Of a stretch of 64,000 nt of DNA, positions 1-64,000 are shown piece after piece; the stretch's first letter is position 1; each line of letters begins with the position of its first letter. The stretch is from Herbidospora daliensis. Lineage in GTDB: Bacteria > Actinomycetota > Actinomycetes > Streptosporangiales > Streptosporangiaceae. The stretch covers positions 806,001-870,000 of the forward strand of contig NZ_BBXF01000002.1 of assembly GCF_001570585.1 (NCBI RefSeq), in the 5' to 3' direction. The notes beneath the pieces are model-generated. The model made no database searches, was not told where the DNA came from, and worked only from the letters and a program-made list of their open reading frames with translations. Both the position numbers and the translations under genes were made by a program.

Positions 1-16
1 TGACCTCAGGAAGCCG

Positions 17-44
17 GCCCGCTCCCCCTGCCGGGGGAGCGGGC
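17..44. terminator. Rho-independent terminator of an upstream gene
   Basis: A perfect 12-bp stem (17-28 pairs with 33-44) closes a 4-nt TGCC loop and is followed by TTTT at 45-48. It lies just after a possible stop codon at 1-3, so it probably ends a gene left of the window. Confidence 0.85.
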
Positions 45-59
45 TTTTCGCTACCCGGC

Positions 60-70
60 CGAAAGTTTCT
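60..70. promoter_or_regulatory. Candidate xylanase-type operator (GAAAGTTTC palindrome)
   Basis: CGAAAGTTTCT contains the perfect odd palindrome GAAA-G-TTTC. A second version, TTTC-T-GAAA, lies at 187-195 just before the -35 box. Similar CGAAA-N-TTTCG palindromes are known upstream of streptomycete xylanase genes, so repression by a xylan-responsive regulator is inferred. Confidence 0.45.
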
Positions 71-199
71 CTCGAAAGCGCCAGTAGATCGCTGCATTCA
101 TCTGGTTGCATTGTGAACACGTCTCAAATTGATGGCTTCTGACCTGCGTATTCGCCTGTGAGCTGCGGGTTCAGGTTTCGGAGATGTTTCTGAAAGTTG

Positions 200-228
200 T
201 TGACAGCTCCGAGGTCCCCGCTGACACT
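200..228 (+). promoter_or_regulatory. Promoter of the GH11 xylanase gene
   Basis: A perfect TTGACA -35 box (200-205) is followed after 17 nt by GACACT (223-228), an acceptable actinomycete -10. It leads to a leader of about 60 nt and an AGGGAGGA ribosome binding site before the ATG at 294. Confidence 0.6.
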
Positions 229-293
229 TTCGGGGAAACCGATCCGCTCCCGTCGGTCGTTCCGAGCCCCTTAGGCAGGGAGGAAGCACACCC

Positions 294-1268
294 ATGAAAA
301 AAGGCTTAGCGGCCGCCGGAATCTGGGCCACGGTGATGGCCATGATCACGTTTCTGCCGGGCGTCGCCCAGGCGGCCGTGACCACGAACCAGACCGGTAA
401 CAACAACGGCTACTGGTACTCCTTCTGGACCGACGCCCAGGGCACGGTCTCGATGGAGCTCGGTTCCGGGGGCAACTACAGCACCTCGTGGCGCAACACC
501 GGCAACTTCGTCGCCGGCAAGGGCTGGCAGACCGGCAGCCGTCGCACGGTCTCGTACTCGGGCAGCTTCAACCCGTCGGGAAACGCATACCTGACCCTCT
601 ACGGGTGGACCCGCAACCCGCTGGTCGAGTACTACATCGTCGACAACTGGGGCACCTACCGCCCGACCGGCTCCTACAAGGGCACGGTGACGAGCGACGG
701 CGGCACCTACGACATCTACGAGACGACCCGCACCAACGCGCCCTCCATCGAGGGGACCCGGACGTTCAAGCAGTTCTGGAGCGTGCGGCAGCAGAAGAAG
801 ACCGGCGGCACCATCACCTCCGGCAACCACTTCGACGCGTGGTCGCGGGCCGGCATGCAGATGGGCAACCACGACTACATGATCATGGCGACCGAGGGCT
901 ACCAGAGCAGCGGCAGCTCCAACATCACGGTCGGCAGCAGCGGTGGCGGCGGCGGCAGCAACCCGACGCCCACCCCCACCAACGGCGGCGGCGGAGGCGG
1001 CGGCGGTTGCACCGCGTCGCTCTCGGCGGGCCAGTCGTGGAGTGACCGCTACAACCTGAACGTCTCGGTGAGCGGGTCGAGCAACTGGACGGTCACGATG
1101 AACGTGCCGTCGCCCGCGAAGATCAGCTCGACGTGGAACATCTCCGCGTCCTACCCGAACGCGCAGACCCTGACGGCACGGCCCAACGGCAGTGGCAACA
1201 ACTGGGGCGTGACGATCATGCGCAACGGCAACAGCACGTGGCCGACGGTCTCCTGCCAGGCAGGCTGA
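294..1268 (+). CDS. Secreted GH11 endo-1,4-beta-xylanase with C-terminal CBM2
   Basis: This enzyme hydrolyses internal beta-1,4 bonds of xylan outside the cell. Residues 1-27 are a Sec signal peptide ending AQA. Residues 29-213 are a complete GH11 jelly roll, with nucleophile Glu112 in [12 protein letters not shown] and acid/base Glu201 in [11 protein letters not shown] Gly/Pro/Thr linker (about 216-238, with an eight-glycine run) leads to a CBM2-like cellulose/xylan-binding module bounded by Cys239 and Cys321. The domain order matches Thermobifida and Streptomyces Xyn11 enzymes. An AGGGAGGA ribosome binding site supports the start. It is monocistronic, with its own promoter and a strong terminator. 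Confidence 0.97.
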
Positions 1269-1280
1269 CCTATCGACCAG

Positions 1281-1315
1281 CGGAAAGCCCAGGTGATCGG
1301 TGCCTGGGCTTTCCG
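1281..1315. terminator. Bidirectional terminator between convergent genes
   Basis: A perfect 13-bp stem (1281-1293 with 1303-1315) with a 9-nt loop lies between the xylanase stop and the 3' end of the convergent gene. AAA on one flank and TTT on the other lie inside the stem, so it could serve both strands. Confidence 0.85.
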
Positions 1316-1326
1316 CCGTCCTCGGG

Positions 1327-2994
1327 TCAGGCCGGGCAGGTCTGACCCGGGAGGGTCAGCGAGGCGCGGGCGTGGCTGATGACGACGTCCACCCCGGCGA
1401 CGGTGGTGACGTGGACGGCGTTGACCTTGAGTCCGGTGCCGTTCCCGTAGGGCACCCGTTCGTTCAGCACGATCTTGGCGACCAGCGGGATCGTGATCGT
1501 GTGGTTCACCGGCGGGTTCGTGATCGTCGAACCGTTGACCTTGAGCGTGGTGAAGGTGGTCGTGCCCGAGGTGGTGACGGTCCCGCTCTCGGTCGCGGTC
1601 GCCGTCGCCTGAGCGGTGATCTCCTCAGCCGTGATCAGGCCGTTGAGCAGGTTCAGCTTCGCGGTGGTGGCCTTGGCCCGCGCGGTACGCAGCCCGTCGG
1701 GCCCCACCGTGCCCGCGGCCTCCGTGGTCAGCACCCCGAGCGAGGCGACGGCCGGGAGGATCGCGGTCAGCAGCGAGTCGTTGTCGGAGCCGGGCGTGGC
1801 CGTGCAGGTGACGTCTGACGGCACCAGCGCCGCCCCGCCGATCAGCGGCGCGGTCACCTTCGCCGCGTGGGCGTGGGCGTCGAACTTGTGCTCCGGCGCG
1901 ACGAACGACACCGACGCGCACGCCGCCGGCGGGTTGATGCCGACCCGGTCGGAGACGTCGGCCGGGCAGGTCGAGTACTCGCCGATGACCCCGGCCTTCA
2001 CGGGGATGTTCACGGTGCAGCTGGTCACGCCGTCGCCGATGCCGCCCCCGGCGGAGACGACCCCGTTCACGACCGAGACCGACGGCTGGTCGCAGTCGCT
2101 CGTCGCGGCCCCGGCCGGGGTCAGCCCGTCGGGCAGCGCGGTCTTGAACGACCAGCCGTTCTTCTCCCGCAGCTCGGAGGTGTTGGTGACGGTCAGCTTG
2201 AGCGTGGCGGTCTGGCCGATCGCCGGGCTGCCCGGCGTGTAGGACAGGCCGAGCTGCGGGGTCACGTCGAGCACCCGCACGTTGTCGATCGCCCCGTCGT
2301 TGCCGTTGGTGCCGCCCTGCGTGTTGACCAGGCGGATGCCGAGCTGTGACCCGGAGAACAACACGGGCGCGTCGCTCGTGTAGGTGCCGACCGAGATGCC
2401 GCTGATCACCGCCCCCGGGTTTGCGCAGGTGTCGATGGGCTGGCTGAACGTCGGGATCGCGGTGTTCCCGTCGAGCAGGTAGAACACCATCAGCGGGTGG
2501 ACGACGTTGCAGTTGACGGCCGCCGCGTCGACCGAGAAGGTGACGAACCGGTTGCCGCTCCCGATGGACACCGGGCTCTCCGTCTCCAGCTGCACCTTGT
2601 TGGGGCCGGGAGGCGTGTGCGTGAAGGCGGTCACGGCGTGGTTGGTGGCGGGGTCGCCACCGGCCCACTGACCCAGGGCCCCGGCCAGATCACGGACGAC
2701 CGGCCACCATCCGCCGCACTGCTGCGCCAGCGGAGGCGCGACGGCCGGGTTGAGCCGGCTGGCGATGAGCCCGTTGCACGAGGTCAGCCAGGCGGGGTCG
2801 GCGGTGTAGGTCATGGCGTGGGGCGCCGGACCGGTGTAGTCGGTGACCATGACGGGCGCCGTGCTCACCCCGTTCTCGAACTCCTCGCTGAAGATGACCT
2901 GCGGATCGGCGGGCGCGGCGGCGGCCGCCCGCGGGGCCAAGACGGCGGTCAGCGGGATGAGGGTGAGCACGACCGCAGGGACGATTCGTCGCAA
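1327..2994 (-). CDS. Secreted surface protein with DUF11-like repeat and choice-of-anchor-type domain
   Basis: This is a 555-residue exported protein of unknown biochemical function. A signal peptide (1 to about 26, Ala-rich cleavage region) precedes a jelly-roll-like domain (about 30-245, ending GAIDNVRVLDV, typical of adhesin-like beta-sandwiches). A DUF11/DUF7933-like segment follows (about 248-360, from LGLSYTPGSPAIGQ). The C-terminal domain (about 375-555) resembles choice-of-anchor P proteins. No sortase motif or terminal membrane helix is visible. The start is TTG, supported by GAAGGGA 8 nt upstream. A surface or matrix role is inference. Confidence 0.75.
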   Translation of the reverse strand: MRRIVPAVVLTLIPLTAVLAPRAAAAAPADPQVIFSEEFENGVSTAPVMVTDYTGPAPHAMTYTADPAWLTSCNGLIASRLNPAVAPPLAQQCGGWWPVVRDLAGALGQWAGGDPATNHAVTAFTHTPPGPNKVQLETESPVSIGSGNRFVTFSVDAAAVNCNVVHPLMVFYLLDGNTAIPTFSQPIDTCANPGAVISGISVGTYTSDAPVLFSGSQLGIRLVNTQGGTNGNDGAIDNVRVLDVTPQLGLSYTPGSPAIGQTATLKLTVTNTSELREKNGWSFKTALPDGLTPAGAATSDCDQPSVSVVNGVVSAGGGIGDGVTSCTVNIPVKAGVIGEYSTCPADVSDRVGINPPAACASVSFVAPEHKFDAHAHAAKVTAPLIGGAALVPSDVTCTATPGSDNDSLLTAILPAVASLGVLTTEAAGTVGPDGLRTARAKATTAKLNLLNGLITAEEITAQATATATESGTVTTSGTTTFTTLKVNGSTITNPPVNHTITIPLVAKIVLNERVPYGNGTGLKVNAVHVTTVAGVDVVISHARASLTLPGQTCPA

Positions 2995-3040
2995 AGGTGG
3001 AATCCCTTCGTGGCGAACTGGCGGTCCTCAGTTCGTACAC

Positions 3041-3069
3041 AAAGTCTCCGACGAACTACTCCCTGTCAA
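3041..3069 (-). promoter_or_regulatory. Promoter of the secreted surface protein gene
   Basis: On the minus strand a perfect TTGACA (3069-3064) is followed after 17 nt by GACTTT (3046-3041). The spacing and the imperfect -10 resemble the xylanase promoter on the other side of the gene pair. Confidence 0.5.
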
Positions 3070-3085
3070 GAAACCGAGGCAATTG

Positions 3086-3886
3086 TCAGTAGTCACGCCA
3101 TTCGTCGGGTTCAGCCGAATCGCTGGCCGACGGCTCCTGGATGTGGGTCTCCGCGCCCCAGCCTCTGAGCAGGGAGTCGGTGATCCGGGTGACGACGCGG
3201 GTAGGGCCCATCTTCTCGGCGTCCGACGTCCAGACGCGGCGGACCAGCCCGTCCTTGCCGATCCAGATCCGCCAGACGATTTTCTGCTTCGCGTCGTTTC
3301 CGGTCGGTCGTTTGCCGCCATAGTTGCGCTGGAACGCGGGAGAGACCCGATAGAGATCGGGGTGACTGATGACGCCTCGGTAAAGGGTGGTCGGAGTGCG
3401 GTCGTAGACCCCGCCGGCGCTCTTGCTCACGGCGCGGGCCAGCAGCGCCTTCAGGGTGGCGGGCTCGTCCATGGCGATGTCGCCCGCCGAGAAGTGCGGG
3501 ATCGAGCCGGGTTCTTCGTATTTGACCCACGTCTTCGTCGGCGGAGTCAGGCACCACCAGCCCTGGCAATAGGAGCGGTCCTTGAAGATGAGGTAACGGA
3601 GCGGTGGGTCGGGGTATCTCGGATCGGCGACGTCGCGCCGGTCGACCGCCACGACCCCGTCAGGACCGAATTCGACGCGGGATTTCTGCCGATAGTCGGA
3701 GTCCTCCTCTTCCACGGTGGAGACGGCCGTCGTCATGGAGACGCCTCGACCGGCCACGAACTGGGCCCGGAGCGCGTCGGGCGGCGTCGTGGACACCGTG
3801 GTGAATACCGTGGCGAAAGCCGTGGTGGAAAACGTGATCGACGCCATGGCCGTCGCGGTGACGGCGATTCGGAATAAGCGCTGCAT
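3086..3886 (-). CDS. Secreted protein of unknown function, paralogue of the 15.7-kb gene
   Basis: This 266-residue exported protein has a signal peptide ending TAFA. I chose the ATG at 3886 over the in-frame ATG at 3895 because GAAAGG abuts the earlier ATG and is properly spaced from this one. It shares an ordered set of motifs with the protein at 15673-16431: a threonine/arginine-rich first third, a YRGVISH motif, a Trp-rich strand with DGLVRR, then TRITD and WGAE. I therefore treat the two as one family, possibly with an LppX/LolA-like lipid-binding beta fold; that fold is inference. No catalytic motif is visible. Confidence 0.65.
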   Translation of the reverse strand: MQRLFRIAVTATAMASITFSTTAFATVFTTVSTTPPDALRAQFVAGRGVSMTTAVSTVEEEDSDYRQKSRVEFGPDGVVAVDRRDVADPRYPDPPLRYLIFKDRSYCQGWWCLTPPTKTWVKYEEPGSIPHFSAGDIAMDEPATLKALLARAVSKSAGGVYDRTPTTLYRGVISHPDLYRVSPAFQRNYGGKRPTGNDAKQKIVWRIWIGKDGLVRRVWTSDAEKMGPTRVVTRITDSLLRGWGAETHIQEPSASDSAEPDEWRDY

Positions 3887-3962
3887 TCGACCCATCCTTT
3901 CGCCGCACCGAATGCGGTGACTCTGATGGTCACAGCCCTTGATTACGAAGGGATCGCGTTGA

Positions 3963-4535
3963 TTATGCGTTTTTGAGGCTTTCGATGGCTTCGGTCAGGC
4001 CGATTTCCAAATAGCGGATGTCGTCGGTCGCGACCAGCATCGTCGCGCCGCCCACGATGGCTCCGATGATCTGGGTCGCCGCGCGCTCTGCGTCGGCGTC
4101 GGGCCGGACCGATCGCACGCCGTCGGCGACGTGGCGGTGCCAGCGGGCGTACATGCCCGTGATGATGCCTTCGACCGCCGGGTCGGCCAGGCCCAGTTGG
4201 GCCGTCAGCGCCGACAACGGGCAGCGGCGGCGCTGGGCGGCGTAGCGGGCGATCACGCGGTCGCGCCAGGCCTCCCACTGCGCCCAGGAGGTCAGGTCGC
4301 TCAGGTAGGGCTCCTGCTCCGCGAGGACGAGTTCGGCCTCGTGGGCGGCCACGGCGAGCAGCATGTCGGCTTTGCCGTCGGGGAAGTAGTGGAAGATCTG
4401 GCTCTTGCTCGTGGTGGTCGCGGCCCGGATGTCGTCGAGGCCCACGTTGGCGGGGCCGTGGTCGCGGATGAGCTTGGCGGCGCCTTCGACGATTCGCTGC
4501 CGGGTGGCGGCGCCCTTCGGAGTCAGTGCTCTCAC
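3963..4535 (-). CDS. TetR/AcrR-family transcriptional regulator
   Basis: This is a 190-residue repressor-type protein. The N-terminal HTH (about 10-57) reads RQRIVEGAAKLIRDHGPANV, then DDIRAATTTSKSQIFHYF, matching the TetR fold including the recognition-helix S-x-x-FHYF end. The all-helical C-terminal half binds an unknown ligand. The gene is divergent from the SDR gene at 4625 across 89 bp that hold inverted repeats and both promoters. Autoregulation and control of the SDR gene are therefore likely. Confidence 0.9.
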   Translation of the reverse strand: MRALTPKGAATRQRIVEGAAKLIRDHGPANVGLDDIRAATTTSKSQIFHYFPDGKADMLLAVAAHEAELVLAEQEPYLSDLTSWAQWEAWRDRVIARYAAQRRRCPLSALTAQLGLADPAVEGIITGMYARWHRHVADGVRSVRPDADAERAATQIIGAIVGGATMLVATDDIRYLEIGLTEAIESLKNA

Positions 4536-4560
4536 CTGGGTACTCTAGCAAAAAGTGAAC

Positions 4561-4605
4561 TTGACAGTCCATTTTTGGAGTGGCATTTTGGACCGCACAG
4601 TCCAA
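4561..4605. promoter_or_regulatory. TetR operators and divergent SDR/TetR promoters
   Basis: Two inverted repeats stand 3-4 helical turns apart: TCCA-N4-TGGA (4568-4579) and TTGGAC-N6-GTCCAA (4588-4605). ACAGTCCA occurs at 4564 and again at 4597, exactly 33 bp apart. The SDR promoter candidate is TTGACA (4561-4566) with CATTTT (4584-4589). The minus-strand TetR promoter candidate is TGGACT/TAGAGT with 18-nt spacing, its -35 lying in the first repeat. Binding would block both. Confidence 0.6.
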
Positions 4606-4624
4606 TCCACGGAAGGAACCTCAG

Positions 4625-5395
4625 ATGGACCTGCAGCTCACCGGCAAGCGCGCCCTGGTGACCGGATCGACCGGCGGCCTCGGCGCGGAGATCGCCCGCA
4701 CCCTCGCCGCCGAGGGGGTGACGGTGGTCGTCCACGGAAGGGATCGGGCGCGGGCCGAGGCGCTCGCCGAGGAGATCGGCGGGACCGTCGCGATCGGCGA
4801 CCTCGCGACCGACGAGGGCGCCGACGCCGTGGCGGAGGCGGCCAAGGAGGTCGACATCCTCGTCAACAACCTGGGCGTCTTCGACCCCTCGCTGACCTGG
4901 GACGTGCTGACGGCCGACGACTGGAACGACATCTACAACGTCAACGTCGTCGCGTCGGTACGGATGATCAAGAGGTTCGTCCCGGGCATGAAGGAGCGGG
5001 GCTGGGGGCGGGTCATCCAGATCAGCAGCGCCCTCTCCGACCACCCGATGGACACCCAGCCCCACTACGCCGCGACCAACGCCGCCCGCAACAACCTGGC
5101 CGCCTCGCTCTCCCGGGAGCTGAAGGACTCGGGGGTCACCTCGAACGCGGTGGCCGCCGGCGGCATCCTCACGCCGAGCGCGAAGGTCCGGCTCACCGAG
5201 CTCGGGCGGCAGTCGGGCTGGGGCGAGACCTGGGAGGAGATGGCCGAGACCGCCGGCCGCCGCCTCACCACCATGGTCGACGTCGGCCGGATCGGCCTGC
5301 CGGAGGAGTACGCCGGCATGGTGACCTTCCTGGCCAGCCCGCGCTCGAACTACGTCACCGGCGCGACGTTGCGGGTCGACGGGGGATGGCACTGA
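4625..5395 (+). CDS. SDR-family NAD(P)-dependent oxidoreductase
   Basis: This is a 256-residue classical short-chain dehydrogenase/reductase acting on an unknown carbonyl or alcohol. The Rossmann glycine motif is TGSTGGLGAEIA (about 12-23), NNLGVFDPS replaces the usual NNAG, and a Ser follows ISSALSDH. The active-site Tyr/Lys position reads HYAATNAARNN, so the usual YxxxK lysine is replaced by Asn. That may alter the chemistry. The C-terminus VTGATLRVDGGWH is typical. The start at 4625 is preferred to the ATG at 4580 because GGAAGGAACC precedes it. The gene is divergent from, and probably controlled by, the TetR gene. Confidence 0.88.
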   Translation: MDLQLTGKRALVTGSTGGLGAEIARTLAAEGVTVVVHGRDRARAEALAEEIGGTVAIGDLATDEGADAVAEAAKEVDILVNNLGVFDPSLTWDVLTADDWNDIYNVNVVASVRMIKRFVPGMKERGWGRVIQISSALSDHPMDTQPHYAATNAARNNLAASLSRELKDSGVTSNAVAAGGILTPSAKVRLTELGRQSGWGETWEEMAETAGRRLTTMVDVGRIGLPEEYAGMVTFLASPRSNYVTGATLRVDGGWH

Positions 5396-5405
5396 TCGAT
5401 ACCGC

Positions 5406-5446
5406 TTGACGGAGATTCCCCTATTTCCTACATTAAAAGTAGGAAA
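5406..5446 (+). promoter_or_regulatory. Operon promoter with palindromic operator over the -10
   Basis: TTGACG (5406-5411) and TACATT (5429-5434) are separated by 17 nt. The 8-bp inverted repeat TTTCCTAC-N7-GTAGGAAA (5424-5446) covers the -10 and the likely start site, which suggests a repressor operator. No regulator gene lies in the operon, so the cognate protein is unknown. A global sulfur or nutrient-limitation repressor would fit. Confidence 0.7.
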
Positions 5447-5462
5447 CTGAGAGGTGATCTCC

Positions 5463-7097
5463 GTGCGCCGGTTCCGCGCCCCCCTAGCCGCACTACTCCT
5501 ACTTCCGCTGCTCGCCGCCTGCGGCGGGACCAGCGCACCCGAGCAGGCCCCGGCCGGCCCGCCCGCCAAGGGCGGCTCGCTCGTCTTCGGCGTCAACACC
5601 GAGCCGGCCAACCTCGACCCCCACGCCAGCCCGCAGGACGTCACCGGCCTGTTTACCCGGCCCGTGCTCGACTCCCTGGTCGCCCTCGACGACAAGGGCG
5701 ACGTCCACCCGTGGCTGGCCAGCTCGTGGGAGATCTCCGACGACCAGCTGACCTACACCTTCAAGCTCCGGACCGGGGTGAAGTTCAGCGACGGCACGCC
5801 CTTCGACGCCGCCGCCGTGAAGACCAACCTCGACCACATCGTCGACCCGGCGACCAAGTCGCAGCTGGCGGCCGCGGCGTTCGGGCCGTACGAGAAGAGC
5901 ACCGTCGTCGACCCGCAGACCATCGAGGTCACGTTCAAGGAGGCCTATTCGCCCTTCCTGGCGGCGCTCGCCACCGCCTACTTCGGCATCCAGTCGCCCA
6001 GGCAGCTGGCGCTCGGGCCCGAGGCGCTGGCCAAGAAGGTCGTCGGGACGGGCCCGTTCGTCATCGACGCCTACGTGCCGCACCAAGGCATCACCTACCG
6101 CCGCAACCCCGACTACGACTGGGCGCCCCCGATCGCCAAGCACTCCGGGCCGGCCCACCTCGAACGCCTGGAGTTCAAGGTCATCGTCGAGGACGCCGTC
6201 AGGCTCGGGGCGCTGACCAGCGGGCAGATCGACGCCATCGCGAGCGTGCCGCCGGTCAACGTCAAGCAGGTCGAGGCCGACCCCAAGCTGACCGTCCTCC
6301 GCAAGCAGGCCCCGGGCGGGAACTACAACTACTACCCGAACAACGAGAAGGGGGTCTTCGCCGACCAGAAGGTCCGGCAGGCCTTCCGCGACGGCATCGA
6401 CTTCGCCACCGTCGTCGAGAAGCTCTACTTCGGCGCCTTCGACCCGGCGTCCAGCGCGATCTCCCCGGCGACGGCCGGATACGACAAGACCACCGAGACG
6501 CAGTGGACGTACGACCCCGAAGGGGCCGCCCGGCTGCTCGACGAGGCCGGCTGGTCGGCCAGGGACGCCGAGGGCTACCGCACCAAGGACGGCCGGCGGC
6601 TGACGGTGAAGTGGCCGTTCCTCAAGGCGCTGGCCCGGGAGCAGCGCGGCACGCTGGCCGAACAGGTGCAGGCCGAGGCCAAGAAGGCCGGGTTCGACGT
6701 CCAGTTCGTCGACGTCACGCCCGCCGACTTCACCCCCAAGGCGCTGGCCGGCGACTACGACCTCATCGACTTCAGCTGGCAGCGGGCCGACGGCGACGCG
6801 CTGCGCAACCTGTTCGCCATCTCCAACATCCCCCGCCCCGACTTCTTCGGCCAGAACCTGGCCCGCTGGCACGACCCCGAGACCGACGGCTGGCTGACCG
6901 GCGCGCTGCGCACCACCGACCCGGCCGAACGGGCCGCGCTCTACGCCAAGGTCCAGCAGAAGGCCAACACGAACGCCACGATCGTCCCGGTCTACGTCTT
7001 CACCTACCTGCTGGGCGCCTCGAAGCACGTCCAGGACGTCACCTTCGAGCCGCAGGCGTTCCCGACCTTCTACGACGCCTGGGTGTCGAAGGCATGA
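5463..7097 (+). CDS. ABC importer substrate-binding lipoprotein (SBP_bac_5, peptide/nickel type)
   Basis: This is a 544-residue extracellular lipoprotein that captures substrate for the permeases encoded downstream. The lipobox LLAACGG places lipidation at Cys20 of the chosen start. The family-5 signature GGSLVFGVNTEPANLDPH follows, then TYTFKLRTGVKFSDGTPFDA. I prefer the GTG at 5463 to that at 5454 because AGAGGTGAT lies ideally upstream of it. Family members bind peptides, nickel chelates, opines or small organics. Neighbouring flavin monooxygenases suggest an organosulfur or similar compound; that is inference. Its stop overlaps the next start by ATGA. Confidence 0.93.
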   Translation: MRRFRAPLAALLLLPLLAACGGTSAPEQAPAGPPAKGGSLVFGVNTEPANLDPHASPQDVTGLFTRPVLDSLVALDDKGDVHPWLASSWEISDDQLTYTFKLRTGVKFSDGTPFDAAAVKTNLDHIVDPATKSQLAAAAFGPYEKSTVVDPQTIEVTFKEAYSPFLAALATAYFGIQSPRQLALGPEALAKKVVGTGPFVIDAYVPHQGITYRRNPDYDWAPPIAKHSGPAHLERLEFKVIVEDAVRLGALTSGQIDAIASVPPVNVKQVEADPKLTVLRKQAPGGNYNYYPNNEKGVFADQKVRQAFRDGIDFATVVEKLYFGAFDPASSAISPATAGYDKTTETQWTYDPEGAARLLDEAGWSARDAEGYRTKDGRRLTVKWPFLKALAREQRGTLAEQVQAEAKKAGFDVQFVDVTPADFTPKALAGDYDLIDFSWQRADGDALRNLFAISNIPRPDFFGQNLARWHDPETDGWLTGALRTTDPAERAALYAKVQQKANTNATIVPVYVFTYLLGASKHVQDVTFEPQAFPTFYDAWVSKA

Positions 7098-8017
7098 TCC
7101 GCCGCATCCTCACCCGGCTCGGCACCTCGGTGCTGGTGCTCTGGGGGGCGGTGACGGTCTCCTTCACCGCCCTGCACCTGACGCCCGGCAACGTGGTCGA
7201 CGTGCTGATCGGCAGCAGCGTCGTGACCCCCGAGGTGCGGGCCCGCATCATCGCCGACTACGGGCTCGACGAGCCCCTGGTCGTCCAGTACGCCACCTAC
7301 CTGGGGCGCGTGCTGCGGGGCGACCTCGGGCGGTCGTACCAGCTGCACGAGCCGGTCGTCTCGGCGATCGGGGCGCAGCTCGGGCCGTCGTTGCAGCTCG
7401 CGGGGGTCTCGCTGCTGGTCGCGGTCGTGGTGTCGACGACGCTCGCGGTGCTGACCGCGCGGCGCAGGCCGTGGATCAGGGGGTTGTCGTCGGGCCTGGA
7501 GCTCGTCGGGGTGTCGATCCCGACGTTCTGGACCGCGATCCTGCTGCTGACGATCTTCTCGTTCCAGCTCGGCTGGTTCCCCGCCGTGGGCGCCGACGGC
7601 CCCGCCGCGCTGGTGCTGCCGGTCATCGCGGTCGCGCTGCCGATCACGACCCTGCTCACCCAGATGATGCGCGAGGGCCTGGAACTCGTGCTGGAACAGC
7701 CCTTCGTGCTGACCGCCCGCACCCGCGGCATGTCGGACCTCGGGGTGCGGCTCCGGCACGCGCTGCGGCACGTGCTGGTGCCGACCGTGACGCTGATCGG
7801 CTGGCTGGTCGGCCTGACGGTCGGCGCGATGGTCGCGGTCGAGCAGATCTTCTCCCGTCCGGGCGTCGGCCAGCTCACCCTGACCGCCGTCGGCGGCAAG
7901 GACCTGCCGATCGTGATGGGCGTGGTGCTGCTCACCGCGGTCCTGTACGTCGTCGTCAACGTCGTCGTCGACCTGCTCTACCTCCTCATCGACCCCCGGC
8001 TGCGGGGTGCCGCGTGA
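7094..8017 (+). CDS. ABC transporter permease (DppB type)
   Basis: This 307-residue inner-membrane permease has about six transmembrane helices. It starts MIRRILTRLGTSVLVLWGAVTV. A periplasmic-type loop with DYGLDEPLVVQYATYL is typical of DppB/OppB proteins, and the EAA-like coupling loop ARTRGMSDLGVRLRHALR contacts the ATPase. It overlaps both neighbours by 4 bp (ATGA upstream, GTGA downstream), indicating translational coupling and equal stoichiometry with the second permease. Confidence 0.94.
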   Translation: MIRRILTRLGTSVLVLWGAVTVSFTALHLTPGNVVDVLIGSSVVTPEVRARIIADYGLDEPLVVQYATYLGRVLRGDLGRSYQLHEPVVSAIGAQLGPSLQLAGVSLLVAVVVSTTLAVLTARRRPWIRGLSSGLELVGVSIPTFWTAILLLTIFSFQLGWFPAVGADGPAALVLPVIAVALPITTLLTQMMREGLELVLEQPFVLTARTRGMSDLGVRLRHALRHVLVPTVTLIGWLVGLTVGAMVAVEQIFSRPGVGQLTLTAVGGKDLPIVMGVVLLTAVLYVVVNVVVDLLYLLIDPRLRGAA

Positions 8018-8796
8018 AGGTCTTCGCCGTCGCCTTCCTGGCCCTGGTCACGCTGGCCGCGCTCGCGCCCTCCCTGCTCACCGGAGGCGTCACCCCCGAC
8101 GCCGCCGACGCGCTCGCCGCCCTCCAGGGGCCCAGCGCCGACCACCCGCTCGGCACCGACGCCAACGGCCGCGACGTCCTCACCCGCATCGTGTACGGAG
8201 CCGCGCCCTCCCTGCTGGCCGGGCTCGGCGCGACGGCCCTGGCGGTGGTCGTCGGCACCGCGCTCGGGCTGCTGGCCGCCCTCGGCGGGCGGGTCGTCGA
8301 CGAGATCGTGATCCGCCTGGTCGAGATCGTGTTGTCGCTGCCGACCCTGCTGCTGGCGCTGCTCGTCATCACCGTCACCGGGCCGGGCACGGTCAACGTG
8401 ATCTTCGCCATCGCCCTCTACACCGCGCCCGGCTACGCCCGGCTGGTGCGCGCCCAGACCATGGTGATCCGCAACGCGGGGTTCGTCGAGGCGGCCGTCT
8501 CGCTCGGGCTCGGCAGGGGCCGGATCATCACCCGGCACGTGCTGCCCAACGCGTTCGAGCCGCTGGCCGTGCTGGCCACCATCGAGGTCGGCACCGCCCT
8601 GGTGGCCGCCGCCTCGCTCAGCTACCTCGGGCTGGGGCCGCAACCGCCCGCGCCCGAATGGGGGGCGATGCTCTCGGCCGGACGCGACTACTTCTCGGTC
8701 GCCTGGTGGATCGCCGTCTTCCCCGGCGTGGCCATCACGCTGACCGTCCTGTCCGTCACCGTCGTCGGGCGGCGGTTGCAGCGGAGGATCGTATGA
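8014..8796 (+). CDS. ABC transporter permease (DppC type)
   Basis: This is the 260-residue second permease. It begins at GTG inside the GTGA overlap with the preceding stop. The DppC hallmark HPLGTDANGRDVLTRIVYGA (about residues 43-62) precedes the helices. The EAA-type loop reads GFVEAAVSLGLGRGRIITRHVLPN. It is shorter than usual (about 280-300 residues) because the N-terminal cytoplasmic extension is nearly absent. It should pair with the product of 7094-8017 to form the channel. Confidence 0.94.
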   Translation: MKVFAVAFLALVTLAALAPSLLTGGVTPDAADALAALQGPSADHPLGTDANGRDVLTRIVYGAAPSLLAGLGATALAVVVGTALGLLAALGGRVVDEIVIRLVEIVLSLPTLLLALLVITVTGPGTVNVIFAIALYTAPGYARLVRAQTMVIRNAGFVEAAVSLGLGRGRIITRHVLPNAFEPLAVLATIEVGTALVAAASLSYLGLGPQPPAPEWGAMLSAGRDYFSVAWWIAVFPGVAITLTVLSVTVVGRRLQRRIV

Positions 8797-10370
8797 GCAT
8801 CCCCGTCGTCGAGGTGACCGACCTGCACGTGAGCTTCCCGGGCGTGCACGCCGTCAGGGGCGTCTCGCTCGCCGTCCACCCGGGCGAGTGCGTGGCCGTC
8901 GTGGGCGAGTCGGGGTCGGGCAAGAGCGTCACCGCGCGCACCCTCCTCGGGCTGACCGGCGAGGAGGCGACCGTCACCGCCGGGCGGCTGGCGATCGAGG
9001 GCGTGGACGCGTCGGGCTTCCGCGAACGCCAGTGGCGGTCGATCCGGGGACGCGTGATCGGCTACGTCCTCCAAGATGCGCTGGTCTCGCTCGACGCGCT
9101 CCGCCCGGTCGGCAGGGAGATCGCCGAGACGCTGAAGCTGCACCGCGCCGCGCCCCGGCCCGAGATCCCCGGCCGGGTGCTCGACCTGCTGACCGAGGTC
9201 GGCGTGCCCGAGCCGACGGTCCGGGCCCGGCAGTATCCCCACGAACTGTCCGGCGGCCTGCGGCAGCGGGCCCTGATCGCCTCGGCCATCGCGTGCGGGC
9301 CCCGGCTGCTCATCGCCGACGAGCCGACCACCGCGCTCGACGTCACCGTGCAGGCGCAGATCCTCCGGCTGCTGGCCGAACGCAAACAGGCCGGTCAGGC
9401 GCTGCTGCTGATCAGCCACGACCTCGCGGTGGTGGCCGAGCTCGCCGACCGGATCCTCGTCATGAAGGACGGTGTCGTCGTCGAGGACGGCCCGGCCCGG
9501 CGGGTGCTCGGGGCGCCGGAGCACGCGTACACCAAGAGCCTGCTCGCCGCCGTGCCGCGGCCGGGCAACCGCACCACCGTGCCCGGTGACGTGGTGATCA
9601 GGGCCGAGGGCCTGGTCAAGGCGTTCAAGGGGAGGACCGCCGTCGACGGGGTCTCCTTCGAGCTGCGGGCCGGGCAGACGCTCGGCGTCGTCGGCGAGTC
9701 GGGCTCGGGCAAGACGACGACGGCCCGGCTGGTGCTCGGCCTGCTCAAACCCGACCGGGGGACCGTCGAGGTCGACCGGCGGCAGACGCAGGTCGTCTAC
9801 CAGGACCCGCTCAGTTCCTTCGACCCCCGGTTCTCGGTACGCCGCATCATCGACGAAGCCCTGGAGGTCGGCGGCACCCCCCGGCACGAACGCCGCAGAC
9901 GGGCGGTCGAGCTGCTCGAACAGGTGGGGCTCGACGAGAGCGTGCTCGACCGGCGGCCGCTGAAACTGTCCGGCGGGCAACGCCAGCGGGTGGCCATCGC
10001 CCGCGCGCTGGCCCCCCGCCCCCGGGTGATCGTCTGCGACGAGCCGGTGTCGGCGCTCGACGTGTCGATCCAGGCCCAGGTGCTCGACCTGCTCACCGGG
10101 CTGCAGGCCGAACTCGGGCTCGCCTACCTGTTCATCTCGCACCACCTCGGGGTGGTGCACCACGTCAGCGACCACGTGCTGGTGCTGAAGGACGGCCGGG
10201 CCGTCGAGTCGGGCGACGTACACCAGATCTTCACGGCGCCGGCCGACCCGTACACCCGGGAACTGCTCGCCGCCGTGCCAGGAGGGCACCATGACCAAAC
10301 AGATCCATCTCGCCGCGCACTTCCCGGGCGTGAACAACACGACCGTCTGGTCCGACCCCAGGTCGGGTAG
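8793..10370 (+). CDS. Fused double ABC ATPase (DppD-DppF type)
   Basis: This 525-residue protein carries both ATPase halves of the importer. Half 1 has Walker A GESGSGKS (38-45), signature LSGGLRQR (Leu replaces the usual Gln) and Walker B LLIADEPT. Half 2 has Walker A GESGSGKT, signature LSGGQRQR and Walker B VIVCDEPVSALD. It starts in an ATGA overlap with the permease. Homology ends near LLAAVPGG, but the frame stays open for about 26 more residues (HHDQTDPSRR onward) and overlaps the next gene by 80 bp. That tail is probably a by-product of stop loss. Confidence 0.93.
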   Translation: MSIPVVEVTDLHVSFPGVHAVRGVSLAVHPGECVAVVGESGSGKSVTARTLLGLTGEEATVTAGRLAIEGVDASGFRERQWRSIRGRVIGYVLQDALVSLDALRPVGREIAETLKLHRAAPRPEIPGRVLDLLTEVGVPEPTVRARQYPHELSGGLRQRALIASAIACGPRLLIADEPTTALDVTVQAQILRLLAERKQAGQALLLISHDLAVVAELADRILVMKDGVVVEDGPARRVLGAPEHAYTKSLLAAVPRPGNRTTVPGDVVIRAEGLVKAFKGRTAVDGVSFELRAGQTLGVVGESGSGKTTTARLVLGLLKPDRGTVEVDRRQTQVVYQDPLSSFDPRFSVRRIIDEALEVGGTPRHERRRRAVELLEQVGLDESVLDRRPLKLSGGQRQRVAIARALAPRPRVIVCDEPVSALDVSIQAQVLDLLTGLQAELGLAYLFISHHLGVVHHVSDHVLVLKDGRAVESGDVHQIFTAPADPYTRELLAAVPGGHHDQTDPSRRALPGREQHDRLVRPQVG

Positions 10371-11613
10371 CCAGATCGACTTCGACTCCTTCAAGCACCT
10401 GGCGCAGACCGCCGAACGGGGCAGGTTCGACTTCTTCTTCCTGGCCGAAGGGCTGCGGCTGCGCGAGATGAAGGGCCGCATCCACGACCTCGACGTCGTC
10501 GGGCGGCCCGAGTCGCTGACCGTGTTGTCGGCCCTGTCGGCCGTGACCACCCACCTCGGCCTGGCGGCGACCGTCAACTCCACCTTCAACGAGCCCTACG
10601 AGGTGGCCCGGCGGCTGGCCACCCTCGACCACCTGTCGGGCGGCCGGGCCGCCTGGAACGTCGTGACCAGCTGGGACGCCTTCACCGGCGAGAACTTCCG
10701 GCGCGGCGGATACCTGGCTGAGACCGACCGGTACACCCGCGCCAGGGAGTTCCTGCAGACCGCCCGCGAACTGTGGGACTCCTGGGCCCCCGACGCGCTG
10801 CCGAGGTCGGACGGGCGGTTCGCCCGGCCCGGCGGCATCGGCTCCTTCGAGCACACGGGTCAGCACTTCGACATCCGCGGCCGGTTCGACGTGCCCCGGC
10901 CGCCGCAGGGCCACCCGGTGATCATCCAGGCCGGCGACTCGGAGGAGGGCCGCGAGTTCGCCGCCGCCTCCGCCGACGTCATCTTCAGCCGGCACAGCAG
11001 GCTGGACGAGGGACGCGTCTTCTACCGCGACGTCAAGAGCCGCCTCGCGAAGTACGGCCGCACCGCCGACGACCTGAAGATCCTCCCGGCCGTCACCTAC
11101 GTGCTGGGCGACACCCAGGAGGAGGCCGAGGAACGCGCGGCCGAGATCCGCCGCGCCCAGGTCGGCCCGCGGACCGCGATCCTGTTCCTGGAGGCGATCT
11201 GGGGCCGCGACCTGTCCGGGTACGACCCCGACGGCCCCCTCCCCGACGTCGAGCCCGACCTGGAGACGGACGTCTCGAAGGGCCGGGCCCAGTTCCGCCG
11301 CGACCGCGCCGAGACGGCGGCCAAGTGGCGGGCGCTGGCCGAGGAGAAGAACCTCTCCATCCGCGAACTCGTCATCGAGACGGCCGCGCCGCAGACCTTC
11401 GTCGGCACCGCGCGCTCGGTCGCCGCGGAGATCGACCGGTTCGTGCAGACCGACGCCGCCGACGGCTTCATCTTCGTGCCCCACCTCACCCCGGGCGGCC
11501 TCGACGACCTCGTGGACCAGGTCGTGCCGCTGCTCCAGGAGAAGGGCGTCCACCGGACCGACTACACCGGCCCGACCCTGCGCCACCACCTCGGACTGAA
11601 GGAGCTCTCATGA
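10291..11613 (+). CDS. NtaA/SnaA/DszA-family FMN-dependent monooxygenase
   Basis: This is a 440-residue class C flavin monooxygenase of the luciferase-like (LLM) superfamily, which uses reduced FMN from a separate reductase. It starts MTKQIHLAAHFPGVNNTTVW and contains [19 protein letters not shown] and the ENFRRGG motif typical of the nitrilotriacetate and dibenzothiophene-sulfone monooxygenase branch. An AGGAGGG site precedes the ATG. Relatives oxidise aminopolycarboxylates, sulfones or sulfonates; the actual substrate is unknown. It is the first of four consecutive LLM genes in the operon. Confidence 0.92.
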   Translation: MTKQIHLAAHFPGVNNTTVWSDPRSGSQIDFDSFKHLAQTAERGRFDFFFLAEGLRLREMKGRIHDLDVVGRPESLTVLSALSAVTTHLGLAATVNSTFNEPYEVARRLATLDHLSGGRAAWNVVTSWDAFTGENFRRGGYLAETDRYTRAREFLQTARELWDSWAPDALPRSDGRFARPGGIGSFEHTGQHFDIRGRFDVPRPPQGHPVIIQAGDSEEGREFAAASADVIFSRHSRLDEGRVFYRDVKSRLAKYGRTADDLKILPAVTYVLGDTQEEAEERAAEIRRAQVGPRTAILFLEAIWGRDLSGYDPDGPLPDVEPDLETDVSKGRAQFRRDRAETAAKWRALAEEKNLSIRELVIETAAPQTFVGTARSVAAEIDRFVQTDAADGFIFVPHLTPGGLDDLVDQVVPLLQEKGVHRTDYTGPTLRHHLGLKELS

Positions 11614-12689
11614 GCCTGCACCTCGCCGTCGCCCTCGACGGCGCCGGCTGGCATCCGGCCGCCTGGCGGGCCGAAGGGGCCCAACCCGACCGGCTGTTCA
11701 CCGCCGGATACTGGGCCGACCTGGTCATCGAGGCCGAACGCGGCCTGCTCGACTGGGTCACCTTCGAAGACTCCCTCAGCCTGCAGTCGTCCCGGCACGA
11801 CCAGGTGCTCGGGCGGCTCGACGCCGTGCTGCTGGCCGCAGCGGTCGCGCCGCTGACCTCGAAGATCGGCCTGATCCCGACGACCAGCGTGACCCACACC
11901 GAGCCGTTCCACGTGGCGATCGGCATCGCCTCGCTCGACTACGCCAGCAAGGGCCGCGCGGGCTGGCGTCCGCGTGTGTCCGGGCGTCCCGACGAGGCGG
12001 CCCATTTCGGCCGCCGGGAGGTCCCGGACCTGGACGCCCTGTTCCGTGAGGCGGCCGACGCCGTCGAGGTGGTGCGCCGCCTCTGGGACAGCTGGGAGGA
12101 CGACGCCGAGATCCGCGACGCCGCGACCGGCCGCTTCATCGACCGCGACCGGCTGCACTACATCGACTTCCAGGGTGAGTTCTTCTCGGTCAAGGGCCCG
12201 TCGATCACCCCGCGCCCGCCCCAGGGCCAGCCGCTCGTCACCGCGCTGGGCCACTCGACCACGCCCTACGAGTTCGCCGCCGCGAACGCCGACGTCCTGT
12301 ACGTCACCCCGGCCGACCGCGACGACGCCCGCCGGATCGCCGGGGAGGTCAGGGAGCTCAACCCCGGTCTGAAGGTCTTCGCCGACCTGGTCGTCTTCCT
12401 CGGCGACCACAAGGCCCGCCTCGACGACCTCGACGGCGCGCCGCTGGAGTCGGACGCCCACGTCTTCGAGGGCACCCCCGCCGAACTCGCCGACCTGCTG
12501 CTCGACTGGGGCTTCGAGGGCTACCGGCTGCGTCCGGGCGTGCTGCCGCACGACCTGACCGCCATCACCCGGGGCCTGGTGCCCGAGCTCCAGGCGCGGG
12601 GGGCGTTCCGGACCGCGTACGAGGCCCCCGACCTGCGTGGACGTCTCGGGCTCGGCCGTCCGGCCAGCCGGTACGCGAGGGTGTCGTGA
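11610..12689 (+). CDS. LLM-class flavin-dependent oxidoreductase, second of four
   Basis: This 359-residue TIM-barrel oxidoreductase starts at ATG 11610 in an ATGA overlap. Visible LLM features include [12 protein letters not shown], a [14 protein letters not shown] segment in place of the usual LSGGR-NVV, and RPPQGQPLV before the C-terminal barrel strands. The insertion and closing strands match family members that act beside NtaA-like monooxygenases. No flavin reductase gene lies in the operon, so reduced flavin must come from elsewhere. Confidence 0.9.
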
Positions 12690-13720
12690 AGTTCCTCGCC
12701 CTCACGCTGGGCTTCCACACCGACCCCGGCATTCCGGTCGAGCGGCGGTTCCGCGAGATCGTCGACAGCGCGGTCGTGGCCGAGGAACTGGGCTTCGACG
12801 GGTTCGCGTTCGGGGAACGCCACGAACGCCCGTTCCTGTCGTCGTCGCCGACGGTCGTGCTGAGCCACATCGCCGCCAAGACGTCGACGATCCGGTTGTT
12901 CACCGCCGTCACCACGCTCGCGCTGCTCGACCCGGTCAGGGCGTTCGAGGACTACTCCACCCTCGACCACCTGTCGGGTGGCCGGCTGGAACTGATCATC
13001 GGCAAGGGCAACGGCACCGCGCAGGCCGAACTGTTCCACGTCACCGAGGCCGACCAGTGGGACCGCAACCGCGAGGGCTACGAACTGTTCCGCCGCCTCT
13101 GGCGGGAAGATCGGGTGACCTGGTCGGGCCGGTTCCGTCCGCCGCTCGTCGACGCCGAGGTGCTGCCCCGCCCGTTCCAGCGGCCGGTCAGGGTCTGGCA
13201 CGGCAGCGCCACCAGCCGCGAGTCGGTCGACCTGGCCGCCTCCTACGGCGACCCGCTGTTCTCCGCGAACGTCTCGAACCCGGTCGAGCCGTACGCCGAC
13301 CTCGTCGCCCACTACCGGGAACGCTGGGAGCACCACGGCCACGACCCGAAGGACGCCGTGGTCGGCGCCGGCACGGCCGGCTACTACGGCGCCCCGAAGT
13401 CGCAGGACGCGATCGAGACGTACCGGCCGATCTTCGACGCGCGGCTGAAGTTCTTCGCCCAGCGCGGCCTCGACCCGGTCTTCCACAGCCTGGAGGACGC
13501 CATCGAGCGCAGCTCGATCCTGGTCGGCAGCCCCCAGCAGATCGTCGACAAGGTCCACCGCTACCACGACCGGCTCGGCCACGAGGTGATGCACATCTCG
13601 GCCGAGGCCGACGGGCTGCCCGCCGCGAAGCACCGCGCCTCGCTCGAACTGTTCCAAGCGGAGATCGCGCCCGTGCTCCGCGCCGACATCCCCAGCAGAC
13701 CCCTGGGAGGGCTCGCATGA
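12686..13720 (+). CDS. LLM-class flavin-dependent oxidoreductase, third of four
   Basis: This 344-residue luciferase-like oxidoreductase begins with GTG in a GTGA overlap. It has [14 protein letters not shown], the [17 protein letters not shown] flavin-contact segment and VWHGSATS in the phosphate-binding region. A late [16 protein letters not shown] segment is the usual C-terminal signature. It could act on a different intermediate from its neighbours or use F420 rather than FMN; sequence alone does not decide. Confidence 0.91.
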
Positions 13721-14832
13721 CCCGGCTGTCCATCCTCGACCTGGCCCCGATCGTCTCCGGCGGCGACGCCCGGCAGGCCCTCGCCGACACCCTCGACCTC
13801 GCCCGCGCGGCGGAGGCGGCCGGCTACCACCGCTACTGGCTGGCCGAACACCACTTCACCCCGGGCGTAGCGAGCTCCGCCCCGGCGGTGCTGATCGGCG
13901 CGGTCGCCGCCGCGACCAGCACCATCCGCGTGGGCTCGGGCGCGGTGCAGCTCGGCCACCAGACCGCGCTCGGCGTCGTCGAGCAGTTCGGCACCCTCGA
14001 CGCGCTCCACCCGGGCCGCATCGACCTGGGGCTGGGCCGGTCGGGCCAGCGCGCCAAGGAGTTCAAGGACGCGCCGCCGCCACCACCCCAGGAGGCGCGG
14101 GTGGTCGACGGCCTGCTGATCCCCAAGCCGTTCTCGTTCGCCTCCATCGCCGACAAGTCGATCTTCACCCTGTGGGCGCAGCTGCTCCAGCAGCCCGGCG
14201 CGCAGTCGCCCGACTTCGCCGAGCAGGTGGACGACATCAGGGCGTTCATCGCCGGCTCCTACCGGTCGGCCGAAGGCGTCGAGGCCCACGTGAACCCGGG
14301 CGAGGGCGCGGACCTGGAGTTGTGGATCCTCGGCAGCAGCGGCGGCCAGAGCGCCCAGGTCGCGGCCGAACGCGGCCTGCCGTTCGCGGCCAACTACCAC
14401 GTCGCCCCGTCGGCGGTGCTGGAGGCCGTGGACGCCTACCGCGACGCCTTCAAGCCCTCCGACCTGCACCCGAAGCCCCACGTGATGGTGTCGGCCGACG
14501 TCGTCGTGGCCGATACGGAGGCGGAGGCGAAGCGCATCGCCGCACCTTACGGCCTGTGGGTGCGCAGCATCCGTACCGGACAGGGCGCGATCCCCTTCCC
14601 CACGCCCGAGGAGGCGCTCGCGCACGAGTGGACGCCCGAAGACCGCGACCTGGTCGCCGACCGCGTCGACACCCAGTTCGTCGGCACGCCCGCCCAGGTG
14701 GCCGACCGCCTGCGCGTGCTCCGCGACGTCACCGGCGCCGACGAACTGCTCGTCACCACCATCACCCACGACCACGCCGACCGCGTCCGCTCGGCCGAAC
14801 TGCTCGGCCGGGCCTGGAAGGAGCTCTCATGA
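13717..14832 (+). CDS. LLM-class oxidoreductase (MsnO8-like), fourth of four
   Basis: This is a 371-residue luciferase-like protein. It starts [16 protein letters not shown] and contains [18 protein letters not shown], a [20 protein letters not shown] segment and [13 protein letters not shown]. These are diagnostic of the MsnO8 branch, and [20 protein letters not shown] is its standard mid-barrel motif. It overlaps the third LLM gene and the DUF1684 gene by ATGA. MsnO8-type enzymes are widespread and mostly uncharacterised. Confidence 0.92.
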
Positions 14833-15545
14833 CCACCCGCGAGGACGAAGTCCGCGACCTGCTCACCCTGACGGGCACGACCTGGATCGACGGCGAGACC
14901 GTCGTCCCGGGCCTGCCCGGCGTGTGGACCCCGGCCGGCGGCGGCGTCGAACTGAAGGCCGGCCTCGACGACGGCCTGACCATCGACGGCGAGCCGGTCA
15001 CCGGCCCGGTCGTCATCACCCCGGACGCGTCGGCCCTCCGCTACGGCCGCGTCAAGATCCAGGCCCTCGTCCGGGACGGCCTCCCGGTGATCCGCACCTG
15101 GGACCCCGACGCCGAGACCCTGCGCGCCTTCCAGGGCATCGAGTCCTACGACCACGACCCGGCGTGGATCCGCCCGGCCGTCTTCCGCACCTACGGCGAG
15201 ACCCGCCCGGAGACGGTCCCCACCGCCGACGGCCGCGACCGCGACCTCCTCCTGATCGGCGACGTGGTGATCGACCTCCCGGGCGGCAGCCGCACCCTCG
15301 CGGTCACCGAGACCACGACCGGCCTGTCGGCCCAGTTCGGCGACCTGACGAACGGCGAGGAGACCTACCGCTTCCGCACCCTGCCACTGCCGTCACCGGG
15401 CCCGGACGGAAGCCTGGAGGCCGACTTCAACAGGGCGCACCTGCCGCCGTGCGCCCTGACCGACCACTTCCTCTGCTTCTTCCCCCCTCCCGGCAACCGC
15501 CTCGACGTACGGGTGACCGCAGGGGAGAAGCGCCTAGGTTCTTAG
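14829..15545 (+). CDS. DUF1684 family protein
   Basis: This 238-residue soluble protein closes the operon. The family hallmark is the C-terminal [20 protein letters not shown] followed by PPPGNRL. Upstream are conserved [13 protein letters not shown] and [11 protein letters not shown] segments. The biochemical function of DUF1684 is unknown, though members often sit beside sulfur or flavin-oxidoreductase genes. Its ATGA overlap with the MsnO8-like gene ties it to substrate oxidation here. No terminator-like hairpin is obvious after it. Confidence 0.88.
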
Positions 15546-15672
15546 ATCGGAGCCCCGAGGAGGATGCGGCCGCCGCCCGGAACTCGTGCAGCTGGTTCGA
15601 GGCCGATGCTGATCGCTTTCGTTATCGCCGCTTGCGACGATGGCCACGTCTTCTGGGATGGACGGAGTCGTG

Positions 15673-16431
15673 ATGAGGCGATCGTTGGCTTTGGTCGTGG
15701 CCGCGCTGCTGGCCGGTGGGGTGGCCGCGCCCGCTGCGGCGGTCACGCAGACCCGGCCGCCCGACCCCGTGCGGGCCGTGCAGAAGCAGTTGCGTCAGGG
15801 GCACGGGGTGCGGATCTCCGAGCTCACCGCGATGATCGACGGGACACGCTCCACCGCTGCGGCCCGCACACGCGGTCGGGTGCAACTGAGCCCGAAGGGG
15901 CCGGTCGCCTACGACGCCACCATTTACTCCATTCTCGTTCCGGAAAGCTCCTGGCGGACCGCTCTTGGCGGGGCCGATTGGGACGACACCACGCACGTCG
16001 GCGGGGTCACGTACACGCATGAACCGCCCGGCAGTCTCCCCGACGGCAAGTCGTGGATCCGGTGGGACTGGAAGGCGCCGGAGGTCGCGGTTTTCAGCGA
16101 TCAGGCGATCAACGTGTTCGATGAACGTGTTCTGCGCATTCTGCTGCGCGGGGTCACCGGCAAGGCCGTTTCCGGCGGGTATGTCTATCGCGGCGTCGTG
16201 AGCCACAAGCGGCTGGGGCTTCCTCCCACCGGTGACGTGAAAGACGAGATCCACTGGTCGCTCTGGACCGACGCCACGGGCCTGCCCACCCGGCTCCGGA
16301 CCACGGACCTCGTCTATGGCCGGGAGCCGAAGATGGGCCACAGCTACGACACCCGCTTCCTCGACTGGGGGTTCCCCCTGGTCGTCACCGCGCCGCCGGC
16401 TGACCAGGTGATCGACTCGGCTGACGTGTGA
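15673..16431 (+). CDS. Secreted protein of unknown function, paralogue of the 3.1-kb gene
   Basis: This 252-residue exported protein has a signal peptide ending APAAA. The start is placed at ATG 15673 because GGACGGAG lies upstream and this start puts the arginines and hydrophobic core in signal-peptide order. It shares YRGVVSH, WSLWTDATGLPTRLRTTD and the terminal DWGFPL pattern with the protein at 3086-3886. No catalytic residues or lipobox are visible. A lipid- or polyketide-binding LppX-like role is possible but unproven. Confidence 0.68.
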   Translation: MRRSLALVVAALLAGGVAAPAAAVTQTRPPDPVRAVQKQLRQGHGVRISELTAMIDGTRSTAAARTRGRVQLSPKGPVAYDATIYSILVPESSWRTALGGADWDDTTHVGGVTYTHEPPGSLPDGKSWIRWDWKAPEVAVFSDQAINVFDERVLRILLRGVTGKAVSGGYVYRGVVSHKRLGLPPTGDVKDEIHWSLWTDATGLPTRLRTTDLVYGREPKMGHSYDTRFLDWGFPLVVTAPPADQVIDSADV

Positions 16432-16458
16432 CGGCGACGACGGCCGGGTCCGGTACGT

Positions 16459-16495
16459 CGGAGCGGCCGGTTCGCGTGGGGCCGAGCCGGCTCCG
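16459..16495. terminator. Probable bidirectional terminator
   Basis: CGGAGC pairs with GCTCCG and CGGTTCG with CGAGCCG, giving a 13-bp stem with a 3-nt bulge and an 8-nt loop. It lies in the 86-bp gap between two convergent genes. There is no U-tract. Confidence 0.5.
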
Positions 16496-16517
16496 CACCT
16501 GACCCAAGAAACAGGCC

Positions 16518-17489
16518 CTAGTCCGGGCCGAGCATCGCTGACGTGCCGCCGACCAGATGCCGTTCCACTATCTCCACGATCACCGTTTCGGCGTCGGCCC
16601 ACGTCACCGGGCCGTCGTTGCGCTGGTAGGACAGGTCGGCGAAGTACGGCGTCAGCCAGGGCATCGAGTTGCGGGTGAACGAGTCGCCGATCAGCACCGT
16701 CTTCGGTTCGTACCGTGCCGCGCCCGCCCGGTCGAGCCGGTAGCGGTCGATCGTCTCCTCGCGGGGGGCGCCGAGCAGCACGCCCAGGTCTCCCTCGCGG
16801 GGTGCGCGGCCGGTGAATCGCAACCGGGTGTCGGCCGCCAGGGCCGGATCCAGGGCGTGGGCCAACTCGGCGGCGTAGGTCGCGGCGGCGCGGTCGGTCC
16901 AGTGGCTGTCGGTGCGCCAGTACGCCGGTCGCCCCGTGGTCTGCTGGAGTCGTTCCAAGGGGGTGCGCAGGTCGACGTACCCGGGGAGATCGGCTTTTTC
17001 GAGGGCGGCCCAGAATTCGGCTTTGTGCGCGTGGAGGCACTTCTGGCCGGGGAAACGCGCTGGGAGCCACTGCGGGGAGATCGTCGTCTTGTCGGGGGCG
17101 ACGGTGAGGACGAAGCGTTTGCCGGCCGCCTCGACGCGTTCGGCCAGGCGGCGCAGCGCCTCCATCGTCTCGCCGATCGGGCGTTCCTGCTCGCAGGCTT
17201 CGGTCACGTCGTCGCCGAAGTAGAGCCAGCCCTGCTCGCCCTCGATGACCTTCGGGTAGCCGTGACCGTAGGCGGGGGCGTGGCCGAACACCGCTTCGGT
17301 CAGGGCGACGTTGGCGCGTACCGCCTGGTCGCGTAACGGGAGGTGGGCGGTGGCCCAACCGGTCCAGTCGCCGTCCAGGGCGGGCAGCGGGGGCAGCGGC
17401 TTGTTCTCCATCTCCACGGCGCGGGCGCCGGCGGCGAAGGCGACGGCCGGGAGGAAGAAGAACAGCAGTGCGGCCAGGCGGGTTCGCAT
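16518..17489 (-). CDS. AlgJ/AlgX-like SGNH O-acetyltransferase
   Basis: This 323-residue exported protein has a signal peptide or anchor (MRTRLAALLFFFLPAVAFAA). The AlgX/AlgJ fold is indicated by YWRTDSHWT, which supplies the catalytic Asp-x-His, and by VLIGDSFTRN, which supplies the SGNH serine. The chosen ATG has GAGGTGG upstream and lies 11 bp after the MBOAT stop, so the two genes are one operon. It probably transfers acyl groups delivered by the MBOAT protein onto an extracellular polysaccharide. The polymer is unknown. Confidence 0.88.
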   Translation of the reverse strand: MRTRLAALLFFFLPAVAFAAGARAVEMENKPLPPLPALDGDWTGWATAHLPLRDQAVRANVALTEAVFGHAPAYGHGYPKVIEGEQGWLYFGDDVTEACEQERPIGETMEALRRLAERVEAAGKRFVLTVAPDKTTISPQWLPARFPGQKCLHAHKAEFWAALEKADLPGYVDLRTPLERLQQTTGRPAYWRTDSHWTDRAAATYAAELAHALDPALAADTRLRFTGRAPREGDLGVLLGAPREETIDRYRLDRAGAARYEPKTVLIGDSFTRNSMPWLTPYFADLSYQRNDGPVTWADAETVIVEIVERHLVGGTSAMLGPD

Positions 17490-17500
17490 GGGCGTCCACC

Positions 17501-18850
17501 TCAGAACTGGTAGTAGAGGAACGGGCTGAAGGTGCCGGCGGCGACCAGCAGGGCGGCGTAGGGGGCGGCCAGCCAGATCAGGGCCGCGCGGAGCGGGCGC
17601 GGGCCGGTCGCGACGAGCGGGCCGAGCGGGCGGGCGGGCAGGAAGACGATCAGCAGGGCCAAGGCGAAGACGGCCAGACGTTGCGGGTTGGCGGCGTGGG
17701 CGACGAACTCGTCGAGCGGGCCGGGCCGCCAGGTCACCATCGCGCCGAGCATGTTCCAGGCGGCCGGCAGGCTCTCGGCGCGGAACGGCACCCAGCCGAA
17801 GACGACCAGCAGGAACGTGATCGCGCGGCCCGGCGGAAAACGCAGCAGGCGTTCGGCGATCAGCAGAAAGCCGTGATAGAGGCCCCAGACGAGGAAGGTC
17901 CAGTCGGCGCCGTGCCACAGGCCGCACAACACGAAAATGGTGAGCAGATTGCGATAGGTCTTCCACGGGCCGTGCCGGTTGCCGCCGAGCGGAATGTAGA
18001 CGTAGTCGCGGAACCATCTCGACAACGACATGTGCCAGCGACGCCAGAATTCGGTTATCGAATGCGCGGAATAGGGCCGGTCGAAGTTCTCCGGAAGCCG
18101 GAATCCGATCATCAGGCCGAGGCCGATCGCCATGTCCGAGTAGCCGGAGAAATCGAAATAGATCTGCAGTGTGTACGCCAGCGCGCCCACCCAGGCCGTC
18201 GCGGTCGACATCTCCGCGCCGGGCGCGAACGCGGCGTCGGCGATCGGCGCGAGCGAGTCGGCGATGACCACCTTCTTCGCCAGCCCGAGCGCGAACCGGG
18301 GGAAGCCGGCCGCGAGCCCGCCCTCCACGGGCTTCGAGAGCTGCCCCGAGATCTCGTGATATCTGACGATCGGACCGGCCACGAGCTGCGGGAACATCGC
18401 GATGTACGTCACGAACCCGACCACGCTGGTCTGCGCCGGCGTGCTGCGCCGGTAGACGTCCACGACATAGGAGATGTGATGGAAGGTGAAGAACGAGATG
18501 CCGATCGGCAGCGCCAGTTCGACGAGTGGCACGCCCTCCATGCCGAGGGCGCGGATCTGCTCGGTGGCGAATCCGGCGTACTTCCAGATCGCCAGAATCG
18601 ACAGGTTCCACGTGACGGCCGCGACGAGCACGGCCGCGCGGTGGGGTTCGATCCGGTCGAGCACCCGGCCCGCGGCGTAGTTCACCGCGATGGCCGATAA
18701 GAGCAGCAGCGTGTACGCCCCCGCGCCCCACGCGTAGAAAACCAGGCTGGCCACCGCGACGACGCCGTTCCTGAACTTGGGCAGCAGCCAATAGGCCACC
18801 AGGGTGGCCGGCATGAAGAACCACAGGAACAGTGGTGAGGCGAATGACAT
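17501..18850 (-). CDS. MBOAT-family O-acyltransferase (AlgI-like)
   Basis: This 449-residue integral membrane protein has about 11-12 helices. It carries the AlgI motifs FDFSGYSDMAIGLG (about 232-245), EFWRRWHMSLSRWFRDYVYI (about 267-286) and CGLWHGADWTF, whose His313 is the expected catalytic residue. It would move acetyl groups from cytosolic donors across the membrane to the AlgJ-like partner encoded directly downstream. It is divergent from a two-component system across 88 bp holding a palindrome. Confidence 0.94.
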   Translation of the reverse strand: MSFASPLFLWFFMPATLVAYWLLPKFRNGVVAVASLVFYAWGAGAYTLLLLSAIAVNYAAGRVLDRIEPHRAAVLVAAVTWNLSILAIWKYAGFATEQIRALGMEGVPLVELALPIGISFFTFHHISYVVDVYRRSTPAQTSVVGFVTYIAMFPQLVAGPIVRYHEISGQLSKPVEGGLAAGFPRFALGLAKKVVIADSLAPIADAAFAPGAEMSTATAWVGALAYTLQIYFDFSGYSDMAIGLGLMIGFRLPENFDRPYSAHSITEFWRRWHMSLSRWFRDYVYIPLGGNRHGPWKTYRNLLTIFVLCGLWHGADWTFLVWGLYHGFLLIAERLLRFPPGRAITFLLVVFGWVPFRAESLPAAWNMLGAMVTWRPGPLDEFVAHAANPQRLAVFALALLIVFLPARPLGPLVATGPRPLRAALIWLAAPYAALLVAAGTFSPFLYYQF

Positions 18851-18868
18851 CGCCGGGAGTCCACCAGC

Positions 18869-18915
18869 ATTCTCGTAGGGGCGGCGTGACGAGAATCGGT
18901 TATGCCCCCGTTATT
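18869..18915. promoter_or_regulatory. Palindrome and direct repeats between MBOAT and response-regulator genes
   Basis: A perfect 8-bp inverted repeat ATTCTCGT-N12-ACGAGAAT (18869-18896) is followed by two GTTAT units 11 bp apart (18899 and 18910), the spacing of OmpR-type half-sites. It lies between the acyltransferase operon and the response-regulator gene, so autoregulation and control of the acyltransferases are plausible. Confidence 0.45.
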
Positions 18916-18938
18916 CGCCTTCTGACATCCTGGGCCGA

Positions 18939-19586
18939 ATGCGGGTGCTGGTCGCCGAAGACGAACGAATGATCGCCGACGCCGTCGTGGCCGGATTGGC
19001 CGCCGAGTCGATGACCGCCGACGTCGCCTACACCGGGGCCGCCGCGCTGACCCTGCTCGCCGCCCGCGACTACGACGTGCTGGTGCTCGACCGCGACCTG
19101 CCGGACGTGCACGGCGACGAGATCTGCCGCGCGGTCGCCGGGAGCGTGCGGGTGCTGATGCTGACCGCGCTGGGCGGCGTCCACGACCGGATCGCCGGGC
19201 TCGCCCTGGGAGCCGACGACTACCTGCCGAAACCGTTCGCGTTCGCCGAACTGGTGGCCCGGGTGCGCGCCCTCGGCCGCCGTTCGGGCCCCGCCGACCC
19301 GCCGGTGTTGCGGCGCGGCGATCTGAGCCTCGACTCGGCCCACCGGCAGGTGTTCCGGGGCGGGCGGTACGTGCCGCTTGCGCGCAAGGAGTACGGCGTG
19401 CTGGCCGTGCTGCTGCGGGCGCGTGGCGGCGTGGTGTCGGCCGAGGAACTCCTGGAGAAGGTGTGGGACGAACAGACCGACCCGTTCACCAACACGGTGC
19501 GGACCACGATGATGAAACTCCGCCGCAAGCTGGGCGAACCGGCGGTCATCGAGACCGTGCCCGGCGTCGGCTACCGCCTGCCCTGA
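18939..19586 (+). CDS. OmpR/PhoB-family response regulator
   Basis: This is a 215-residue two-component regulator. The receiver domain (1 to about 115) has acidic residues AEDE and a predicted phosphoacceptor Asp51 in VLVLDRDLPD, with LPKP carrying the conserved Lys. The winged-helix output domain (about 125-215) ends TVRTTMMKLRRKLGE, then VPGVGYRLP. The following histidine kinase gene starts 15 bp downstream. The divergent MBOAT/AlgJ operon is the likeliest target. Confidence 0.94.
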   Translation: MRVLVAEDERMIADAVVAGLAAESMTADVAYTGAAALTLLAARDYDVLVLDRDLPDVHGDEICRAVAGSVRVLMLTALGGVHDRIAGLALGADDYLPKPFAFAELVARVRALGRRSGPADPPVLRRGDLSLDSAHRQVFRGGRYVPLARKEYGVLAVLLRARGGVVSAEELLEKVWDEQTDPFTNTVRTTMMKLRRKLGEPAVIETVPGVGYRLP

Positions 19587-19600
19587 GCATCAGGGCCCGC

Positions 19601-20689
19601 ATGGCGCTGCTGTTCGGCGGGGTGATGCTGCTCATCGGCGCGGCCCTGCTGACCTGCGTGTTCCTCGTCGTGCAGAGCACGATGGGCCCGCTGCCGCAGG
19701 AGACGACGACGCTGGTCTTCTCCTCCGACGGCGGCGGCCCGTCGTTGTCGGGCCTCTACGAGCAGGCGGTCAAGCGCGTCTATCTGGAGCAGACCCAGGA
19801 GCGGGTGCGCGGCTTCGGCGGCCTGGTCGTGCTGGCCGCGACCCTGATCGCGGCGGCGGCCGGCTGGCAGGCGGCCGGGTGGGCGCTGCGCCCCGCCCGC
19901 CGGGTGACCGTCGCGGCGCGGCGGGTGGCGCTCAGCCACGACCTGACCGAACGCATCGGCTACGACGGCCCCGACGACGAGATCCGGCAGCTGGCCGACA
20001 TCTTCGACGGCGTGCTCGGGCGGCTGGTCCGCGCCCAGGACGGCCAGCGCCGCTTCATCGCCAACGCCTCCCACGAGCTGCGCACCCCGCTCACCGTCAA
20101 CCGGACCCTCGTCGACGTGGCCGTCCGCCGCGCCGGGGCCGGTGACGAGGTGGTGCGGCTGGGCGAGTCGCTGCTGGTCGTCAACGAACGGCACGAACGG
20201 CTCATCGACGGGCTGCTCGCGCTCGCGCAGGGGGAGCAGGCGCTGACCGACACGACCGCGTTCGACCTGGCCGACGTGGTCGACCACGTCGTCGACCTGG
20301 GCGCGGCCGAGGCCCTCGACCGCGAGGTGACGGTCGTCCACGAGGTGGCCGAAGCGCCGACTGAGGGCGATCCGGTGCTGGTGGAGCGGCTGGTGCAGAA
20401 CCTGTTCGAGAACGCCGTCAGGCACAACGCCCCCGGCGGGCGGGCGTGGTTGACGACGCGGGCGGCCGGCGCCGAGGTCGAGCTGACCGTCGAGAACACC
20501 GGCCCGGTCGTGCCGGCGTACGAGGTCGAGACGATCTTCCAGCCGTTCCGGCGCCGGTCGGAGCGCGGCACCGGGCTCGGCCTGTCGATCGTGCGGGCCA
20601 TCACCACCGCCCACGGCGGCACGGTCGCCGCGCGGCCCAGGGAGGACGGCGGGCTCGCGGTCACCGTACGGCTGCCGCGGACCCGGTGA
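19601..20689 (+). CDS. Membrane sensor histidine kinase
   Basis: This is a 362-residue HK, partner of the preceding regulator. Two transmembrane helices (about 3-25 and 73-95) flank a short extracellular sensor. HAMP follows, then the H-box NASHELRTPLTV, N-box LFENAVRHNAPGG and G2 motif GTGLGLSIV. Homologous kinases usually start near SIRAR, which here would need a CTG at 19583 overlapping the regulator stop. I chose ATG 19601 because CAGGG is properly spaced before it. Either start leaves the domains intact. Confidence 0.92.
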   Translation: MALLFGGVMLLIGAALLTCVFLVVQSTMGPLPQETTTLVFSSDGGGPSLSGLYEQAVKRVYLEQTQERVRGFGGLVVLAATLIAAAAGWQAAGWALRPARRVTVAARRVALSHDLTERIGYDGPDDEIRQLADIFDGVLGRLVRAQDGQRRFIANASHELRTPLTVNRTLVDVAVRRAGAGDEVVRLGESLLVVNERHERLIDGLLALAQGEQALTDTTAFDLADVVDHVVDLGAAEALDREVTVVHEVAEAPTEGDPVLVERLVQNLFENAVRHNAPGGRAWLTTRAAGAEVELTVENTGPVVPAYEVETIFQPFRRRSERGTGLGLSIVRAITTAHGGTVAARPREDGGLAVTVRLPRTR

Positions 20690-20720
20690 ACCACCACGAC
20701 CGGCCTTACGTCTCTGGGGC

Positions 20721-21473
20721 ATGAGACTGAGAACCACCCTGCTGGTGGCCCTGTTGTCGCTGGTCACGGCCTGTGGCGGCGGCGAACTCGCCGCGACCGC
20801 GGCCGAGCCGGAGCAGAACGCGCCGGCCACGCCGGTCGCGGTGCTGCGGGCCGAAGGCGGGTTCGTCACCGCCAGCACGAACGTGCTGCGCGCCCCCCGG
20901 GTCGTCGTCTACGGCGACGGCCTGGTGATCGCCGACGCGGCGTACAAGATGACCATTTCCGCGGCCGAGGTCACCCAGACCGTGGACGCGTTGAAGAAGT
21001 ACCTGACCGGGCAGCCCCCCACCGCCACGCCGAAGCCGGGCGCGCCGATGGTGACCGACATCCCGGCGACGGTGCTGGGCGTCGTGGGTGACGACGGCAA
21101 GATGATCGAGGTCAAGGCCGAGGCGCTCGACCAGGTCGCCGACTTCTACCCCAAGGAGCTCGTCGACGCCAAGAAGCTCTTCGACGGCCTGGCCGCCAAG
21201 GCCGCCGAGAAGAAGGAGCCCTACACCGCCGACCGCATCCGGCTGGCCGCCGAGTCGGTGCCGACCGCCGAGGGCAAGCGCACCCCGTGGCCGGCGGGCG
21301 TGCCGGAGCCGTCGGGGCAGATCGACCCGGTGTGGCAGAAGGACCTGACGGGGGCGGAGGTCCCGGCTCTGGTCAAGGTCGCGCCGCCGGTCCCGGACGC
21401 CGGGCTGCCGATCTTCGAGACGAAGGCGGGCGTGTTCGTGTTGTCGTGGCGGTATCTGCTGCCGAACGAGTGA
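20721..21473 (+). CDS. Lipoprotein of unknown function
   Basis: This is a 250-residue exported lipoprotein with lipobox LLSLVTACGGG. The mature protein has no recognised catalytic motif. It alternates short beta-type stretches (VVVYGDGLVIADAAYK) with a Lys/Glu-rich helix (about 150-180). It lies 31 bp after the histidine kinase and may be co-transcribed with that two-component system, perhaps as an accessory sensor. That link is inference. A terminator follows. Confidence 0.7.
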   Translation: MRLRTTLLVALLSLVTACGGGELAATAAEPEQNAPATPVAVLRAEGGFVTASTNVLRAPRVVVYGDGLVIADAAYKMTISAAEVTQTVDALKKYLTGQPPTATPKPGAPMVTDIPATVLGVVGDDGKMIEVKAEALDQVADFYPKELVDAKKLFDGLAAKAAEKKEPYTADRIRLAAESVPTAEGKRTPWPAGVPEPSGQIDPVWQKDLTGAEVPALVKVAPPVPDAGLPIFETKAGVFVLSWRYLLPNE

Positions 21474-21479
21474 CGTGTA

Positions 21480-21512
21480 AAGGCCCCGCCGGGGAGCGTG
21501 CGGCGGGGCCTT
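21480..21512. terminator. Bidirectional terminator between convergent genes
   Basis: AAGGCCCCGCC (21480-21490) pairs perfectly with GGCGGGGCCTT (21502-21512) across an 11-nt loop, just after the lipoprotein stop and before the convergent esterase gene. Confidence 0.8.
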
Positions 21513-21547
21513 ACGCCTTAGTTTGTATGGTAACCAAATCAATAACT

Positions 21548-22693
21548 CTATAAAAGGAAGTCCAGGAGGATCCGGCGGCTGTGCTGGGCGGGCAGGCTGC
21601 CGTAGGCGTCGTCGGGGGCGTGCTCGGCGAACGGCAAAATCTCCGTCGTCACCGGGACGCCGTGGTCCTCCAGCAGCCGGGCGAAGGCGGTCACGTCCTG
21701 GGGGCGGGCGCTGCGGTCCCGGTCTCCGACGACCAGGAGGGTCGGCATGAGGCCCGGCCGGGCGAACGTCTTCGGGGAGACCTCGCGGTAGCGGCCGGGG
21801 AACTCCGACGGGCTGCCGCCGGTGTAGAGCACCGCGGCGTTCCGGCTGCCGTCGATGTTCCGGGTCCACATCTCCGACACGTCCGTGACCGGGTAGAACC
21901 CGACCACGCTCGCCGGAGGCGGCGGGACGTCGCCGCAGCTCGACGTGATCTCCCCGGCCCGCAGACGATAGGCGGCGTTCAGGGCCAGGCCGCCACCGGC
22001 TGACATGCCGCCCATCGACAACCGGTCGACGTCGAGGTTGAAGCGGGCCGCGTTGGCGCGGGTCCAGGCCAGGGCGCAGACGAAGTCCTGCGGGGCCCTG
22101 TCCCAGGTGGGCGCGCCCGGGGCGGACAGGCGGTAGTCGACGGCGACGGCGGCCACGCCGTGGTCGGCCAGCCAGCGGCCGGTGCCGCGCAGGTCGGCGC
22201 GGTCGAAGGTGTGGAAGCCGCCCGCGTGGGCGAGCACGATCGCCGGGGTCCTGGCCGAGGCGCCGCGCGGCAGGTAGACGTCGGCCTGCAGGTCGGCGGT
22301 GAACGTCTCGGTGACGTCGGGCTTCGCGCCGGGGTAGGCGATCTGGGTGAACATCTCCGCCCACTGGACGTCGGTCCCGGCCTCGTAGGCCGCCTTGGCC
22401 TGCAGGCCCGCCACGACGACCGCCCCGGCGGTGGCGACCGAGGTGACCACGGTCAGCACGCGGCCCCACCGCCGCAGGCCCAGCCGCAGCGCCAGCAGCC
22501 CGAGCAGCAGGCCGGCCAGCCCGATCAGGGCGACGTGCAGCGGATACTGGCCGGTCAGGACCGGGCCGATGACGCCGGCCTTCGGGATCGCGGGCACGTA
22601 GCCGCCGAGGACGAGCGCCCCGGCCACGAAGGCGAGCAGCGAGGCCACGAGGGCGATCAGGATTCTGAGCATGCGAAAGAGAACTCTTGTCAT
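21548..22693 (-). CDS. Membrane-anchored alpha/beta-hydrolase (BD-FAE/HSL-type esterase)
   Basis: This 381-residue protein has three or four N-terminal hydrophobic helices (about 8-100) and an extracellular-facing alpha/beta-hydrolase domain (about 135-381). Oxyanion-hole segment AHAGGFHTF, nucleophile motif GGMSAGGG, acid GDRDRS and histidine AEHAPDD are present in order. Such proteins hydrolyse acyl or carbamoyl esters; the substrate is unknown. It precedes a NarL-type two-component pair on the same strand, 11 bp after the regulator stop, so co-transcription is likely. Confidence 0.88.
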   Translation of the reverse strand: MTRVLFRMLRILIALVASLLAFVAGALVLGGYVPAIPKAGVIGPVLTGQYPLHVALIGLAGLLLGLLALRLGLRRWGRVLTVVTSVATAGAVVVAGLQAKAAYEAGTDVQWAEMFTQIAYPGAKPDVTETFTADLQADVYLPRGASARTPAIVLAHAGGFHTFDRADLRGTGRWLADHGVAAVAVDYRLSAPGAPTWDRAPQDFVCALAWTRANAARFNLDVDRLSMGGMSAGGGLALNAAYRLRAGEITSSCGDVPPPPASVVGFYPVTDVSEMWTRNIDGSRNAAVLYTGGSPSEFPGRYREVSPKTFARPGLMPTLLVVGDRDRSARPQDVTAFARLLEDHGVPVTTEILPFAEHAPDDAYGSLPAQHSRRILLDFLL

Positions 22694-22704
22694 GAGGGGG
22701 TTCC

Positions 22705-23373
22705 TTAGAAGGTCATCCGGCCGGGGGTGACCAGGCCGGTCTCATAGGCGAAGACGGCCGCCTGGGTGCGGTCGCGCAGGTGGAGCTTGGACAGGATGCG
22801 GCCGACGTGGGACTTGACGGTCTGCTCGGCCACGTGGATGGCGGCGGCGATCTCGGTGTTCGACAGGCCCCGGGCGACCAGGACCAGCACCTCGGTCTCC
22901 CGTTCGGTCAGGCCGGCGATCCGTTCGCTGACGTCGGGCAGCGGGACCCCGCCCTGCCGGGCGAACTGGCTGATCAGGCGGCGGGTCACGGTCGGCGCGA
23001 GCAGCGCGTCGCCCGCCGCGACGACCCTGACCGCCTCGGCGAGCCGGTCGCCCGAGGCGTCTTTCAGCAGGAAGCCGCCGGCTCCGGCGCGCAGCGCCTC
23101 GTAGACGTACTCGTCGAGGTCGAACGTGGTGAGGATGAGCACGCGGGCCGGGAGGGTGCGGGTGATCTCCCGGGTGGCCTCGATGCCGTTCACGCCGGGC
23201 ATCCGGACGTCCATGACGATCACGTCGGGCGCCAGCTCGGCGGCCTTGGCCACGGCGTCGGCCCCGTCGACGGCCGTGCCGACCACCTCGATCCCCGGCT
23301 GGACGCCGAGCAGGATGGAGAAGCCCTCCCTGACCATGGCCTGGTCGTCGGCGATGAGCACGCGGATGGTCAT
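22705..23373 (-). CDS. NarL/LuxR-family response regulator
   Basis: This 222-residue regulator has a receiver domain (1 to about 120) with ADDQ and phosphoacceptor Asp in DVIVMDVRMPGVNG. The C-terminal LuxR HTH reads GLTERETEVLVLVARGLSN, then EIAAAIHVAEQTVKSHVGRI. It overlaps the kinase gene by 4 bp (ATGA), so the pair is translated together. The downstream esterase is probably in the same operon. Confidence 0.95.
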   Translation of the reverse strand: MTIRVLIADDQAMVREGFSILLGVQPGIEVVGTAVDGADAVAKAAELAPDVIVMDVRMPGVNGIEATREITRTLPARVLILTTFDLDEYVYEALRAGAGGFLLKDASGDRLAEAVRVVAAGDALLAPTVTRRLISQFARQGGVPLPDVSERIAGLTERETEVLVLVARGLSNTEIAAAIHVAEQTVKSHVGRILSKLHLRDRTQAAVFAYETGLVTPGRMTF

Positions 23374-24392
23374 GACGTCTCCGTGAGGGGCAACACGGCG
23401 CTGACGGCGAAGCCGCCGTCGGCGGTGGGGCCGGTGGTGAGGGTGCCGCCCAGCATGGCCGCGCGCTCCCGCATGCCCAGGATGCCGTGCCCGGCCCCGG
23501 CCGAGGCCCTGGGCCCGTCCTGCGGGCGGGCGTTCACGACGCCGATCCGGAGCTCGCGGTCGTCGCGGACGACCCGCACCGTGACGGCCGCGCCGGGCGC
23601 GTGCCGCATCGTGTTGGTCAGCGCCTCCTGCACGATCCGGTACGCGTTCAGCCCCACCCCGCGCGGGACGTTCGCCAGGTCGCCGGTGGTCTCCAGAGTG
23701 GCGCCCGAGGCCAGCCGGTCGAGGTCGGCCAGCGACGGCTGCGGGGCGACGCCGGGTTCGGCCCGCAACACGCCGAGCAGTCGGCGCAGCTCACCCAGCC
23801 CCTCCAGCGCGGTGGACCGGATCGTGGCGAACGCCTCGGTCAGCTCCGGCGGCGGGTCGGCGACCCGGTGGGGGCCCGCGTCCGCCTGGATCGCGATCAC
23901 CGACATGTGGTGGGCGACCACGTCGTGGAGCTCCCGGGCGATCCGGGCGCGCTCTTCGAGCAGGGCCCGCTCACCTCGTTCCTCGGCGAGGGCGGCCTGA
24001 GCGTCCCGGCGGCTGCGGATCAGCCACCCGGCCGCCCCGGCCCCCGCGACCGCGACCACGGCGACCGGGCCGCCGGGCAGGACCGGCAGCACGCCGGCCG
24101 CGGTGAACAGGGCGGTCTTCCCGGTGTCGAGATTCAGGGCCAGCAGCAGCACGATCCCGGCCTGCACGAGCCATCCGTACATCGTGTCGTTGGAGCCCGG
24201 CGGATGGGTGAGCTGCACCCAGACGAGCAGCACGCTCGACGCGGCCCAGGCGGGCACCGGCCACCACAGGGCCGCGACCAGCATCGCGGCGTGCACGACG
24301 GCCACGATCTGGGCGAGCTGGTCGTCGCCCGTCATGGCCAGGAGCACGGCGGCCACGACGACCAGTGCGCGGGGAAGCGGTCCGAACCTCAT
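23370..24392 (-). CDS. NarX-type sensor histidine kinase (HisKA_3)
   Basis: This 340-residue kinase has a compact N-terminal membrane domain of about four or five helices and no large sensor loop. A coiled segment follows, then the HisKA_3 motif ARELHDVVAHHMSVIAIQ with the phosphorylated His. The HATPase domain ends with GAGHGILGMRERAAMLGG. Membrane-embedded sensing of envelope stress or a lipophilic compound is typical of this group. It is coupled to the NarL-type regulator. Confidence 0.94.
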   Translation of the reverse strand: MRFGPLPRALVVVAAVLLAMTGDDQLAQIVAVVHAAMLVAALWWPVPAWAASSVLLVWVQLTHPPGSNDTMYGWLVQAGIVLLLALNLDTGKTALFTAAGVLPVLPGGPVAVVAVAGAGAAGWLIRSRRDAQAALAEERGERALLEERARIARELHDVVAHHMSVIAIQADAGPHRVADPPPELTEAFATIRSTALEGLGELRRLLGVLRAEPGVAPQPSLADLDRLASGATLETTGDLANVPRGVGLNAYRIVQEALTNTMRHAPGAAVTVRVVRDDRELRIGVVNARPQDGPRASAGAGHGILGMRERAAMLGGTLTTGPTADGGFAVSAVLPLTETS

Positions 24393-24474
24393 GGCTCCAA
24401 CGGTAGGAAGAGCGGCGGCTGGTCCGCGTCACTCTCAGGTAGGGGTGGTGGGAGTGATCCGGCAGGATGAACGG

Positions 24475-25158
24475 GTGGCAGCTGCGAAGGTCCTCGTCGT
24501 CGAGGACGACCCGGTCATCGGGACCGAACTGGTCGAGGCCCTCGGCGTCAACGGCTATGTCCCCGTACTGGCGGTCACCGGGCGGGCGGCCATCGAGGCC
24601 GCCCACGACGGGGCGCCCGACCTGGTGCTGCTCGACCTCGGGCTGCCCGACGTCGACGGCGTGGTGGTCTGCCGGAAGTTGCGGCTGGCCGCGCCCGAGG
24701 CGGTGATCGTCGTACTGACCGCCCGGACCGAGGAGCTCGACGTGGTGGTCGCCCTCGACGCCGGGGCCGACGACTACCTGACCAAGCCGTTCCGGCTGGC
24801 CGAGCTGATGGCCCGGTTGCGCGCCCACCTGCGGCGGCAGGCGGTGGTGTCGCCGGGACGGGCCCTGTCGGTCGGCGGGCTGCGGCTCGACGTGGCGGCC
24901 CGGCGGGCCTACCTCGACGGGATCGAGCTGTCGCTGCGGCCCAAGGAGTTCGACCTGCTCGCGGTGCTGGCCGGGCAGCCCGGCGAGGTCGTCACGCGCG
25001 AGGAGCTGATGGACCGCGTCTGGGACGAGAACTGGTTCGGCTCGACCAAGACCCTCGACGTCCACGTGTTCGCGCTGCGCCGCAAGCTGGAGGAGCCCGG
25101 CGGCAGGGCGCCCCGCATCACGACGGTCCGGGGGCGCGGCTACCGCATGGAGCCCTGA
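24475..25158 (+). CDS. OmpR-family response regulator, tail-to-tail with its kinase
   Basis: This is a regulator of about 227 residues. The receiver starts VLVVEDDPVIG, with phosphoacceptor Asp in LVLLDLGLPDVDG and Lys in LTKPFRL. The winged helix ends TLDVHVFALRRKLEE, then VRGRGYRMEP. GTG starts at 24475 and 24454 are both possible; I prefer 24475 because AGGATG precedes it and the receiver begins almost at once. Its stop lies 1 bp from the stop of the convergent histidine kinase gene, an unusual arrangement for a cognate pair. Confidence 0.92.
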   Translation: MAAAKVLVVEDDPVIGTELVEALGVNGYVPVLAVTGRAAIEAAHDGAPDLVLLDLGLPDVDGVVVCRKLRLAAPEAVIVVLTARTEELDVVVALDAGADDYLTKPFRLAELMARLRAHLRRQAVVSPGRALSVGGLRLDVAARRAYLDGIELSLRPKEFDLLAVLAGQPGEVVTREELMDRVWDENWFGSTKTLDVHVFALRRKLEEPGGRAPRITTVRGRGYRMEP

Positions 25159-25159
25159 C

Positions 25160-26389
25160 TCAGCGGCTCGGCAGCAGGAGGCTGAAGGTCGGCGGGCGGT
25201 CGCGCCGCAGGATCAGCCGGCCGCCTTCGGCCTCGGCCAGCGAGCGGGCCAGGCCCAGGCCGATGCCGTGGCCGTCGCGCGGGATGCGGCCGAAGATGTC
25301 GCGGCCCTCGGGCACGCCCTCGCCCTCGTCCGACACGTTCAGCGCGATGCCCGCCCCGACGTCGGTCACGGTCAGGGCGATCTGGCCCGCGCCGTGGCGG
25401 CGGGCGTTGTCGAGCAGGACGAGCAGGATCTGCCGGACCGCCGCCGTCGAGGCCGTCACCTCCGGGAGGTCGTCGTCGACGCGGATCGTCACCTCCTCCC
25501 AGTCGGCCCGGATCTCCGCGATCAGGACCGGCAGGTCGAGCGGGGTGTGGCCGCTGTCGCGGGAGAGGGTGACGAGGTCTTCGATGATGGTCTGCAGCCG
25601 TTCGGCCCGCGCCATGGCCTTGGCCACCTTCTCGGGCGAGGGCCGGTCGAGCGCCGACTCCAGGCCCAGCATCAGGCCGGTCACACCGGTCCGGAGCTGG
25701 TGGGACACCTCGCCGCTGAACGCCCGCTCCCGGGCCAGCACCTCGCCGAGCCGCCCGGCCGTGGCCGCGAGGGCCTCGCCCGCCTGGTCGACCTCCAGGA
25801 CACCCGATTTGGGGGCCCGTACGGTGAAGTCGCCGTCGCCGAGGGCCTGCGCGGCGCCGGTGAGCCGTTCGAGGGGGATCGCCAGCCGCCGCGACAGGTA
25901 GATGGCCACGGCCGCGCCGACGCCCAGCGCGGCCAGCGCGAGGATCGCGATGAGCTGCCAGGCTTCGTACACCTCCTCGTCGACCTCCTCCGCCGGGGTC
26001 GCCACCCTGACCACGCCGGTCCCCGAAGGGATCGGGGCCGCCGCGACGTAGTCGGCGCCCTCCTCGCCCTGGTGGGGCAGGCCGTCGCGGACGGTGCGGG
26101 CCGCCAGGGGCGAGGTCGCCGGGCCGGCCCCGGCCGTGAGCCGGCCCTCCTTCGAGTAGAGGCCGATGAGGATGTCCTCGTCGTCCTCGCGGGGCAGCAC
26201 CGTCGGGTCGTCGCGGAGGGCGGTGGCGTGCCGGGAGGCGCTGCGGGCCAGGTCGGAGGCGGTCCGGTCGTGGTAGCGGTCGTTCGTCAGCACCGCGAGC
26301 GGCACCGCGAACAACACGATCGCGAGGGCGGTCACCCCGAGGATCGCGGCGAGCGCGCGCTGCCGCAGCGGGGTCCCTTCGGGCGTCAT
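25160..26389 (-). CDS. Sensor histidine kinase with divergent H-box
   Basis: This 409-residue kinase has helices at about 13-33 and 150-172 flanking an extracellular sensor of about 115 residues rich in Asp/Glu. HAMP and a dimerisation domain follow. The H-box reads EVSHQLRTGVTGLMLGLESAL: the usual HELRTPLT proline is Gly and the Glu after His is Gln. That pattern occurs in some actinobacterial kinases (QLRTG group) and may affect the phosphatase step. The N-box is LDNARRHGAG and the G-box GIGLGLARSLAEAEGG. It is convergent with the regulator at 24475. Confidence 0.9.
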   Translation of the reverse strand: MTPEGTPLRQRALAAILGVTALAIVLFAVPLAVLTNDRYHDRTASDLARSASRHATALRDDPTVLPREDDEDILIGLYSKEGRLTAGAGPATSPLAARTVRDGLPHQGEEGADYVAAAPIPSGTGVVRVATPAEEVDEEVYEAWQLIAILALAALGVGAAVAIYLSRRLAIPLERLTGAAQALGDGDFTVRAPKSGVLEVDQAGEALAATAGRLGEVLARERAFSGEVSHQLRTGVTGLMLGLESALDRPSPEKVAKAMARAERLQTIIEDLVTLSRDSGHTPLDLPVLIAEIRADWEEVTIRVDDDLPEVTASTAAVRQILLVLLDNARRHGAGQIALTVTDVGAGIALNVSDEGEGVPEGRDIFGRIPRDGHGIGLGLARSLAEAEGGRLILRRDRPPTFSLLLPSR

Positions 26390-26424
26390 GCCGGTATCGT
26401 CCCAGCTGGTAGAGAAAGTGAACG

Positions 26425-26473
26425 GAGGGTTAACCAAACCCTCATCGGCCGCTGACCAGGTCATCCCTAGCGT
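26425..26473 (+). promoter_or_regulatory. Inverted repeat and -10 box upstream of the PAP2 gene
   Basis: GAGGGTT-N5-AACCCTC (26425-26443) is a perfect 7-bp inverted repeat. A -10-like TAGCGT (26468-26473) lies 4 nt before the ATG with no ribosome binding site, which suggests a leaderless transcript. A weak -35 beside the repeat would suit an activator, perhaps the adjacent response regulator. Confidence 0.4.
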
Positions 26474-26476
26474 GAA

Positions 26477-27115
26477 ATGGTGATCAGGTTTGTCGTCGGG
26501 CTGCCCCTGCTGGTTCTCGTGACGGTGCTCGGAATCGTCGCCGAGATCCCGGCCTGGACGGCCGTCGACGGGGCGCTGGCCCAGATCGTCCACGACGCGA
26601 GGAACCCGTTCCTCACCGGGGTCGCCCTGCTCCTGAACCTGCTCTTCGGCACCGAGGCGGGGGTCGTCATCTCGCTCGCCATGGGGGTGTTCGCCCTGGT
26701 CGTACGCACACCCGAGGCGGTGCGGGCGCTTCTGGTGGTGCTGGCCGGGTGGGGGCTCGGGGCGCTGCTGAAGATCCTCTTCGACCGGCCCCGGCCGCCG
26801 GTCGGCTTCTCGATGCTCGGCGACATGGGCGACACGAGCTTCCCGTCGGGGCACGTCTGCCTGACGGCCGCCGTCGCGGTCGCCGCCTGGGTACTGGTCG
26901 GGCGGCGGTGGGTCGTCGCGGTCGGAATGGTGCTCGTGGCGGGGCAGATGCTGGCCCGCGTCTATCTCGGCGTGCACTATCCCACCGACGTGCTGGCGGC
27001 GGTCGTCGCGGTGGCGGCGTCGTCGGTCATCGTGCTCAACGGCGGGCCGGGTCATCCCAGGGCGTCGCGCAGGGCCGCCCGCGAGGTTATCCCCAGCCTG
27101 GGGAAGATGCGGTAG
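26477..27115 (+). CDS. PAP2-family membrane phosphatase
   Basis: This 212-residue protein has about five or six transmembrane helices and all three phosphatidic-acid-phosphatase motifs: KILFDRPRPP, SFPSGHV and ARVYLGVHYPTD, the second and third supplying the catalytic histidines. Likely substrates are undecaprenyl pyrophosphate or lipid phosphates. It is divergent from the histidine kinase gene. The last 64 bp overlap, antisense, the 3' end of the LAL regulator gene, so the Arg-rich tail (RASRRAAREV) is encoded opposite that gene's HTH. Confidence 0.92.
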   Translation: MVIRFVVGLPLLVLVTVLGIVAEIPAWTAVDGALAQIVHDARNPFLTGVALLLNLLFGTEAGVVISLAMGVFALVVRTPEAVRALLVVLAGWGLGALLKILFDRPRPPVGFSMLGDMGDTSFPSGHVCLTAAVAVAAWVLVGRRWVVAVGMVLVAGQMLARVYLGVHYPTDVLAAVVAVAASSVIVLNGGPGHPRASRRAAREVIPSLGKMR

Positions 27116-29658
27116 AGGTGCGCGCTGACGGTGCGCGGCGACAGGAAGAGGCGTTCGCCGATCTCCTTGTTGCTCAGCCCCGACGCCGCCAGCTGGGCCA
27201 CCTCCAGCTGCTGCGCGGTCAGCCCGTGGGCCGCGTTCGGCGTCTGCGTCACCGCCACGCCGGTCGCCCGGAGCTCCTGCTCGGCCCGTTGCCGCCAGGC
27301 CGTCGCGCCGATCCCGGCGAACAGGTCGGCCGCCCGGCGCAACTCGGGCCGGGCCTCGCCCGGCTGGTGCCGCCGCCGCAGCAGCTCACCGAGGGCCAGC
27401 CGCACCCGCGCGTGGTCGAACGGCCACCGCTCGGTCCGCGGCAGGGTCAGCGCCGCCCGGAACCGGGCCACCGCCTCGTCGTCCGGCGCGACCAGCGCCT
27501 GGGCGGCCAGCACGTGCAGCCGCAACCGGGGCGCCCGGTCGGTCAGCGCCGAGGCCGCCGCGACGTGGGCCCTGGCCTCCTCCAGACGCCCGGTCCGCAC
27601 GGCCGACTCGACGAGCTCGAACACCGCCCAGGGGGCGTAGGCGACGAAGGGGTCGATCTCTCCCGGGCGGCTGACCGCGGTCCAGTGCGTGTACGCCGTC
27701 TCGTAGTCGCCATGTGCCATCGCGGCCAGCGCCAGGTTGCGGGCCGACAGGGACAGGTGCAGCGCGCACCCGCGCGGGGCGGCCCAGTGGTCGACCGTGC
27801 GGGCGTACTCGCGGGCGCTGTCGACGTCGCCGCGCCCGGCGGCGATCCAGCCCAGGCTGCACCGCAGGTCGTGGGCGAGCAGTTCGAGGTCGTGCCGGAC
27901 GCACAGGTCGAGGCCGTCGTTGGCGGCGCTCTCGGCGGCGTCCCACCGACCGGCCAGGAAGTGGTCGTGGGCGGCCAGCCAGTAGCCGCTCGCCGCGTGG
28001 GTCACCGCGCCCTGGCCGGTCTCGCCGTCGATCAGGGCCCTGATCCGGTCGCGGTATTCGGGCAGCAGGTCGAGATGGGTGGCCGCCCGGCAGAGCGCCG
28101 CGATCCGGCCGGGCGGGGTGTCGGCGGGCAGCGTGTCGAAGGCCGACCTGACCCGGCCCGCCGTGCCGTCGCCGCGCAGCACGTCGTGCAGCAGCCGCAC
28201 GTGGTCGTCGTCGCAGCCCGCCACGGCGTCGCTCACCTCGGCCCAGTGGTCGGCGTCCTGGGCGTAGGAGGCGGCCATCACCCGTACCAGCGGGCCCGCG
28301 CCCGGGGAGCCGCGCAGCAGGCGGCGGGCCGCGTCGAGGTCGCCGTCGCGCAGCAGGAGGATCTGGGCGCGGGTGACCAGCGCGCGGGCCGGGTCGCCGC
28401 GATGGGCCTCGTCGAGCAGCTCCTGCGCCAGGCCGAGCTGCCCCGACTCCCCGGCCAGTTCGGCGGCGTGGGCCAGCCGGGCCGCCTTCGCGGCCGGGTC
28501 GGGGGTCAGCTCGGCGGCCCGCTGCAAAGCCTTCACCGCCAGGCCGGAGCCGCCGCGCAGGCTGACCGCGCGGGCGGCCGCCTCGATCTCGGCCGCCAGG
28601 TGCTCGTCGGGCTCGACGGCGGCGGCGGCCAGGTGCCACATCCGGCGTTCGGGGTCGGAGCGGTGCTGGTCGGCGAGCGCCGCGTGGGCCCGCCGGGTCT
28701 CGTCGGGCGCGGCCGTGTTGATGATCGCCGACCGGACGAGCGGATGCCGGAACCGCATGCCCGACGGCGTCGAGTCGCGCGTGACCAGCCCGAGCCGCTC
28801 GACCTCGACGAGGTCGTGGGGCGACAACTCGGCCCGGTGCTCCAGCCGGTCGCCGTCGAGGGCGGTGACCAGCAGGGTCGTACGCACCCTCGGCTCCAGC
28901 GACAACACCCGGCCCGCGAACGCCGTCTCCAGCCGGGTGCGCAGCGGCGCGCCGCTCGGCAGCAGCTCCACCCCGACCGACGTCTGCGGCAACTCGGTGA
29001 TCGCCAGCGGGTTGCCGGCCGCCTCGGCCAGCACCCGCGCCCGTACCGACTCGGGCAGCCCCGGGTGGAGCAGGTCGAGCAGCCGGCCCGACGCCTCGTC
29101 GTCGAGCGGGCCGACCTCGACCATGTTGATGCCGGGCGTCACCCGCTCGGTCGCGGTCAGGGGCCGGCGGGCGAAGATCGCGCGCAGGTCGTGGGCGCGC
29201 AGCCGCATGAGGATGAACATCATCACCTCACGCGTCGGATGGTCGACCCAGTGGGCGTCCTCGACGGCGACCAGCACCGGCCCGTCCTGCGCCACCGCCG
29301 CCAGCACGGCCAGCGACGCGACCGAGATCGCCAGCCGGTCGGGGGCCGGGCCCTCGCGCAGGCCGAGCACCCGGCGCAGCACGTCCTGGTGGAACGGCTC
29401 GATCCGGTCGAGGTGGTGCATCACCGGCGCGAACAGCTGGTGCAGCCCGGCGAAGGCGAGCTGGGCCTCGCTCTCGAACCCGGTGCCGCCCAGGATCGTC
29501 ATCCCGCGGCAGCGCGCGTACGCCAGCGCCGCCTCCAGCAGCACCGACTTGCCCACCCCCGGATCGCCGTGCAGCACGACGTTGGGCAGCACCCCCGGCG
29601 CGCGGTCGATCGCGCCCCGGAGGACGGCCAGCTCCCGCTCCCGGCCGATCAGGTCCAT
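27052..29658 (-). CDS. LAL-type (large ATP-binding) LuxR-family regulator
   Basis: This 868-residue MalT-like regulator has an N-terminal AAA ATPase with Walker A HGDPGVGKS and Walker B VLVAVEDAHW. A long TPR-like helical region (about 350-790) follows. The C-terminal LuxR HTH reads GLTAQQLEVAQLAASGLSN, then EIGERLFLSPRTVSAHLYRI. The start is ATG 29658 because GGAGGAG lies 7 nt upstream; an in-frame upstream ATG lacks a site. It is divergent from the hydrolase gene at 29728 with a palindrome between them, so that hydrolase is the probable target. Confidence 0.92.
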   Translation of the reverse strand: MDLIGRERELAVLRGAIDRAPGVLPNVVLHGDPGVGKSVLLEAALAYARCRGMTILGGTGFESEAQLAFAGLHQLFAPVMHHLDRIEPFHQDVLRRVLGLREGPAPDRLAISVASLAVLAAVAQDGPVLVAVEDAHWVDHPTREVMMFILMRLRAHDLRAIFARRPLTATERVTPGINMVEVGPLDDEASGRLLDLLHPGLPESVRARVLAEAAGNPLAITELPQTSVGVELLPSGAPLRTRLETAFAGRVLSLEPRVRTTLLVTALDGDRLEHRAELSPHDLVEVERLGLVTRDSTPSGMRFRHPLVRSAIINTAAPDETRRAHAALADQHRSDPERRMWHLAAAAVEPDEHLAAEIEAAARAVSLRGGSGLAVKALQRAAELTPDPAAKAARLAHAAELAGESGQLGLAQELLDEAHRGDPARALVTRAQILLLRDGDLDAARRLLRGSPGAGPLVRVMAASYAQDADHWAEVSDAVAGCDDDHVRLLHDVLRGDGTAGRVRSAFDTLPADTPPGRIAALCRAATHLDLLPEYRDRIRALIDGETGQGAVTHAASGYWLAAHDHFLAGRWDAAESAANDGLDLCVRHDLELLAHDLRCSLGWIAAGRGDVDSAREYARTVDHWAAPRGCALHLSLSARNLALAAMAHGDYETAYTHWTAVSRPGEIDPFVAYAPWAVFELVESAVRTGRLEEARAHVAAASALTDRAPRLRLHVLAAQALVAPDDEAVARFRAALTLPRTERWPFDHARVRLALGELLRRRHQPGEARPELRRAADLFAGIGATAWRQRAEQELRATGVAVTQTPNAAHGLTAQQLEVAQLAASGLSNKEIGERLFLSPRTVSAHLYRIFPRLGITSRAALRDALG

Positions 29659-29678
29659 CGCGCGTCTCCTCCGAGGTG

Positions 29679-29692
29679 CAGTCAATTGACTG
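29679..29692. promoter_or_regulatory. Perfect 14-bp palindrome CAGTCAATTGACTG
   Basis: The palindrome lies between the LAL regulator gene and the divergent hydrolase gene. A near-copy, CAGTCATCTGACAG, occurs at 30517-30530 before the second hydrolase gene. The shared extended context is TGCAGTCA...TGAC-GATT, which points to one regulator for both hydrolases. Confidence 0.6.
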
Positions 29693-29727
29693 ATTGCAGC
29701 GCCGGCCCGGACGGGAACGCTGGTCGA

Positions 29728-30483
29728 ATGTCCTGGCTACGAGTGGGTTCCGACGTGCGCCTCTTCTATGAGGACTTCGGCGAGGGGGAGCCGGTCGTGC
29801 TGATCCACGGCTGGCCGCTGTCGCACCGCTTCTGGGAGGCCCAGACCGGGCCGTTCGTGGCGGCCGGGAAGCGGGTCATCGCGTACGACCGGCGCGGCTT
29901 CGGCCGGTCGTCGCAACCCTGGGACGGCTACGACCCGCCGACCCTCCTCGCCGACCTGGGCGTGCTGGTCGACACGCTGGGGCTCGACCGGGTGTCGCTG
30001 GTCGGCTTCTCGACCGGCGCGGCCGAGGCCGTGGGCTACGCCGTCTCGGCTCCGGCGCGGGTGCGCCGTCTCGTGCTGGCGAGCCCGGTGTTGTTCCCCG
30101 ACCCGCTCGCGGCCGACCTGCACGCCGCCGTGCGGCACCGCCTGCCCATGCTCGACGACGTGCTGCTGCGCATGTTCGCCGTGGACGGAGACCAGGCGCT
30201 CGACGAGCAGACCCGCCGCTACCTGCTGAGACACGCCTCGGAGGCGTCGCCGAAGGGCACCGCCGACGCGCTGCTGGCCTGGCGGGACGCCGACCCGGAG
30301 CCCGACCTGAAGCGGCTCGACGCGCCGACCCTGGTCGTGACGGGGGAGGCGGACGCGTTCGTGCCCGCCGAGGAGCAGCGGGTGCCGGGCGCGACCCTGC
30401 TGACCATCGCCGACGCCCCCCACGGGGCTCCGCTCACGCACGGCGAGCAGTGGAACGAACAGGTGCTGGCCTTCCTGGCGTGA
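29728..30483 (+). CDS. Alpha/beta-fold hydrolase
   Basis: This 251-residue cytosolic hydrolase has oxyanion segment LIHGWPLSHRFWE, nucleophile elbow SLVGFSTGAAEA, acid region VTGEADAFVP and final His in ADAPHGAPLTHG. It resembles haloperoxidase/esterase-like enzymes such as prolyl aminopeptidase or C-C hydrolase relatives. No ribosome binding site of note precedes ATG 29728. The 14-bp palindrome lies about 42 bp upstream of the start, and the gene is divergent from the LAL regulator. Confidence 0.9.
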   Translation: MSWLRVGSDVRLFYEDFGEGEPVVLIHGWPLSHRFWEAQTGPFVAAGKRVIAYDRRGFGRSSQPWDGYDPPTLLADLGVLVDTLGLDRVSLVGFSTGAAEAVGYAVSAPARVRRLVLASPVLFPDPLAADLHAAVRHRLPMLDDVLLRMFAVDGDQALDEQTRRYLLRHASEASPKGTADALLAWRDADPEPDLKRLDAPTLVVTGEADAFVPAEEQRVPGATLLTIADAPHGAPLTHGEQWNEQVLAFLA

Positions 30484-30516
30484 CCACCCGCCGATTGTCC
30501 CATCAGTACGCGGATG

Positions 30517-30530
30517 CAGTCATCTGACAG
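30517..30530. promoter_or_regulatory. Second copy of the hydrolase operator (imperfect palindrome)
   Basis: CAGTCATCTGACAG, within TGCAGTCATCTGACAGATT, matches the 29679-29692 site in both half-sites with one mismatch. It lies about 24 bp before a -10-like TAACTT (30554-30559) of the second hydrolase gene. Confidence 0.55.
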
Positions 30531-30596
30531 ATTCCGCCGGAAACGCCCCGGCCTAACTTCGTAGACGTCAGCCCGACCGGCGAAGGGAACCCCGAA

Positions 30597-31388
30597 ATGA
30601 CGAACACCATCGTCCTCGTCCACGGCTTCTGGGTCACGCCCCGCTCCTGGGAGCACTGGATCACACACTACGAGGCCAAGGGCTTCCGCGTCCTGGCCCC
30701 CGGCTACCCGGGCTTCGAGGTGGAGGTCGAGGCGCTGCGCGCCGACCCGACGCCGATCGTCGACCTGCGCGTCCCGCAGATCATCGAGAAGCTGGAGAAG
30801 GTCATCGGCGACCTCGACGAGCAGCCGATCATCATCGGCCACTCGGCCGGCGGCGCGTTCACCCAGATCCTGCTCGACCACGGCTACGGCGCGGCCGGCG
30901 TCGCGCTCAACTCCGCCCCCACCGAGGGCGTGCGGGTCGTCCCGCTGACCCAGGTGAAGTCGACCTTCCCGGTGTTGAAGAGCCCGGCCAACCACCACAA
31001 GGCCGTGCCGATCGAGTACGACCAGTGGAAGTACGCCTTCACCAACACCTTCCCCGAAGACGAGTCCCGCGCCCTGTACGAGCGCTACGCCATCCCGGTG
31101 TCGGGCCGCATCCTGTGGGACAGCGTGCTGGCCAACTTCCAGCCCGGCAAACAGGCCGTCGCCGTCGACTACCACAACGACGACCGGGCGCCCCTGCTCT
31201 TCGTCTCAGCCGGCGAAGACCACATCATGCCCCCGGCCATCCAGAACTCCAACGCCAAGCACTACAAGTCCGACACGATCACCGAGGTAAAGCACTACGA
31301 GGGCTACCCGCACCTGCTGCCCGCCGCCCCCGGCTGGGAGGGGATCGCCGACTACGTCCTGGAGTGGGCGCTCAAGCACGCCAAGTGA
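30597..31388 (+). CDS. Alpha/beta-fold hydrolase (esterase EstC-like)
   Basis: This 263-residue hydrolase starts MTNTIVLVHGFWVTPRSWEH. Nucleophile elbow IIGHSAGGAFTQ, acid region VSAGEDHIMP and catalytic His in GYPHLLPAAPGW are in order. GAAGGGAACC precedes the ATG. It is not closely related to the hydrolase at 29728, yet its upstream region carries the same operator-like palindrome. The two therefore probably respond to the same signal. The substrate is unknown. Confidence 0.92.
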   Translation: MTNTIVLVHGFWVTPRSWEHWITHYEAKGFRVLAPGYPGFEVEVEALRADPTPIVDLRVPQIIEKLEKVIGDLDEQPIIIGHSAGGAFTQILLDHGYGAAGVALNSAPTEGVRVVPLTQVKSTFPVLKSPANHHKAVPIEYDQWKYAFTNTFPEDESRALYERYAIPVSGRILWDSVLANFQPGKQAVAVDYHNDDRAPLLFVSAGEDHIMPPAIQNSNAKHYKSDTITEVKHYEGYPHLLPAAPGWEGIADYVLEWALKHAK

Positions 31389-31389
31389 A

Positions 31390-31764
31390 TCAGAGCGGAT
31401 AGGGCCCGAAGCGGCCCCACGCGACGAACACCGTCAGCACCAGCAGAACGGTCGCCGGGATGGCCTGCGGCAGCTCCTTGCGGCGCACGTGCACGAGCAC
31501 CGCGCCCGCCATGGCCACGGCCAGCCCGGCCGCCGCGATCGGGACGAGGATCGGCGCGATCCCGGTCACCCCCGGCAGCACCAGCCCGAACGCCCCCAGC
31601 CCCTCGACCACGCCGATCGCCTTGACCTGACCGGCCGTGAAGTCCTCGGTCCACGCGAGGCCCGACTTCGCCAGCTCCTCCTTCGGGCGGCCGATCTTCA
31701 TCGCGCCCGCGCCGAGGAAGGTGAGGGCGAGGAGGGCCGTGACGACCCAGAGGGCTATGTTCAT
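31390..31764 (-). CDS. DoxX-like family membrane protein
   Basis: This 124-residue protein has four transmembrane helices. It starts MNIALWVVTALLALTFLGAGAMK and contains the DoxX-type first-loop Lys and KAIGVVEGLGAFGLVLP. AAGGAAG precedes the start. DoxX proteins are linked to thiol/redox stress and respiratory complexes. This gene ends 1 bp from the stop of the convergent hydrolase gene, so the two share no operon. Confidence 0.88.
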   Translation of the reverse strand: MNIALWVVTALLALTFLGAGAMKIGRPKEELAKSGLAWTEDFTAGQVKAIGVVEGLGAFGLVLPGVTGIAPILVPIAAAGLAVAMAGAVLVHVRRKELPQAIPATVLLVLTVFVAWGRFGPYPL

Positions 31765-31934
31765 GGAGCTTCCTTTGTGACTTGAAGATTCAACCGAAAC
31801 CTAGTCCCCCTTCACACGGGGCGTCGAGGCGGGCATGCCCTAGGCGCACCCGGATCAGACGTCGTGGCGCGGCTGCCGGGTTCCCTGTCATACCAATCGT
31901 CACCAGTGACCCTTAAGGCCGGTGATGGCCCGGC

Positions 31935-33224
31935 ATGCTCCGCTTCATGCGAAGGATCGTGCTCGCCTGTGTCCTGCTGCTCGCCACGTTCGTGGCGGTC
32001 CCGGCCCGCGCCGCCGCGCCGGCCGACGACTGCCCGCCGGGCGAGATCGCGGGCATCACGTCCGTCGACGGCGGCTACTGGCTGGCCGGCCGCGACGGCC
32101 GCGTGCACGCGTACGGCACCGCGAAGCTGTTCGGCTTCCCGGGCAAGCCCGCGGTGGCGATCGAGGCGACCGCGTCGGGCGAGGGCTACTGGCTCGCCGC
32201 GGCCGACGGCACCGTGTGGGCGTACGGCGACGCGAAGCCCGCCCGCACCGCCGCGCCCGCGCTCACCTCACCGGTCGTCGGGTCGACGCGGACCGAGACC
32301 GGCCTCTGGCTGACCACCGCCGACGGCACCGTGGTCGCCCCCGACGGCAGCCGCACGGCCCGCAAGCACGCGGTCGTCGACATCGTGGCGACCGCGTCGG
32401 GGAAGGGCTACTGGCTCGTCGCCGCCGACGGCTCGGTCTGGGCCTACGGGGACGCGGCGGCCGTACCGAAAAAGCCCTCAGACCTGAAGGCGCCCATCGT
32501 CTCCGCGACCTCGGCGGGCGCCGGGCTGGTCCTCGCGGGGGCCGACGGCGCGGTGTTCGCGCTGGCCGGAGCCGCCTTCCACGGTTCGGCGGCGCCCCTG
32601 CGGCTGGCCGAACCGATCATCGGCGTCGCGGCGGCCACCGCCGAGGGCTACACCCTCGCGGCCGGCGACGGCGCCGTCTTCACCTTCGGCACCGACGGCT
32701 TCATGGGCAACGCCGTCACGACGGCCGCCGACTGCGCCCCGCCCGAGCCGACCCCCGGCTCGGAGATCGTGAAGATCGCCACCGCCATCAAGGACGGCCA
32801 GGCCATGCAGGGCTGGGCCGGCGGCTTCGTCCCCTACGCGTGGGGCGGCGGCCACGGCTCGGCCCCCGGCCCGTCGTTCGGCACCTGCAACTGGTACTCC
32901 GGCCCGCTCCCGTGCCGCGCGAACGTCACCTTCGGCGTCGACTGCTCGGGCTTCGCCCGCTGGGTCTACCACCTGGCCTACGGCCGCGACGTCCTGGGCG
33001 GCGAGAACACCAACGGCCAGCTCAGGAAGCTGACCAGGTCGGCGACGGGCCGCCCCGGAGACCTCGTCTTCTACGGCCGCGGCCCGTCGGACACCCGCCA
33101 CGTGGCCGTCTTCATCGGCGACGGCAAGGTCATCAACGCCCTGCGCACCGGCACGGTCATCAGGGTCGACCCGATCGACGTGAGCAGAGACCGCCTGCCG
33201 GGCTTCTACCGCGTCGCGGCCTAA
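31935..33224 (+). CDS. Secreted NlpC/P60-like peptidase with N-terminal propeller-like repeats
   Basis: This 429-residue exported protein has a signal peptide ending VPARA; ATG 31947 is an alternative start. Residues about 40-255 contain six repeats with GYWLAAADGTVWAYGDA-like cores, spaced about 40 residues, resembling actinobacterial extracellular beta-propeller repeats. The C-terminal domain (about 290-429) has the NlpC/P60 nucleophile Cys337 in GVDCSGFARW and His389 in RHVAVFIGDG. It probably cleaves peptidoglycan cross-links or stem peptides, with the repeats for wall binding. The 3' end overlaps the next gene by 4 bp. Confidence 0.88.
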   Translation: MLRFMRRIVLACVLLLATFVAVPARAAAPADDCPPGEIAGITSVDGGYWLAGRDGRVHAYGTAKLFGFPGKPAVAIEATASGEGYWLAAADGTVWAYGDAKPARTAAPALTSPVVGSTRTETGLWLTTADGTVVAPDGSRTARKHAVVDIVATASGKGYWLVAADGSVWAYGDAAAVPKKPSDLKAPIVSATSAGAGLVLAGADGAVFALAGAAFHGSAAPLRLAEPIIGVAAATAEGYTLAAGDGAVFTFGTDGFMGNAVTTAADCAPPEPTPGSEIVKIATAIKDGQAMQGWAGGFVPYAWGGGHGSAPGPSFGTCNWYSGPLPCRANVTFGVDCSGFARWVYHLAYGRDVLGGENTNGQLRKLTRSATGRPGDLVFYGRGPSDTRHVAVFIGDGKVINALRTGTVIRVDPIDVSRDRLPGFYRVAA

Positions 33225-33595
33225 CGGGGCACGAGCCGGATGGTCGTCGCCTTCGCCGGCCCGGCGACCATCGGATCGACGTAGGCCGGATCTTGGTCGC
33301 GATACTTCATCCGGTACGCCAGGTCGATCCCGTCGTTGACCATCGAGTCGTCCTCCGGCACGAACCGCACGTCCTTGCCCACCCCGCCGGCGGAGACGTG
33401 CCCCTCGCTCCGCTCCCGCGCGGCCCGGAACCACCGCCCGTCCTCACCCTTGTAGGAGCGGACGTAGAGGTCGTCGTCGTGCCGCACGACCCAGACGGTG
33501 ACGGGCTTGAGAAAGCTGCCGTCGGTTCGCTGAGGCGAGATCTCGAGCTCCTCGGCCTCTGCGATGGCGGTGAGCTCGGCCTGAGTCCATGTCAT
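33221..33595 (-). CDS. DUF2255 family protein
   Basis: This 124-residue protein contains the family pattern ELEISPQRTDGSFLKPVTVW, VVRHDDDLYVRSYKG and RWFRAARERSEG. DUF2255 has no known reaction; the fold resembles small FMN/nitroreductase-like beta barrels. No strong ribosome binding site precedes ATG 33595, and TTG 33604 is an alternative. It converges on the NlpC/P60 gene with stops overlapping by 4 bp. Confidence 0.85.
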   Translation of the reverse strand: MTWTQAELTAIAEAEELEISPQRTDGSFLKPVTVWVVRHDDDLYVRSYKGEDGRWFRAARERSEGHVSAGGVGKDVRFVPEDDSMVNDGIDLAYRMKYRDQDPAYVDPMVAGPAKATTIRLVPR

Positions 33596-33651
33596 GGTCG
33601 TCAATGCTCTGACGCGACACCCGACCTGGGCCGGAGGCTCGCCGACGCCGG

Positions 33652-34152
33652 TCAGCCCATCGTCTTCTGGCCGTCGATCGACTCGCGGATGATGTCGGCG
33701 TGGCCCGCGTGCTGGGCGATCTCGCCGACCAGGTGGATGAAGGCGCGGCGGGCCGAGCGGGTCGCGCCCGGCGGGAACCACGGTGCCTTGGGCAGTTCGT
33801 GGACCAGGTCCAGGTCGAGGGTGCGGACCAGTTCGTCGGTCGCGGCGGCGGTGCCCTCCCAGATGGCGAGCAGGTCGTCGAGGTTCTCGTCGTCCTCCAT
33901 GCGGAACTGGCTGGCCCAGTCGACCTGGACGGCCTGCATCGCGGCCGCGCCGCCCGAGGCGAAACGGGCCCAGCCGGCCTCCATCAGGGTGACGTGCTTG
34001 ACGATGCCGCCGAGGCAAAGGTCGCTCGCCGTGGGGCGGAGGCGGGCCTGCTCGTCGGTGAGGCCGGTGGCGGCGTGGCGGAGGAAACGGCGCTGCGCGG
34101 CGAGGGACTCGAGGAGGTCGGCGCGTTCCTGGTCTGTGGTCATGTCGGTCAT
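33652..34152 (-). CDS. DinB/DUF664 family protein
   Basis: This is a 166-residue four-helix-bundle metalloprotein of the DinB-like superfamily. Expected metal-binding histidines are in [12 protein letters not shown] and [14 protein letters not shown]. Family members include mycothiol-dependent enzymes and stress proteins, and the [14 protein letters not shown] motif is the characteristic end. ATG 34152 is chosen because it overlaps the RraA-like stop as ATGA. An in-frame ATG at 34143 also has good spacing from GAGGAAG. Confidence 0.88.
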
Positions 34153-34625
34153 CTTCCTCGGGTGGTCACGAGAATGCCGTCGTCGTCGCTGTAGATCGTG
34201 GCGCCCGGGTGGAACATGACGCCGCCGAAGATGACGGCGACGTCGCGGGTGCCGAGGCCGTGTTTGTGGCTCTTGCGCGGGTTGCTGCCCAGGGCCTTGA
34301 CGCCCAGGTCGATGGCCGCGAGGGCGACGACGTCGCGGACGGCGCCGTTGACGACCACGCCCGCCCAGCCGTTGGCGGCGGCCGTGCCGGCGATCACGTC
34401 GCCCAGCAGGGCGGCCTCCAGGGAGCCGCCGCCGTCGACGACCAGGGCGCGGCCGTTGCCGGGCTCCTCCAGGATCGACTTGAGCAGCGCGTTGTCCTCG
34501 TGGCAGCGGAGCGTCGTGATCGTGCCGTGGAAGGCGCGGCGGGAGCCGTACTGACGGAACTGGAGGCTGCACGACTGCAGGGCCTCGCCATGCTCGTCGT
34601 AAAGATCGGCGGTGGACATGTGCAT
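34149..34625 (-). CDS. RraA-like protein (ribonuclease E regulator / aldolase family)
   Basis: This is a 158-residue protein of the RraA trimer family. The core [20 protein letters not shown] and [14 protein letters not shown] gives the Arg and Asp of the metal-aldolase site. Members either inhibit RNase E or act as HMG/oxaloacetate aldolases, and sequence alone does not decide. The length equals E. coli RraA (161). It is translationally coupled to the DinB-like gene, and internal Met3 is an alternative start. Confidence 0.88.
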
Positions 34626-34679
34626 GATCCTCGCATGCCGTCACCCTCGGTCATCGTCCGGTCACTAGGGTGCCGGACC

Positions 34680-35072
34680 ATGAGGTTCTTGCTCCGGGCT
34701 CTCGTGGCCCTCGTGGCCGCCGGCGGTGTGGCGTTGAGCGCGCCCGCCGCCCATGCCGACCCCGACGGCTCGCTGCTGGGCGGGCTCGTCGGAGCCGACC
34801 TCGGCACGGTGGTCGGGCTGGTGCCGAGCCTCGTCTGCGGCAACCGGCTGATCAACTACAACTCGCCGGTCGACAACTCGCCGACGCTCTGCGTGAACGG
34901 CGCCATCGCGAGCGGGAACTCGACCGACAGCGGGAACTACTTCAACAAGGGGAACCCGGTGAACAGCGGGAACTTCTCCAACGCCAACGGGTCGACCAGC
35001 AGCAACAACTCCGCCAACAGCGCCAACCTCGCCAACGGGCCGCAGAAGACGAAGATCGGGGAGCGCAGATGA
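34680..35072 (+). CDS. Small secreted Asn-rich protein with chaplin-like Cys pair
   Basis: This is a 130-residue exported protein. The signal peptide ends PAAHA. A hydrophobic Gly/Leu/Val stretch leads to CGN...C with 17 residues between the cysteines (CGNRLINYNSPVDNSPTLC). That CGN start and exact spacing match streptomycete chaplins, though the hydrophobic centre differs. Residues about 75-125 are Asn/Ser/Gly repeats (SGNYFNKGNPVNSGNFSN). A -10-like TAGGGT (34666-34671) sits 8 bp before the ATG, so the mRNA may be leaderless. It overlaps the next gene by ATGA. A surface-coat or amyloid role is inference. Confidence 0.7.
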   Translation: MRFLLRALVALVAAGGVALSAPAAHADPDGSLLGGLVGADLGTVVGLVPSLVCGNRLINYNSPVDNSPTLCVNGAIASGNSTDSGNYFNKGNPVNSGNFSNANGSTSSNNSANSANLANGPQKTKIGERR

Positions 35073-35356
35073 TGATCATCGCGACGCTGGCCATCGTCCC
35101 GGCCCTGATGGCCGGGGGCGGCCCGGGGCCGATCGCGTCGGCCGGCATCACCAACGTCACCAAGGACCGCGGCGCCATCACCAACGTCGGCAACAGCTAC
35201 AACAGCGGCAATTACCGCAATCGCAAGAACGGCGTGAACAGCGGCAACTTCTCCAACGTGAACGGGTCGGCCAACAGCGTCAACGCGTCGGTCGCCTCGA
35301 ACTTCGCCGACGGCCGGCAGAAGATCATCGTGATCGGCGGCAAGCGGAAACGCTAG
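35069..35356 (+). CDS. Small secreted Asn-rich protein, coupled partner
   Basis: This is a 95-residue exported protein with a signal peptide ending PIASA. The mature part is almost only Asn/Ser/Gly repeats: ITNVTKDRGAITNVGNSYN, then SGNYRNRKNGVNSGNFSN. It shares NSGNFSN-x-NGS with the preceding protein but has no cysteines and ends with a basic tail. The ATGA overlap suggests that both are made together. It resembles no enzyme. Co-assembly as fibrils is a testable inference. Confidence 0.72.
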   Translation: MMIIATLAIVPALMAGGGPGPIASAGITNVTKDRGAITNVGNSYNSGNYRNRKNGVNSGNFSNVNGSANSVNASVASNFADGRQKIIVIGGKRKR

Positions 35357-36483
35357 AGCCTGACCGGCAGCGAGGTCAGCCGGTAGGTGCCCGGGTCGGG
35401 GGTGCGCAGGGTCGCCGGGTCGGCGGCCAGCTCCAGGTCGCGCCTGAGCAGTTCGGTCAGCGCGACCTGGGTCGTCACCCGCGCGATGGCGGCGCCGACG
35501 CAGAAGTGCGGGCCGTGCGCGAAGCCCAGGTGCGGGGCGCGGTCGCGGGTGACGTCGAGCTCGTCGGGGGCCTCGAACACCCTCGGGTCGCGGTTGCCGC
35601 CCGCGAGCGCGCAGGTCACCGGGGTGCCGGCGGCGATCTCGACGCCGCACAGCTCCATGGGCTCGCGGGCGTAGCGGGGGATCGACAACAACGTCGGGCC
35701 GCAGAAGCGGGTCAGCTCCTCGACCGCGCGCGGCATCAGCTCGGGCTTGTCACGCAGCAGGGCCAGCTGCTCCGGGTGGGTGAGCAGGGCCAGCGCCGCG
35801 TTGGCGATGAGGTTCGTGGGGGTCTGACCGGCCAGGATCAGGTGCCAGACCAGGGTCACCAGCTCCTGGTCGGTCAGCTCCGAGGCCACCAGATCAGACA
35901 GCAGGTCGTCGCCCGGTTCGGCGCGCCGCCGGGCCACCGCCGCCTTCGCCCCGGCCATGATGCCGGGGATCGCTTCGGCGAAGCCGGGGCCGCCGGGCGT
36001 GTCGACCACCCGGCCGTAGGCGCGCCACCGCTCGCGGTCGTCGTCGGGGACGCCGACCAGGGTGCAGATGACGTCCATGGGCAGCGGGCGGGTGAAGGCG
36101 GGGATCAGGTCGGTCTCGCCGTCGAGCGGGCCGAGCAGCCCGGCGACGATCCGGGTGATCCGGGCGCGGAACGCCTCGGCCCGGCGCGGGGTGAAGGCCG
36201 GGGTGGCGGCCTTGCGCAGGCGGGCGTGCTCGGCGCCGTTCATCTCGCTCATGGTCCGCATGTACGGCAGGCAGTCGTCGGGCACCTCGGGACGCATGAA
36301 GCTGTCCGACCGGATCTCCAGCCGGGGATCGGAGAGCGCCGCCCGGATGTCGTCGTAGCGGGTGACCACCATCCACTCCGGCGCGCCGGGCATACGCAGG
36401 ACCGCGAGCGGGCCCGCCTCCCTGGCCTGGCCGTAGACGCCGAAGGGGTCGCCCATGGTGGCGGCGAGGTCGATCTCGTACAT
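35353..36483 (-). CDS. Cytochrome P450
   Basis: This 376-residue soluble bacterial P450 has the heme-thiolate motif GFAHGPHFCVGAAIAR with the ligand Cys near 330. The I-helix AGQTPTNLI lacks the second Thr of AGxxTT. ExxR is EELTR, and the PERF region is DELDVTRDRAPH. No ferredoxin or reductase gene adjoins, so redox partners lie elsewhere. It is divergent from a TetR gene with an inverted repeat between them. Its 3' end overlaps the Asn-rich gene by 4 bp. The substrate is unknown. Confidence 0.93.
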   Translation of the reverse strand: MYEIDLAATMGDPFGVYGQAREAGPLAVLRMPGAPEWMVVTRYDDIRAALSDPRLEIRSDSFMRPEVPDDCLPYMRTMSEMNGAEHARLRKAATPAFTPRRAEAFRARITRIVAGLLGPLDGETDLIPAFTRPLPMDVICTLVGVPDDDRERWRAYGRVVDTPGGPGFAEAIPGIMAGAKAAVARRRAEPGDDLLSDLVASELTDQELVTLVWHLILAGQTPTNLIANAALALLTHPEQLALLRDKPELMPRAVEELTRFCGPTLLSIPRYAREPMELCGVEIAAGTPVTCALAGGNRDPRVFEAPDELDVTRDRAPHLGFAHGPHFCVGAAIARVTTQVALTELLRRDLELAADPATLRTPDPGTYRLTSLPVRL

Positions 36484-36493
36484 CGGCTCTCCG

Positions 36494-36544
36494 GATGTTT
36501 TCGGAACTCAGATGATGAGAACATCTGGATGGCGACGCTATTCT
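36494..36544. promoter_or_regulatory. P450/TetR intergenic operator and TetR promoter
   Basis: GATGTTTTC (36494-36502) and GAGAACATC (36517-36525) form an inverted repeat with 8 of 9 pairs and a 14-nt spacer. The TetR promoter is ATGAGA (36515-36520) with TATTCT (36539-36544), 18-nt spacing, so the right arm covers its -35. Repression of both divergent genes is likely. Confidence 0.6.
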
Positions 36545-36575
36545 GGCCGGGTAGATCCGGCAAGGCGGAGGCGAA

Positions 36576-37502
36576 ATGGCGCGGTTGTCCCGTGTGGAGC
36601 ACCAACGGCTCACCCGCGAGAAGGTGCTCGCCGCCGCGCGGGCCGAATTCCTCCTGTACGGCTTCCGCGACGCGAAGATCGACAACATCGCCGAGCGGGC
36701 CGAGCTCACCCGAGGCGCGGTCTACTCCAACTTCCCCGGCAAACGGGCGCTCTACTTCGCCGTGCTGGCCGCCGGGCGTCCGGTCGTCACCGCCGACCCC
36801 GCGACCACCCGGGCCGAGGCCCTCCGCGCCTTCGCCCGCGCCTGGCTGACCGGCGTGCCGATCAGCTCCGAGCCCTGGCTGGGCCGCGACCTGCTGCCCG
36901 AGGTCATGGCCGACGAGACGACCCGCAAGCCATTCGCCCAGCTGGTGAAGTTGAGCGCGATCCTGCTCGGGCTGACCCTCGAACGCCTCGACCCCGCCGC
37001 CGGCCGTCAGGTCCGCGTCGCGGAGCAGGCCCTCACGATCCTCCACGGCGCCGGCCAGTTCAGCGGTTTCGCCGACCTGTTCGACGTGGTCCGCGCCTGC
37101 GAGCACCTCGCCGCCCTCGACCTCGACGACTCCTGGCCGCCGCCCCACCTGGCGTTCGCGGCCCAGGTCGACGTGGTCGACGAACCGGCCGGCGGCCTGC
37201 CCGAGGGGGTCGTCGTCACCCTCGCGCCCCACCGCGTGTCGGCCGTGGAAGAGGCGATGAGGGCCACGCCGGACGACGTGACCCTCATCCTGGCGGCCGG
37301 CGACGAACTGGCGCTGCTGGCCGAGCTCGTCATCGGCGACACCGTCAACTGCTTGCGGCCCCTCGGGGCGGCGCCGTCGTTGCGGGTGCTCTACGGGCCG
37401 CCGGGAGGAGACACGACGGAGACGGCCGTCCGGGTCGCGAACGGCCGCATCGTGGCCAGGGCCGAGGGTTTCGGCTCCTGTCACGCCGTCGCGTCGACCT
37501 GA
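36576..37502 (+). CDS. TetR-family regulator with extra C-terminal domain
   Basis: This protein has 308 residues against about 190-220 usual. The HTH (about 12-60) reads [20 protein letters not shown], then [19 protein letters not shown]. After the ligand-binding helices, about 100 residues (about 195-308) form an extra beta-rich segment ([31 protein letters not shown]) that I do not recognise. GGAGG precedes the ATG. It is divergent from the P450 gene and probably controls it. The last 22 bp overlap the convergent tctA gene. Confidence 0.88.
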
Positions 37503-38980
37503 CGCCGTCTCGCCAGCAGACGGCGGGCCAGGGGGACGCCCAGGATCAGCGCCGACAGGATCAGCAGGACGGCCGCGATCGGGCTGGTCACCAGCACCGT
37601 CGCGTCGCCCGCCCCGATCGCGAGGGCGCGCCTGAGCTGGATCTCGGCCATCGGCCCGAGGATCAGGCCGATCACCGCCGGGGCGAGCGGCAGGCCGAAG
37701 CGGCGCATCGCGAAGCCGATCAGGCCCAGCACGTAGAGGACCACCAGGTCCACCCACGACGCGTTGAGCGCGTAGACGCCCAGGGCGGCGAACAGCAGGA
37801 TGCCCGCGTAGAGGTAGGGCCGGGGGATGTGCAGCACCCGGGCCCACAGGGGGGCCAGCGGCAGGTTCAGCACCAGCAGCATCGCGTTGCCGACGAACAG
37901 CGACGCGATCATGCCCCAGACCAGGGCCGGGTTGTGGTCGAAGAGCTGCGGTCCGGGCTGCAGGCCGTACTGCTGGAAGGCGGCCAGCAGGATCGCCGCG
38001 GTGGCCGACGTCGGCAGGCCCAGGGTCAGCAGCGGCACCAGGGTGCCGGCCGCCGAGGCGTTGTTGGCCGCCTCGGGCCCGGCCACGCCCTCGATCGCGC
38101 CCTCGCCGAACTCCCGGCCCTTGGCCAGGCGCTTCTCCACCGAGTACGACAGGAAGGTCGGGATCTCGGCCCCGCCGCCGGGCAGCGCGCCGAAGGGGAA
38201 GCCCAGCGCGGTGCCCCGCAGCCACGGCCTCCACGACCGGGCCCAGTCGGAGCGGCCCATGAAGGCGCGGCCCACCGGGATCACCTCGGGGTGGCCGTGG
38301 CGGAGCCGGGAGGCGACGTACAGGACCTCGCCGAGTGCGAAGAGGCCCACGGCCACCACGACGACGTCGACGCCGTCGAGCAGCTGCGGGATGCCCAGGG
38401 TGAGCCGGGCCTGGCCGGTCTGCTGGTCGATGCCGATCAGGCCGATGACCAGGCCGATGCCGAGCGACGCCAGACCCCGCACGACCGACCGCGACAACAC
38501 CGACGACACGGCCGTGAAGGCCAGGATCGCCAGCGCGAAGTAGTCCTCCGGGCCGAAGGAGATCGCGAAGTCGACCACGAGCGGGGCCGCCACCACCAGG
38601 AGGGCGGTGGCGATCGTACCGGCGACGAACGAACCGATCGCCGCCGTGGCCAGCGCCTGGGCGGCGCGGCCCCGGCGGGCCATCTTGTTGCCTTCGAGAG
38701 CCGTGATCATGGACGAGCTCTCGCCCGGCGTGTTCAGCAGGATCGACGTGGTCGAACCGCCGTACATGCCGCCGTAGTAGATCCCGGCGAACATGATGAA
38801 CGCGCTGGCCGGCGGCACGTTGAAGGTGATCGGCAGGAGCAGCGCCACGGTCATCGCGGGGCCGATGCCGGGGAGCACGCCCACGAGCGTGCCGAGGGTG
38901 ACGCCGACGAGGGCGTACAGGAGATTGACCGGCGTGAACGCCGTGGCGAAGCCGTCGAGCAGGAGCTGGAAGGAGTCCAT
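37481..38980 (-). CDS. tctA: Tripartite tricarboxylate transporter, large membrane subunit TctA
   Basis: This 499-residue protein has about 11-12 transmembrane helices. Hallmarks are [20 protein letters not shown] near the N-terminus, [20 protein letters not shown] and [20 protein letters not shown], and a second [15 protein letters not shown] segment. It forms the channel of a sodium- or proton-driven importer for citrate, tartrate, terephthalate or other carboxylates. Only 1 bp separates its ATG from the tctB stop. Confidence 0.96.
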
Positions 38981-38981
38981 C

Positions 38982-39464
38982 TCAGATCAGCCCCTCCAGC
39001 GGCCCGCCGGGCAGCGTGACGCCCAGGCCCTTCACGAAGGCCAGGTAGGACGCCACGGCCAGCACGATCGCCAGCGCCCCGGCCCGGAGCCGGTTCTCGG
39101 CCCCGAGCACCCACGACACCCCGAAGAACAACAACGCCCCCGCGATGATCCAGCCCAGCAGGTCGACCGACACGGCGAACGCCAGGAAGATCACGCTGAT
39201 CAGGGCGACCGACTTCTTGTCGGAGGTCGCCGACGGGTCGACGTCCTCGCTCTCCTCCGGGTCGCCCTGACCGCCGCGCAGCACGTCGACCACGTAGAAC
39301 ACGCCGGTCGCGATCATGGCGGAGCCGACGATGATCGGGAAGAACCGCGGTCCCAGCCCGAGCGTCGACGCCGCCGCCGTCACGTCGGCGGTGCCGACGA
39401 TGACGAACACGCCCAGGGCCAGCACGGCCCCCGCGAGCAGCAGTTCCGGGTTCTTCCACCGCAT
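38982..39464 (-). CDS. tctB: Tripartite tricarboxylate transporter, small membrane subunit TctB
   Basis: This 160-residue protein has four transmembrane helices. It opens [20 protein letters not shown] and carries the TctB-typical [19 protein letters not shown]. An acidic loop ([10 protein letters not shown]) lies between helices 2 and 3. The ATG overlaps the tctC stop by 1 bp (TGATG), so translation is coupled along tctCBA. TctB stabilises the channel with TctA. Confidence 0.93.
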
Positions 39465-40426
39465 CAGGACACGAGCCCCATCTCGGCGATGATGCCCTTC
39501 ACCCGGGTCTCCTCGGCCGCCAGGTAGTCGGCGAACGGCTGCCCGGTCTGGAAGACGTCGCTCCAGCCGTTCTTGGCCACCGCGTCCTTCCACGCCGCCG
39601 AGTCGTGCATCTTGGTGACCAGGTCGGTGAGCGACTGCTTGGCGGCGTCGTCGAGCCCGCCCGGGGCCACGAACCCGCGCCAGTTGGCGAGTTCGACGTC
39701 GAGCCCGCCCTCCTTCAGCGTCGGCGCGTCGATGCTCTCGAGACGCGCGGGCGACGAGACGCCCAGGGCGCGCAGCTTGCCCGACTTCACGTGCTCGGCG
39801 AACTCGCCGATGCCCGAGATGCCGATCGCGACCTTGCCGCCGAGCAGCGAGTTCAGCGCCTCGCCGCCGCCCGAGTGGGCGATGTAGTTGACCAGCTTCG
39901 GGTCGACCCCGGCGGCCTTGGCCATCAGCCCGGCCAGGATGTGGTCGGTGCCGCCGGCCGAACCGCCGGCCACGGCGACCTTCGCGGGGTCGGCCTGCCA
40001 GGCGGCGGCCAGGTCGCGCAGGTTCTGGAAGGGCGAGTTCGCCGGGACGACGACGATCTCGTACTCCTCGGTCAGCTTGGCGATCGGCGTCGTCTCGGCC
40101 AGGGTGACCTGGGACTTGTTCTGCTCGATGGCGCCCACCATGACCAGGCCCATCGTCATGAGCAGGTTGCCGTTGCCCTTCTCCCCGACGAGCTGGGTGA
40201 GGCCGATCGTGCCGCCGGCGCCGGGCACGTTGTAGACCTCGACCTTGAGGTTCGGGTCGGCCGACTTGAACGCCTGCTCGGCGGTCCGGGACGTGGTGTC
40301 CCATCCGCCGCCCGGCGCGGCCGGCGCCATGATCTTGAGAGCCGAGGTCCCGCCGCCGGACGAGCCCGCACCGCATGCCGTGGCGGCGGTGAGCAGAGCC
40401 GCCGCCAATATCAGTTTCAGTCGCAT
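39464..40426 (-). CDS. tctC: Tripartite tricarboxylate transporter, substrate-binding lipoprotein TctC
   Basis: This 320-residue binding lipoprotein has lipobox TAATACGAG. The Bug/TctC fold is shown by IMAPAAPGGGWDTTSRTAEQA and the VYNVPGAGGTIGLTQL loop that contacts the carboxylate ligand. NYIAHSGGGEALNSLLGGKV is also conserved. It starts the tctCBA operon and is divergent from a CitA/CitB-type two-component system that should sense the same carboxylate. Confidence 0.95.
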   Translation of the reverse strand: MRLKLILAAALLTAATACGAGSSGGGTSALKIMAPAAPGGGWDTTSRTAEQAFKSADPNLKVEVYNVPGAGGTIGLTQLVGEKGNGNLLMTMGLVMVGAIEQNKSQVTLAETTPIAKLTEEYEIVVVPANSPFQNLRDLAAAWQADPAKVAVAGGSAGGTDHILAGLMAKAAGVDPKLVNYIAHSGGGEALNSLLGGKVAIGISGIGEFAEHVKSGKLRALGVSSPARLESIDAPTLKEGGLDVELANWRGFVAPGGLDDAAKQSLTDLVTKMHDSAAWKDAVAKNGWSDVFQTGQPFADYLAAEETRVKGIIAEMGLVS

Positions 40427-40504
40427 CGCCGACTCCTACACCGTCTACCTGAACGTGGTGAGGATGCTGAGCGAACCCGCACGATCCGTCGATCCTTTAT
40501 GTGA

Positions 40505-40536
40505 TTGACGTCATATAGGTCGTATTGGTCACGACC
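40505..40536. promoter_or_regulatory. Operator candidates between tctC and the CitA-like gene
   Basis: The TGACGTCA palindrome (40506-40513) and the inverted repeat GGTCGT-N7-ACGACC (40518-40536) lie in the 142-bp divergent spacer. Binding by the CitB-like regulator to activate tctCBA is the natural inference. A TTGACG at 40505-40510 could be a -35 element for the kinase gene, but no good -10 follows. Confidence 0.4.
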
Positions 40537-40568
40537 CGGATTTCGGCGCCCGCACCTATAGTGAACGC

Positions 40569-42131
40569 GTGAAACGGCTGCTCAACGCCTCATTGGGCAC
40601 CCAGCTCTTCGTCCTCCAGATGGTGATCGTGCTGCTCACGGTCGTCGGCACCGCGACCGTCTGGGTCGGCCACACCCGCCGCCAGCTCAACGAGCAGCAC
40701 GAGCAGCGGGCCCTCGCCATCGCCGAGTCGGTGGCCGGGCTGCCCGGCGTCCGGGAGGCGTTCGACGACCCCCACCCGGAGCAGACGCTCCAGCCGATCG
40801 CGCTGAGCGTGCAGAAGGCCACCGGCGCCGACTACGTCGTCATCGCCAACCGCGACGAGATCCGCTACGCCCACCCGAACGCCGCCCTGATCGGCCAGAA
40901 GTTGTCGACCGACGGCAGCGAGGTGATGAAGACGGGCGAGGAGTGGACCGGCGTGCAGACCGGCACCCTCGGCACCTCGGTCCGCGGCAAGGCCCCGATC
41001 TTCGGCCTCGACGGCCAGGTCATCGGCCTGGCCAGCGTCGGGATACTGGAGCAGACGGTCGCCGCCGAACTGGGCGACGCCCTCCCGCCGCTCATCTGGA
41101 CGGTCTTCGGCGTGGTGGTCCTGGGCTCGGCCGCGGCGGCGTTCATCACCCGGCGGGTGCGCCGCCAGACCTTCGGCCTGGAGCCCAAGGAGATCGCCGG
41201 CCTGCTCGAACAGCGTGAGGGCGTGCTGCACGGCGTGAAGGAGGGCGTGGTCGCCCTCGACCTCGACGGCCGGATGACCTTGATCAACGACGCCGCGCAG
41301 GAACTCCTCGGCGACGTCCCGGGCTCCCTCGACGACCTGCCGTCCAACGACCGCCTCCGCGACGTCATGGCCGGCGACGACGTCGGCGACGACCGGATCG
41401 TGCTGCGCCACGGCCGCACCCTCGTGCTCAACCGCACCCCCGTCGAGGTGCGCGGCCAGCACCGCGGCTGGGTGGTGACGCTGCGCGACCGCACCGAGCT
41501 GATCCGCCTCTCCCATCAGCTGGACGAGGCCAGCAACACCACCGACATGCTGCGCGCCCAGGCCCACGAGTTCGCCAACCGCATGCACACCGTGGTCGGC
41601 CTGCTGGAACTGGGCGAACAGGAGATGGCCGTCCGCTACATCACCGAATCGGCCGGCGGCCAGTACGCCGCCGACATCCGCGAACACGTGAAGGACCCGA
41701 CCCTGGCGGCCCTGCTGCTGGCCAAGTCGGCCCAGGCGGCCGAACGCGGCGCGGCCCTGCGCCTGGCCGACGACGCCCGCGTCGACGAGGGCACCCTGGG
41801 CGACCCCCACGACGCCGTCCTCGTCGTCGGCAACCTGGTCGCGAACGCCCTCGACGCCCTCGACGACACGGGCGGCACGGTCGAGGTCTGCGTCCGGACG
41901 ACCGAGGAGGGCCTGCACGTGCGGGTCGGCGACGACGGCCCCGGCATAGCGGCCGACCTGGCCGAAGAGGTCTTCAGGGAGGGCTTCACCACCAAGGCCG
42001 CCCAGTCGGGCCCGCGCGGCCTGGGCCTCGCGCTGACGCGGCAGGCCTGCCTACGTCGCGGCGGCTGGGTAAAGGTGCACAACGAGCGCGGCGCCGTCTT
42101 CACCGCGTTCCTGCCGAGGCGGTCAGGATGA
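40569..42131 (+). CDS. CitA/DcuS-family sensor histidine kinase
   Basis: This 520-residue membrane kinase has helices at about 10-30 and 175-195 flanking an extracytoplasmic PAS (PDC) domain that should bind a di- or tricarboxylate. A cytoplasmic PAS follows (GVLHGVKEGVVALDLDGRMT). The family-specific H-box is QAHEFANRMHTVVGLLELG, the N-box NLVANALDAL and the G-boxes GDDGPGIA and GLGLALTRQ. It is coupled by ATGA to the response-regulator gene and divergent from tctCBA, the classical arrangement for carboxylate-induced uptake. Confidence 0.95.
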   Translation: MKRLLNASLGTQLFVLQMVIVLLTVVGTATVWVGHTRRQLNEQHEQRALAIAESVAGLPGVREAFDDPHPEQTLQPIALSVQKATGADYVVIANRDEIRYAHPNAALIGQKLSTDGSEVMKTGEEWTGVQTGTLGTSVRGKAPIFGLDGQVIGLASVGILEQTVAAELGDALPPLIWTVFGVVVLGSAAAAFITRRVRRQTFGLEPKEIAGLLEQREGVLHGVKEGVVALDLDGRMTLINDAAQELLGDVPGSLDDLPSNDRLRDVMAGDDVGDDRIVLRHGRTLVLNRTPVEVRGQHRGWVVTLRDRTELIRLSHQLDEASNTTDMLRAQAHEFANRMHTVVGLLELGEQEMAVRYITESAGGQYAADIREHVKDPTLAALLLAKSAQAAERGAALRLADDARVDEGTLGDPHDAVLVVGNLVANALDALDDTGGTVEVCVRTTEEGLHVRVGDDGPGIAADLAEEVFREGFTTKAAQSGPRGLGLALTRQACLRRGGWVKVHNERGAVFTAFLPRRSG

Positions 42132-42793
42132 TCAAGGTTCTCGTCGTCGACGACGACTTCATGGTGGCCCGCATCCACGTGGGCTACGTCGGCCGGGTCC
42201 CCGGCTTCTCCGTCGTCGGCACCGCCCACGGCGGCCGCGCCGCCATCACGGCGGTCGAGGACCTGCGCCCCGACCTGGTCCTGCTCGACGTCTACATGGC
42301 CGACATGTCGGGCCTGGACGTCCTCCACCACCTGCGCGGCCTGGCCCATCCCGTCGACATCCTGATGATCACCGCCGCGAACGACATGGACACCGTGAGG
42401 GCCGCCCTACGCGCCGGCGTGGTCAACTACCTGGTCAAACCCTTCACCGCAGCGGAACTGACCGAACGCCTCGACCAGTACGCCCAGTCACGCCGCCGCC
42501 TGGCCGCAGCAGGCCCGGCCATGCAGGAGGACATCGACCGCCTCTTCGGCGGCACCAACCGGGGCGCCGCCCTGCCCAAGGGCCTGTCGACGGCCACGTG
42601 CGCCCTGGTGGCCGACGCCCTGCGCACCAACGGCGGCGACCTGTCGGCGGCGGAAACGGCGGCGGCGACGGGGTTGTCACGAGTGAGCGCACGGCGGTAC
42701 CTGGAGTACCTGTGCGCGACGGGGCAGGCGGAGCTCCGGCCGAGGTACGGCACGGCGGGCCGCCCGGAACACCGCTACCGCTGGGCCACATAA
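42128..42793 (+). CDS. CitB/DpiA-family response regulator
   Basis: This 221-residue regulator has a receiver starting VLVVDDDFMVARIHVGYV, with phosphoacceptor Asp in LVLLDVYMADMSGLD and Lys in LVKPFTA. The C-terminal DNA-binding part reads NGGDLSAAETAAATGLSRVS, then ARRYLEYL, the CitB-type HTH. It presumably activates the divergent tctCBA operon in response to the coupled CitA-like kinase. Confidence 0.94.
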   Translation: MIKVLVVDDDFMVARIHVGYVGRVPGFSVVGTAHGGRAAITAVEDLRPDLVLLDVYMADMSGLDVLHHLRGLAHPVDILMITAANDMDTVRAALRAGVVNYLVKPFTAAELTERLDQYAQSRRRLAAAGPAMQEDIDRLFGGTNRGAALPKGLSTATCALVADALRTNGGDLSAAETAAATGLSRVSARRYLEYLCATGQAELRPRYGTAGRPEHRYRWAT

Positions 42794-42828
42794 ATCGCTT
42801 TATGCCGGTGGGCCCTCTTTGCTACCGT
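42789..42828 (+). promoter_or_regulatory. AT-rich hairpin and -10 candidate before the leader peptide
   Basis: CATAAA-TCGC-TTTATG (42789-42804) includes the stop of the preceding gene and may be a weak terminator or an AT-rich regulator site. TACCGT (42823-42828) is a reasonable -10, giving a start near 42835 and a transcript that covers the leader ORF. No clear -35 is visible. Confidence 0.3.
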
Positions 42829-42866
42829 CGCCCTGCCAGTCAGGCCGATCAACGGGAGGGGACGTC

Positions 42867-42971
42867 ATGCGGTATGCCGCCGTGCCCCTCCGTACCTTCC
42901 AGGTGATCCGCGTGTCTTCCGGTGCCCGGCTTCGGCTGCGCGCCCGATTCCGGCTGGCTCTCTCTTCGTAG
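42867..42971 (+). CDS. 34-residue Arg-X-Arg leader peptide (putative attenuator uORF)
   Basis: A strong ribosome binding site GGGAGGGG lies 5-6 nt before the ATG. The peptide ends [17 protein letters not shown], with arginine at 21, 23, 25, 27 and 29. Repeated +X+ (Arg-X-Arg) motifs are a known nascent-chain sequence that arrests macrolide-bound ribosomes. The stop lies 53 nt before the EF-G-like ATG. Short alternative pairings are present (42962-42965 with 42970-42973; 42970-42974 with 43004-43008; 43006-43009 with 43014-43017), the last covering the weak GAGA site of the GTPase gene. I infer translational attenuation. Confidence 0.65.
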
Positions 42972-43024
42972 AGGGCTTCATCGCGCCGTCCTTTCCGGAT
43001 TCACCTCTCGAAAGAGAAACGGCC

Positions 43025-44827
43025 ATGACTCTCCGCAACATCGGCATCCTCGCCCACGTGGACGCCGGCAAGACCACCGTCACCGAGCGTGTCCTGTTCG
43101 CGACCGGGGCGACGTACAAGCAGGGTGAAGTGCACCATGGCACCACCGTCACGGATTTCGACCCGCAGGAGCGGGATCGCGGGATCACGATCTTCGCGGC
43201 GGCGGTGACCTGTCACTGGCGGGGCGCGCAGATCAACCTGATCGACACCCCCGGGCACGTCGACTTCTCCGACGAGGTCGAGCGGTCGTTGCGGGTGCTC
43301 GACGGGGCGGTCGCGGTGTTCGACGCGGTGGCGGGGGTGGAGCCGCAGAGCGAGGCGGTCTGGCGGCGGGCCGACCGCTACGGCGTGCCGCGGATCGTGT
43401 TCGTCAACAAGATGGACCGGCCCGGGGCCGATCTCGACGCGACGGTCGAGGCGATCCGGCGGCGGCTGCATCCGGTGCCGCTGGTGCTCGGGCGTCCCGG
43501 CCTGGTCGAACAGGTGGCGGAGCGACATCCCGACGTCCTGGACGAATACCCGAACGTCTCCCCGGCGACGCTCCAGCGGGCGTTGCGCGAGCTGACCCTC
43601 TCGGGCGAGGCGGTCGTCGTGCTCAGCGGGTCGGCCTACCGGAACCAGGGCATCGAGGCGCTGCTCGACGCCGTGGTGGCCTACCTGCCGGAGCCGCGCG
43701 TCGAGGAGCGGCCGTTCTCGGGGCTGGTGTTCAAGGTGGCCGAACGCACCGCGTTCCTGCGGGTCTACTCGGGCACGTTGCGCAAGGGCGACACCGTCCT
43801 CGACGCGACGACCGGGAAGACCGAGCGGGTGTCGCGCATCCTGCGGATCCAGGCCGACCGGCACAGTGACCTCGACCGCGCCGAGGCGGGCGACATCGTG
43901 GCCGTCACCGGACCCAAGTCCGTGCGAACGGGCACGACGCTGACCGACCCGGCCGCGCCGCTCGTGCTGGAGCCCCCGTCGACGACCGAACCGGTCGTGT
44001 CGGTCGCGGTCGAGGCCGCGACCGGGGCGGAGCACCAGAAGCTCGCCGTCGCGCTGGCCCGCCTGGCCGACGAAGACCCATCCATTCGTGTACGAACCGA
44101 CCCGGAGACCGGCCAGACCATCCTGTCCGGCCTGGGAGAACTCCACTTGGAGGTGGCCGTGGAGAAGATCCGCCGCGACCGCGGCCTCACCATCCGTGTC
44201 GGCGCCCCGCAGGTCGCCCTGCGGGAGACCGTCGTGACGGGCGTGACCGGCGTCCTCTACCGGCACGTCAAACAGGACGGCGGCGCGGGCCAGTACGCCC
44301 ACGTCCGCCTCGACGTCGAACCGTGCGCCGAGCCGTTCGCCTTCGCCAGCACGGTCGTCGGCGGCCGGGTGCCGAAGGAGTACGTGAAAGCGGTCGAACA
44401 GGGGTGCCGCGACGCCCTGGCCGAAGGACCCCTCGGCGGGCACCCGGTCATGGGCCTGCGGGTGACCCTGACCGACGGCGCGACGCACGTGAAGGACTCC
44501 TCGGAACTGGCCTTCCGCACGGCCGGCCGCCTCGCCCTGCGCGAGGCGCTGCGCTCGTGCGAGATGGCGGTCCTGGAACCCGTCACCGAGGTGACCGTGA
44601 CGGTCCCCGACGATTTGGCAGGCGGCGTGCTCGGCGACCTGGCCGCGAGAAAGGGCCAGGTCTCCGGGACGGAGGCCAGACCGGGCACGGTCGTCATCAC
44701 GGCGACGGTCCCGCTGGCCGAGGTCTTCGGCTACGCGACCCGGCTCCGCAGCCGCACCCAGGGCCGAGGAGCCTTCACGACGAGACCGGCGGGGTACGCC
44801 CTGGCGGCAGCAGGAAGATCGCGGTGA
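43025..44827 (+). CDS. EF-G-like translational GTPase (ribosomal protection type)
   Basis: This is a 600-residue GTPase. G motifs are AHVDAGKTT (about 10-18), RGIT, DTPGH and NKMD. Domains II-V follow, with domain IV/V motifs [12 protein letters not shown] and the EF-G-like [16 protein letters not shown]. It is about 100 residues shorter than EF-G because the G-prime insertion is reduced, as in Tet(M)-type ribosomal protection proteins, but its motifs are closer to EF-G. No ribosomal-protein or tuf genes adjoin, so it is not the housekeeping fusA. A role in rescuing antibiotic-stalled ribosomes is inferred from the leader. Its last 53 bp overlap the next gene antisense. Confidence 0.85.
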
Positions 44828-45377
44828 TCAGGAGGAGGACCGCGAGGACCGGGGCGAACGGGCGGCTGACGACCAGCAGCATGGCCGTCGCCGCCGCGCC
44901 GATCGCCAGTGCGGCGATCTGCCGGAGGGCCGTCACGAACGTGTCCCTCCGGCCGGTCGCCAGGTCGTGGAGGGAGGTGGTCAGCACGCCGGTCATGTAC
45001 GTCGTGTTCGGGTGCAGCCCCAGCATCATCGCGCTCTGGCCGCCCATCGCGATGCCCGCCAGGGCCAGCAGGACCAGCTGTCCTGACAGGTCGGGGCGGG
45101 TGCCGGTGCCGATCCAGCCGACGGCCACGACGACGAGGAGGACCAACTCGGCGATCAGGCCCAGGGTGCGTCTCGAACGGAAGGTCACCGCCCAGGCGTA
45201 GGCGCCGGCGCCGAAACCGGCCACGGCCGTCAGGGCGGCGAGCCACCTGCCCGACGCCGCCGTCACCACGTTGCCCGTGATGATGCCGGCGAAGGCGCCG
45301 CCCAGTTCGAGGAAGGTGAAGAGGTCGACCGCGCCGGCGCAGCAGGCCAGCGCGGTCGTACCCCACATGATCCGCAT
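44775..45377 (-). CDS. DUF1275 (YoaK-like) membrane protein
   Basis: This 200-residue protein has about six transmembrane helices. It has the family pattern [20 protein letters not shown], then GNVV, and [23 protein letters not shown]1275 proteins are small integral membrane proteins of unknown transport or structural role. ATG 45377 is the first start giving the standard N-terminus. Its 3' end overlaps the EF-G-like gene by 53 bp in antisense, so their expression may interfere. Confidence 0.88.
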
Positions 45378-45394
45378 GTCAGGGGACGTACCCC

Positions 45395-46921
45395 CTAACG
45401 GCCCTGCAGCGCCTTCACGTTGTCGCCGAAGGTCCAGTTGCGGGAGCCGTCCCAGTTGATCGACCAGGTCATCAGGCCCTTGAGCTGGCCGTTGAAGCTG
45501 TTCCACGCCTGCGACACCAGCGACGTCGACATGTGGCCGCCGCCCGCGCCGACCTGGGCCGGCAGGCCGGGGACCTGCTTGTCATACGGCACCCGGATCG
45601 TCACGCCCTGGATCACCAGGCCGTTGTTGAGGCAGGTCGTCTGGGCGACGAAGCCCTGGACGGTCCCGGCCGAGTAGGAGTCGCCGGAGCAGCCGTACAT
45701 CGACCCGTTGTAGTACTGCTGGTTCAGCCACCACAGGCGGCCGTTGTCGGCGTACTTCTTGATGATCGGCAGGTACGCGCCCCAGATCGAGCCGTAGACC
45801 ACGCTGCCGCCGGTGACGTAGGCGGTCTCCGGGGCCATGGTCAGGCCGAAGTTCGACGGCATCTGCGCGAGCACGCCGTCGATGATCCTGATCAGGTTGG
45901 CCTGCGAGGTCGAGAGCTGGTTGATGTTGCCGCTGCCGGTCAGGCCGGTCTCGATGTCGATGTCGATGCCGTCGAAGTTGTACCGCTTGAGGATCGGCAC
46001 GATCGTCGCGACGAACCGGTCGGCCACCGTGGCCGACGACAGGTCGATGCCCGCCGTGGCCCCGCCGATCGACATCAGGATCGTCGCGCCCGCCGCCTTG
46101 GCGGCGCACATCTCGGCCGGGGTGGCGACCTTCACGGTCGCGTCCATGCCGTCCTCCCACAGGACCGTCCCGTCAGAGCGGATCACCGGGAAGGCGGCGT
46201 TGATGACGTTGTAGCCGTGCTGTTTGATCCGTGAGTCGGTGATCGGGATCCAGCCGAGCGGCGGGTGCACGCCGTTGACCGCGCCGTCCCAGTTCTCCCA
46301 GTAGCCCTGGAGCACCTTTCCGGAGGGCTTGCTCTTGACCGCGCAGGTCGGGCCGTTGGTGGGGGTGACCGTCGGGGTGGGCGAAGGACTGGCTGAAGGC
46401 GACGGCGACGGTGATGGCGACGGAGACGGGCTGGGCGACGGTGATGGGCTGGGGTTGCTGCCGCCCGGACCGTCGAAGCTGATGTCGTCGGCGTAGTAGG
46501 TGCCCTGGCCGTACCAGCCGTGCAGGTAGACCTGTGCCGTGGTCTGCCCGGACGCCGTGGTGAAGTTCAGGGTCAAGAGCTTCCAGTCGGCCGACGACGT
46601 CCAGACCGAGCTGCCGCCCTGCACGCCCAGGTAGACGTAGTTGCCCCGGACCCACGCCGTCAGCACGTAGGCCGTGTTCGGGCGCACCGACACGTTCTGG
46701 CTGCACCGGGCGTTGTCCGACGCGCTGGCCGCACCCGCGAGAGCTCTGGTTCCGGTACGAACAGGGGAGGTCGCCGCCGACCCGAGGCCACCCGTACACG
46801 TCCAGGGAGAGAGCGAACCCGATTCGAGCCCGGGGTTGGCGAGCAGGTTGGCCGCGTTGGCCTGCGAGGGGATGAACAGCGCGGCCACCAGGGCCAACGC
46901 CAAGAACACAGCACGTTTCAC
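45395..46921 (-). CDS. Secreted GH18 chitinase with N-terminal carbohydrate-binding module
   Basis: This is a 508-residue exported chitinase. The signal peptide ends QANA (1-23). Residues about 24-150 form a CBM16/CenC-like beta-sandwich (NLLANPGLESGSLSPW). A PS-repeat linker (about 157-185) leads to a GH18 barrel with SIGG (284-287) and FDGIDIDIETG, whose Glu324 is the catalytic acid. The second loop uses MAPETAYV, a bacterial GH18 subfamily A pattern. The start is GTG with AGAAGGG 8 nt upstream. It hydrolyses chitin beta-1,4 bonds. Confidence 0.95.
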   Translation of the reverse strand: MKRAVFLALALVAALFIPSQANAANLLANPGLESGSLSPWTCTGGLGSAATSPVRTGTRALAGAASASDNARCSQNVSVRPNTAYVLTAWVRGNYVYLGVQGGSSVWTSSADWKLLTLNFTTASGQTTAQVYLHGWYGQGTYYADDISFDGPGGSNPSPSPSPSPSPSPSPSPSPSASPSPTPTVTPTNGPTCAVKSKPSGKVLQGYWENWDGAVNGVHPPLGWIPITDSRIKQHGYNVINAAFPVIRSDGTVLWEDGMDATVKVATPAEMCAAKAAGATILMSIGGATAGIDLSSATVADRFVATIVPILKRYNFDGIDIDIETGLTGSGNINQLSTSQANLIRIIDGVLAQMPSNFGLTMAPETAYVTGGSVVYGSIWGAYLPIIKKYADNGRLWWLNQQYYNGSMYGCSGDSYSAGTVQGFVAQTTCLNNGLVIQGVTIRVPYDKQVPGLPAQVGAGGGHMSTSLVSQAWNSFNGQLKGLMTWSINWDGSRNWTFGDNVKALQGR

Positions 46922-47011
46922 GAGGAAACCCTTCTGTCGCCCGGGCAGCGCAGATCACCGGGGGTGGGATGCGGGCCACGGTGACTGGGGCTCGCGAGCA
47001 ACAGCAGTCGA

Positions 47012-47040
47012 ATTATCTGACGATGATCGTGATACGTCCA
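47012..47040 (-). promoter_or_regulatory. Promoter of the GH18 chitinase gene
   Basis: On the minus strand TGGACG (47040-47035) and GATAAT (47017-47012) are separated by 17 nt, about 90 nt before the GTG start. No DasR-type palindrome was found nearby. Confidence 0.45.
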
Positions 47041-47079
47041 TAGGGTGATTTGTCGGACCCGGCTGCCAGACTGCCCGCC

Positions 47080-47349
47080 ATGATCACAGCACCCGCCCGA
47101 TCTTCACCGTCACCTGGGTGCGCGGATGGGACGTACACGAGACCGACGTGGCGGCCCTGACCTGTACAAGCGCGACCTCGTCGTGGTCGCGGCCGCCGGT
47201 GACCGGGTGGTGGCCCTGCAGGTGGGCGGCTGGTGGTTCGCGTTCGACGGCGAGCTGAACGAGGTGACGGCGACGGCGGGGAGGCCGTCTCGGTGATGCG
47301 GCACGACCGGTCGCACGGTCACTTCACGCACAGTCCGGGTCAGACGTAG
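47080..47349 (+). pseudogene. Frameshifted remnant of a small gene
   Basis: Coding-like peptide segments follow one another in three frames: PIFTVTWVRGWDVHETDVAAL, then DLYKRDLVVVAAAGDRVVAL continuing QVGGWWFAFDGELNE, then GEAVSVMRHDRSHGHF ending at TAG 47347-47349. Read together they make a plausible protein of about 88 residues with at least two indels. An intact 56-codon ORF (47126-47296) is only the middle piece. I do not recognise the family. Assembly error is possible. This fills most of the 418-bp gap between the chitinase and epimerase genes. Confidence 0.5.
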
Positions 47350-48293
47350 CCGCCTTCGATGAGGCTGCGGCCCGTGTCGGCGATGACGTCCTCGACCGGG
47401 CGCGGGTTCCAGCCGAGCACTGACCGGGCCTTCGTGTTCGACAGGTGCCGGATGCGGCCGACGTTCTTGGCCAGTTCGGCCATGCGGTCGTCGGTCTCGG
47501 CCAGCTTCCTGACCACGTCGTCCGGGAGGAGCTCGGTCGGGGTCGTCGCGCCCAGGCGCTCACGCAGGACCTGGGCGATGTACGCCATCGACACCGCGTC
47601 GCCCGACGAGCCGAGGAAACGCTCGCCCGCCGCCTTCGGCGAGGTCATCGCGCGCAGGTGGAGGTCGGCGGCGTCGCGGACGTCCACCATGCCGAACCAC
47701 ATGTTCGGGATGGCCGGCATGCTGCCGTCGAGCAGCCCGGCCAGGATCCTGATCGAGCTGGCGTAGCGCGGTCCGGTGACCGGGCCGAAGATGCCGGTCG
47801 GGTTGACGACGGCGAGTTCCATGGCTCCCCGGTCGAAGTCCCAGGCCGCGCGTTCGGCGATCACCTTCGACTTCGGGTAGGCCGCGATGTCGGCGTCGGG
47901 GCGGGTCCAGACGTCCTCGGTGAAGGGCCGGCCGGTCTCCGGGTGACCGTAGCCGATGGCGGCGAACGACGAGGTCACGACCGTCCGGCGGACCCCCGCG
48001 TCGCGCGCCGCGCGCAGGACGCGCAGGGTGCCGTCACGGGCTGGGATGATCACCTCGTCCTCGTGGTCGGGCTGGGCGGCCGGCAGGGGGGAGGCGACGT
48101 GCAGGACGTAGTCGCAGCCCGCCACGGCCTCGTCCCACCCTTCGTCGGACGTCAGGTCGGCGACGAACGAGGGCACGCCGTCGACGGGGGTGTGGCGGAC
48201 GGTGGTCCGCACGTCGTATCCGGCCTCTTGGGCGGCGGCGATGACGCGGGTGGCGAGGAAGCCGGTCCCGCCGGTGATCAGAACTGTTTCCAT
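47340..48293 (-). CDS. NAD-dependent epimerase/dehydratase (dihydroflavonol-reductase-like)
   Basis: This 317-residue extended-SDR enzyme has a Rossmann motif ITGGTGFLATRVI near the N-terminus and LHVASPLPA. The catalytic Tyr-Lys pair is AYPKSKVIAE (YxxxK). Pro-rich NPTGIFGPVTGPRYASS and a substrate-side VDVRDAADLHL are typical of DFR/cinnamoyl-CoA-reductase-like proteins. The start is ATG 48293. It is divergent from a TetR gene across 60 bp with an inverted repeat. The substrate is unknown. Confidence 0.92.
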   Translation of the reverse strand: METVLITGGTGFLATRVIAAAQEAGYDVRTTVRHTPVDGVPSFVADLTSDEGWDEAVAGCDYVLHVASPLPAAQPDHEDEVIIPARDGTLRVLRAARDAGVRRTVVTSSFAAIGYGHPETGRPFTEDVWTRPDADIAAYPKSKVIAERAAWDFDRGAMELAVVNPTGIFGPVTGPRYASSIRILAGLLDGSMPAIPNMWFGMVDVRDAADLHLRAMTSPKAAGERFLGSSGDAVSMAYIAQVLRERLGATTPTELLPDDVVRKLAETDDRMAELAKNVGRIRHLSNTKARSVLGWNPRPVEDVIADTGRSLIEGGYV

Positions 48294-48311
48294 ACCTGTG
48301 ACGATACGATA

Positions 48312-48339
48312 GAAAACGGACAGTCGACAACGCGTTTTC
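48312..48339. promoter_or_regulatory. Inverted repeat between epimerase and TetR genes
   Basis: GAAAACG (48312-48318) and CGTTTTC (48333-48339) form a perfect 7-bp inverted repeat with a 14-nt spacer in the 60-bp divergent intergenic region. It is probably the operator of the adjacent TetR protein. Confidence 0.55.
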
Positions 48340-48353
48340 GATAAGGAGCCCTC

Positions 48354-48905
48354 ATGCGCAGCCGCCTCACCGAGGAGCGCGAACGCGAACTGCTCGGCAT
48401 CGCCCTGGCCCTCGTCCGCGAGAAGGGCTACGACGAGGTGACCATCGACGACATCGCCAGAGCCGCCCGCGCGAGCACCGCGACGCTCTACCGGCGGTGG
48501 GGCGGCAAGGCGAAGATGGTCATCACCGCCGTGAAGGTCAGCAAGCCCGCCCGCCCCGAGGAGATCGACACCGGGAGCCTGCGCGGAGACCTGCTGGAGG
48601 CGACCGGCCGGGGGACCGTGCCCCGCCCGCTGACCGGCCTGGCCCAGGCGGTTCTGGTCGACGAGGAACTGCGGGCCGCCTTCCACGAGCTGATGATCGA
48701 ACCGGAGCTCGCGGTGTTGCGCCGGGCCCTGGAGCGGCACGTCGCGGCGGGCGAGATCGACCCCGCCAACCCGGTCCTGGCCATGGTCGACCGGCTGCTC
48801 ATCGGCCCGCTGGTGGCGGAGGCGTTGTGGCTCGGCGACACTCCGGGCCTGGCCGAGCGGCTCGTCGACGAGGTGGTGCTGCCGCTGCTGACCAGAAAGG
48901 TCTGA
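48354..48905 (+). CDS. TetR/AcrR-family transcriptional regulator
   Basis: This 183-residue regulator has an HTH (about 8-55) reading ERELLGIALALVREKGYDEV, then IDDIARAARASTATLYRRW, the standard TetR sequence. The C-terminal TetR_C domain (about 80-180) is a generic helical ligand pocket. AAGGAG lies 6 nt before the ATG. It is divergent from the epimerase gene with an inverted repeat between, so it probably represses that gene and itself. Confidence 0.93.
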   Translation: MRSRLTEERERELLGIALALVREKGYDEVTIDDIARAARASTATLYRRWGGKAKMVITAVKVSKPARPEEIDTGSLRGDLLEATGRGTVPRPLTGLAQAVLVDEELRAAFHELMIEPELAVLRRALERHVAAGEIDPANPVLAMVDRLLIGPLVAEALWLGDTPGLAERLVDEVVLPLLTRKV

Positions 48906-49021
48906 GTTTGCCTTGGCGGGCATTCCGTGGGGTCCCCCCGACGGCCACGTGGGACGTGGTCTGCCTACCCGTAGGTAATGTGACTTGTGTGTTGATGTCG
49001 TGACCAAGGAGGGGAACGTCC

Positions 49022-49468
49022 ATGGTCGACAAGTGGAAAGTCAAGCGTGCGCTCGCCGACGCGATCAACGACCATGACATCGCGCGCATGCTCGATCTCT
49101 TCACCGAAGACGCCGCCTACGTCTCGCCGGCGGGACTGGCGGAGGGACGCGACCAGATCGTCTGGCTCTTCGAGCAGTTCTTCAGAGGGTTCCCAGACCT
49201 GCGCCTCACGGTCTGGTACGAGGCGATCGACACCGACAACCCCCTGATCGTCGAGTGGACGGCCACCGGCACCCACACCGGCCCCTTCCTGCTGCCCGAC
49301 GGCCGCGACCTGGAAGCGACCGGCCGCCGCATCACCCTGCGCGGCACCTGCGCCTCGTTCGTCGACGACGACGGGAAGATCGCCACCCACCGCGAGTACT
49401 TCGACCAGCTGGAACTCTTCTCCCAGCTCGGCCTGCACCTGGCGGTGGACGAGTCGGCCGTCGCCTGA
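49022..49468 (+). CDS. SnoaL-like/NTF2-fold polyketide-cyclase-like protein
   Basis: This 148-residue protein has the cystatin-like NTF2 fold. It starts VKRALADAINDHDIARMLDL, with the SnoaL/ester-cyclase pattern WTATGTHTGPFLLPDGRDL and ITLRGTCASFVDDDGKI. Family members are ester cyclases, ketosteroid-isomerase-like enzymes or small-molecule binders. AAGGAGGGG lies just upstream. The 116-bp spacer before it carries TACC-N4-GGTA and no other signal that I can assign. Confidence 0.85.
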   Translation: MVDKWKVKRALADAINDHDIARMLDLFTEDAAYVSPAGLAEGRDQIVWLFEQFFRGFPDLRLTVWYEAIDTDNPLIVEWTATGTHTGPFLLPDGRDLEATGRRITLRGTCASFVDDDGKIATHREYFDQLELFSQLGLHLAVDESAVA

Positions 49469-49471
49469 CCC

Positions 49472-50515
49472 TCAGGCCGGCGACTTGAGACCGGTCGCCG
49501 TGATCGGCATCAGCACGGCCTTACCCGTCAGGCGGCCGGTCAGTCGCGTCAGTCCGGCCGGGGCGAGCGCCGACGTCGGTTCGGTGTAGACGCCCGCGCG
49601 GCGGAAGCGTTCGTGGGCCGTCCACAGGGCCGCGTCGTCGACGGCCAGGACGTCGGTCGCGTGCGCGATGATGGCCCGGCCCCGGGGTGGGTGGGCGATC
49701 TTGACGCCCTCGGCCGCCGTGTCTCCCACGACGACCTCGACCGGCTCGGGCCCGTCGGTCACCAGCGGCGCGCAGGCCGTCGACTGGATCGCGTAGATCT
49801 CCGGCACCCGGTCGGTCAGGCCCGCCGCCCGCAGGTCGGCGAAGCCGTGGGCGAGGCCGAGCATCAGCGTGCCCGCTCCGACCGGCAGCACGACCGCGTC
49901 GGGCACCCCCATCTGTTCCCATGCCTCGAACGCGAAGGTCCTGGTCCCGGCGATGAACATGGCGTGCCAGGCGTGCGAGGCGTAGACGTCTCCGGTGGCG
50001 CGGGCGTGTTCGACGGCCGCGTCGGCCACCGCCTGGCGGGTGCCGGGAACGGCGTGCAGTTCGGCCCCGTAGGCGGCGATCTGCCGCAGCTTCCCGGGTG
50101 AGGCCGAGGCGGGCGCGTAGACGTGGCACGTCAACCCGGCTCGCGCACTGTACGCCGCCAGCGCCGCCCCCGCGTTCCCCGAGGAGTCGATCACGACCGA
50201 CGACGCGCCGTGGGCCGCCAGCCAGGACACCAGCACGGCGGTGCCGCGGTCCTTGAAGGAGCCCGTCGGCAACGCGCCCTCCAGTTTGAGGGTCAGGTCG
50301 AGCCCGTCCCAGGGCATGCGCACCAGCGGGGTCGTCGGCTCGCCGAGCGAGACGCCGTCGACGGCCGGCAACCAGTCGCGGTAGCGCCACACCCCCTCTC
50401 CGGCGGGCGACCCGGCGAGCGGGATCGAGGGCACGTCGAGCGGGCCTCCGCAGGAGGGGCAGGCCCAGGCGAGGGGGTCGGCGGCCACGTCGCAGGAGGA
50501 GCAGCGCAGGTCCAT
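49472..50515 (-). CDS. Threonine synthase-like PLP-dependent enzyme
   Basis: This enzyme of about 347 residues belongs to the tryptophan-synthase-beta fold. An N-terminal CSSC...CPSC zinc ribbon precedes EPTTPLVRMPW and the PLP lysine in TGSFKDRGTAVLV. SSGNAGAALAAYSARAG is the phosphate/carboxylate loop, and PVGAGTLMLGL binds cofactor phosphate. It is shorter than canonical ThrC, and no hom or thrB genes adjoin, so it may be a threonine-synthase paralogue or a diaminopropionate-type lyase. Start sites at 50515 and 50530 are both possible; neither has a good ribosome site. Confidence 0.85.
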   Translation of the reverse strand: MDLRCSSCDVAADPLAWACPSCGGPLDVPSIPLAGSPAGEGVWRYRDWLPAVDGVSLGEPTTPLVRMPWDGLDLTLKLEGALPTGSFKDRGTAVLVSWLAAHGASSVVIDSSGNAGAALAAYSARAGLTCHVYAPASASPGKLRQIAAYGAELHAVPGTRQAVADAAVEHARATGDVYASHAWHAMFIAGTRTFAFEAWEQMGVPDAVVLPVGAGTLMLGLAHGFADLRAAGLTDRVPEIYAIQSTACAPLVTDGPEPVEVVVGDTAAEGVKIAHPPRGRAIIAHATDVLAVDDAALWTAHERFRRAGVYTEPTSALAPAGLTRLTGRLTGKAVLMPITATGLKSPA

Positions 50516-50530
50516 CGCATCAACGTACAT

Positions 50531-50576
50531 AACGGAAACCAGCCGTGAGCCCCCCGGGCCCACGGCTGGTTCCGTT
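50531..50576 (-). terminator. Terminator downstream of the GH87 gene
   Basis: AACGGAAACCAGCCGTG (50531-50547) pairs with CACGGCTGGTTCCGTT (50561-50576) with a single bulge, about 16 bp, around a 13-nt C/G loop. It lies between the stop of the GH87 gene and the start of the threonine-synthase-like gene on the same strand. Confidence 0.75.
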
Positions 50577-50586
50577 CAGAGGAAGG

Positions 50587-53500
50587 TCAGTTGATGATGA
50601 ACTGCGTGCCCGGCTGGCGGACGATGTCGCCGTCGGCCGAGTTGGTGATGGTCACGTTCGTGAGGGTCGCCGTGCCGCGGGCCCCGGACATCGCCAGGAT
50701 GCCCGCGCCGTTGTTCGACTTGTCGATCTTCACGTTGGTGATCTGGGCGGTGACCTCGCCGCCGCCCGTCTTGAACTGGATGCCGTCGTAGGTCGAGTCG
50801 ACGATGTCGGTGTCCCGGATGGTCACGCCCGGGATGCCGGTCGACTGGGCGAACAGGGTGATCGCGCCGAACTCCTGGTCTTCGTTCCAGAACGCCCCGC
50901 CGGTCCGGTAGAGGCCGTTGTTGGCGATCAGCGTCGTCCCGCTGAAGGGGATCGGGTCGTGGTCGGTCGCCAGCATGATGCCGGGGTAGTTCGCGGTGTC
51001 GTAGATCAGGTTGTTCTCGATCTTGTTGCCGAAGCCGCCGTAGACGGCGATGCCGTTGGCGCGCCAGGGCAGCTGGATCGTGTTGTTGATGAACTGGTTG
51101 TTGGAGCCGATGTCGACCGAGACGTCCTTGACGTACTTGGACGCCCACACGGCCAGCGCGTCGTCACCGGTGGTCCGGAACGAGCTGTTGAACACCTTGG
51201 AGTTGCGGGTGCCGTTGGCGAAGTTGATGCCGTCGGCGTAGGTGTTGCGGATGCGCATGCCGCTGAACTCGACGCCGTTGCCGGGGCCCCAGAGCTCGGG
51301 GATGTTCGAGTAGTCGCGACCGGCCCAGACGCCCACGTTGGCGTGCTCGATCCAGACGTTGGTGATCTTGGTGCCCACGCCGAACCGGCCGTTGAGGCCC
51401 ACGCCGCCCTCGGCGCCGCCGGGTCCGCCGCGGATGCGGCCCGAACCGAAGATCGCGATGTCCGAGATCTGGGTGTTGTTGTCGATGTCGAAGCCGAAGT
51501 TGCCCTCGTGCGGGTGGTTGATGCCGCCCTGGACGAGGTGCGGCTCGACGGTCGTGTAGAGCTGCGAGTGCCACATGCCGGCGCCGCGGATCGTCACGTT
51601 GCTGATGCCGACCTGGTTGTGGGTGCCGCGGTTCAGCGGGTCGTCGGTCAGGATCTTCTGCTCCTGCCGCCACTGGCCCGCCGGGATCCACACGCAGCTG
51701 ATGACGCCGTTCTGGTCGTCGGTCACCGCGCGCTGGATGGCCTGGGTGTCGTCCTGGCCGTCGTTCGGGACCGCGCCGTACTGGGTGATGCTGGTGCAGC
51801 CCGAGGGCTGGCTCAGCGGGGCGGCGACCTGCTCCAGGTCGATCAGGTCGATGATGTAGAACGCGGCGTCGTCACTGGCGTCCCGCTGGAGGCGGAACTT
51901 GGTGCCGACCGGGTAGCTCTGGCTGAGCAGGGCGTTCGACTCGTCGAACAGGCGGCGGGCGTCGCCGCCGGGGGTCTGCCCGAGGCCCTCGGGGTCGTCG
52001 GTGGAGCCGTACAACCACGAGTGCTTCGAGCTCAGCGTGATCTTGCGGTTGAACGTGCCGTTGATGTAGAGGCTGATCGTCTTGTCCTGGCCGCCGCCGC
52101 CCGCCGCGTCGGGGATGGAGTTGCGGATGACGATCGAGTTCGACGGCACGGTCGAGGTGAACTCGACGTACTGGCCGGTGCTGTTCAGGCGTACCGAGCT
52201 GCGGCCGCTCGACTCCGAGGCGAAGTTCGTGTGCCCGAAGGTGCGCAGCGCGTCGGCGGTCAGGACCGTCCCGTTGTGCTGAGCGGCCTCGGCCTCGTAC
52301 TCGGTGTACGGCACCGCGGCGCCGCGCCCGACCACGATGGCCTGCGTGAAGGTGTTGTTCGACTCGTTGGTCTCGGAGACCGCGCCGGTGGCGTCGGCCG
52401 TGGCGGTGATGGTCGCGCCGCCGCTGGTGGCCGTCCACGTCCCGCTGATCGAGACGGTGGCCGTGGCCCCCGCCGCGATCGTGCCGGTGGCGCCGTTCAG
52501 GGTGGTCGAGCCGACCGTGACGCGGGTGGTGCTCGCGCCGGCCGCGTCGATGCCCCGGTTGTTGACCGAGACGGTGAAGCTGACGGCCTGGCCGACGGCC
52601 GGGTTCGCCGGGTTGGACGTCACGCCGGTGACCTGCAGGTCGGGGCCGGGGGCCTGGGCGACCGTGAGCTGGGTCGGCGCGGTGAAGGTGTTGTTGGCCT
52701 CGTTCTGCTCGAACACGGTGCCGTCGGGGTCGACCGTCGCGGCGACCGCGTAGGTGCCCTGCGGGCGGGCGCCGACGTTCTGGGTGAACGTGGCCTGGGC
52801 GCCGGCCGCCAGGGCCGGGATGCTCACCGTGCCGACGAGGGTGCCGCCGACGGTGACGTTCACGCTGTCGGCCGGGGAGGCCGAGGTGCCGTTGTTGCGC
52901 ACCGTGCCGGTGACCGTGATCGCCTGCGTCTCGTTGGGCGAGGTGGGCGACCAGCTCAGCGCGGTGACCTGGAGGTCGGGATTGGGCGCCGGGGTGCCGA
53001 ACACCTGGAACTCGGCGATCTGGCCCGCCGGTGCGCCGGTGTTGCTGGTGATCCGGAGCTGCACGTCGGCCGTGGACGCGGTGACCGGGATGGTCACCGT
53101 GTTCTGCGCGGCCGGGTTGAAGGTGTAGCCGGTCGCGCCGACCAGGCTGGTGTAGGTCGTCGCGGCCTGGTCACGGCCGAACACCTGGATGTTCTGGGTA
53201 CGCGAGCCCCACGCCGACGACGGGTTCAGCTTCAGCACCACCGAGGTGATGTTCGCGTTCGACCCGAGCTTCACCGTCAGCACGCTGGGCCAGACGCCGG
53301 ACGCGCCCTCCCAGTAGGTGTCGAGGTTGTTGTCGTTGGCGTTGGCCGCCACGAACGAGTGCACGTGGCCCGACTCGGTGATCTCCTTGCCCTGGGCCAG
53401 GTTGGTGCCCGTGGGCGGGTTGGAGCCGGTCCGGGTCACCGTGTTGCTCAGCGGGCCGAGGTTGCCGGCCGCGTCCTTGGCCCTGACCTGGTAGGACACC

Positions 53501-54936
53501 GTGACGGTCGCTGACTGGTTGTCGGTGTAGACGAGCGAACCGGTGCCGACCTGCGCGATGTAGTTGCCGTCGCGGAGGATCTCGTAGCCGATCACGCCGA
53601 CGTTGTCGGTCGCCGCGCCCCACGCCAGGCGGATCTGGCCCGACGCGGGCTCGGTGTAGCTGAGGGTGCCCGGCGCGGAGGGCGCCTGCGTGTCGCCGCC
53701 CGACTGCCCCTGGCGGGTCACCGAGTTGCTGTTGCCCGAGGTGTTGCCGGCGGCGTCCCGGGCGCGCACGTGATAGGTCACCGTGGCCGTCGAGGGCTGG
53801 GTGTCGGTGTACGTCAGCACGTTGCCCGCGACCGTCGTGACGAGCGAGCCGCCACGGAAGACCTCGTAGCCGGTCACCGCGACGTTGTCGGTCGAGGCGC
53901 CCCAGGCGAGCCTGATCTGGTTGCTCGCCGGCTCGGTGAAGCTCAAGGTGCCCGGGGTGGACGGCGCCTGGGTGTCACCGGGGGTGGTGGGCCCGTAGAC
54001 CTCGAACTCGGAGATCTGCCCGGCGGCCCAGCCGGTGTTGGCGGTGATGTTCAGGCGCACGTACCGGGTCGAGGTCGCGGTGAAGTTGATCGTCACCGTG
54101 TTCCCGCTGGCCGGGTTGAACGTGTAGCCCGCCGACCCGACGATGTCGGAGAAGCTGGAGCCGTTCGTGCTGCCCTGGACGGCCAGGGTCTGCATCCGCG
54201 TCGCCCAGCCGGAGGCGGGCAGCTTCAGCACCACCCGGTTGACCGAGGTGGACGCGCCCAGGTCGACCTGGAGCCACTCGGGGAAGACGTTGTTGTTGCT
54301 CTCCCAGTAGGTGGCCTGGTTGTTGTCGTTCGCGTTCGAGGCGACGTAATTCTGCGACACCGAGCTGCCGGTCATCGTACGGCCGGAAGCAAGATTGCCG
54401 CCGGTGTTGCCGCCGCCGTCGGTGGCATAGATCTCGAACTCCGAGATCTGGGCGGCCGGCCAGCCGGTGTTGGCGGTGACGTTGACCCGCCAGTAGCGGT
54501 GCGTCGCCGAGCCGAAGTTGATCGTGACGGCGTTCCCCGTGGCCGGGTTGAACGTGTAGTTCGCCGAGGCCACGACGGTGGAGAAGGAGTTGCCGTCAGA
54601 ACTGCCCTGGACGGTCAGCGTCTGGGTGCGGGTCTGCCAGGCGGAGGCGCCGGGCACCTTGAGCACGATCTGGTCCACGGCGGTGGCACTGCCGAGGTCG
54701 ATGCGGGCCCACTGCGGGAAGCTGTTGTTGACGCTCTCCCAGTAGCTCGACTGGTTGCCGTCGTTGAGGTTGGAGGCGGCCTGACCTGCGGTGGAGCTGG
54801 AGACCGCGGTGGCCTTGCCCAGAGACAGGTTGGGTCCGCCGGCGGCGGACGCGGGCGGGGCGAGGAGCCCAGACGCGACAAGGCCGGCGGCGACGACGGT
54901 CGCCACCAGCCTCAAAGGTCCGTGCAGCTTTCTCAT
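50587..54936 (-). CDS. Secreted multidomain GH87 alpha-1,3-glucanase (mycodextranase type)
   Basis: This 1449-residue exported enzyme degrades fungal wall or dental-type alpha-1,3-glucan. Modules after the signal peptide (ending PASA): two discoidin/F5-8C domains, two FN3 domains, a third discoidin domain, two CARDB-like domains, a CBM6/35-like domain (YTEYEAEAAQHNGT), then a right-handed beta-helix GH87 domain beginning YGAVPNDGQDDTQAIQRAV. Asp1235 in YADGIN and Asp1258-Asp1259 in TTGDDALAVW match, at identical spacing, the three catalytic aspartates known in bacterial GH87 enzymes. ATG 54936 has AGAGAAG upstream. Confidence 0.93.
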   Translation of the reverse strand: MRKLHGPLRLVATVVAAGLVASGLLAPPASAAGGPNLSLGKATAVSSSTAGQAASNLNDGNQSSYWESVNNSFPQWARIDLGSATAVDQIVLKVPGASAWQTRTQTLTVQGSSDGNSFSTVVASANYTFNPATGNAVTINFGSATHRYWRVNVTANTGWPAAQISEFEIYATDGGGNTGGNLASGRTMTGSSVSQNYVASNANDNNQATYWESNNNVFPEWLQVDLGASTSVNRVVLKLPASGWATRMQTLAVQGSTNGSSFSDIVGSAGYTFNPASGNTVTINFTATSTRYVRLNITANTGWAAGQISEFEVYGPTTPGDTQAPSTPGTLSFTEPASNQIRLAWGASTDNVAVTGYEVFRGGSLVTTVAGNVLTYTDTQPSTATVTYHVRARDAAGNTSGNSNSVTRQGQSGGDTQAPSAPGTLSYTEPASGQIRLAWGAATDNVGVIGYEILRDGNYIAQVGTGSLVYTDNQSATVTVSYQVRAKDAAGNLGPLSNTVTRTGSNPPTGTNLAQGKEITESGHVHSFVAANANDNNLDTYWEGASGVWPSVLTVKLGSNANITSVVLKLNPSSAWGSRTQNIQVFGRDQAATTYTSLVGATGYTFNPAAQNTVTIPVTASTADVQLRITSNTGAPAGQIAEFQVFGTPAPNPDLQVTALSWSPTSPNETQAITVTGTVRNNGTSASPADSVNVTVGGTLVGTVSIPALAAGAQATFTQNVGARPQGTYAVAATVDPDGTVFEQNEANNTFTAPTQLTVAQAPGPDLQVTGVTSNPANPAVGQAVSFTVSVNNRGIDAAGASTTRVTVGSTTLNGATGTIAAGATATVSISGTWTATSGGATITATADATGAVSETNESNNTFTQAIVVGRGAAVPYTEYEAEAAQHNGTVLTADALRTFGHTNFASESSGRSSVRLNSTGQYVEFTSTVPSNSIVIRNSIPDAAGGGGQDKTISLYINGTFNRKITLSSKHSWLYGSTDDPEGLGQTPGGDARRLFDESNALLSQSYPVGTKFRLQRDASDDAAFYIIDLIDLEQVAAPLSQPSGCTSITQYGAVPNDGQDDTQAIQRAVTDDQNGVISCVWIPAGQWRQEQKILTDDPLNRGTHNQVGISNVTIRGAGMWHSQLYTTVEPHLVQGGINHPHEGNFGFDIDNNTQISDIAIFGSGRIRGGPGGAEGGVGLNGRFGVGTKITNVWIEHANVGVWAGRDYSNIPELWGPGNGVEFSGMRIRNTYADGINFANGTRNSKVFNSSFRTTGDDALAVWASKYVKDVSVDIGSNNQFINNTIQLPWRANGIAVYGGFGNKIENNLIYDTANYPGIMLATDHDPIPFSGTTLIANNGLYRTGGAFWNEDQEFGAITLFAQSTGIPGVTIRDTDIVDSTYDGIQFKTGGGEVTAQITNVKIDKSNNGAGILAMSGARGTATLTNVTITNSADGDIVRQPGTQFIIN

Positions 54937-55051
54937 TCGCGTTCTTCTCTCGTCAGGGTCGACAGGTGGAGACACGGATGGGGGCGGGCGCACGGACGCA
55001 GTGCAGTCCCTGAAGAGTTGCGAGAAACAGAAAGAAATTAGACGACAAATT

Positions 55052-55064
55052 GCAAGATTCTTGC
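55052..55064. promoter_or_regulatory. Palindrome GCAAGATTCTTGC upstream of the GH87 gene
   Basis: A perfect 13-bp odd palindrome (GCAAGA-T-TCTTGC) lies in an unusually AT-rich 60-bp stretch 116-128 bp before the glucanase start. It is a plausible operator for substrate-dependent control. A convincing -10/-35 pair was not found. Confidence 0.4.
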
Positions 55065-55115
55065 GTAGTGCTGGTCGAATGTTACATATGTGCTACGGGG
55101 CCGTCAATGTTCCGG

Positions 55116-55440
55116 TCACCTGCGGCTGAAGCCGCTGCGGTAGGCCCACCCGACCGCCTGGGTCCGGCCGCGCCCGCCCAGCTTGGTGATATGGGTCTTG
55201 ACGGTCTCCACCGAGACGTCCACGGCGAGCGCGGTGAGCACCTCGGCCTCCTGCTCGGTCAGGCCGTGCTCCACCGAGCCGTTCACGGCGGCCGTGGGCG
55301 AGTGCGGTGAGCACCTCGGCCTCCCGCTCGGTCAGGCCGTGCTCCACCGAGGCGGGCCGGGCCGCGAGGATGCCCATCGCGTGGCCGGGGCCGCCGGCAG
55401 CACGTCGCCTCGCGTCGGTCGCGTCGAGGACGCCCCTCTG
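55116..55440 (-). pseudogene. Decayed LuxR/NarL-family regulator C-terminus with internal duplication
   Basis: The minus strand encodes GLTEQEAEVLTALAVDVSVE, then TVKTHITKLGGRGRTQAVGW and AYRSGFSRR, stop at 55116-55118. This is a LuxR HTH lacking the usual helix between TALA and VSVETVKTH. A second GLTEREAEVLTALA lies upstream in another frame. Both come from a 54-bp direct repeat (55225-55278 and 55298-55351, two mismatches, offset 73 bp), which breaks the frame. No intact receiver domain remains upstream. I call it a pseudogene; the left boundary is approximate. Confidence 0.7.
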
Positions 55441-55595
55441 GTGACGGCGCGCGGGCGCCGGGCAGCCCCGCCGGGTGCCCGCGCGCCGTCGGCATGTGGC
55501 GACATTTCCGGATTCATTCTCCGAGGACCGTCGCCGCCGCACCTCCCTCCGCAGAGGGAGACCGCCTCCTCCGACTCGTCCTTCGTCTCTCCTCC

Positions 55596-55802
55596 GTGAA
55601 GACGACCGCGTACTGGTTCCTGCTGACGGCGGCGGCCGTCGCGGTCGCCGTCATGGCCTTCGCGCCCATCAGGACAGGCGAGTCGGGGCTGGCGGGCGAC
55701 GTCCGCGCTGGGGTCGTTCGAGGCGGCGTACATCCTGGTGCCGTTCCTCTGCTGGGCACCGAACCTGGTCGTGGCCGAGTGGTTCGTCAGGCGATGCCGT
55801 AG
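55596..55802 (+). pseudogene. Frameshifted small two-helix membrane protein
   Basis: GTG 55596 opens a peptide starting VKTTAYWFLLTAAAVAVAVM and FAPIRTGESGLAG, one clear transmembrane helix. The next frame then reads LGSFEAAYILVPFLCWAPNL and VVAEWFVRRC, a second helix. One indel near 55700 would join them into a 65-70-residue membrane protein. No family recognised. Sequencing error cannot be excluded. Confidence 0.5.
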
Positions 55803-56215
55803 ATCGCCAGGAAGAGCCGCAGGCGCGGTACGTCCTCCTGCGTGAGCAGCGTGTCGAGCATGGCGACCACGGGGGCCCGGTCGCGGCCGGCCAGGCGCTT
55901 GCGCAGCAGCGGCGGGATCGCCCGGTTCAGTTCGGCTAGCGCGAGTGTGCGGATCTCGCCGTCGGACCGTTCGGCGATGTCGAGAAGCCGCACGACGGCC
56001 TCGTCGTCCTCGGCGGGCGGGCGCAGGCTGGTCCGCCAGGCCGCGATGGCGGAGATGCCCGCCGCCAGGGAGGAGATGAGGGCGCTCATCGAGGTCACCA
56101 CACCCGAGCCGACCCCGAACGACGTCATCGTCTGCGACGTCAGCGTGCCGAACGAGATGACCCCGGCGACGACGACGAGCCCGAGGATGAGGTAAATCGT
56201 TAAGTTCGAGCGCAT
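55787..56215 (-). CDS. Small membrane protein of unknown function
   Basis: This 142-residue protein has two transmembrane helices (about 8-27 and 40-60) with a Ser/Gly-rich turn between. A cytoplasmic helical tail follows (about 70-142), rich in Arg/Glu/Leu (EIRTLALAELNRAIPPLLRK). No family recognised. It overlaps the end of the frameshifted gene before it by 16 bp, antisense. The next gene, on the other strand, starts within about 60 bp. Confidence 0.6.
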   Translation of the reverse strand: MRSNLTIYLILGLVVVAGVISFGTLTSQTMTSFGVGSGVVTSMSALISSLAAGISAIAAWRTSLRPPAEDDEAVVRLLDIAERSDGEIRTLALAELNRAIPPLLRKRLAGRDRAPVVAMLDTLLTQEDVPRLRLFLAIYGIA

Positions 56216-56238
56216 TCGATCAGGTTATGATCGGGAAC

Positions 56239-56277
56239 ATGATCGTTGGAAAGGACGACACCACCTTCATCTGGTGA
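56239..56277 (+). CDS. Possible 12-codon leader ORF
   Basis: ATG 56239 opens MIVGKDDTTFIW and stops in a GTGA overlap with the GTG start of the DUF6745 gene. GGGAAC precedes the ATG. The DUF6745 gene has no ribosome binding site of its own, so it may depend on re-initiation after this ORF. Confidence 0.4.
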   Translation: MIVGKDDTTFIW

Positions 56278-57245
56278 GTGTCCCGACGCGGCGAGACGCC
56301 GCCTCCATCCGCGAAGAATGGCTCAGGGTCGCCCTGTCGACCGAGCCCGCCGACCGTCCCGAAGCCGAAGCGGCCATCGCCGGCCTCTACCGGCTGAACG
56401 GGCTTCCCCCGCCCGGTTTCCACTGGGTCTCCTCGCCTCCCGAGTTCCCTCCCGGGGCGCTGACGCGCCTGTTCGACGCCCGGCGCCGGAGCATGACGCG
56501 CGACCTCCGCGCCGGTCTGGCGGTGACCTGGAAGCGGAGGGAGCAGGTCCTCCGGCTCGTCCGCTGGCCGCTGGCCGGTAGCCGGCTGCCTTTCAGGCTG
56601 GTCGTGTACGACCACGACCCCGAGTGGCGAGACGTCCACGACGTGTCCTGGCTGGCCGAATTCGACTGCCTGCCCTGGGTGCCCGGGGTCGAGGGCATCG
56701 ACCTGTGGGAACGGGCCGCCCGCGCGGGCGGCTGGTGGGTGCCCTACCGCGACGTGTGCGTGGTGGTGGACCGGCCGCGGGTCGTCCACACCCAGCCGGG
56801 ACCGGCGGACGGCCAGGTGGTCGTCCACCGGGAGGACGGACCGGCCGTCGTCTACCGCGACGGCTCCGGCGCCTACGCCTGGCGCGGCACGGCCGTGCCG
56901 CCCTGGGTGATCGAGCGTCCGGCGGCCGACCGGATCGCGGCCGAACCCGAGCCGGAGATCCGGCTCGCCGCGATCCAGCACATGGGCTGGCCCGAGTATC
57001 TCGACCAGACCGCCGCGCGGCTCATCGGCGCCGCCCCCGACCCGGGCAACGACGCCGAGCTGCGCCTCTACGACACCCGCGACCACCGGGTCCTGGTGGT
57101 CGTCAACGGGACCGTCGAACGCGACGGCACCCGCCGCCGCTACGGGCTGGTCGTCCCCGACGACAGCGCCGACCCGGTCGAGGCCGCCGCCTGGACCTAC
57201 GGAATCACCGCCCCGCTCTACAAGCAGCTCGTGAGGAGGACATGA
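56274..57245 (+). CDS. DUF6745-like protein
   Basis: This 323-residue soluble protein starts with GTG and reads SIREEWLRVALSTEPADRPE near the N-terminus. PGVEGIDLWERAARAGGWWVP lies mid-protein, followed by HREDGPAVVYRDGSGAYAWR and GTAVPPWVIERPAADRI, the pattern of the actinobacterial DUF6745 family. No catalytic motif is known. Its lack of a clear ribosome site and the overlapping 12-codon ORF suggest coupled translation. It overlaps the next gene by 4 bp (ATGA). Confidence 0.75.
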   Translation: MSVPTRRDAASIREEWLRVALSTEPADRPEAEAAIAGLYRLNGLPPPGFHWVSSPPEFPPGALTRLFDARRRSMTRDLRAGLAVTWKRREQVLRLVRWPLAGSRLPFRLVVYDHDPEWRDVHDVSWLAEFDCLPWVPGVEGIDLWERAARAGGWWVPYRDVCVVVDRPRVVHTQPGPADGQVVVHREDGPAVVYRDGSGAYAWRGTAVPPWVIERPAADRIAAEPEPEIRLAAIQHMGWPEYLDQTAARLIGAAPDPGNDAELRLYDTRDHRVLVVVNGTVERDGTRRRYGLVVPDDSADPVEAAAWTYGITAPLYKQLVRRT

Positions 57246-57631
57246 TGATCACACTCGACGCCCTGTCCGCGCGTACCGGACGAACCTTCGACGACCACCT
57301 CGACCGGAGCCTGACCATCCCGGTCCTCGACGGAATCCAGGCCCAGGGAGACCTCCTGGTCATGCCGGCCGTGTTGCTGGGGGCCTCCGACTGGCGGCCG
57401 GTGCCGCCGGAGGGGCTGGTCCTGCTCGACGGCGTCCACCCGCACGTGCTGGTGGCCGACCCGGGCACCTGCCGCTGGACCGACGGTCCCGACGGCCCGG
57501 CGTTCGCCGCCACCGCTCCCGTCTATCTACTGCATCCCGAGCACGGGGCGACGGGGTTCGCGCCGGGCCACTACGTGACCCACCGCCAGCGCGAATGGCG
57601 GGAGACGGACTGGTCGCCGGTCTTCGACTGA
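57242..57631 (+). CDS. Conserved hypothetical protein coupled to the DUF6745 gene
   Basis: This 129-residue protein starts in an ATGA overlap preceded by GGAGGA; ATG 57245 is an alternative. It is acidic and Trp-rich toward the end (HRQREWRETDWSPVFD), with a beta-rich middle (GLVLLDGVHPHVLVADPG). Not recognised. The overlap implies that it works with, or in balance with, the DUF6745 protein. Confidence 0.65.
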   Translation: MMITLDALSARTGRTFDDHLDRSLTIPVLDGIQAQGDLLVMPAVLLGASDWRPVPPEGLVLLDGVHPHVLVADPGTCRWTDGPDGPAFAATAPVYLLHPEHGATGFAPGHYVTHRQREWRETDWSPVFD

Positions 57632-57683
57632 CCACCCGGGGCGGGCCGCCCTCAAGTGGCCGGTCCGCCCTTAGGGTGCCGGT

Positions 57684-58307
57684 GTGCCCGACTTCCTCAC
57701 CGAGACCCGCGCCGGATACGACGCCCTCGTCGCCGAATACGTCGACCTGTTCATGGACGACCTGGAGACCAACCCGTTCGACCGATCGGCGCTGGGGTTG
57801 TTCGCCGACCTCGTCCCGCCCGGCCGTGTGCTGGAGGTCGGATGCGGGCCGGGGCGGGTGACCTCGTGGCTGCACCGGCGCGGCCTCGACGTCTCGGGCG
57901 TCGACCTGTCGCCCGGCATGCTCGCCCACGCGCGGGCGACCTTCCCCGACCTCGTCTTCACCGAGGGCGACATGCGCTCCCTCGACCTGCCCGACGCGTC
58001 GCTGAGCGGCCTGGTCGCCTGGTATTCGATCATCCACATCCCGGCCGAGTTCCTGCCCGGGGTGCTCGCCGAGTTCCGGCGGGTGCTGGCGCCCGGCGGC
58101 CTGCTCATGGTCGCCTTTCAGGCCGGTGACGAGATCCTGCGGGTCCGGGACATCGACTTCCGCCGCCTCGACCCGGCCGTGATCGCGGGGCTGCTCGCCG
58201 AGGCCGGGTTCGCGCCGGTCGCCCAGGGGATCAGGGAGCCGCGCGAGTCGGAGAAGGTGCCGCAGGCCTGGCAACTGGTCAGGGCCGGCCAAGCGGTGCT
58301 CGGTTAA
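57684..58307 (+). CDS. Class I SAM-dependent methyltransferase
   Basis: This 207-residue methyltransferase has motif I VLEVGCGPGRVTSWL (about 48-62), post-I acid in VSGVDLSPGM and motif II region LSGLVAWYSIIHIP. RRVLAPGGLLMVAFQ follows. A -10-like TAGGGT (57672-57677) lies 6 nt before GTG 57684 with no ribosome site, so the transcript is probably leaderless. The substrate is unknown. It converges on the PASTA gene with a 4-bp overlap. Confidence 0.9.
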   Translation: MPDFLTETRAGYDALVAEYVDLFMDDLETNPFDRSALGLFADLVPPGRVLEVGCGPGRVTSWLHRRGLDVSGVDLSPGMLAHARATFPDLVFTEGDMRSLDLPDASLSGLVAWYSIIHIPAEFLPGVLAEFRRVLAPGGLLMVAFQAGDEILRVRDIDFRRLDPAVIAGLLAEAGFAPVAQGIREPRESEKVPQAWQLVRAGQAVLG

Positions 58308-58663
58308 TTGTCGGTGTGCAGGGTGATCCTCGACGAGAAGGGCACCTCGCTGCCCGCCGACGGGTCCTGCCGGGTGACGAACCGCGACTCGTCGTCGAAG
58401 GTCACCTCGCTCCGGTCGAGCAGCCAGTAGCCCGACTCCTGGAGCTTGGCGACGGCCTCCGGCCACCTCAGTCCGGTCACGTCGGGCAGCGTGCCGCCCT
58501 TCTTGACCAGCTGTTCCCGGGCGTCGGCCCGGCTGGCGTAGTAGCCGTCGACGGAACCGATCAGCACACCGCACCCGCCGCCCAGGATGAGGGTCGCGAG
58601 CACCACGGCCATGATCACGGATGAGCGGTCGCGCTCGCGGAGCGGCGGGGCGGTGTCGTTCAT
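58304..58663 (-). CDS. Single-PASTA membrane protein
   Basis: This 119-residue protein has one N-terminal transmembrane helix (about 16-36) and an extracellular PASTA-like domain (about 58-119). The domain reads LPDVTGLRWPEAVAKLQESG, then a beta strand and QDPSAGSEVPFSSRITL. PASTA domains bind muropeptides or beta-lactam-like ligands, so a cell-wall sensing or scaffolding role is likely. Unlike PknB-type proteins it has no kinase domain. Confidence 0.82.
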   Translation of the reverse strand: MNDTAPPLRERDRSSVIMAVVLATLILGGGCGVLIGSVDGYYASRADAREQLVKKGGTLPDVTGLRWPEAVAKLQESGYWLLDRSEVTFDDESRFVTRQDPSAGSEVPFSSRITLHTDN

Positions 58664-58704
58664 GCAGACAATCTGACGTTGTTGGGCACGGGCCGAAATA
58701 CCTG

Positions 58705-59472
58705 TTACCGAATCGGCATTTGCCCGACGATGACAGTCGCGTCAAGGTCGGCGGAAGAGGTGATGAGGGGCTCCAACCCGGCTTTCAGCACCGCCGCGCA
58801 GGCGCCGGCCGCCTGCTCCTCCGAGGTCTCGACGAGGACGCAGCCTCCCGGCGCCAGCCACTCGGGCGCCAGCCGGAACACCCTCCTGATCAGCGCCAGC
58901 CCGTCTTCGCCCCCGTCGAGGGCGACCAAGGGCTCGTGCAGCCGCGCCTCGGGCGGCAGGTAGTCGACCTCGTCGGTCGGCACGTAGGGGGCGTTCGCCA
59001 CCAGCACGTCGATGCGCCCCCGGAGGAGCAGCGGCAGCGCCTGGTAGAGGTCGCCCTGGTGGATCAGCGCCTGGGGCACGTTGCGCCGGGCGCATGCGAC
59101 GGCCGCCGGGTCGATGTCGGAGACGTGCAGGATCACGCCGGGCACCTCGGCGGCGACGGCGGCCCCCACGGCCCCCGTCCCGCAGCAGAGATCGACCACG
59201 ACCGAGCCCGGCCGGGCCCGCGCGATGGCCTCACCGGCCAGGAACTCGGTACGCCGCCGGGGCACGAAGACCCCAGGGTCGACGGCGACACGGAGATCAC
59301 GGAACCGGGCCCAGCCCAGCACCTGTTCGAGGGGGAGACCCGCCACCCGCTGGCCGATCATGCGGCGCAGTTCGTCGGGGGAGCCGGCGGTGGAGACGAT
59401 CAGCCGTGCTTCGTCTTCGGCGAAGACGCATCCGGCGGAGCGGAGTTCGGAGACGACTGAGGAGAGGGACAC
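58705..59472 (-). CDS. HemK/PrmC-like protein-(glutamine-N5) methyltransferase
   Basis: This is a 255-residue SAM methyltransferase. It has QVLGWARFRDLRVAVDPGVF and VPRRRTEFL, then motif I VVVDLCCGTGAVGAAVA. The catalytic NPPY is NAPYVPT here. That substitution is typical of the actinobacterial putative N5-glutamine methyltransferase group rather than true PrmC, so release-factor methylation is not certain. It lies immediately upstream of, and divergent from, the Y-RNA locus. Confidence 0.85.
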   Translation of the reverse strand: MSLSSVVSELRSAGCVFAEDEARLIVSTAGSPDELRRMIGQRVAGLPLEQVLGWARFRDLRVAVDPGVFVPRRRTEFLAGEAIARARPGSVVVDLCCGTGAVGAAVAAEVPGVILHVSDIDPAAVACARRNVPQALIHQGDLYQALPLLLRGRIDVLVANAPYVPTDEVDYLPPEARLHEPLVALDGGEDGLALIRRVFRLAPEWLAPGGCVLVETSEEQAAGACAAVLKAGLEPLITSSADLDATVIVGQMPIR

Positions 59473-59594
59473 GAGACCTGCCTTCCTGGGCGGAACTGGG
59501 CGGGAATGGGTCTCACCTCCTCAAGTCGAAGCTCACTACGAAACGCCATCACCCTACCGCACGCCCGACAAGGCGCCGAAAACGGGTGGGCGAA

Positions 59595-59624
59595 TTGAAC
59601 GGTGATCTGTACCGTCTTTAACGT
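59595..59624 (+). promoter_or_regulatory. Promoter of the Y-RNA locus
   Basis: TTGAAC (59595-59600) and TAACGT (59619-59624) are separated by 18 nt, placing transcription start near 59631. That is within 2 nt of the 5' end of the closing stem of the first Y RNA. Confidence 0.55.
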
Positions 59625-59632
59625 CGGTTCGC

Positions 59633-59774
59633 GGATGGCGCGGGTCGAAGACAATCGGTTATCGACTCCGGATCGAGAGGTCGCGGGTTCGAATCCCGCC
59701 CGGGGTGCCACCTGCCCCGGTAGCTCAGCGGTTAGAGCACTTACACCGGTCGTCACACCATATCCGCGCCATTC
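59633..59774 (+). ncRNA. yrlA: Y RNA 1 (YrlA-like, permuted tRNA-like module)
   Basis: The closing stem is G-ATGGCGCGG (59634-59643) with CCGCGCCAT (59764-59772), extended by G-U and G-C pairs. GTCGAAG (59644-59650) fits the Ro/Rsr-binding GNCGAAG consensus known for bacterial Y RNAs. The tRNA-like part is circularly permuted: T-arm GCGGG-TTCGAAT-CCCGC (59683-59699), then acceptor 3' strand CCGGGGT (59700-59706), a 7-nt loop, acceptor 5' strand GCCCCGG (59714-59720), then D-arm GCTC...GAGC (59723-59738). The TROVE gene follows. Confidence 0.85.
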
Positions 59775-59786
59775 TCGCACCGGCAC

Positions 59787-59916
59787 TGGACGGGTCGAAG
59801 TCGTTCGGTTATCCCAACGCGGCGGTTGCGGGTTCGAATCCCGCGGGCTCGGTGAATCGAGCTCTAGTTCAAATGGCAGAGCACCGCGACATCGGTCGGC
59901 ATTGCATATCCGTCCA
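59787..59916 (+). ncRNA. Y RNA 2 (YrlA-like, permuted tRNA-like module)
   Basis: The closing stem is TGGACGG (59787-59793) with CCGTCCA (59910-59916). GTCGAAG (59794-59800) and CGGTTATC are shared with Y RNA 1, as is CATATCC on the 3' side. T-arm GCGGG-TTCGAAT-CCCGC (59828-59844), a 7-bp acceptor-like stem (59845-59851 with 59858-59864, one G-U) closed by a 6-nt loop, and D-arm GTTC...GAGC (59867-59882) follow in the same permuted order. The stems differ in sequence but keep pairing. It ends 23 nt before the TROVE start. Confidence 0.8.
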
Positions 59917-59939
59917 CTCTTGATAACGGAGGAATCGCC

Positions 59940-61547
59940 GTGAACGACATTCGTGACCCCCTCGCCGACGTTTCCGAGATCGGCGCGAAGAAGGTGGAGA
60001 ACGCCGCCGGCGGCGTCGTCTTCGAGAAGGACCTGTGGCAGCGGGTCGAGGACTTCCTCATCCTCGGCACGACCGGGGGCACCTACTACGTCGACGGCGG
60101 CAAGCTGACCGAGATCAACGTCGGCGTCCTCTACAAGGCGCTGCACACCGACGGCCCGCGGGTGGTCGAGATGCTCACCGAGATCTCCACCTCCCGGCCG
60201 CCCCGCGCGCCCAAGAACCAGCCCGCCCTCTTCGCGCTCGCGGCCGCCTACGCGCGCGGCGACGAGGCGACCCGCCGGGCCGCCAAGTCGGCGCTGCCGA
60301 AGGTCGCCCGCACCACCGACCACCTCGCGACCTTCTTCGGCTACTACAAGAACCTCGGCGGCAAGCGGACCTCGCGGGGCACCAGCCCCGTGATGGGCCG
60401 CTCGCTGCGGACCGCCCTCGGCTCGTGGTTCCTGCAGGGCGAGCCCGACGACGTGGCGTTCAAGGTCTGCAAGGCGGGTCAGCGCAAGACGCCCTCGGGC
60501 GAGTCGTTCGCGCTGCGCGACGTGCTGCGGATGGCCCACCCGGCGGGCGACAGCGAGCAGCGCAAGGTGCTGTTCGGCTGGATCGCCGGCAACGTCGGCG
60601 ACGACGCCGCCCGCGCGGTGCTGCCCTCGGTCGACCGGTTCCTCACCGCCAAGGCCGTCACCACGGTCGAGGAGGCGACCCGGCTCGACGTGCCGTGGGA
60701 GTTCCTGCCCGACGCGATGCTGACCGAGCCGAAGGTCTGGGACCACCTCGTCGACACGATCGGCCTGACCGCGCTGCTGCGCAACCTCGCCCGGATGACC
60801 CGCATCGGCACGCTCGTGCCGCTCGGCGACGCCACCCGGCGCGCGGCCGCCCGGCTCACCGCCTTCCACCAGCTCCGCAAGGCGCGTGTCCACCCGCTCG
60901 ACGTGTGGCTCGCGATGCGCGTCTACGCCTCGGGCCAGGGTCGGGGCGGCACGACGTGGACGCCGGTCCCGGCGATCCTCGACGCGCTGGAGGAGGCGTA
61001 CGAGAAGTCCTTCGGCGTCGTCAAGCCGACTGGCAAGAAGCTGCTGCTCGCGGTCGACTCGTCGGGCTCGATGACGTACGCGCGGTGCGTGGTCGGCGGC
61101 TCGCCCATCGGCACGCCGTACGAGGTCGGCTCGGCCATGGCCGTCATGCTGGCGCGCATCGAGAAGGGCAACGTGCACGCCATCGAGGTCGACACCGCGG
61201 TGCACCGCTCGAAGGTGAGCGCGCGCACCAACCTGCGCGACATCGCCACGTGGCGGGCGTCGGGCGGCGGCACCGACCTGTCGATGCCGTTCCGGCACCT
61301 GCTCCGGGAGCGGATGAACGTCGACGGCGTCGTCGTCTTCACCGACAACGAGACGTGGGCGGGCCGGGGCGAGCCCGCGGACCAGTTCGACCGCTACCGC
61401 AAGACGGTCAACCCGCAGACGCGGCTCGTCGTCGCGGCGATGACGGCGGCCGGCTACTCGATCGCCGACCACACCGACCCGAACTCGCTCAACGTCGTCG
61501 GCCTCGACGCGTCGCTGCCGATGATCGTGAACGGTTTCGTCCGCTAA
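59940..61547 (+). CDS. rsr: TROVE-domain Ro60 orthologue (Rsr-like)
   Basis: This is a 535-residue RNA-binding ring protein. The TROVE/HEAT-repeat ring (about 25-350) starts FLILGTTGGTYYVDGGKLT. The C-terminal vWA domain (about 365-535) has a complete MIDAS: Asp373, Ser375 and Ser377 in AVDSSGSMTY, plus TDLSMPF. Bacterial Ro proteins bind Y RNAs and misfolded RNAs, and in Deinococcus they tether PNPase for structured-RNA decay. GGAGGA precedes GTG 59940. Two Y RNAs lie directly upstream and probably share the transcript. Its 3' end overlaps the sigma-fusion gene by 4 bp. Confidence 0.95.
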   Translation: MNDIRDPLADVSEIGAKKVENAAGGVVFEKDLWQRVEDFLILGTTGGTYYVDGGKLTEINVGVLYKALHTDGPRVVEMLTEISTSRPPRAPKNQPALFALAAAYARGDEATRRAAKSALPKVARTTDHLATFFGYYKNLGGKRTSRGTSPVMGRSLRTALGSWFLQGEPDDVAFKVCKAGQRKTPSGESFALRDVLRMAHPAGDSEQRKVLFGWIAGNVGDDAARAVLPSVDRFLTAKAVTTVEEATRLDVPWEFLPDAMLTEPKVWDHLVDTIGLTALLRNLARMTRIGTLVPLGDATRRAAARLTAFHQLRKARVHPLDVWLAMRVYASGQGRGGTTWTPVPAILDALEEAYEKSFGVVKPTGKKLLLAVDSSGSMTYARCVVGGSPIGTPYEVGSAMAVMLARIEKGNVHAIEVDTAVHRSKVSARTNLRDIATWRASGGGTDLSMPFRHLLRERMNVDGVVVFTDNETWAGRGEPADQFDRYRKTVNPQTRLVVAAMTAAGYSIADHTDPNSLNVVGLDASLPMIVNGFVR

Positions 61548-63355
61548 CGGGCCCGCTGGAACGCCTTGCCGGCCCGGGTCGCGACGCCGTCCTCGGTGAA
61601 CAGCCCGCTGTTCGGTTCGGCCTCCTTGGCGGGGAGGCCGAACCACGCGTACCGGTGCACGTAGGGCAGTGACGCGAGCATCTTCGACGAGGCGGCCAGG
61701 AAGGCGGCCTGCTCTTCGTCGGAGGCGTACTGGGCGCCGTCGGAGAAGTCGATCAGGGCGTACTCGGTCAGCCAGATCGGCTTCTTGTACCGCTGGTAGA
61801 CGTTCTGGAGATAGCTCTTGAGCTGCTGCGTCGCGGCCGAGGCGCGGAAGTCGCCGCCGTACCAGTGCAGCGTGACGAAGTCGACGCGGTAGCCGTTCGC
61901 CTTGGCGCCCTTCATGAAACGGTCGAGCCAGCCGCCCGGGGTGTCGCCGCCGAAGGCCACGCCGGGGGAGCCGAGGATCTTCCCGGCCTTCTCCAGCTGC
62001 GGCCACAACTCCAGGGCGCGTTCGACCGTCATGTTCGACTGCTGGGCCAGGTCGGGCTCGTTGAAGCTCAGCAGGTACGGACCCGCCTTCTTGGCCTCCG
62101 CCAGCGCCTTCGGCGTGACGCTGTCGGCGCCCCAGATCATCGGCACGAACTCGACGTTCCTGGGGGTCTGTACGCCGTTCTGGTGGGTCGCCCAGGTGTA
62201 GTACCAGCGCGCCCCCGACTTGGCCAGCGAGTTGCTGACCCCGTTCATCGGCCACACCCCGACGCCCTTCTTCACCGCCGGGGCGGCGGGCGGCGGAGGC
62301 GGCGCCTCGGGCGACTTCGACGGCTTCGGCGAGGGCTTCTTCGACGGTTTCGGGCTCGGGCTCGGCTTGCGCACGGGCGTCTTCGACGGCGTCGGGCTCT
62401 CGGCGACCACCACGGGCGGGGGCACGGCGACGGGTTTGGGCGGCGCGGGGCTCGTCCAGGGCTGCAGGACGAACACCCCCGCCGTCACCGCCGCGGCGCC
62501 GGCGGCCGTGAGCGGGATCCAGAGGTTCTTGGCCGCCACGGCGGTCGTCTTGATCGTCACCGGTACGAGCTTGCTGAGCAGGAACCCGGCCGGCACCGCC
62601 ACCAGGGGCAGCCCGAGCAGCAGCCGCTCCAGGGGCACCATGCCCTGGGTGCGGCGGCCGCAGAACGTACACCCCCTGATGTGCCGGGCGAACCGTTTGC
62701 GCCACAGCGGCGACGGCACCCCGTCCCAGCCGAGGAACATGCCCCGGAGCTCGGGGCACTGGGCCTGCGCGTTCAGGCAGCGCACGACCGACTGCGCGAT
62801 CTGGATCTGCTCCTTCATGCGCTGCACCCGCACGGCCGCGTGCTTGGCCGACAACCCGAGCGACGAGGCGAGGTCGGCGCGCCCGAGTTCCCCGGTCTCC
62901 TCTAGCCACCAGAGCGACAACAGCGCCCGGTCGTCGGGGTCGAGCCAGCGGGTCGCCTCGGCGACCTCGCGCCGCTGGTCGGTCAGCCCCAGCTGGAGGA
63001 TGGTCAGCCCGGCGAAGTCGGAGGCGGGGTCGGCCACCTCGGTCGCCGTGTCGAGGTCGGTCCGGCGGTGGTGGGCGGTGCGCTTCTCGGCTTCGTGGTC
63101 GCGTACCTGCCGGACCGCGATCGCCACCAGCCACGAGCGGTAGGCGTCGAGATCCCGCAGCCCCGGCAGCCCGCGGACCATCCGGATCAGGGTCTCCTGG
63201 ACGACGTCGTCGGTGTCGTTGTGCCCGTTCAGCGCCCGTCCGACGATGTTGTAGACGAGCGGCAGGGAGTCGGCGACCAGGCGGTCGAGGGCAGCCTGAT
63301 CCCCGTCGCGTGCCGCCGCGACCATCGCCGTGTCGGGTCCGCTCCTCGCTGGCAT
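61544..63355 (-). CDS. ECF-like sigma factor fused to zinc motif, membrane segments and GH128-like glucanase domain
   Basis: This is a 603-residue fusion. Sigma-2 (about 20-92, DDVVQETLIRMVRGL) and sigma-4 (about 130-185, LASSLGLSAKHAAVRVQRMK) are followed by an anti-sigma-type HIRGCTFC zinc motif (His225, Cys229, Cys232). Two hydrophobic segments (about 245-262 and 278-298) and a Pro/Ser/Lys-rich linker (about 300-360) follow. Residues about 362-603 form an Asl1/GH128-like barrel with Glu433 in FNEPD and Glu531 in WLTEYAL as likely catalytic pair. GAAGGGG precedes the ATG. Wall-glucan sensing linked to transcription is inference. Confidence 0.87.
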   Translation of the reverse strand: MPARSGPDTAMVAAARDGDQAALDRLVADSLPLVYNIVGRALNGHNDTDDVVQETLIRMVRGLPGLRDLDAYRSWLVAIAVRQVRDHEAEKRTAHHRRTDLDTATEVADPASDFAGLTILQLGLTDQRREVAEATRWLDPDDRALLSLWWLEETGELGRADLASSLGLSAKHAAVRVQRMKEQIQIAQSVVRCLNAQAQCPELRGMFLGWDGVPSPLWRKRFARHIRGCTFCGRRTQGMVPLERLLLGLPLVAVPAGFLLSKLVPVTIKTTAVAAKNLWIPLTAAGAAAVTAGVFVLQPWTSPAPPKPVAVPPPVVVAESPTPSKTPVRKPSPSPKPSKKPSPKPSKSPEAPPPPPAAPAVKKGVGVWPMNGVSNSLAKSGARWYYTWATHQNGVQTPRNVEFVPMIWGADSVTPKALAEAKKAGPYLLSFNEPDLAQQSNMTVERALELWPQLEKAGKILGSPGVAFGGDTPGGWLDRFMKGAKANGYRVDFVTLHWYGGDFRASAATQQLKSYLQNVYQRYKKPIWLTEYALIDFSDGAQYASDEEQAAFLAASSKMLASLPYVHRYAWFGLPAKEAEPNSGLFTEDGVATRAGKAFQRAR

Positions 63356-63506
63356 GCTGCATCCCCTTCTGAGGGCCGTGCTTCGGAGACCCCTCGTCTG
63401 TGGCTGGGGTTACAGAAATCTACTGACCTTTTCGGTGGATTTTTGTTGTTCTGCTGTGACGTGGGCGTCTCCGGTAACAGGAAGACCCACTGGGGAGGGA
63501 TGTGAC

Positions 63507-64000
63507 GTGCGACTGACATCTGGCGCACCCTGGGCGGTCGCGCTCGCCGCCCTCCTGGTGTCGGGCTGCGCCGCCCCGCAGGTTGACGCTCCTGCTGCGG
63601 CGGCGGCGCCGCCCACGGTCGTGACGCAGCCGTCGGCCGCGTTCAACCCCACGGACGTGGCCTGGATCCAGCTCGAGATCCCCATGACCGAGTCGGTGCT
63701 GGCACTGACGGACCTGGCGCCTGAACGCACAGCGAACCCGTCAGTGCTGGCCCTGGCGTCCCAGATCGCGGCCGAACAGCAGCAGCAACTTGCGGGACTA
63801 CGTGGCCTGTTGCACGAAGCGGGGCTTCCGCCGACAAACGTCCACGAGGGTCATGACATGCCCGGTATGGTGACGAAGAGCGACCTGTTGATAGCGCAAC
63901 GTCTCAACGCGGAGCCGTTCGACAAGCTGTTCCGCAAACACCTGAAGGACTTCCTGACCCAGTCCCTGCTGGTCGCGAAAGGCGAACAGACATCCGGCGC
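63507..64000 (+). CDS. DUF305-family lipoprotein, truncated by window end
   Basis: GTG 63507, preceded by GGGAGGGA, opens at least 164 residues with no stop before the window edge. Lipobox LLVSGCAAP marks a lipoprotein. The DUF305 pattern includes ALASQIAAEQQQQLAGL, HEGHDMPGM and FDKLFRKHLKDFLTQSLLVA followed by KGE. DUF305 proteins are ferritin-like four-helix periplasmic proteins, often linked to copper or redox. It is divergent from the sigma-fusion gene across 151 bp. Confidence 0.85.
   Translation, partial: MRLTSGAPWAVALAALLVSGCAAPQVDAPAAAAAPPTVVTQPSAAFNPTDVAWIQLEIPMTESVLALTDLAPERTANPSVLALASQIAAEQQQQLAGLRGLLHEAGLPPTNVHEGHDMPGMVTKSDLLIAQRLNAEPFDKLFRKHLKDFLTQSLLVAKGEQTSG

Follow-up and report, generated by a model that had tools for sequence, protein, structure and literature searches.

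Two kinds of tRNA-like Y RNA upstream of the Ro60 gene of Herbidospora daliensis, one with a possible anticodon-arm-like hairpin

Metazoan Y RNAs are bound by Ro60 and have a closing stem with a conserved motif; to our knowledge, they have no tRNA-like module. In the permuted tRNA genes of algae and archaea, the 3′ half of the tRNA is encoded ahead of the 5′ half and the products are processed to functional tRNAs. For bacteria, the available parts of published accounts describe a circularly permuted Y RNA (PMC11472068), whose tRNA-like domain has been likened to the D, T, and acceptor arms (review, PMC8394870) and which, as YrlA, is modified by the tRNA enzymes DusA and TruB (PMC8394870). According to the same kind of excerpts, Rsr binds the basal stem of the Y RNA and the tRNA-like part reaches PNPase (PMC8394870, PMC8058203, and PMC7790460), and in Salmonella the tRNA-like domain of YrlA has been proposed to inhibit an anticodon nuclease by competition (PMC7790460). 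Tandem Y RNAs, circular permutation, and mimicry of the D, T, and acceptor arms are already known.

The two RNAs described here have in common with bacterial Y RNA of the YrlA type (RF02553; Salmonella YrlA, PDB 6CU1) the linkage to Ro60, a closing stem with the Ro motif, and the permuted order of T arm, acceptor, and D arm. In the Salmonella rsr-yrlBA-rtcBA operon, two Y RNAs likewise stand in tandem beside Ro60, as far as the available text of PMC7790460 goes. By the name of that operon, the Y RNAs follow rsr and precede rtcBA, whereas here they precede Ro60; no RtcB- or RtcA-type protein was found among the four proteins scanned around the Y RNAs, in a window that ends 2.5 kb past Ro60.

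Two tandem RNAs and the Ro60 gene

The window, a stretch of 64,000 nucleotides, belongs to the 8.5-Mb genome of the soil actinomycete Herbidospora daliensis. A search of the genome for TROVE genes found its Ro60 ortholog and no other, and the closest named relatives, judged by Ro60, are six Herbidospora species with 88-95% identity in the best segment. Two RNAs, Y1 and Y2, lie back to back directly upstream of this gene on the same strand, at 59633-59916, where the preliminary description had placed them. They are separated by 14 nt, and a further 23 nt, with the ribosome-binding-type sequence GGAGGA inside, lead from the end of Y2 to the GTG start of Ro60. A simple scan of 59480-60000 found no sigma-70-type promoter or terminator. 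A gatctgTACCGTctttaa block upstream of Y1 is nearly invariant across the window and the six Herbidospora species. The features are listed below with the evidence for each in parentheses; R1 denotes a covariance model built from 30 Y1-type RNAs, with Y1 included and Y2 excluded.

59635-59772, + strand: Y1 RNA, candidate four-arm (class B) Y RNA (R1, 133.6 bits, trained on a set that includes Y1; Rfam YrlA, 40.8 bits)
59635-59645, + strand: Y1 closing stem, 5′ strand, partner 59762-59772 (fold; helix 1 of the Y1-type alignment)
59643-59650, + strand: Y1 GGTCGAAG Ro-binding-type motif (sequence)
59650-59658, + strand: Y1 second stem, 5′ strand, partner 59746-59754, one mismatch (fold; helix 2 of the alignment)
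59662-59676, + strand: Y1 putative anticodon-arm-like hairpin TCGA-CTCCGGA-TCGA, loop 59666-59672 (comparative; absent from the minimum-energy fold)
59683-59699, + strand: Y1 T arm GCGGG TTCGAAT CCCGC (Rfam alignment; helix 4 of the Y1-type alignment)
59700-59720, + strand: Y1 acceptor-like hairpin, 7 bp, loop GCCACCT (fold; outer 5 pairs are helix 5)
59723-59738, + strand: Y1 D arm, with TA before it as U8-A9 (Rfam alignment and Y1-type alignment)
59787-59916, + strand: Y2 RNA, YrlA-type three-arm Y RNA (R1, 85.9 bits, E 3e-17; Rfam YrlA, 31.4 bits)
59787-59794, + strand: Y2 closing stem, 5′ strand, partner 59909-59916 (fold; helix 1, invariant in 7 sequences)
59793-59800, + strand: Y2 GGTCGAAG motif (sequence)
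59818-59822, + strand: Y2 enclosing stem, 5′ strand, partner 59884-59888 (helix 3; partly in the Rfam YrlA alignment)
59828-59844, + strand: Y2 T arm (Rfam alignment; 7-sequence alignment)
59845-59864, + strand: Y2 acceptor-like hairpin, 7 bp, loop GTGAAT (helix 5, 4 doubly changed pairs in 7 sequences)
59867-59882, + strand: Y2 D arm (Rfam alignment; 7-sequence alignment)
59940-61547, + strand: Ro60 ortholog, TROVE plus vWA_Ro60 (Pfam vWA_Ro60, 125 bits; TROVE, 71.7 bits)

The GGTCGAAG motif is presumably the Ro-binding motif, a role and a consensus that we assume here. The shorter GTCGAAG named in the preliminary description occurs in both RNAs, in both the T arm is followed by the acceptor hairpin and then the D arm, as it stated, and the stems that it quoted, ATGGCGCGG/CCGCGCCAT and TGGACGG/CCGTCCA, are real and conserved. 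Its general picture, tandem Y RNAs with permuted tRNA-like modules upstream of Ro60 and paralogs that are unlike on the anticodon side, was borne out. Downstream, a 603-amino-acid frame on the minus strand (61544-63355), which combines sigma-70 region 2 with a glycosyl hydrolase catalytic-core domain, is convergent with Ro60 and overlaps its end by 4 bases.

Conserved pairing and relation to YrlA

Pairing in Y1 was analyzed in an alignment of 30 Y1-type RNAs, which were retrieved by the Ro motif and picked for carrying the anticodon-arm-like hairpin; 7 of 37 hairpin-bearing cores, from other array classes and Enemella, were excluded. The choice of rows for the hairpin contributes no pairing to the acceptor, T, and closing stems. 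In this alignment, 98.8% of the cells were paired, and covariation reached 0.364, compared to 0.157 in shuffles, none of 500 of which attained the observed value; sliding the partner strands lowered the pairing to 33-46%. The closing stem (helix 1) had 97.1% of its cells paired and 4 doubly changed pairs, and 4 of the outer 5 pairs of the acceptor helix 5 were doubly changed. The GGTCGAAG motif showed little or no variation across the 30 rows, which had been retrieved by a pattern with GTCGAA-type letters. For Y2, an alignment of the window and the six Herbidospora species had 95.6% of the cells paired and 8 doubly changed pairs, a number reached in none of 500 shuffles (mean, 3.0). Folding energy gave weaker evidence, with z = -2.68 for Y1 (3 of 200 shuffles as good) and z = -1.08 for Y2 (27 of 200).

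The YrlA covariance search suggested in the preliminary description matched both RNAs, Y1 with E 1.6e-6 and Y2 with E 8.3e-4, at the 40.8 and 31.4 bits listed above, both below the Rfam gathering cut-off of 69 bits. Y1 and Y2 are related to RF02553 but are not members by score. As bacterial Y RNAs they are identified by adjacency to Ro60 and by a closing stem that joins the ends and carries the Ro-type motif. The order of T arm, acceptor, and D arm of RF02553 is present in both alignments. The short enclosing stem of YrlA is present in Y2, where it occupies the place of an anticodon arm and has 3 doubly changed pairs in 7 sequences; at that place Y1 fits the YrlA alignment poorly and can hold the anticodon-arm-like hairpin instead. 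The three-arm architecture given in the preliminary description thus stood for Y2, with its enclosing stem, and did not stand for Y1, in which comparative evidence points to four arms.

Model R1 recovered Y2 at the score listed, with Y2 absent from its training. At E ≤0.001 it matched 225 of 394 and 160 of 200 genomes, counts that are not equal to Y RNA counts: many of the listed matches span positions 26-102 only; such partial matches coincide with annotated tRNAs in one phage (L087). ARAGORN found zero tRNAs in the window, and the Rfam tRNA model reached 23.1 bits, under its cut-off of 29 bits. The preliminary description had named a score as ordinary degenerate tRNAs, with no closing-stem conservation in relatives, as a result that would speak against it. 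Neither program returned such a score, and both the 30-row and the 7-sequence alignments show conservation of the closing stem in relatives. The linkage of Y1 and Y2 to Ro60 and the anatomy of the RNAs are well supported.

The acceptor loop of Y1, GCCACCT, was considered as a discriminator base followed by CCA and was rejected as a general feature. GCCA occurs at this place in 6 of the 30 Y1-type rows, all from this genus (6 of its 7), and GCCA strings in 5 other rows lie at the junction of T arm and acceptor or, in one, at the stem-loop border. No conserved CCA end was present outside the genus among these rows.

An anticodon-arm-like hairpin in Y1 and its relatives

The hairpin was defined as a Watson-Crick stem of at least 3 bp around a 7-nt loop of the form [CT]-T-N-N-N-[AG]-N. 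It was sought in 113 Y RNAs collected, blind to the hairpin, by the Ro motif upstream of Ro60 at 51 loci and in the window. These gave 79 distinct segments leading to the T arm, and after exclusion of 10 segments shorter than 13 nt, 69 remained. The hairpin was present in 31 of the 69, whereas 300 dinucleotide shuffles averaged 0.78 and never exceeded 5; since the sequences are related, this and the other shuffle figures overstate significance and are no true probabilities. Loops of 5, 6, 8, and 9 nt were found in 0, 1, 1, and 1 of the same segments, respectively. In a second collection, 30 of 38 new distinct segments had the hairpin (mean in shuffles, 0.62); this collection, from the best matches listed for R1 at 55 loci, was not blind, as R1 contains the hairpin. 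Segments with no recognized T arm had the hairpin in 11 of 24 distinct cases (shuffle mean, 0.46; maximum, 3), a figure that is indicative only, as the group includes three RNAs whose T arm was missed by the pattern (L033 at 1987, L038 at 2147, and L040 at 2320) and U33 may be favored simply by the UUAUCUC-like sequence that minimal Y RNAs carry.

The loops tend to behave like anticodon loops in their sequences. Among 26 distinct loops, position 37 was G in 5 of the 6 with 36G and A in 19 of the 20 in which 36 was not G (Fisher p 5e-4); with both collections pooled, 7 of 41 loops violated this rule (cells 8, 3, 4, and 26; p 6e-4). The tRNAs of the H. daliensis genome kept it in 12 of 12 and 35 of 36 cases. 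Fourteen of the 26 loop types were identical to a tRNA loop of the host genome and 12 to none; the mean expected by chance, with column frequencies preserved, was 5.8, and 14 was reached in 1 of 2,000 draws. The Y1 loop, CTCCGGA, is the loop of tRNA-Arg(ccg) in the host genome. Hairpin pairs in the Y1-type alignment also changed on both sides, from C-G to G-C in 10 rows and from A-U to G-C or C-G in 6, in rows that had been selected for having the hairpin.

Energy calculations gave a different picture, and the minimum-energy fold of Y1 alone had no anticodon-arm hairpin and preferred other small helices. When 66 short segments were folded, a test that is weak for this hairpin, 7-nt loops formed in 12 (shuffle mean, 3.4; maximum, 8), 5 of them with T33 (shuffle mean, 1.0; maximum, 5). 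The stem has 3-5 bp, mostly fewer than the 5 of tRNA. In Y2, neither the hairpin pattern search nor the 7-sequence alignment found an anticodon-arm-like hairpin.

A possible hairpin with a 7-nt loop at 59662-59676 of Y1 would lie in the position of an anticodon arm, and the modules of Y1 would follow each other as anticodon arm, T arm, acceptor hairpin, TA, and D arm. On this evidence, Y1 may be described as a circular permutation of tRNA, opened between the D arm and the anticodon arm, with the Ro-binding stem inserted there. The comparative evidence suggests four tRNA-like arms in Y1 and three in Y2, a difference in architecture beyond that in sequence. The order of the halves is like that in permuted tRNA genes, from which Y1 differs by the Ro-binding stem at the breakpoint and by a CCA that is unconserved beyond the genus. 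With metazoan Y RNAs, Y1 and Y2 share the closing stem and its motif, but not the tRNA-like module, which metazoan Y RNAs are not known to have.

No anticodon arm in a Y RNA was found in the literature covered, which included the available parts of PMC8394870, PMC11472068, PMC7790460, PMC6340977, PMC8058203, PMC4030889, and PMC9569102, with the primary descriptions of 2014 and 2018 outside this scope. The feature is new by that literature and may already be in print.

Y RNA arrays, possible roles, and a second RNA pair

The preliminary description had set the tandem pair apart from the known YrlA RNAs. Such a pair is published for Salmonella in the available text of PMC7790460, and arrays are frequent in relatives, with two to four Y RNAs at 38 of 51 Ro60 loci by the strict motif. 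Four Y RNAs were counted at 8 loci, three at 12, two at 18, one at 7, and none at 6, numbers that are lower bounds, as some loci are cut or have variant motifs. By eye, the classes of the arrays recur in a fairly constant order and include short RNAs with no tRNA-like module, some of them with the anticodon-arm-like hairpin alone, four-arm RNAs, RNAs with a Glu-type or missing D arm, and YrlA-type RNAs closest to Ro60. Two four-member arrays (L033:1862-2450 and L025:1846-2449) consist of distinct classes, among which are RNAs with a Glu-type D arm and closing stems lengthened to over 20 bp.

A further type of Y RNA found with R1 has GGTGCGNAGG in place of GGTCGAAG, with the hairpin present. 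At two of its loci (L155:1501-1639 and L166:1501-1900), a TROVE protein is encoded downstream (53.4 and 45.6 bits, respectively); at a third, L158, no recognizable TROVE protein was found within 1.5 kb. At Ro60 loci of the phages Gordonia BearBQ and Microbacterium FuzzBuster, a Y1-like hairpin appears by eye to be present, and phage Y RNAs (L146:1689-1825 and L149:1639-1773) lie under R1 matches scoring 102.2 and 112.5 bits.

Among the window and four Herbidospora species, all with Ro60 genes of equal length, mean pairwise differences were 0.068 for Y1 and 0.165 for Y2; Ro60 differed by 0.056 overall and by 0.088 at third sites. Y1 is nearly fixed and Y2 is drifting with compensation, an inequality that would be compatible with different duties of the two RNAs.

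We consider it rather probable that Ro60 carries two kinds of tRNA mimic here, the four-arm Y1 and the YrlA-type Y2, with a function that we infer. Because the gaps are only 14 and 23 nt and no promoter or terminator was found, Y1 and Y2 would be transcribed together with the Ro60 gene and then excised from its leader. By analogy with the published Ro-Y system, each would bind the one kind of Ro60 ring by way of its closing stem together with the GGTCGAAG motif and, once bound, would present its tRNA-like part outward. That of Y2 would have the published YrlA form of T, acceptor, and D arms with a short enclosing stem, and that of Y1 would be a fuller permutation, with an anticodon-arm-like loop that keeps U33 and a tRNA-like purine 37. 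One mimic may dock partners that bind the tRNA core or act in RNA decay, as reported for YrlA; Y1 may additionally engage readers of the anticodon loop, such as modification enzymes, synthetases, or anticodon nucleases. The RNAs would thereby serve as Ro60-tethered tRNA mimics or decoys.

A simpler reading takes both RNAs as ordinary Y tethers between Ro60 and PNPase, as in Deinococcus, and the Y1 hairpin as a mere structural cap with no reader. It agrees with the available part of PMC8394870, where YrlA acts as a tether and has D, T, and acceptor arms, with the lack of an anticodon-arm-like hairpin in Y2, and with an "anticodon" that varies freely among species (26 loop types). A plain cap, however, would need neither U33, nor the 36/37 rule, nor loops identical to those of true tRNAs, and we regard this reading as a serious possibility while leaning against it.

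Copying of the tRNA arms from tRNA genes by recombination, with retention by drift and the loop rule as a relic of that origin, appears quite unlikely. The 5′-acceptor strand and D arm of Y1 did match tRNA-Arg(ccg) best, tied with Arg(cct), Y1 shares the ccg loop, and 14 of the 26 loop types are host tRNA loops. Over its whole length, however, Y1 best matched Arg(tct), unlike the arm-wise best matches, stems changed with compensation across several genera, and loops vary inside one genus (CTCCGGA, CTTCGGA, and TTCTGGA) while U33 and G37 are kept. Still less probable is an array that acts as a structured 5′ leader regulating Ro60 expression, with the RNAs unreleased: the short gaps from Y1 through Y2 to the start codon and the simple scan that found no separate promoter or terminator suit it, but Ro-type motifs, a closing stem for each RNA, similarity to YrlA, and array numbers that differ among relatives do not. 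Degenerate or permuted tRNA genes yielding functional tRNAs are barely credible, as the ability of Y1 to form all four arms and the GCCA after its acceptor strand are set against the negative ARAGORN result, the sub-threshold Rfam tRNA score, the limitation of GCCA at that place to this genus among the 30 Y1-type rows, and loops such as CTATTAA that are no host tRNA loop.

Under the favored reading of two mimics on one protein, an anticodon-arm mimic that largely obeys tRNA loop rules would explain why there are several Y RNAs per Ro60 ring. It would also make the proposal of an anticodon-nuclease inhibitor, as worded in the available part of PMC7790460, directly testable, because a slow-changing four-arm RNA and a fast-changing three-arm RNA adjoin in this locus. 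The part of such an inhibitor would suit an RNA that displays an anticodon loop better than it suits YrlA. A broader proposal, which we hold to be rather doubtful, is that actinobacterial and phage Ro60 loci are panels of Y RNAs with distinct genuine anticodon loops that decoy or report anticodon-reading enzymes, above all the anticodon nucleases of stress and phage defense. If so, the arrays' minimal Y RNAs would consist of nothing but an anticodon arm, and an unlinked RNA pair beside a DUF7873 gene would form a second, parallel system that has a binding protein of its own.

This second pair was found in the host genome at G000:C5:221601-221839, with YrlA matches of 20.8 bits (E 0.27) and 37.4 bits (E 4e-6) in a search at a lax E ≤10, in which 13 of 14 control genomes matched too and weak rows mean little. 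A DUF7873 gene (386 bits) lies upstream (region G000:C5:220798-221840; gene at L005:698-1435), and the RNAs downstream of it (L005:1501-1740) are permuted tRNA-like. The TROVE search of the genome found no TROVE gene at this locus, and a literature search found no paper naming DUF7873. The family was detected in 14 of 60 genomes searched, the host included. In 13 of the 14, two pairs of T-loop and D-like motifs followed the gene at about 87-138 and 227-285 nt, and the remaining genome had the second motif pair only.

DUF7873 was also present in 73 of 50,697 phage records, and the phage gene sometimes lies within tRNA arrays. Among five phage regions with the gene, three had a YrlA match in the 3′-adjacent noncoding gap (L086, L087, and L090; E 0.002 to 9e-5), as did three of nine viral contigs (L077, L083, and, weakly, L078 with E 0.11). 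An AlphaFold model of a viral member had a mean pLDDT of 81.5. Its Foldseek comparison with the PDB gave no match at E ≤0.001 (best E 0.02, TM 0.12) and yielded no relation to Ro60. The control genome of Deinobacterium chartae matched both TROVE and DUF7873, so that coexistence of the two systems may extend beyond actinobacteria.
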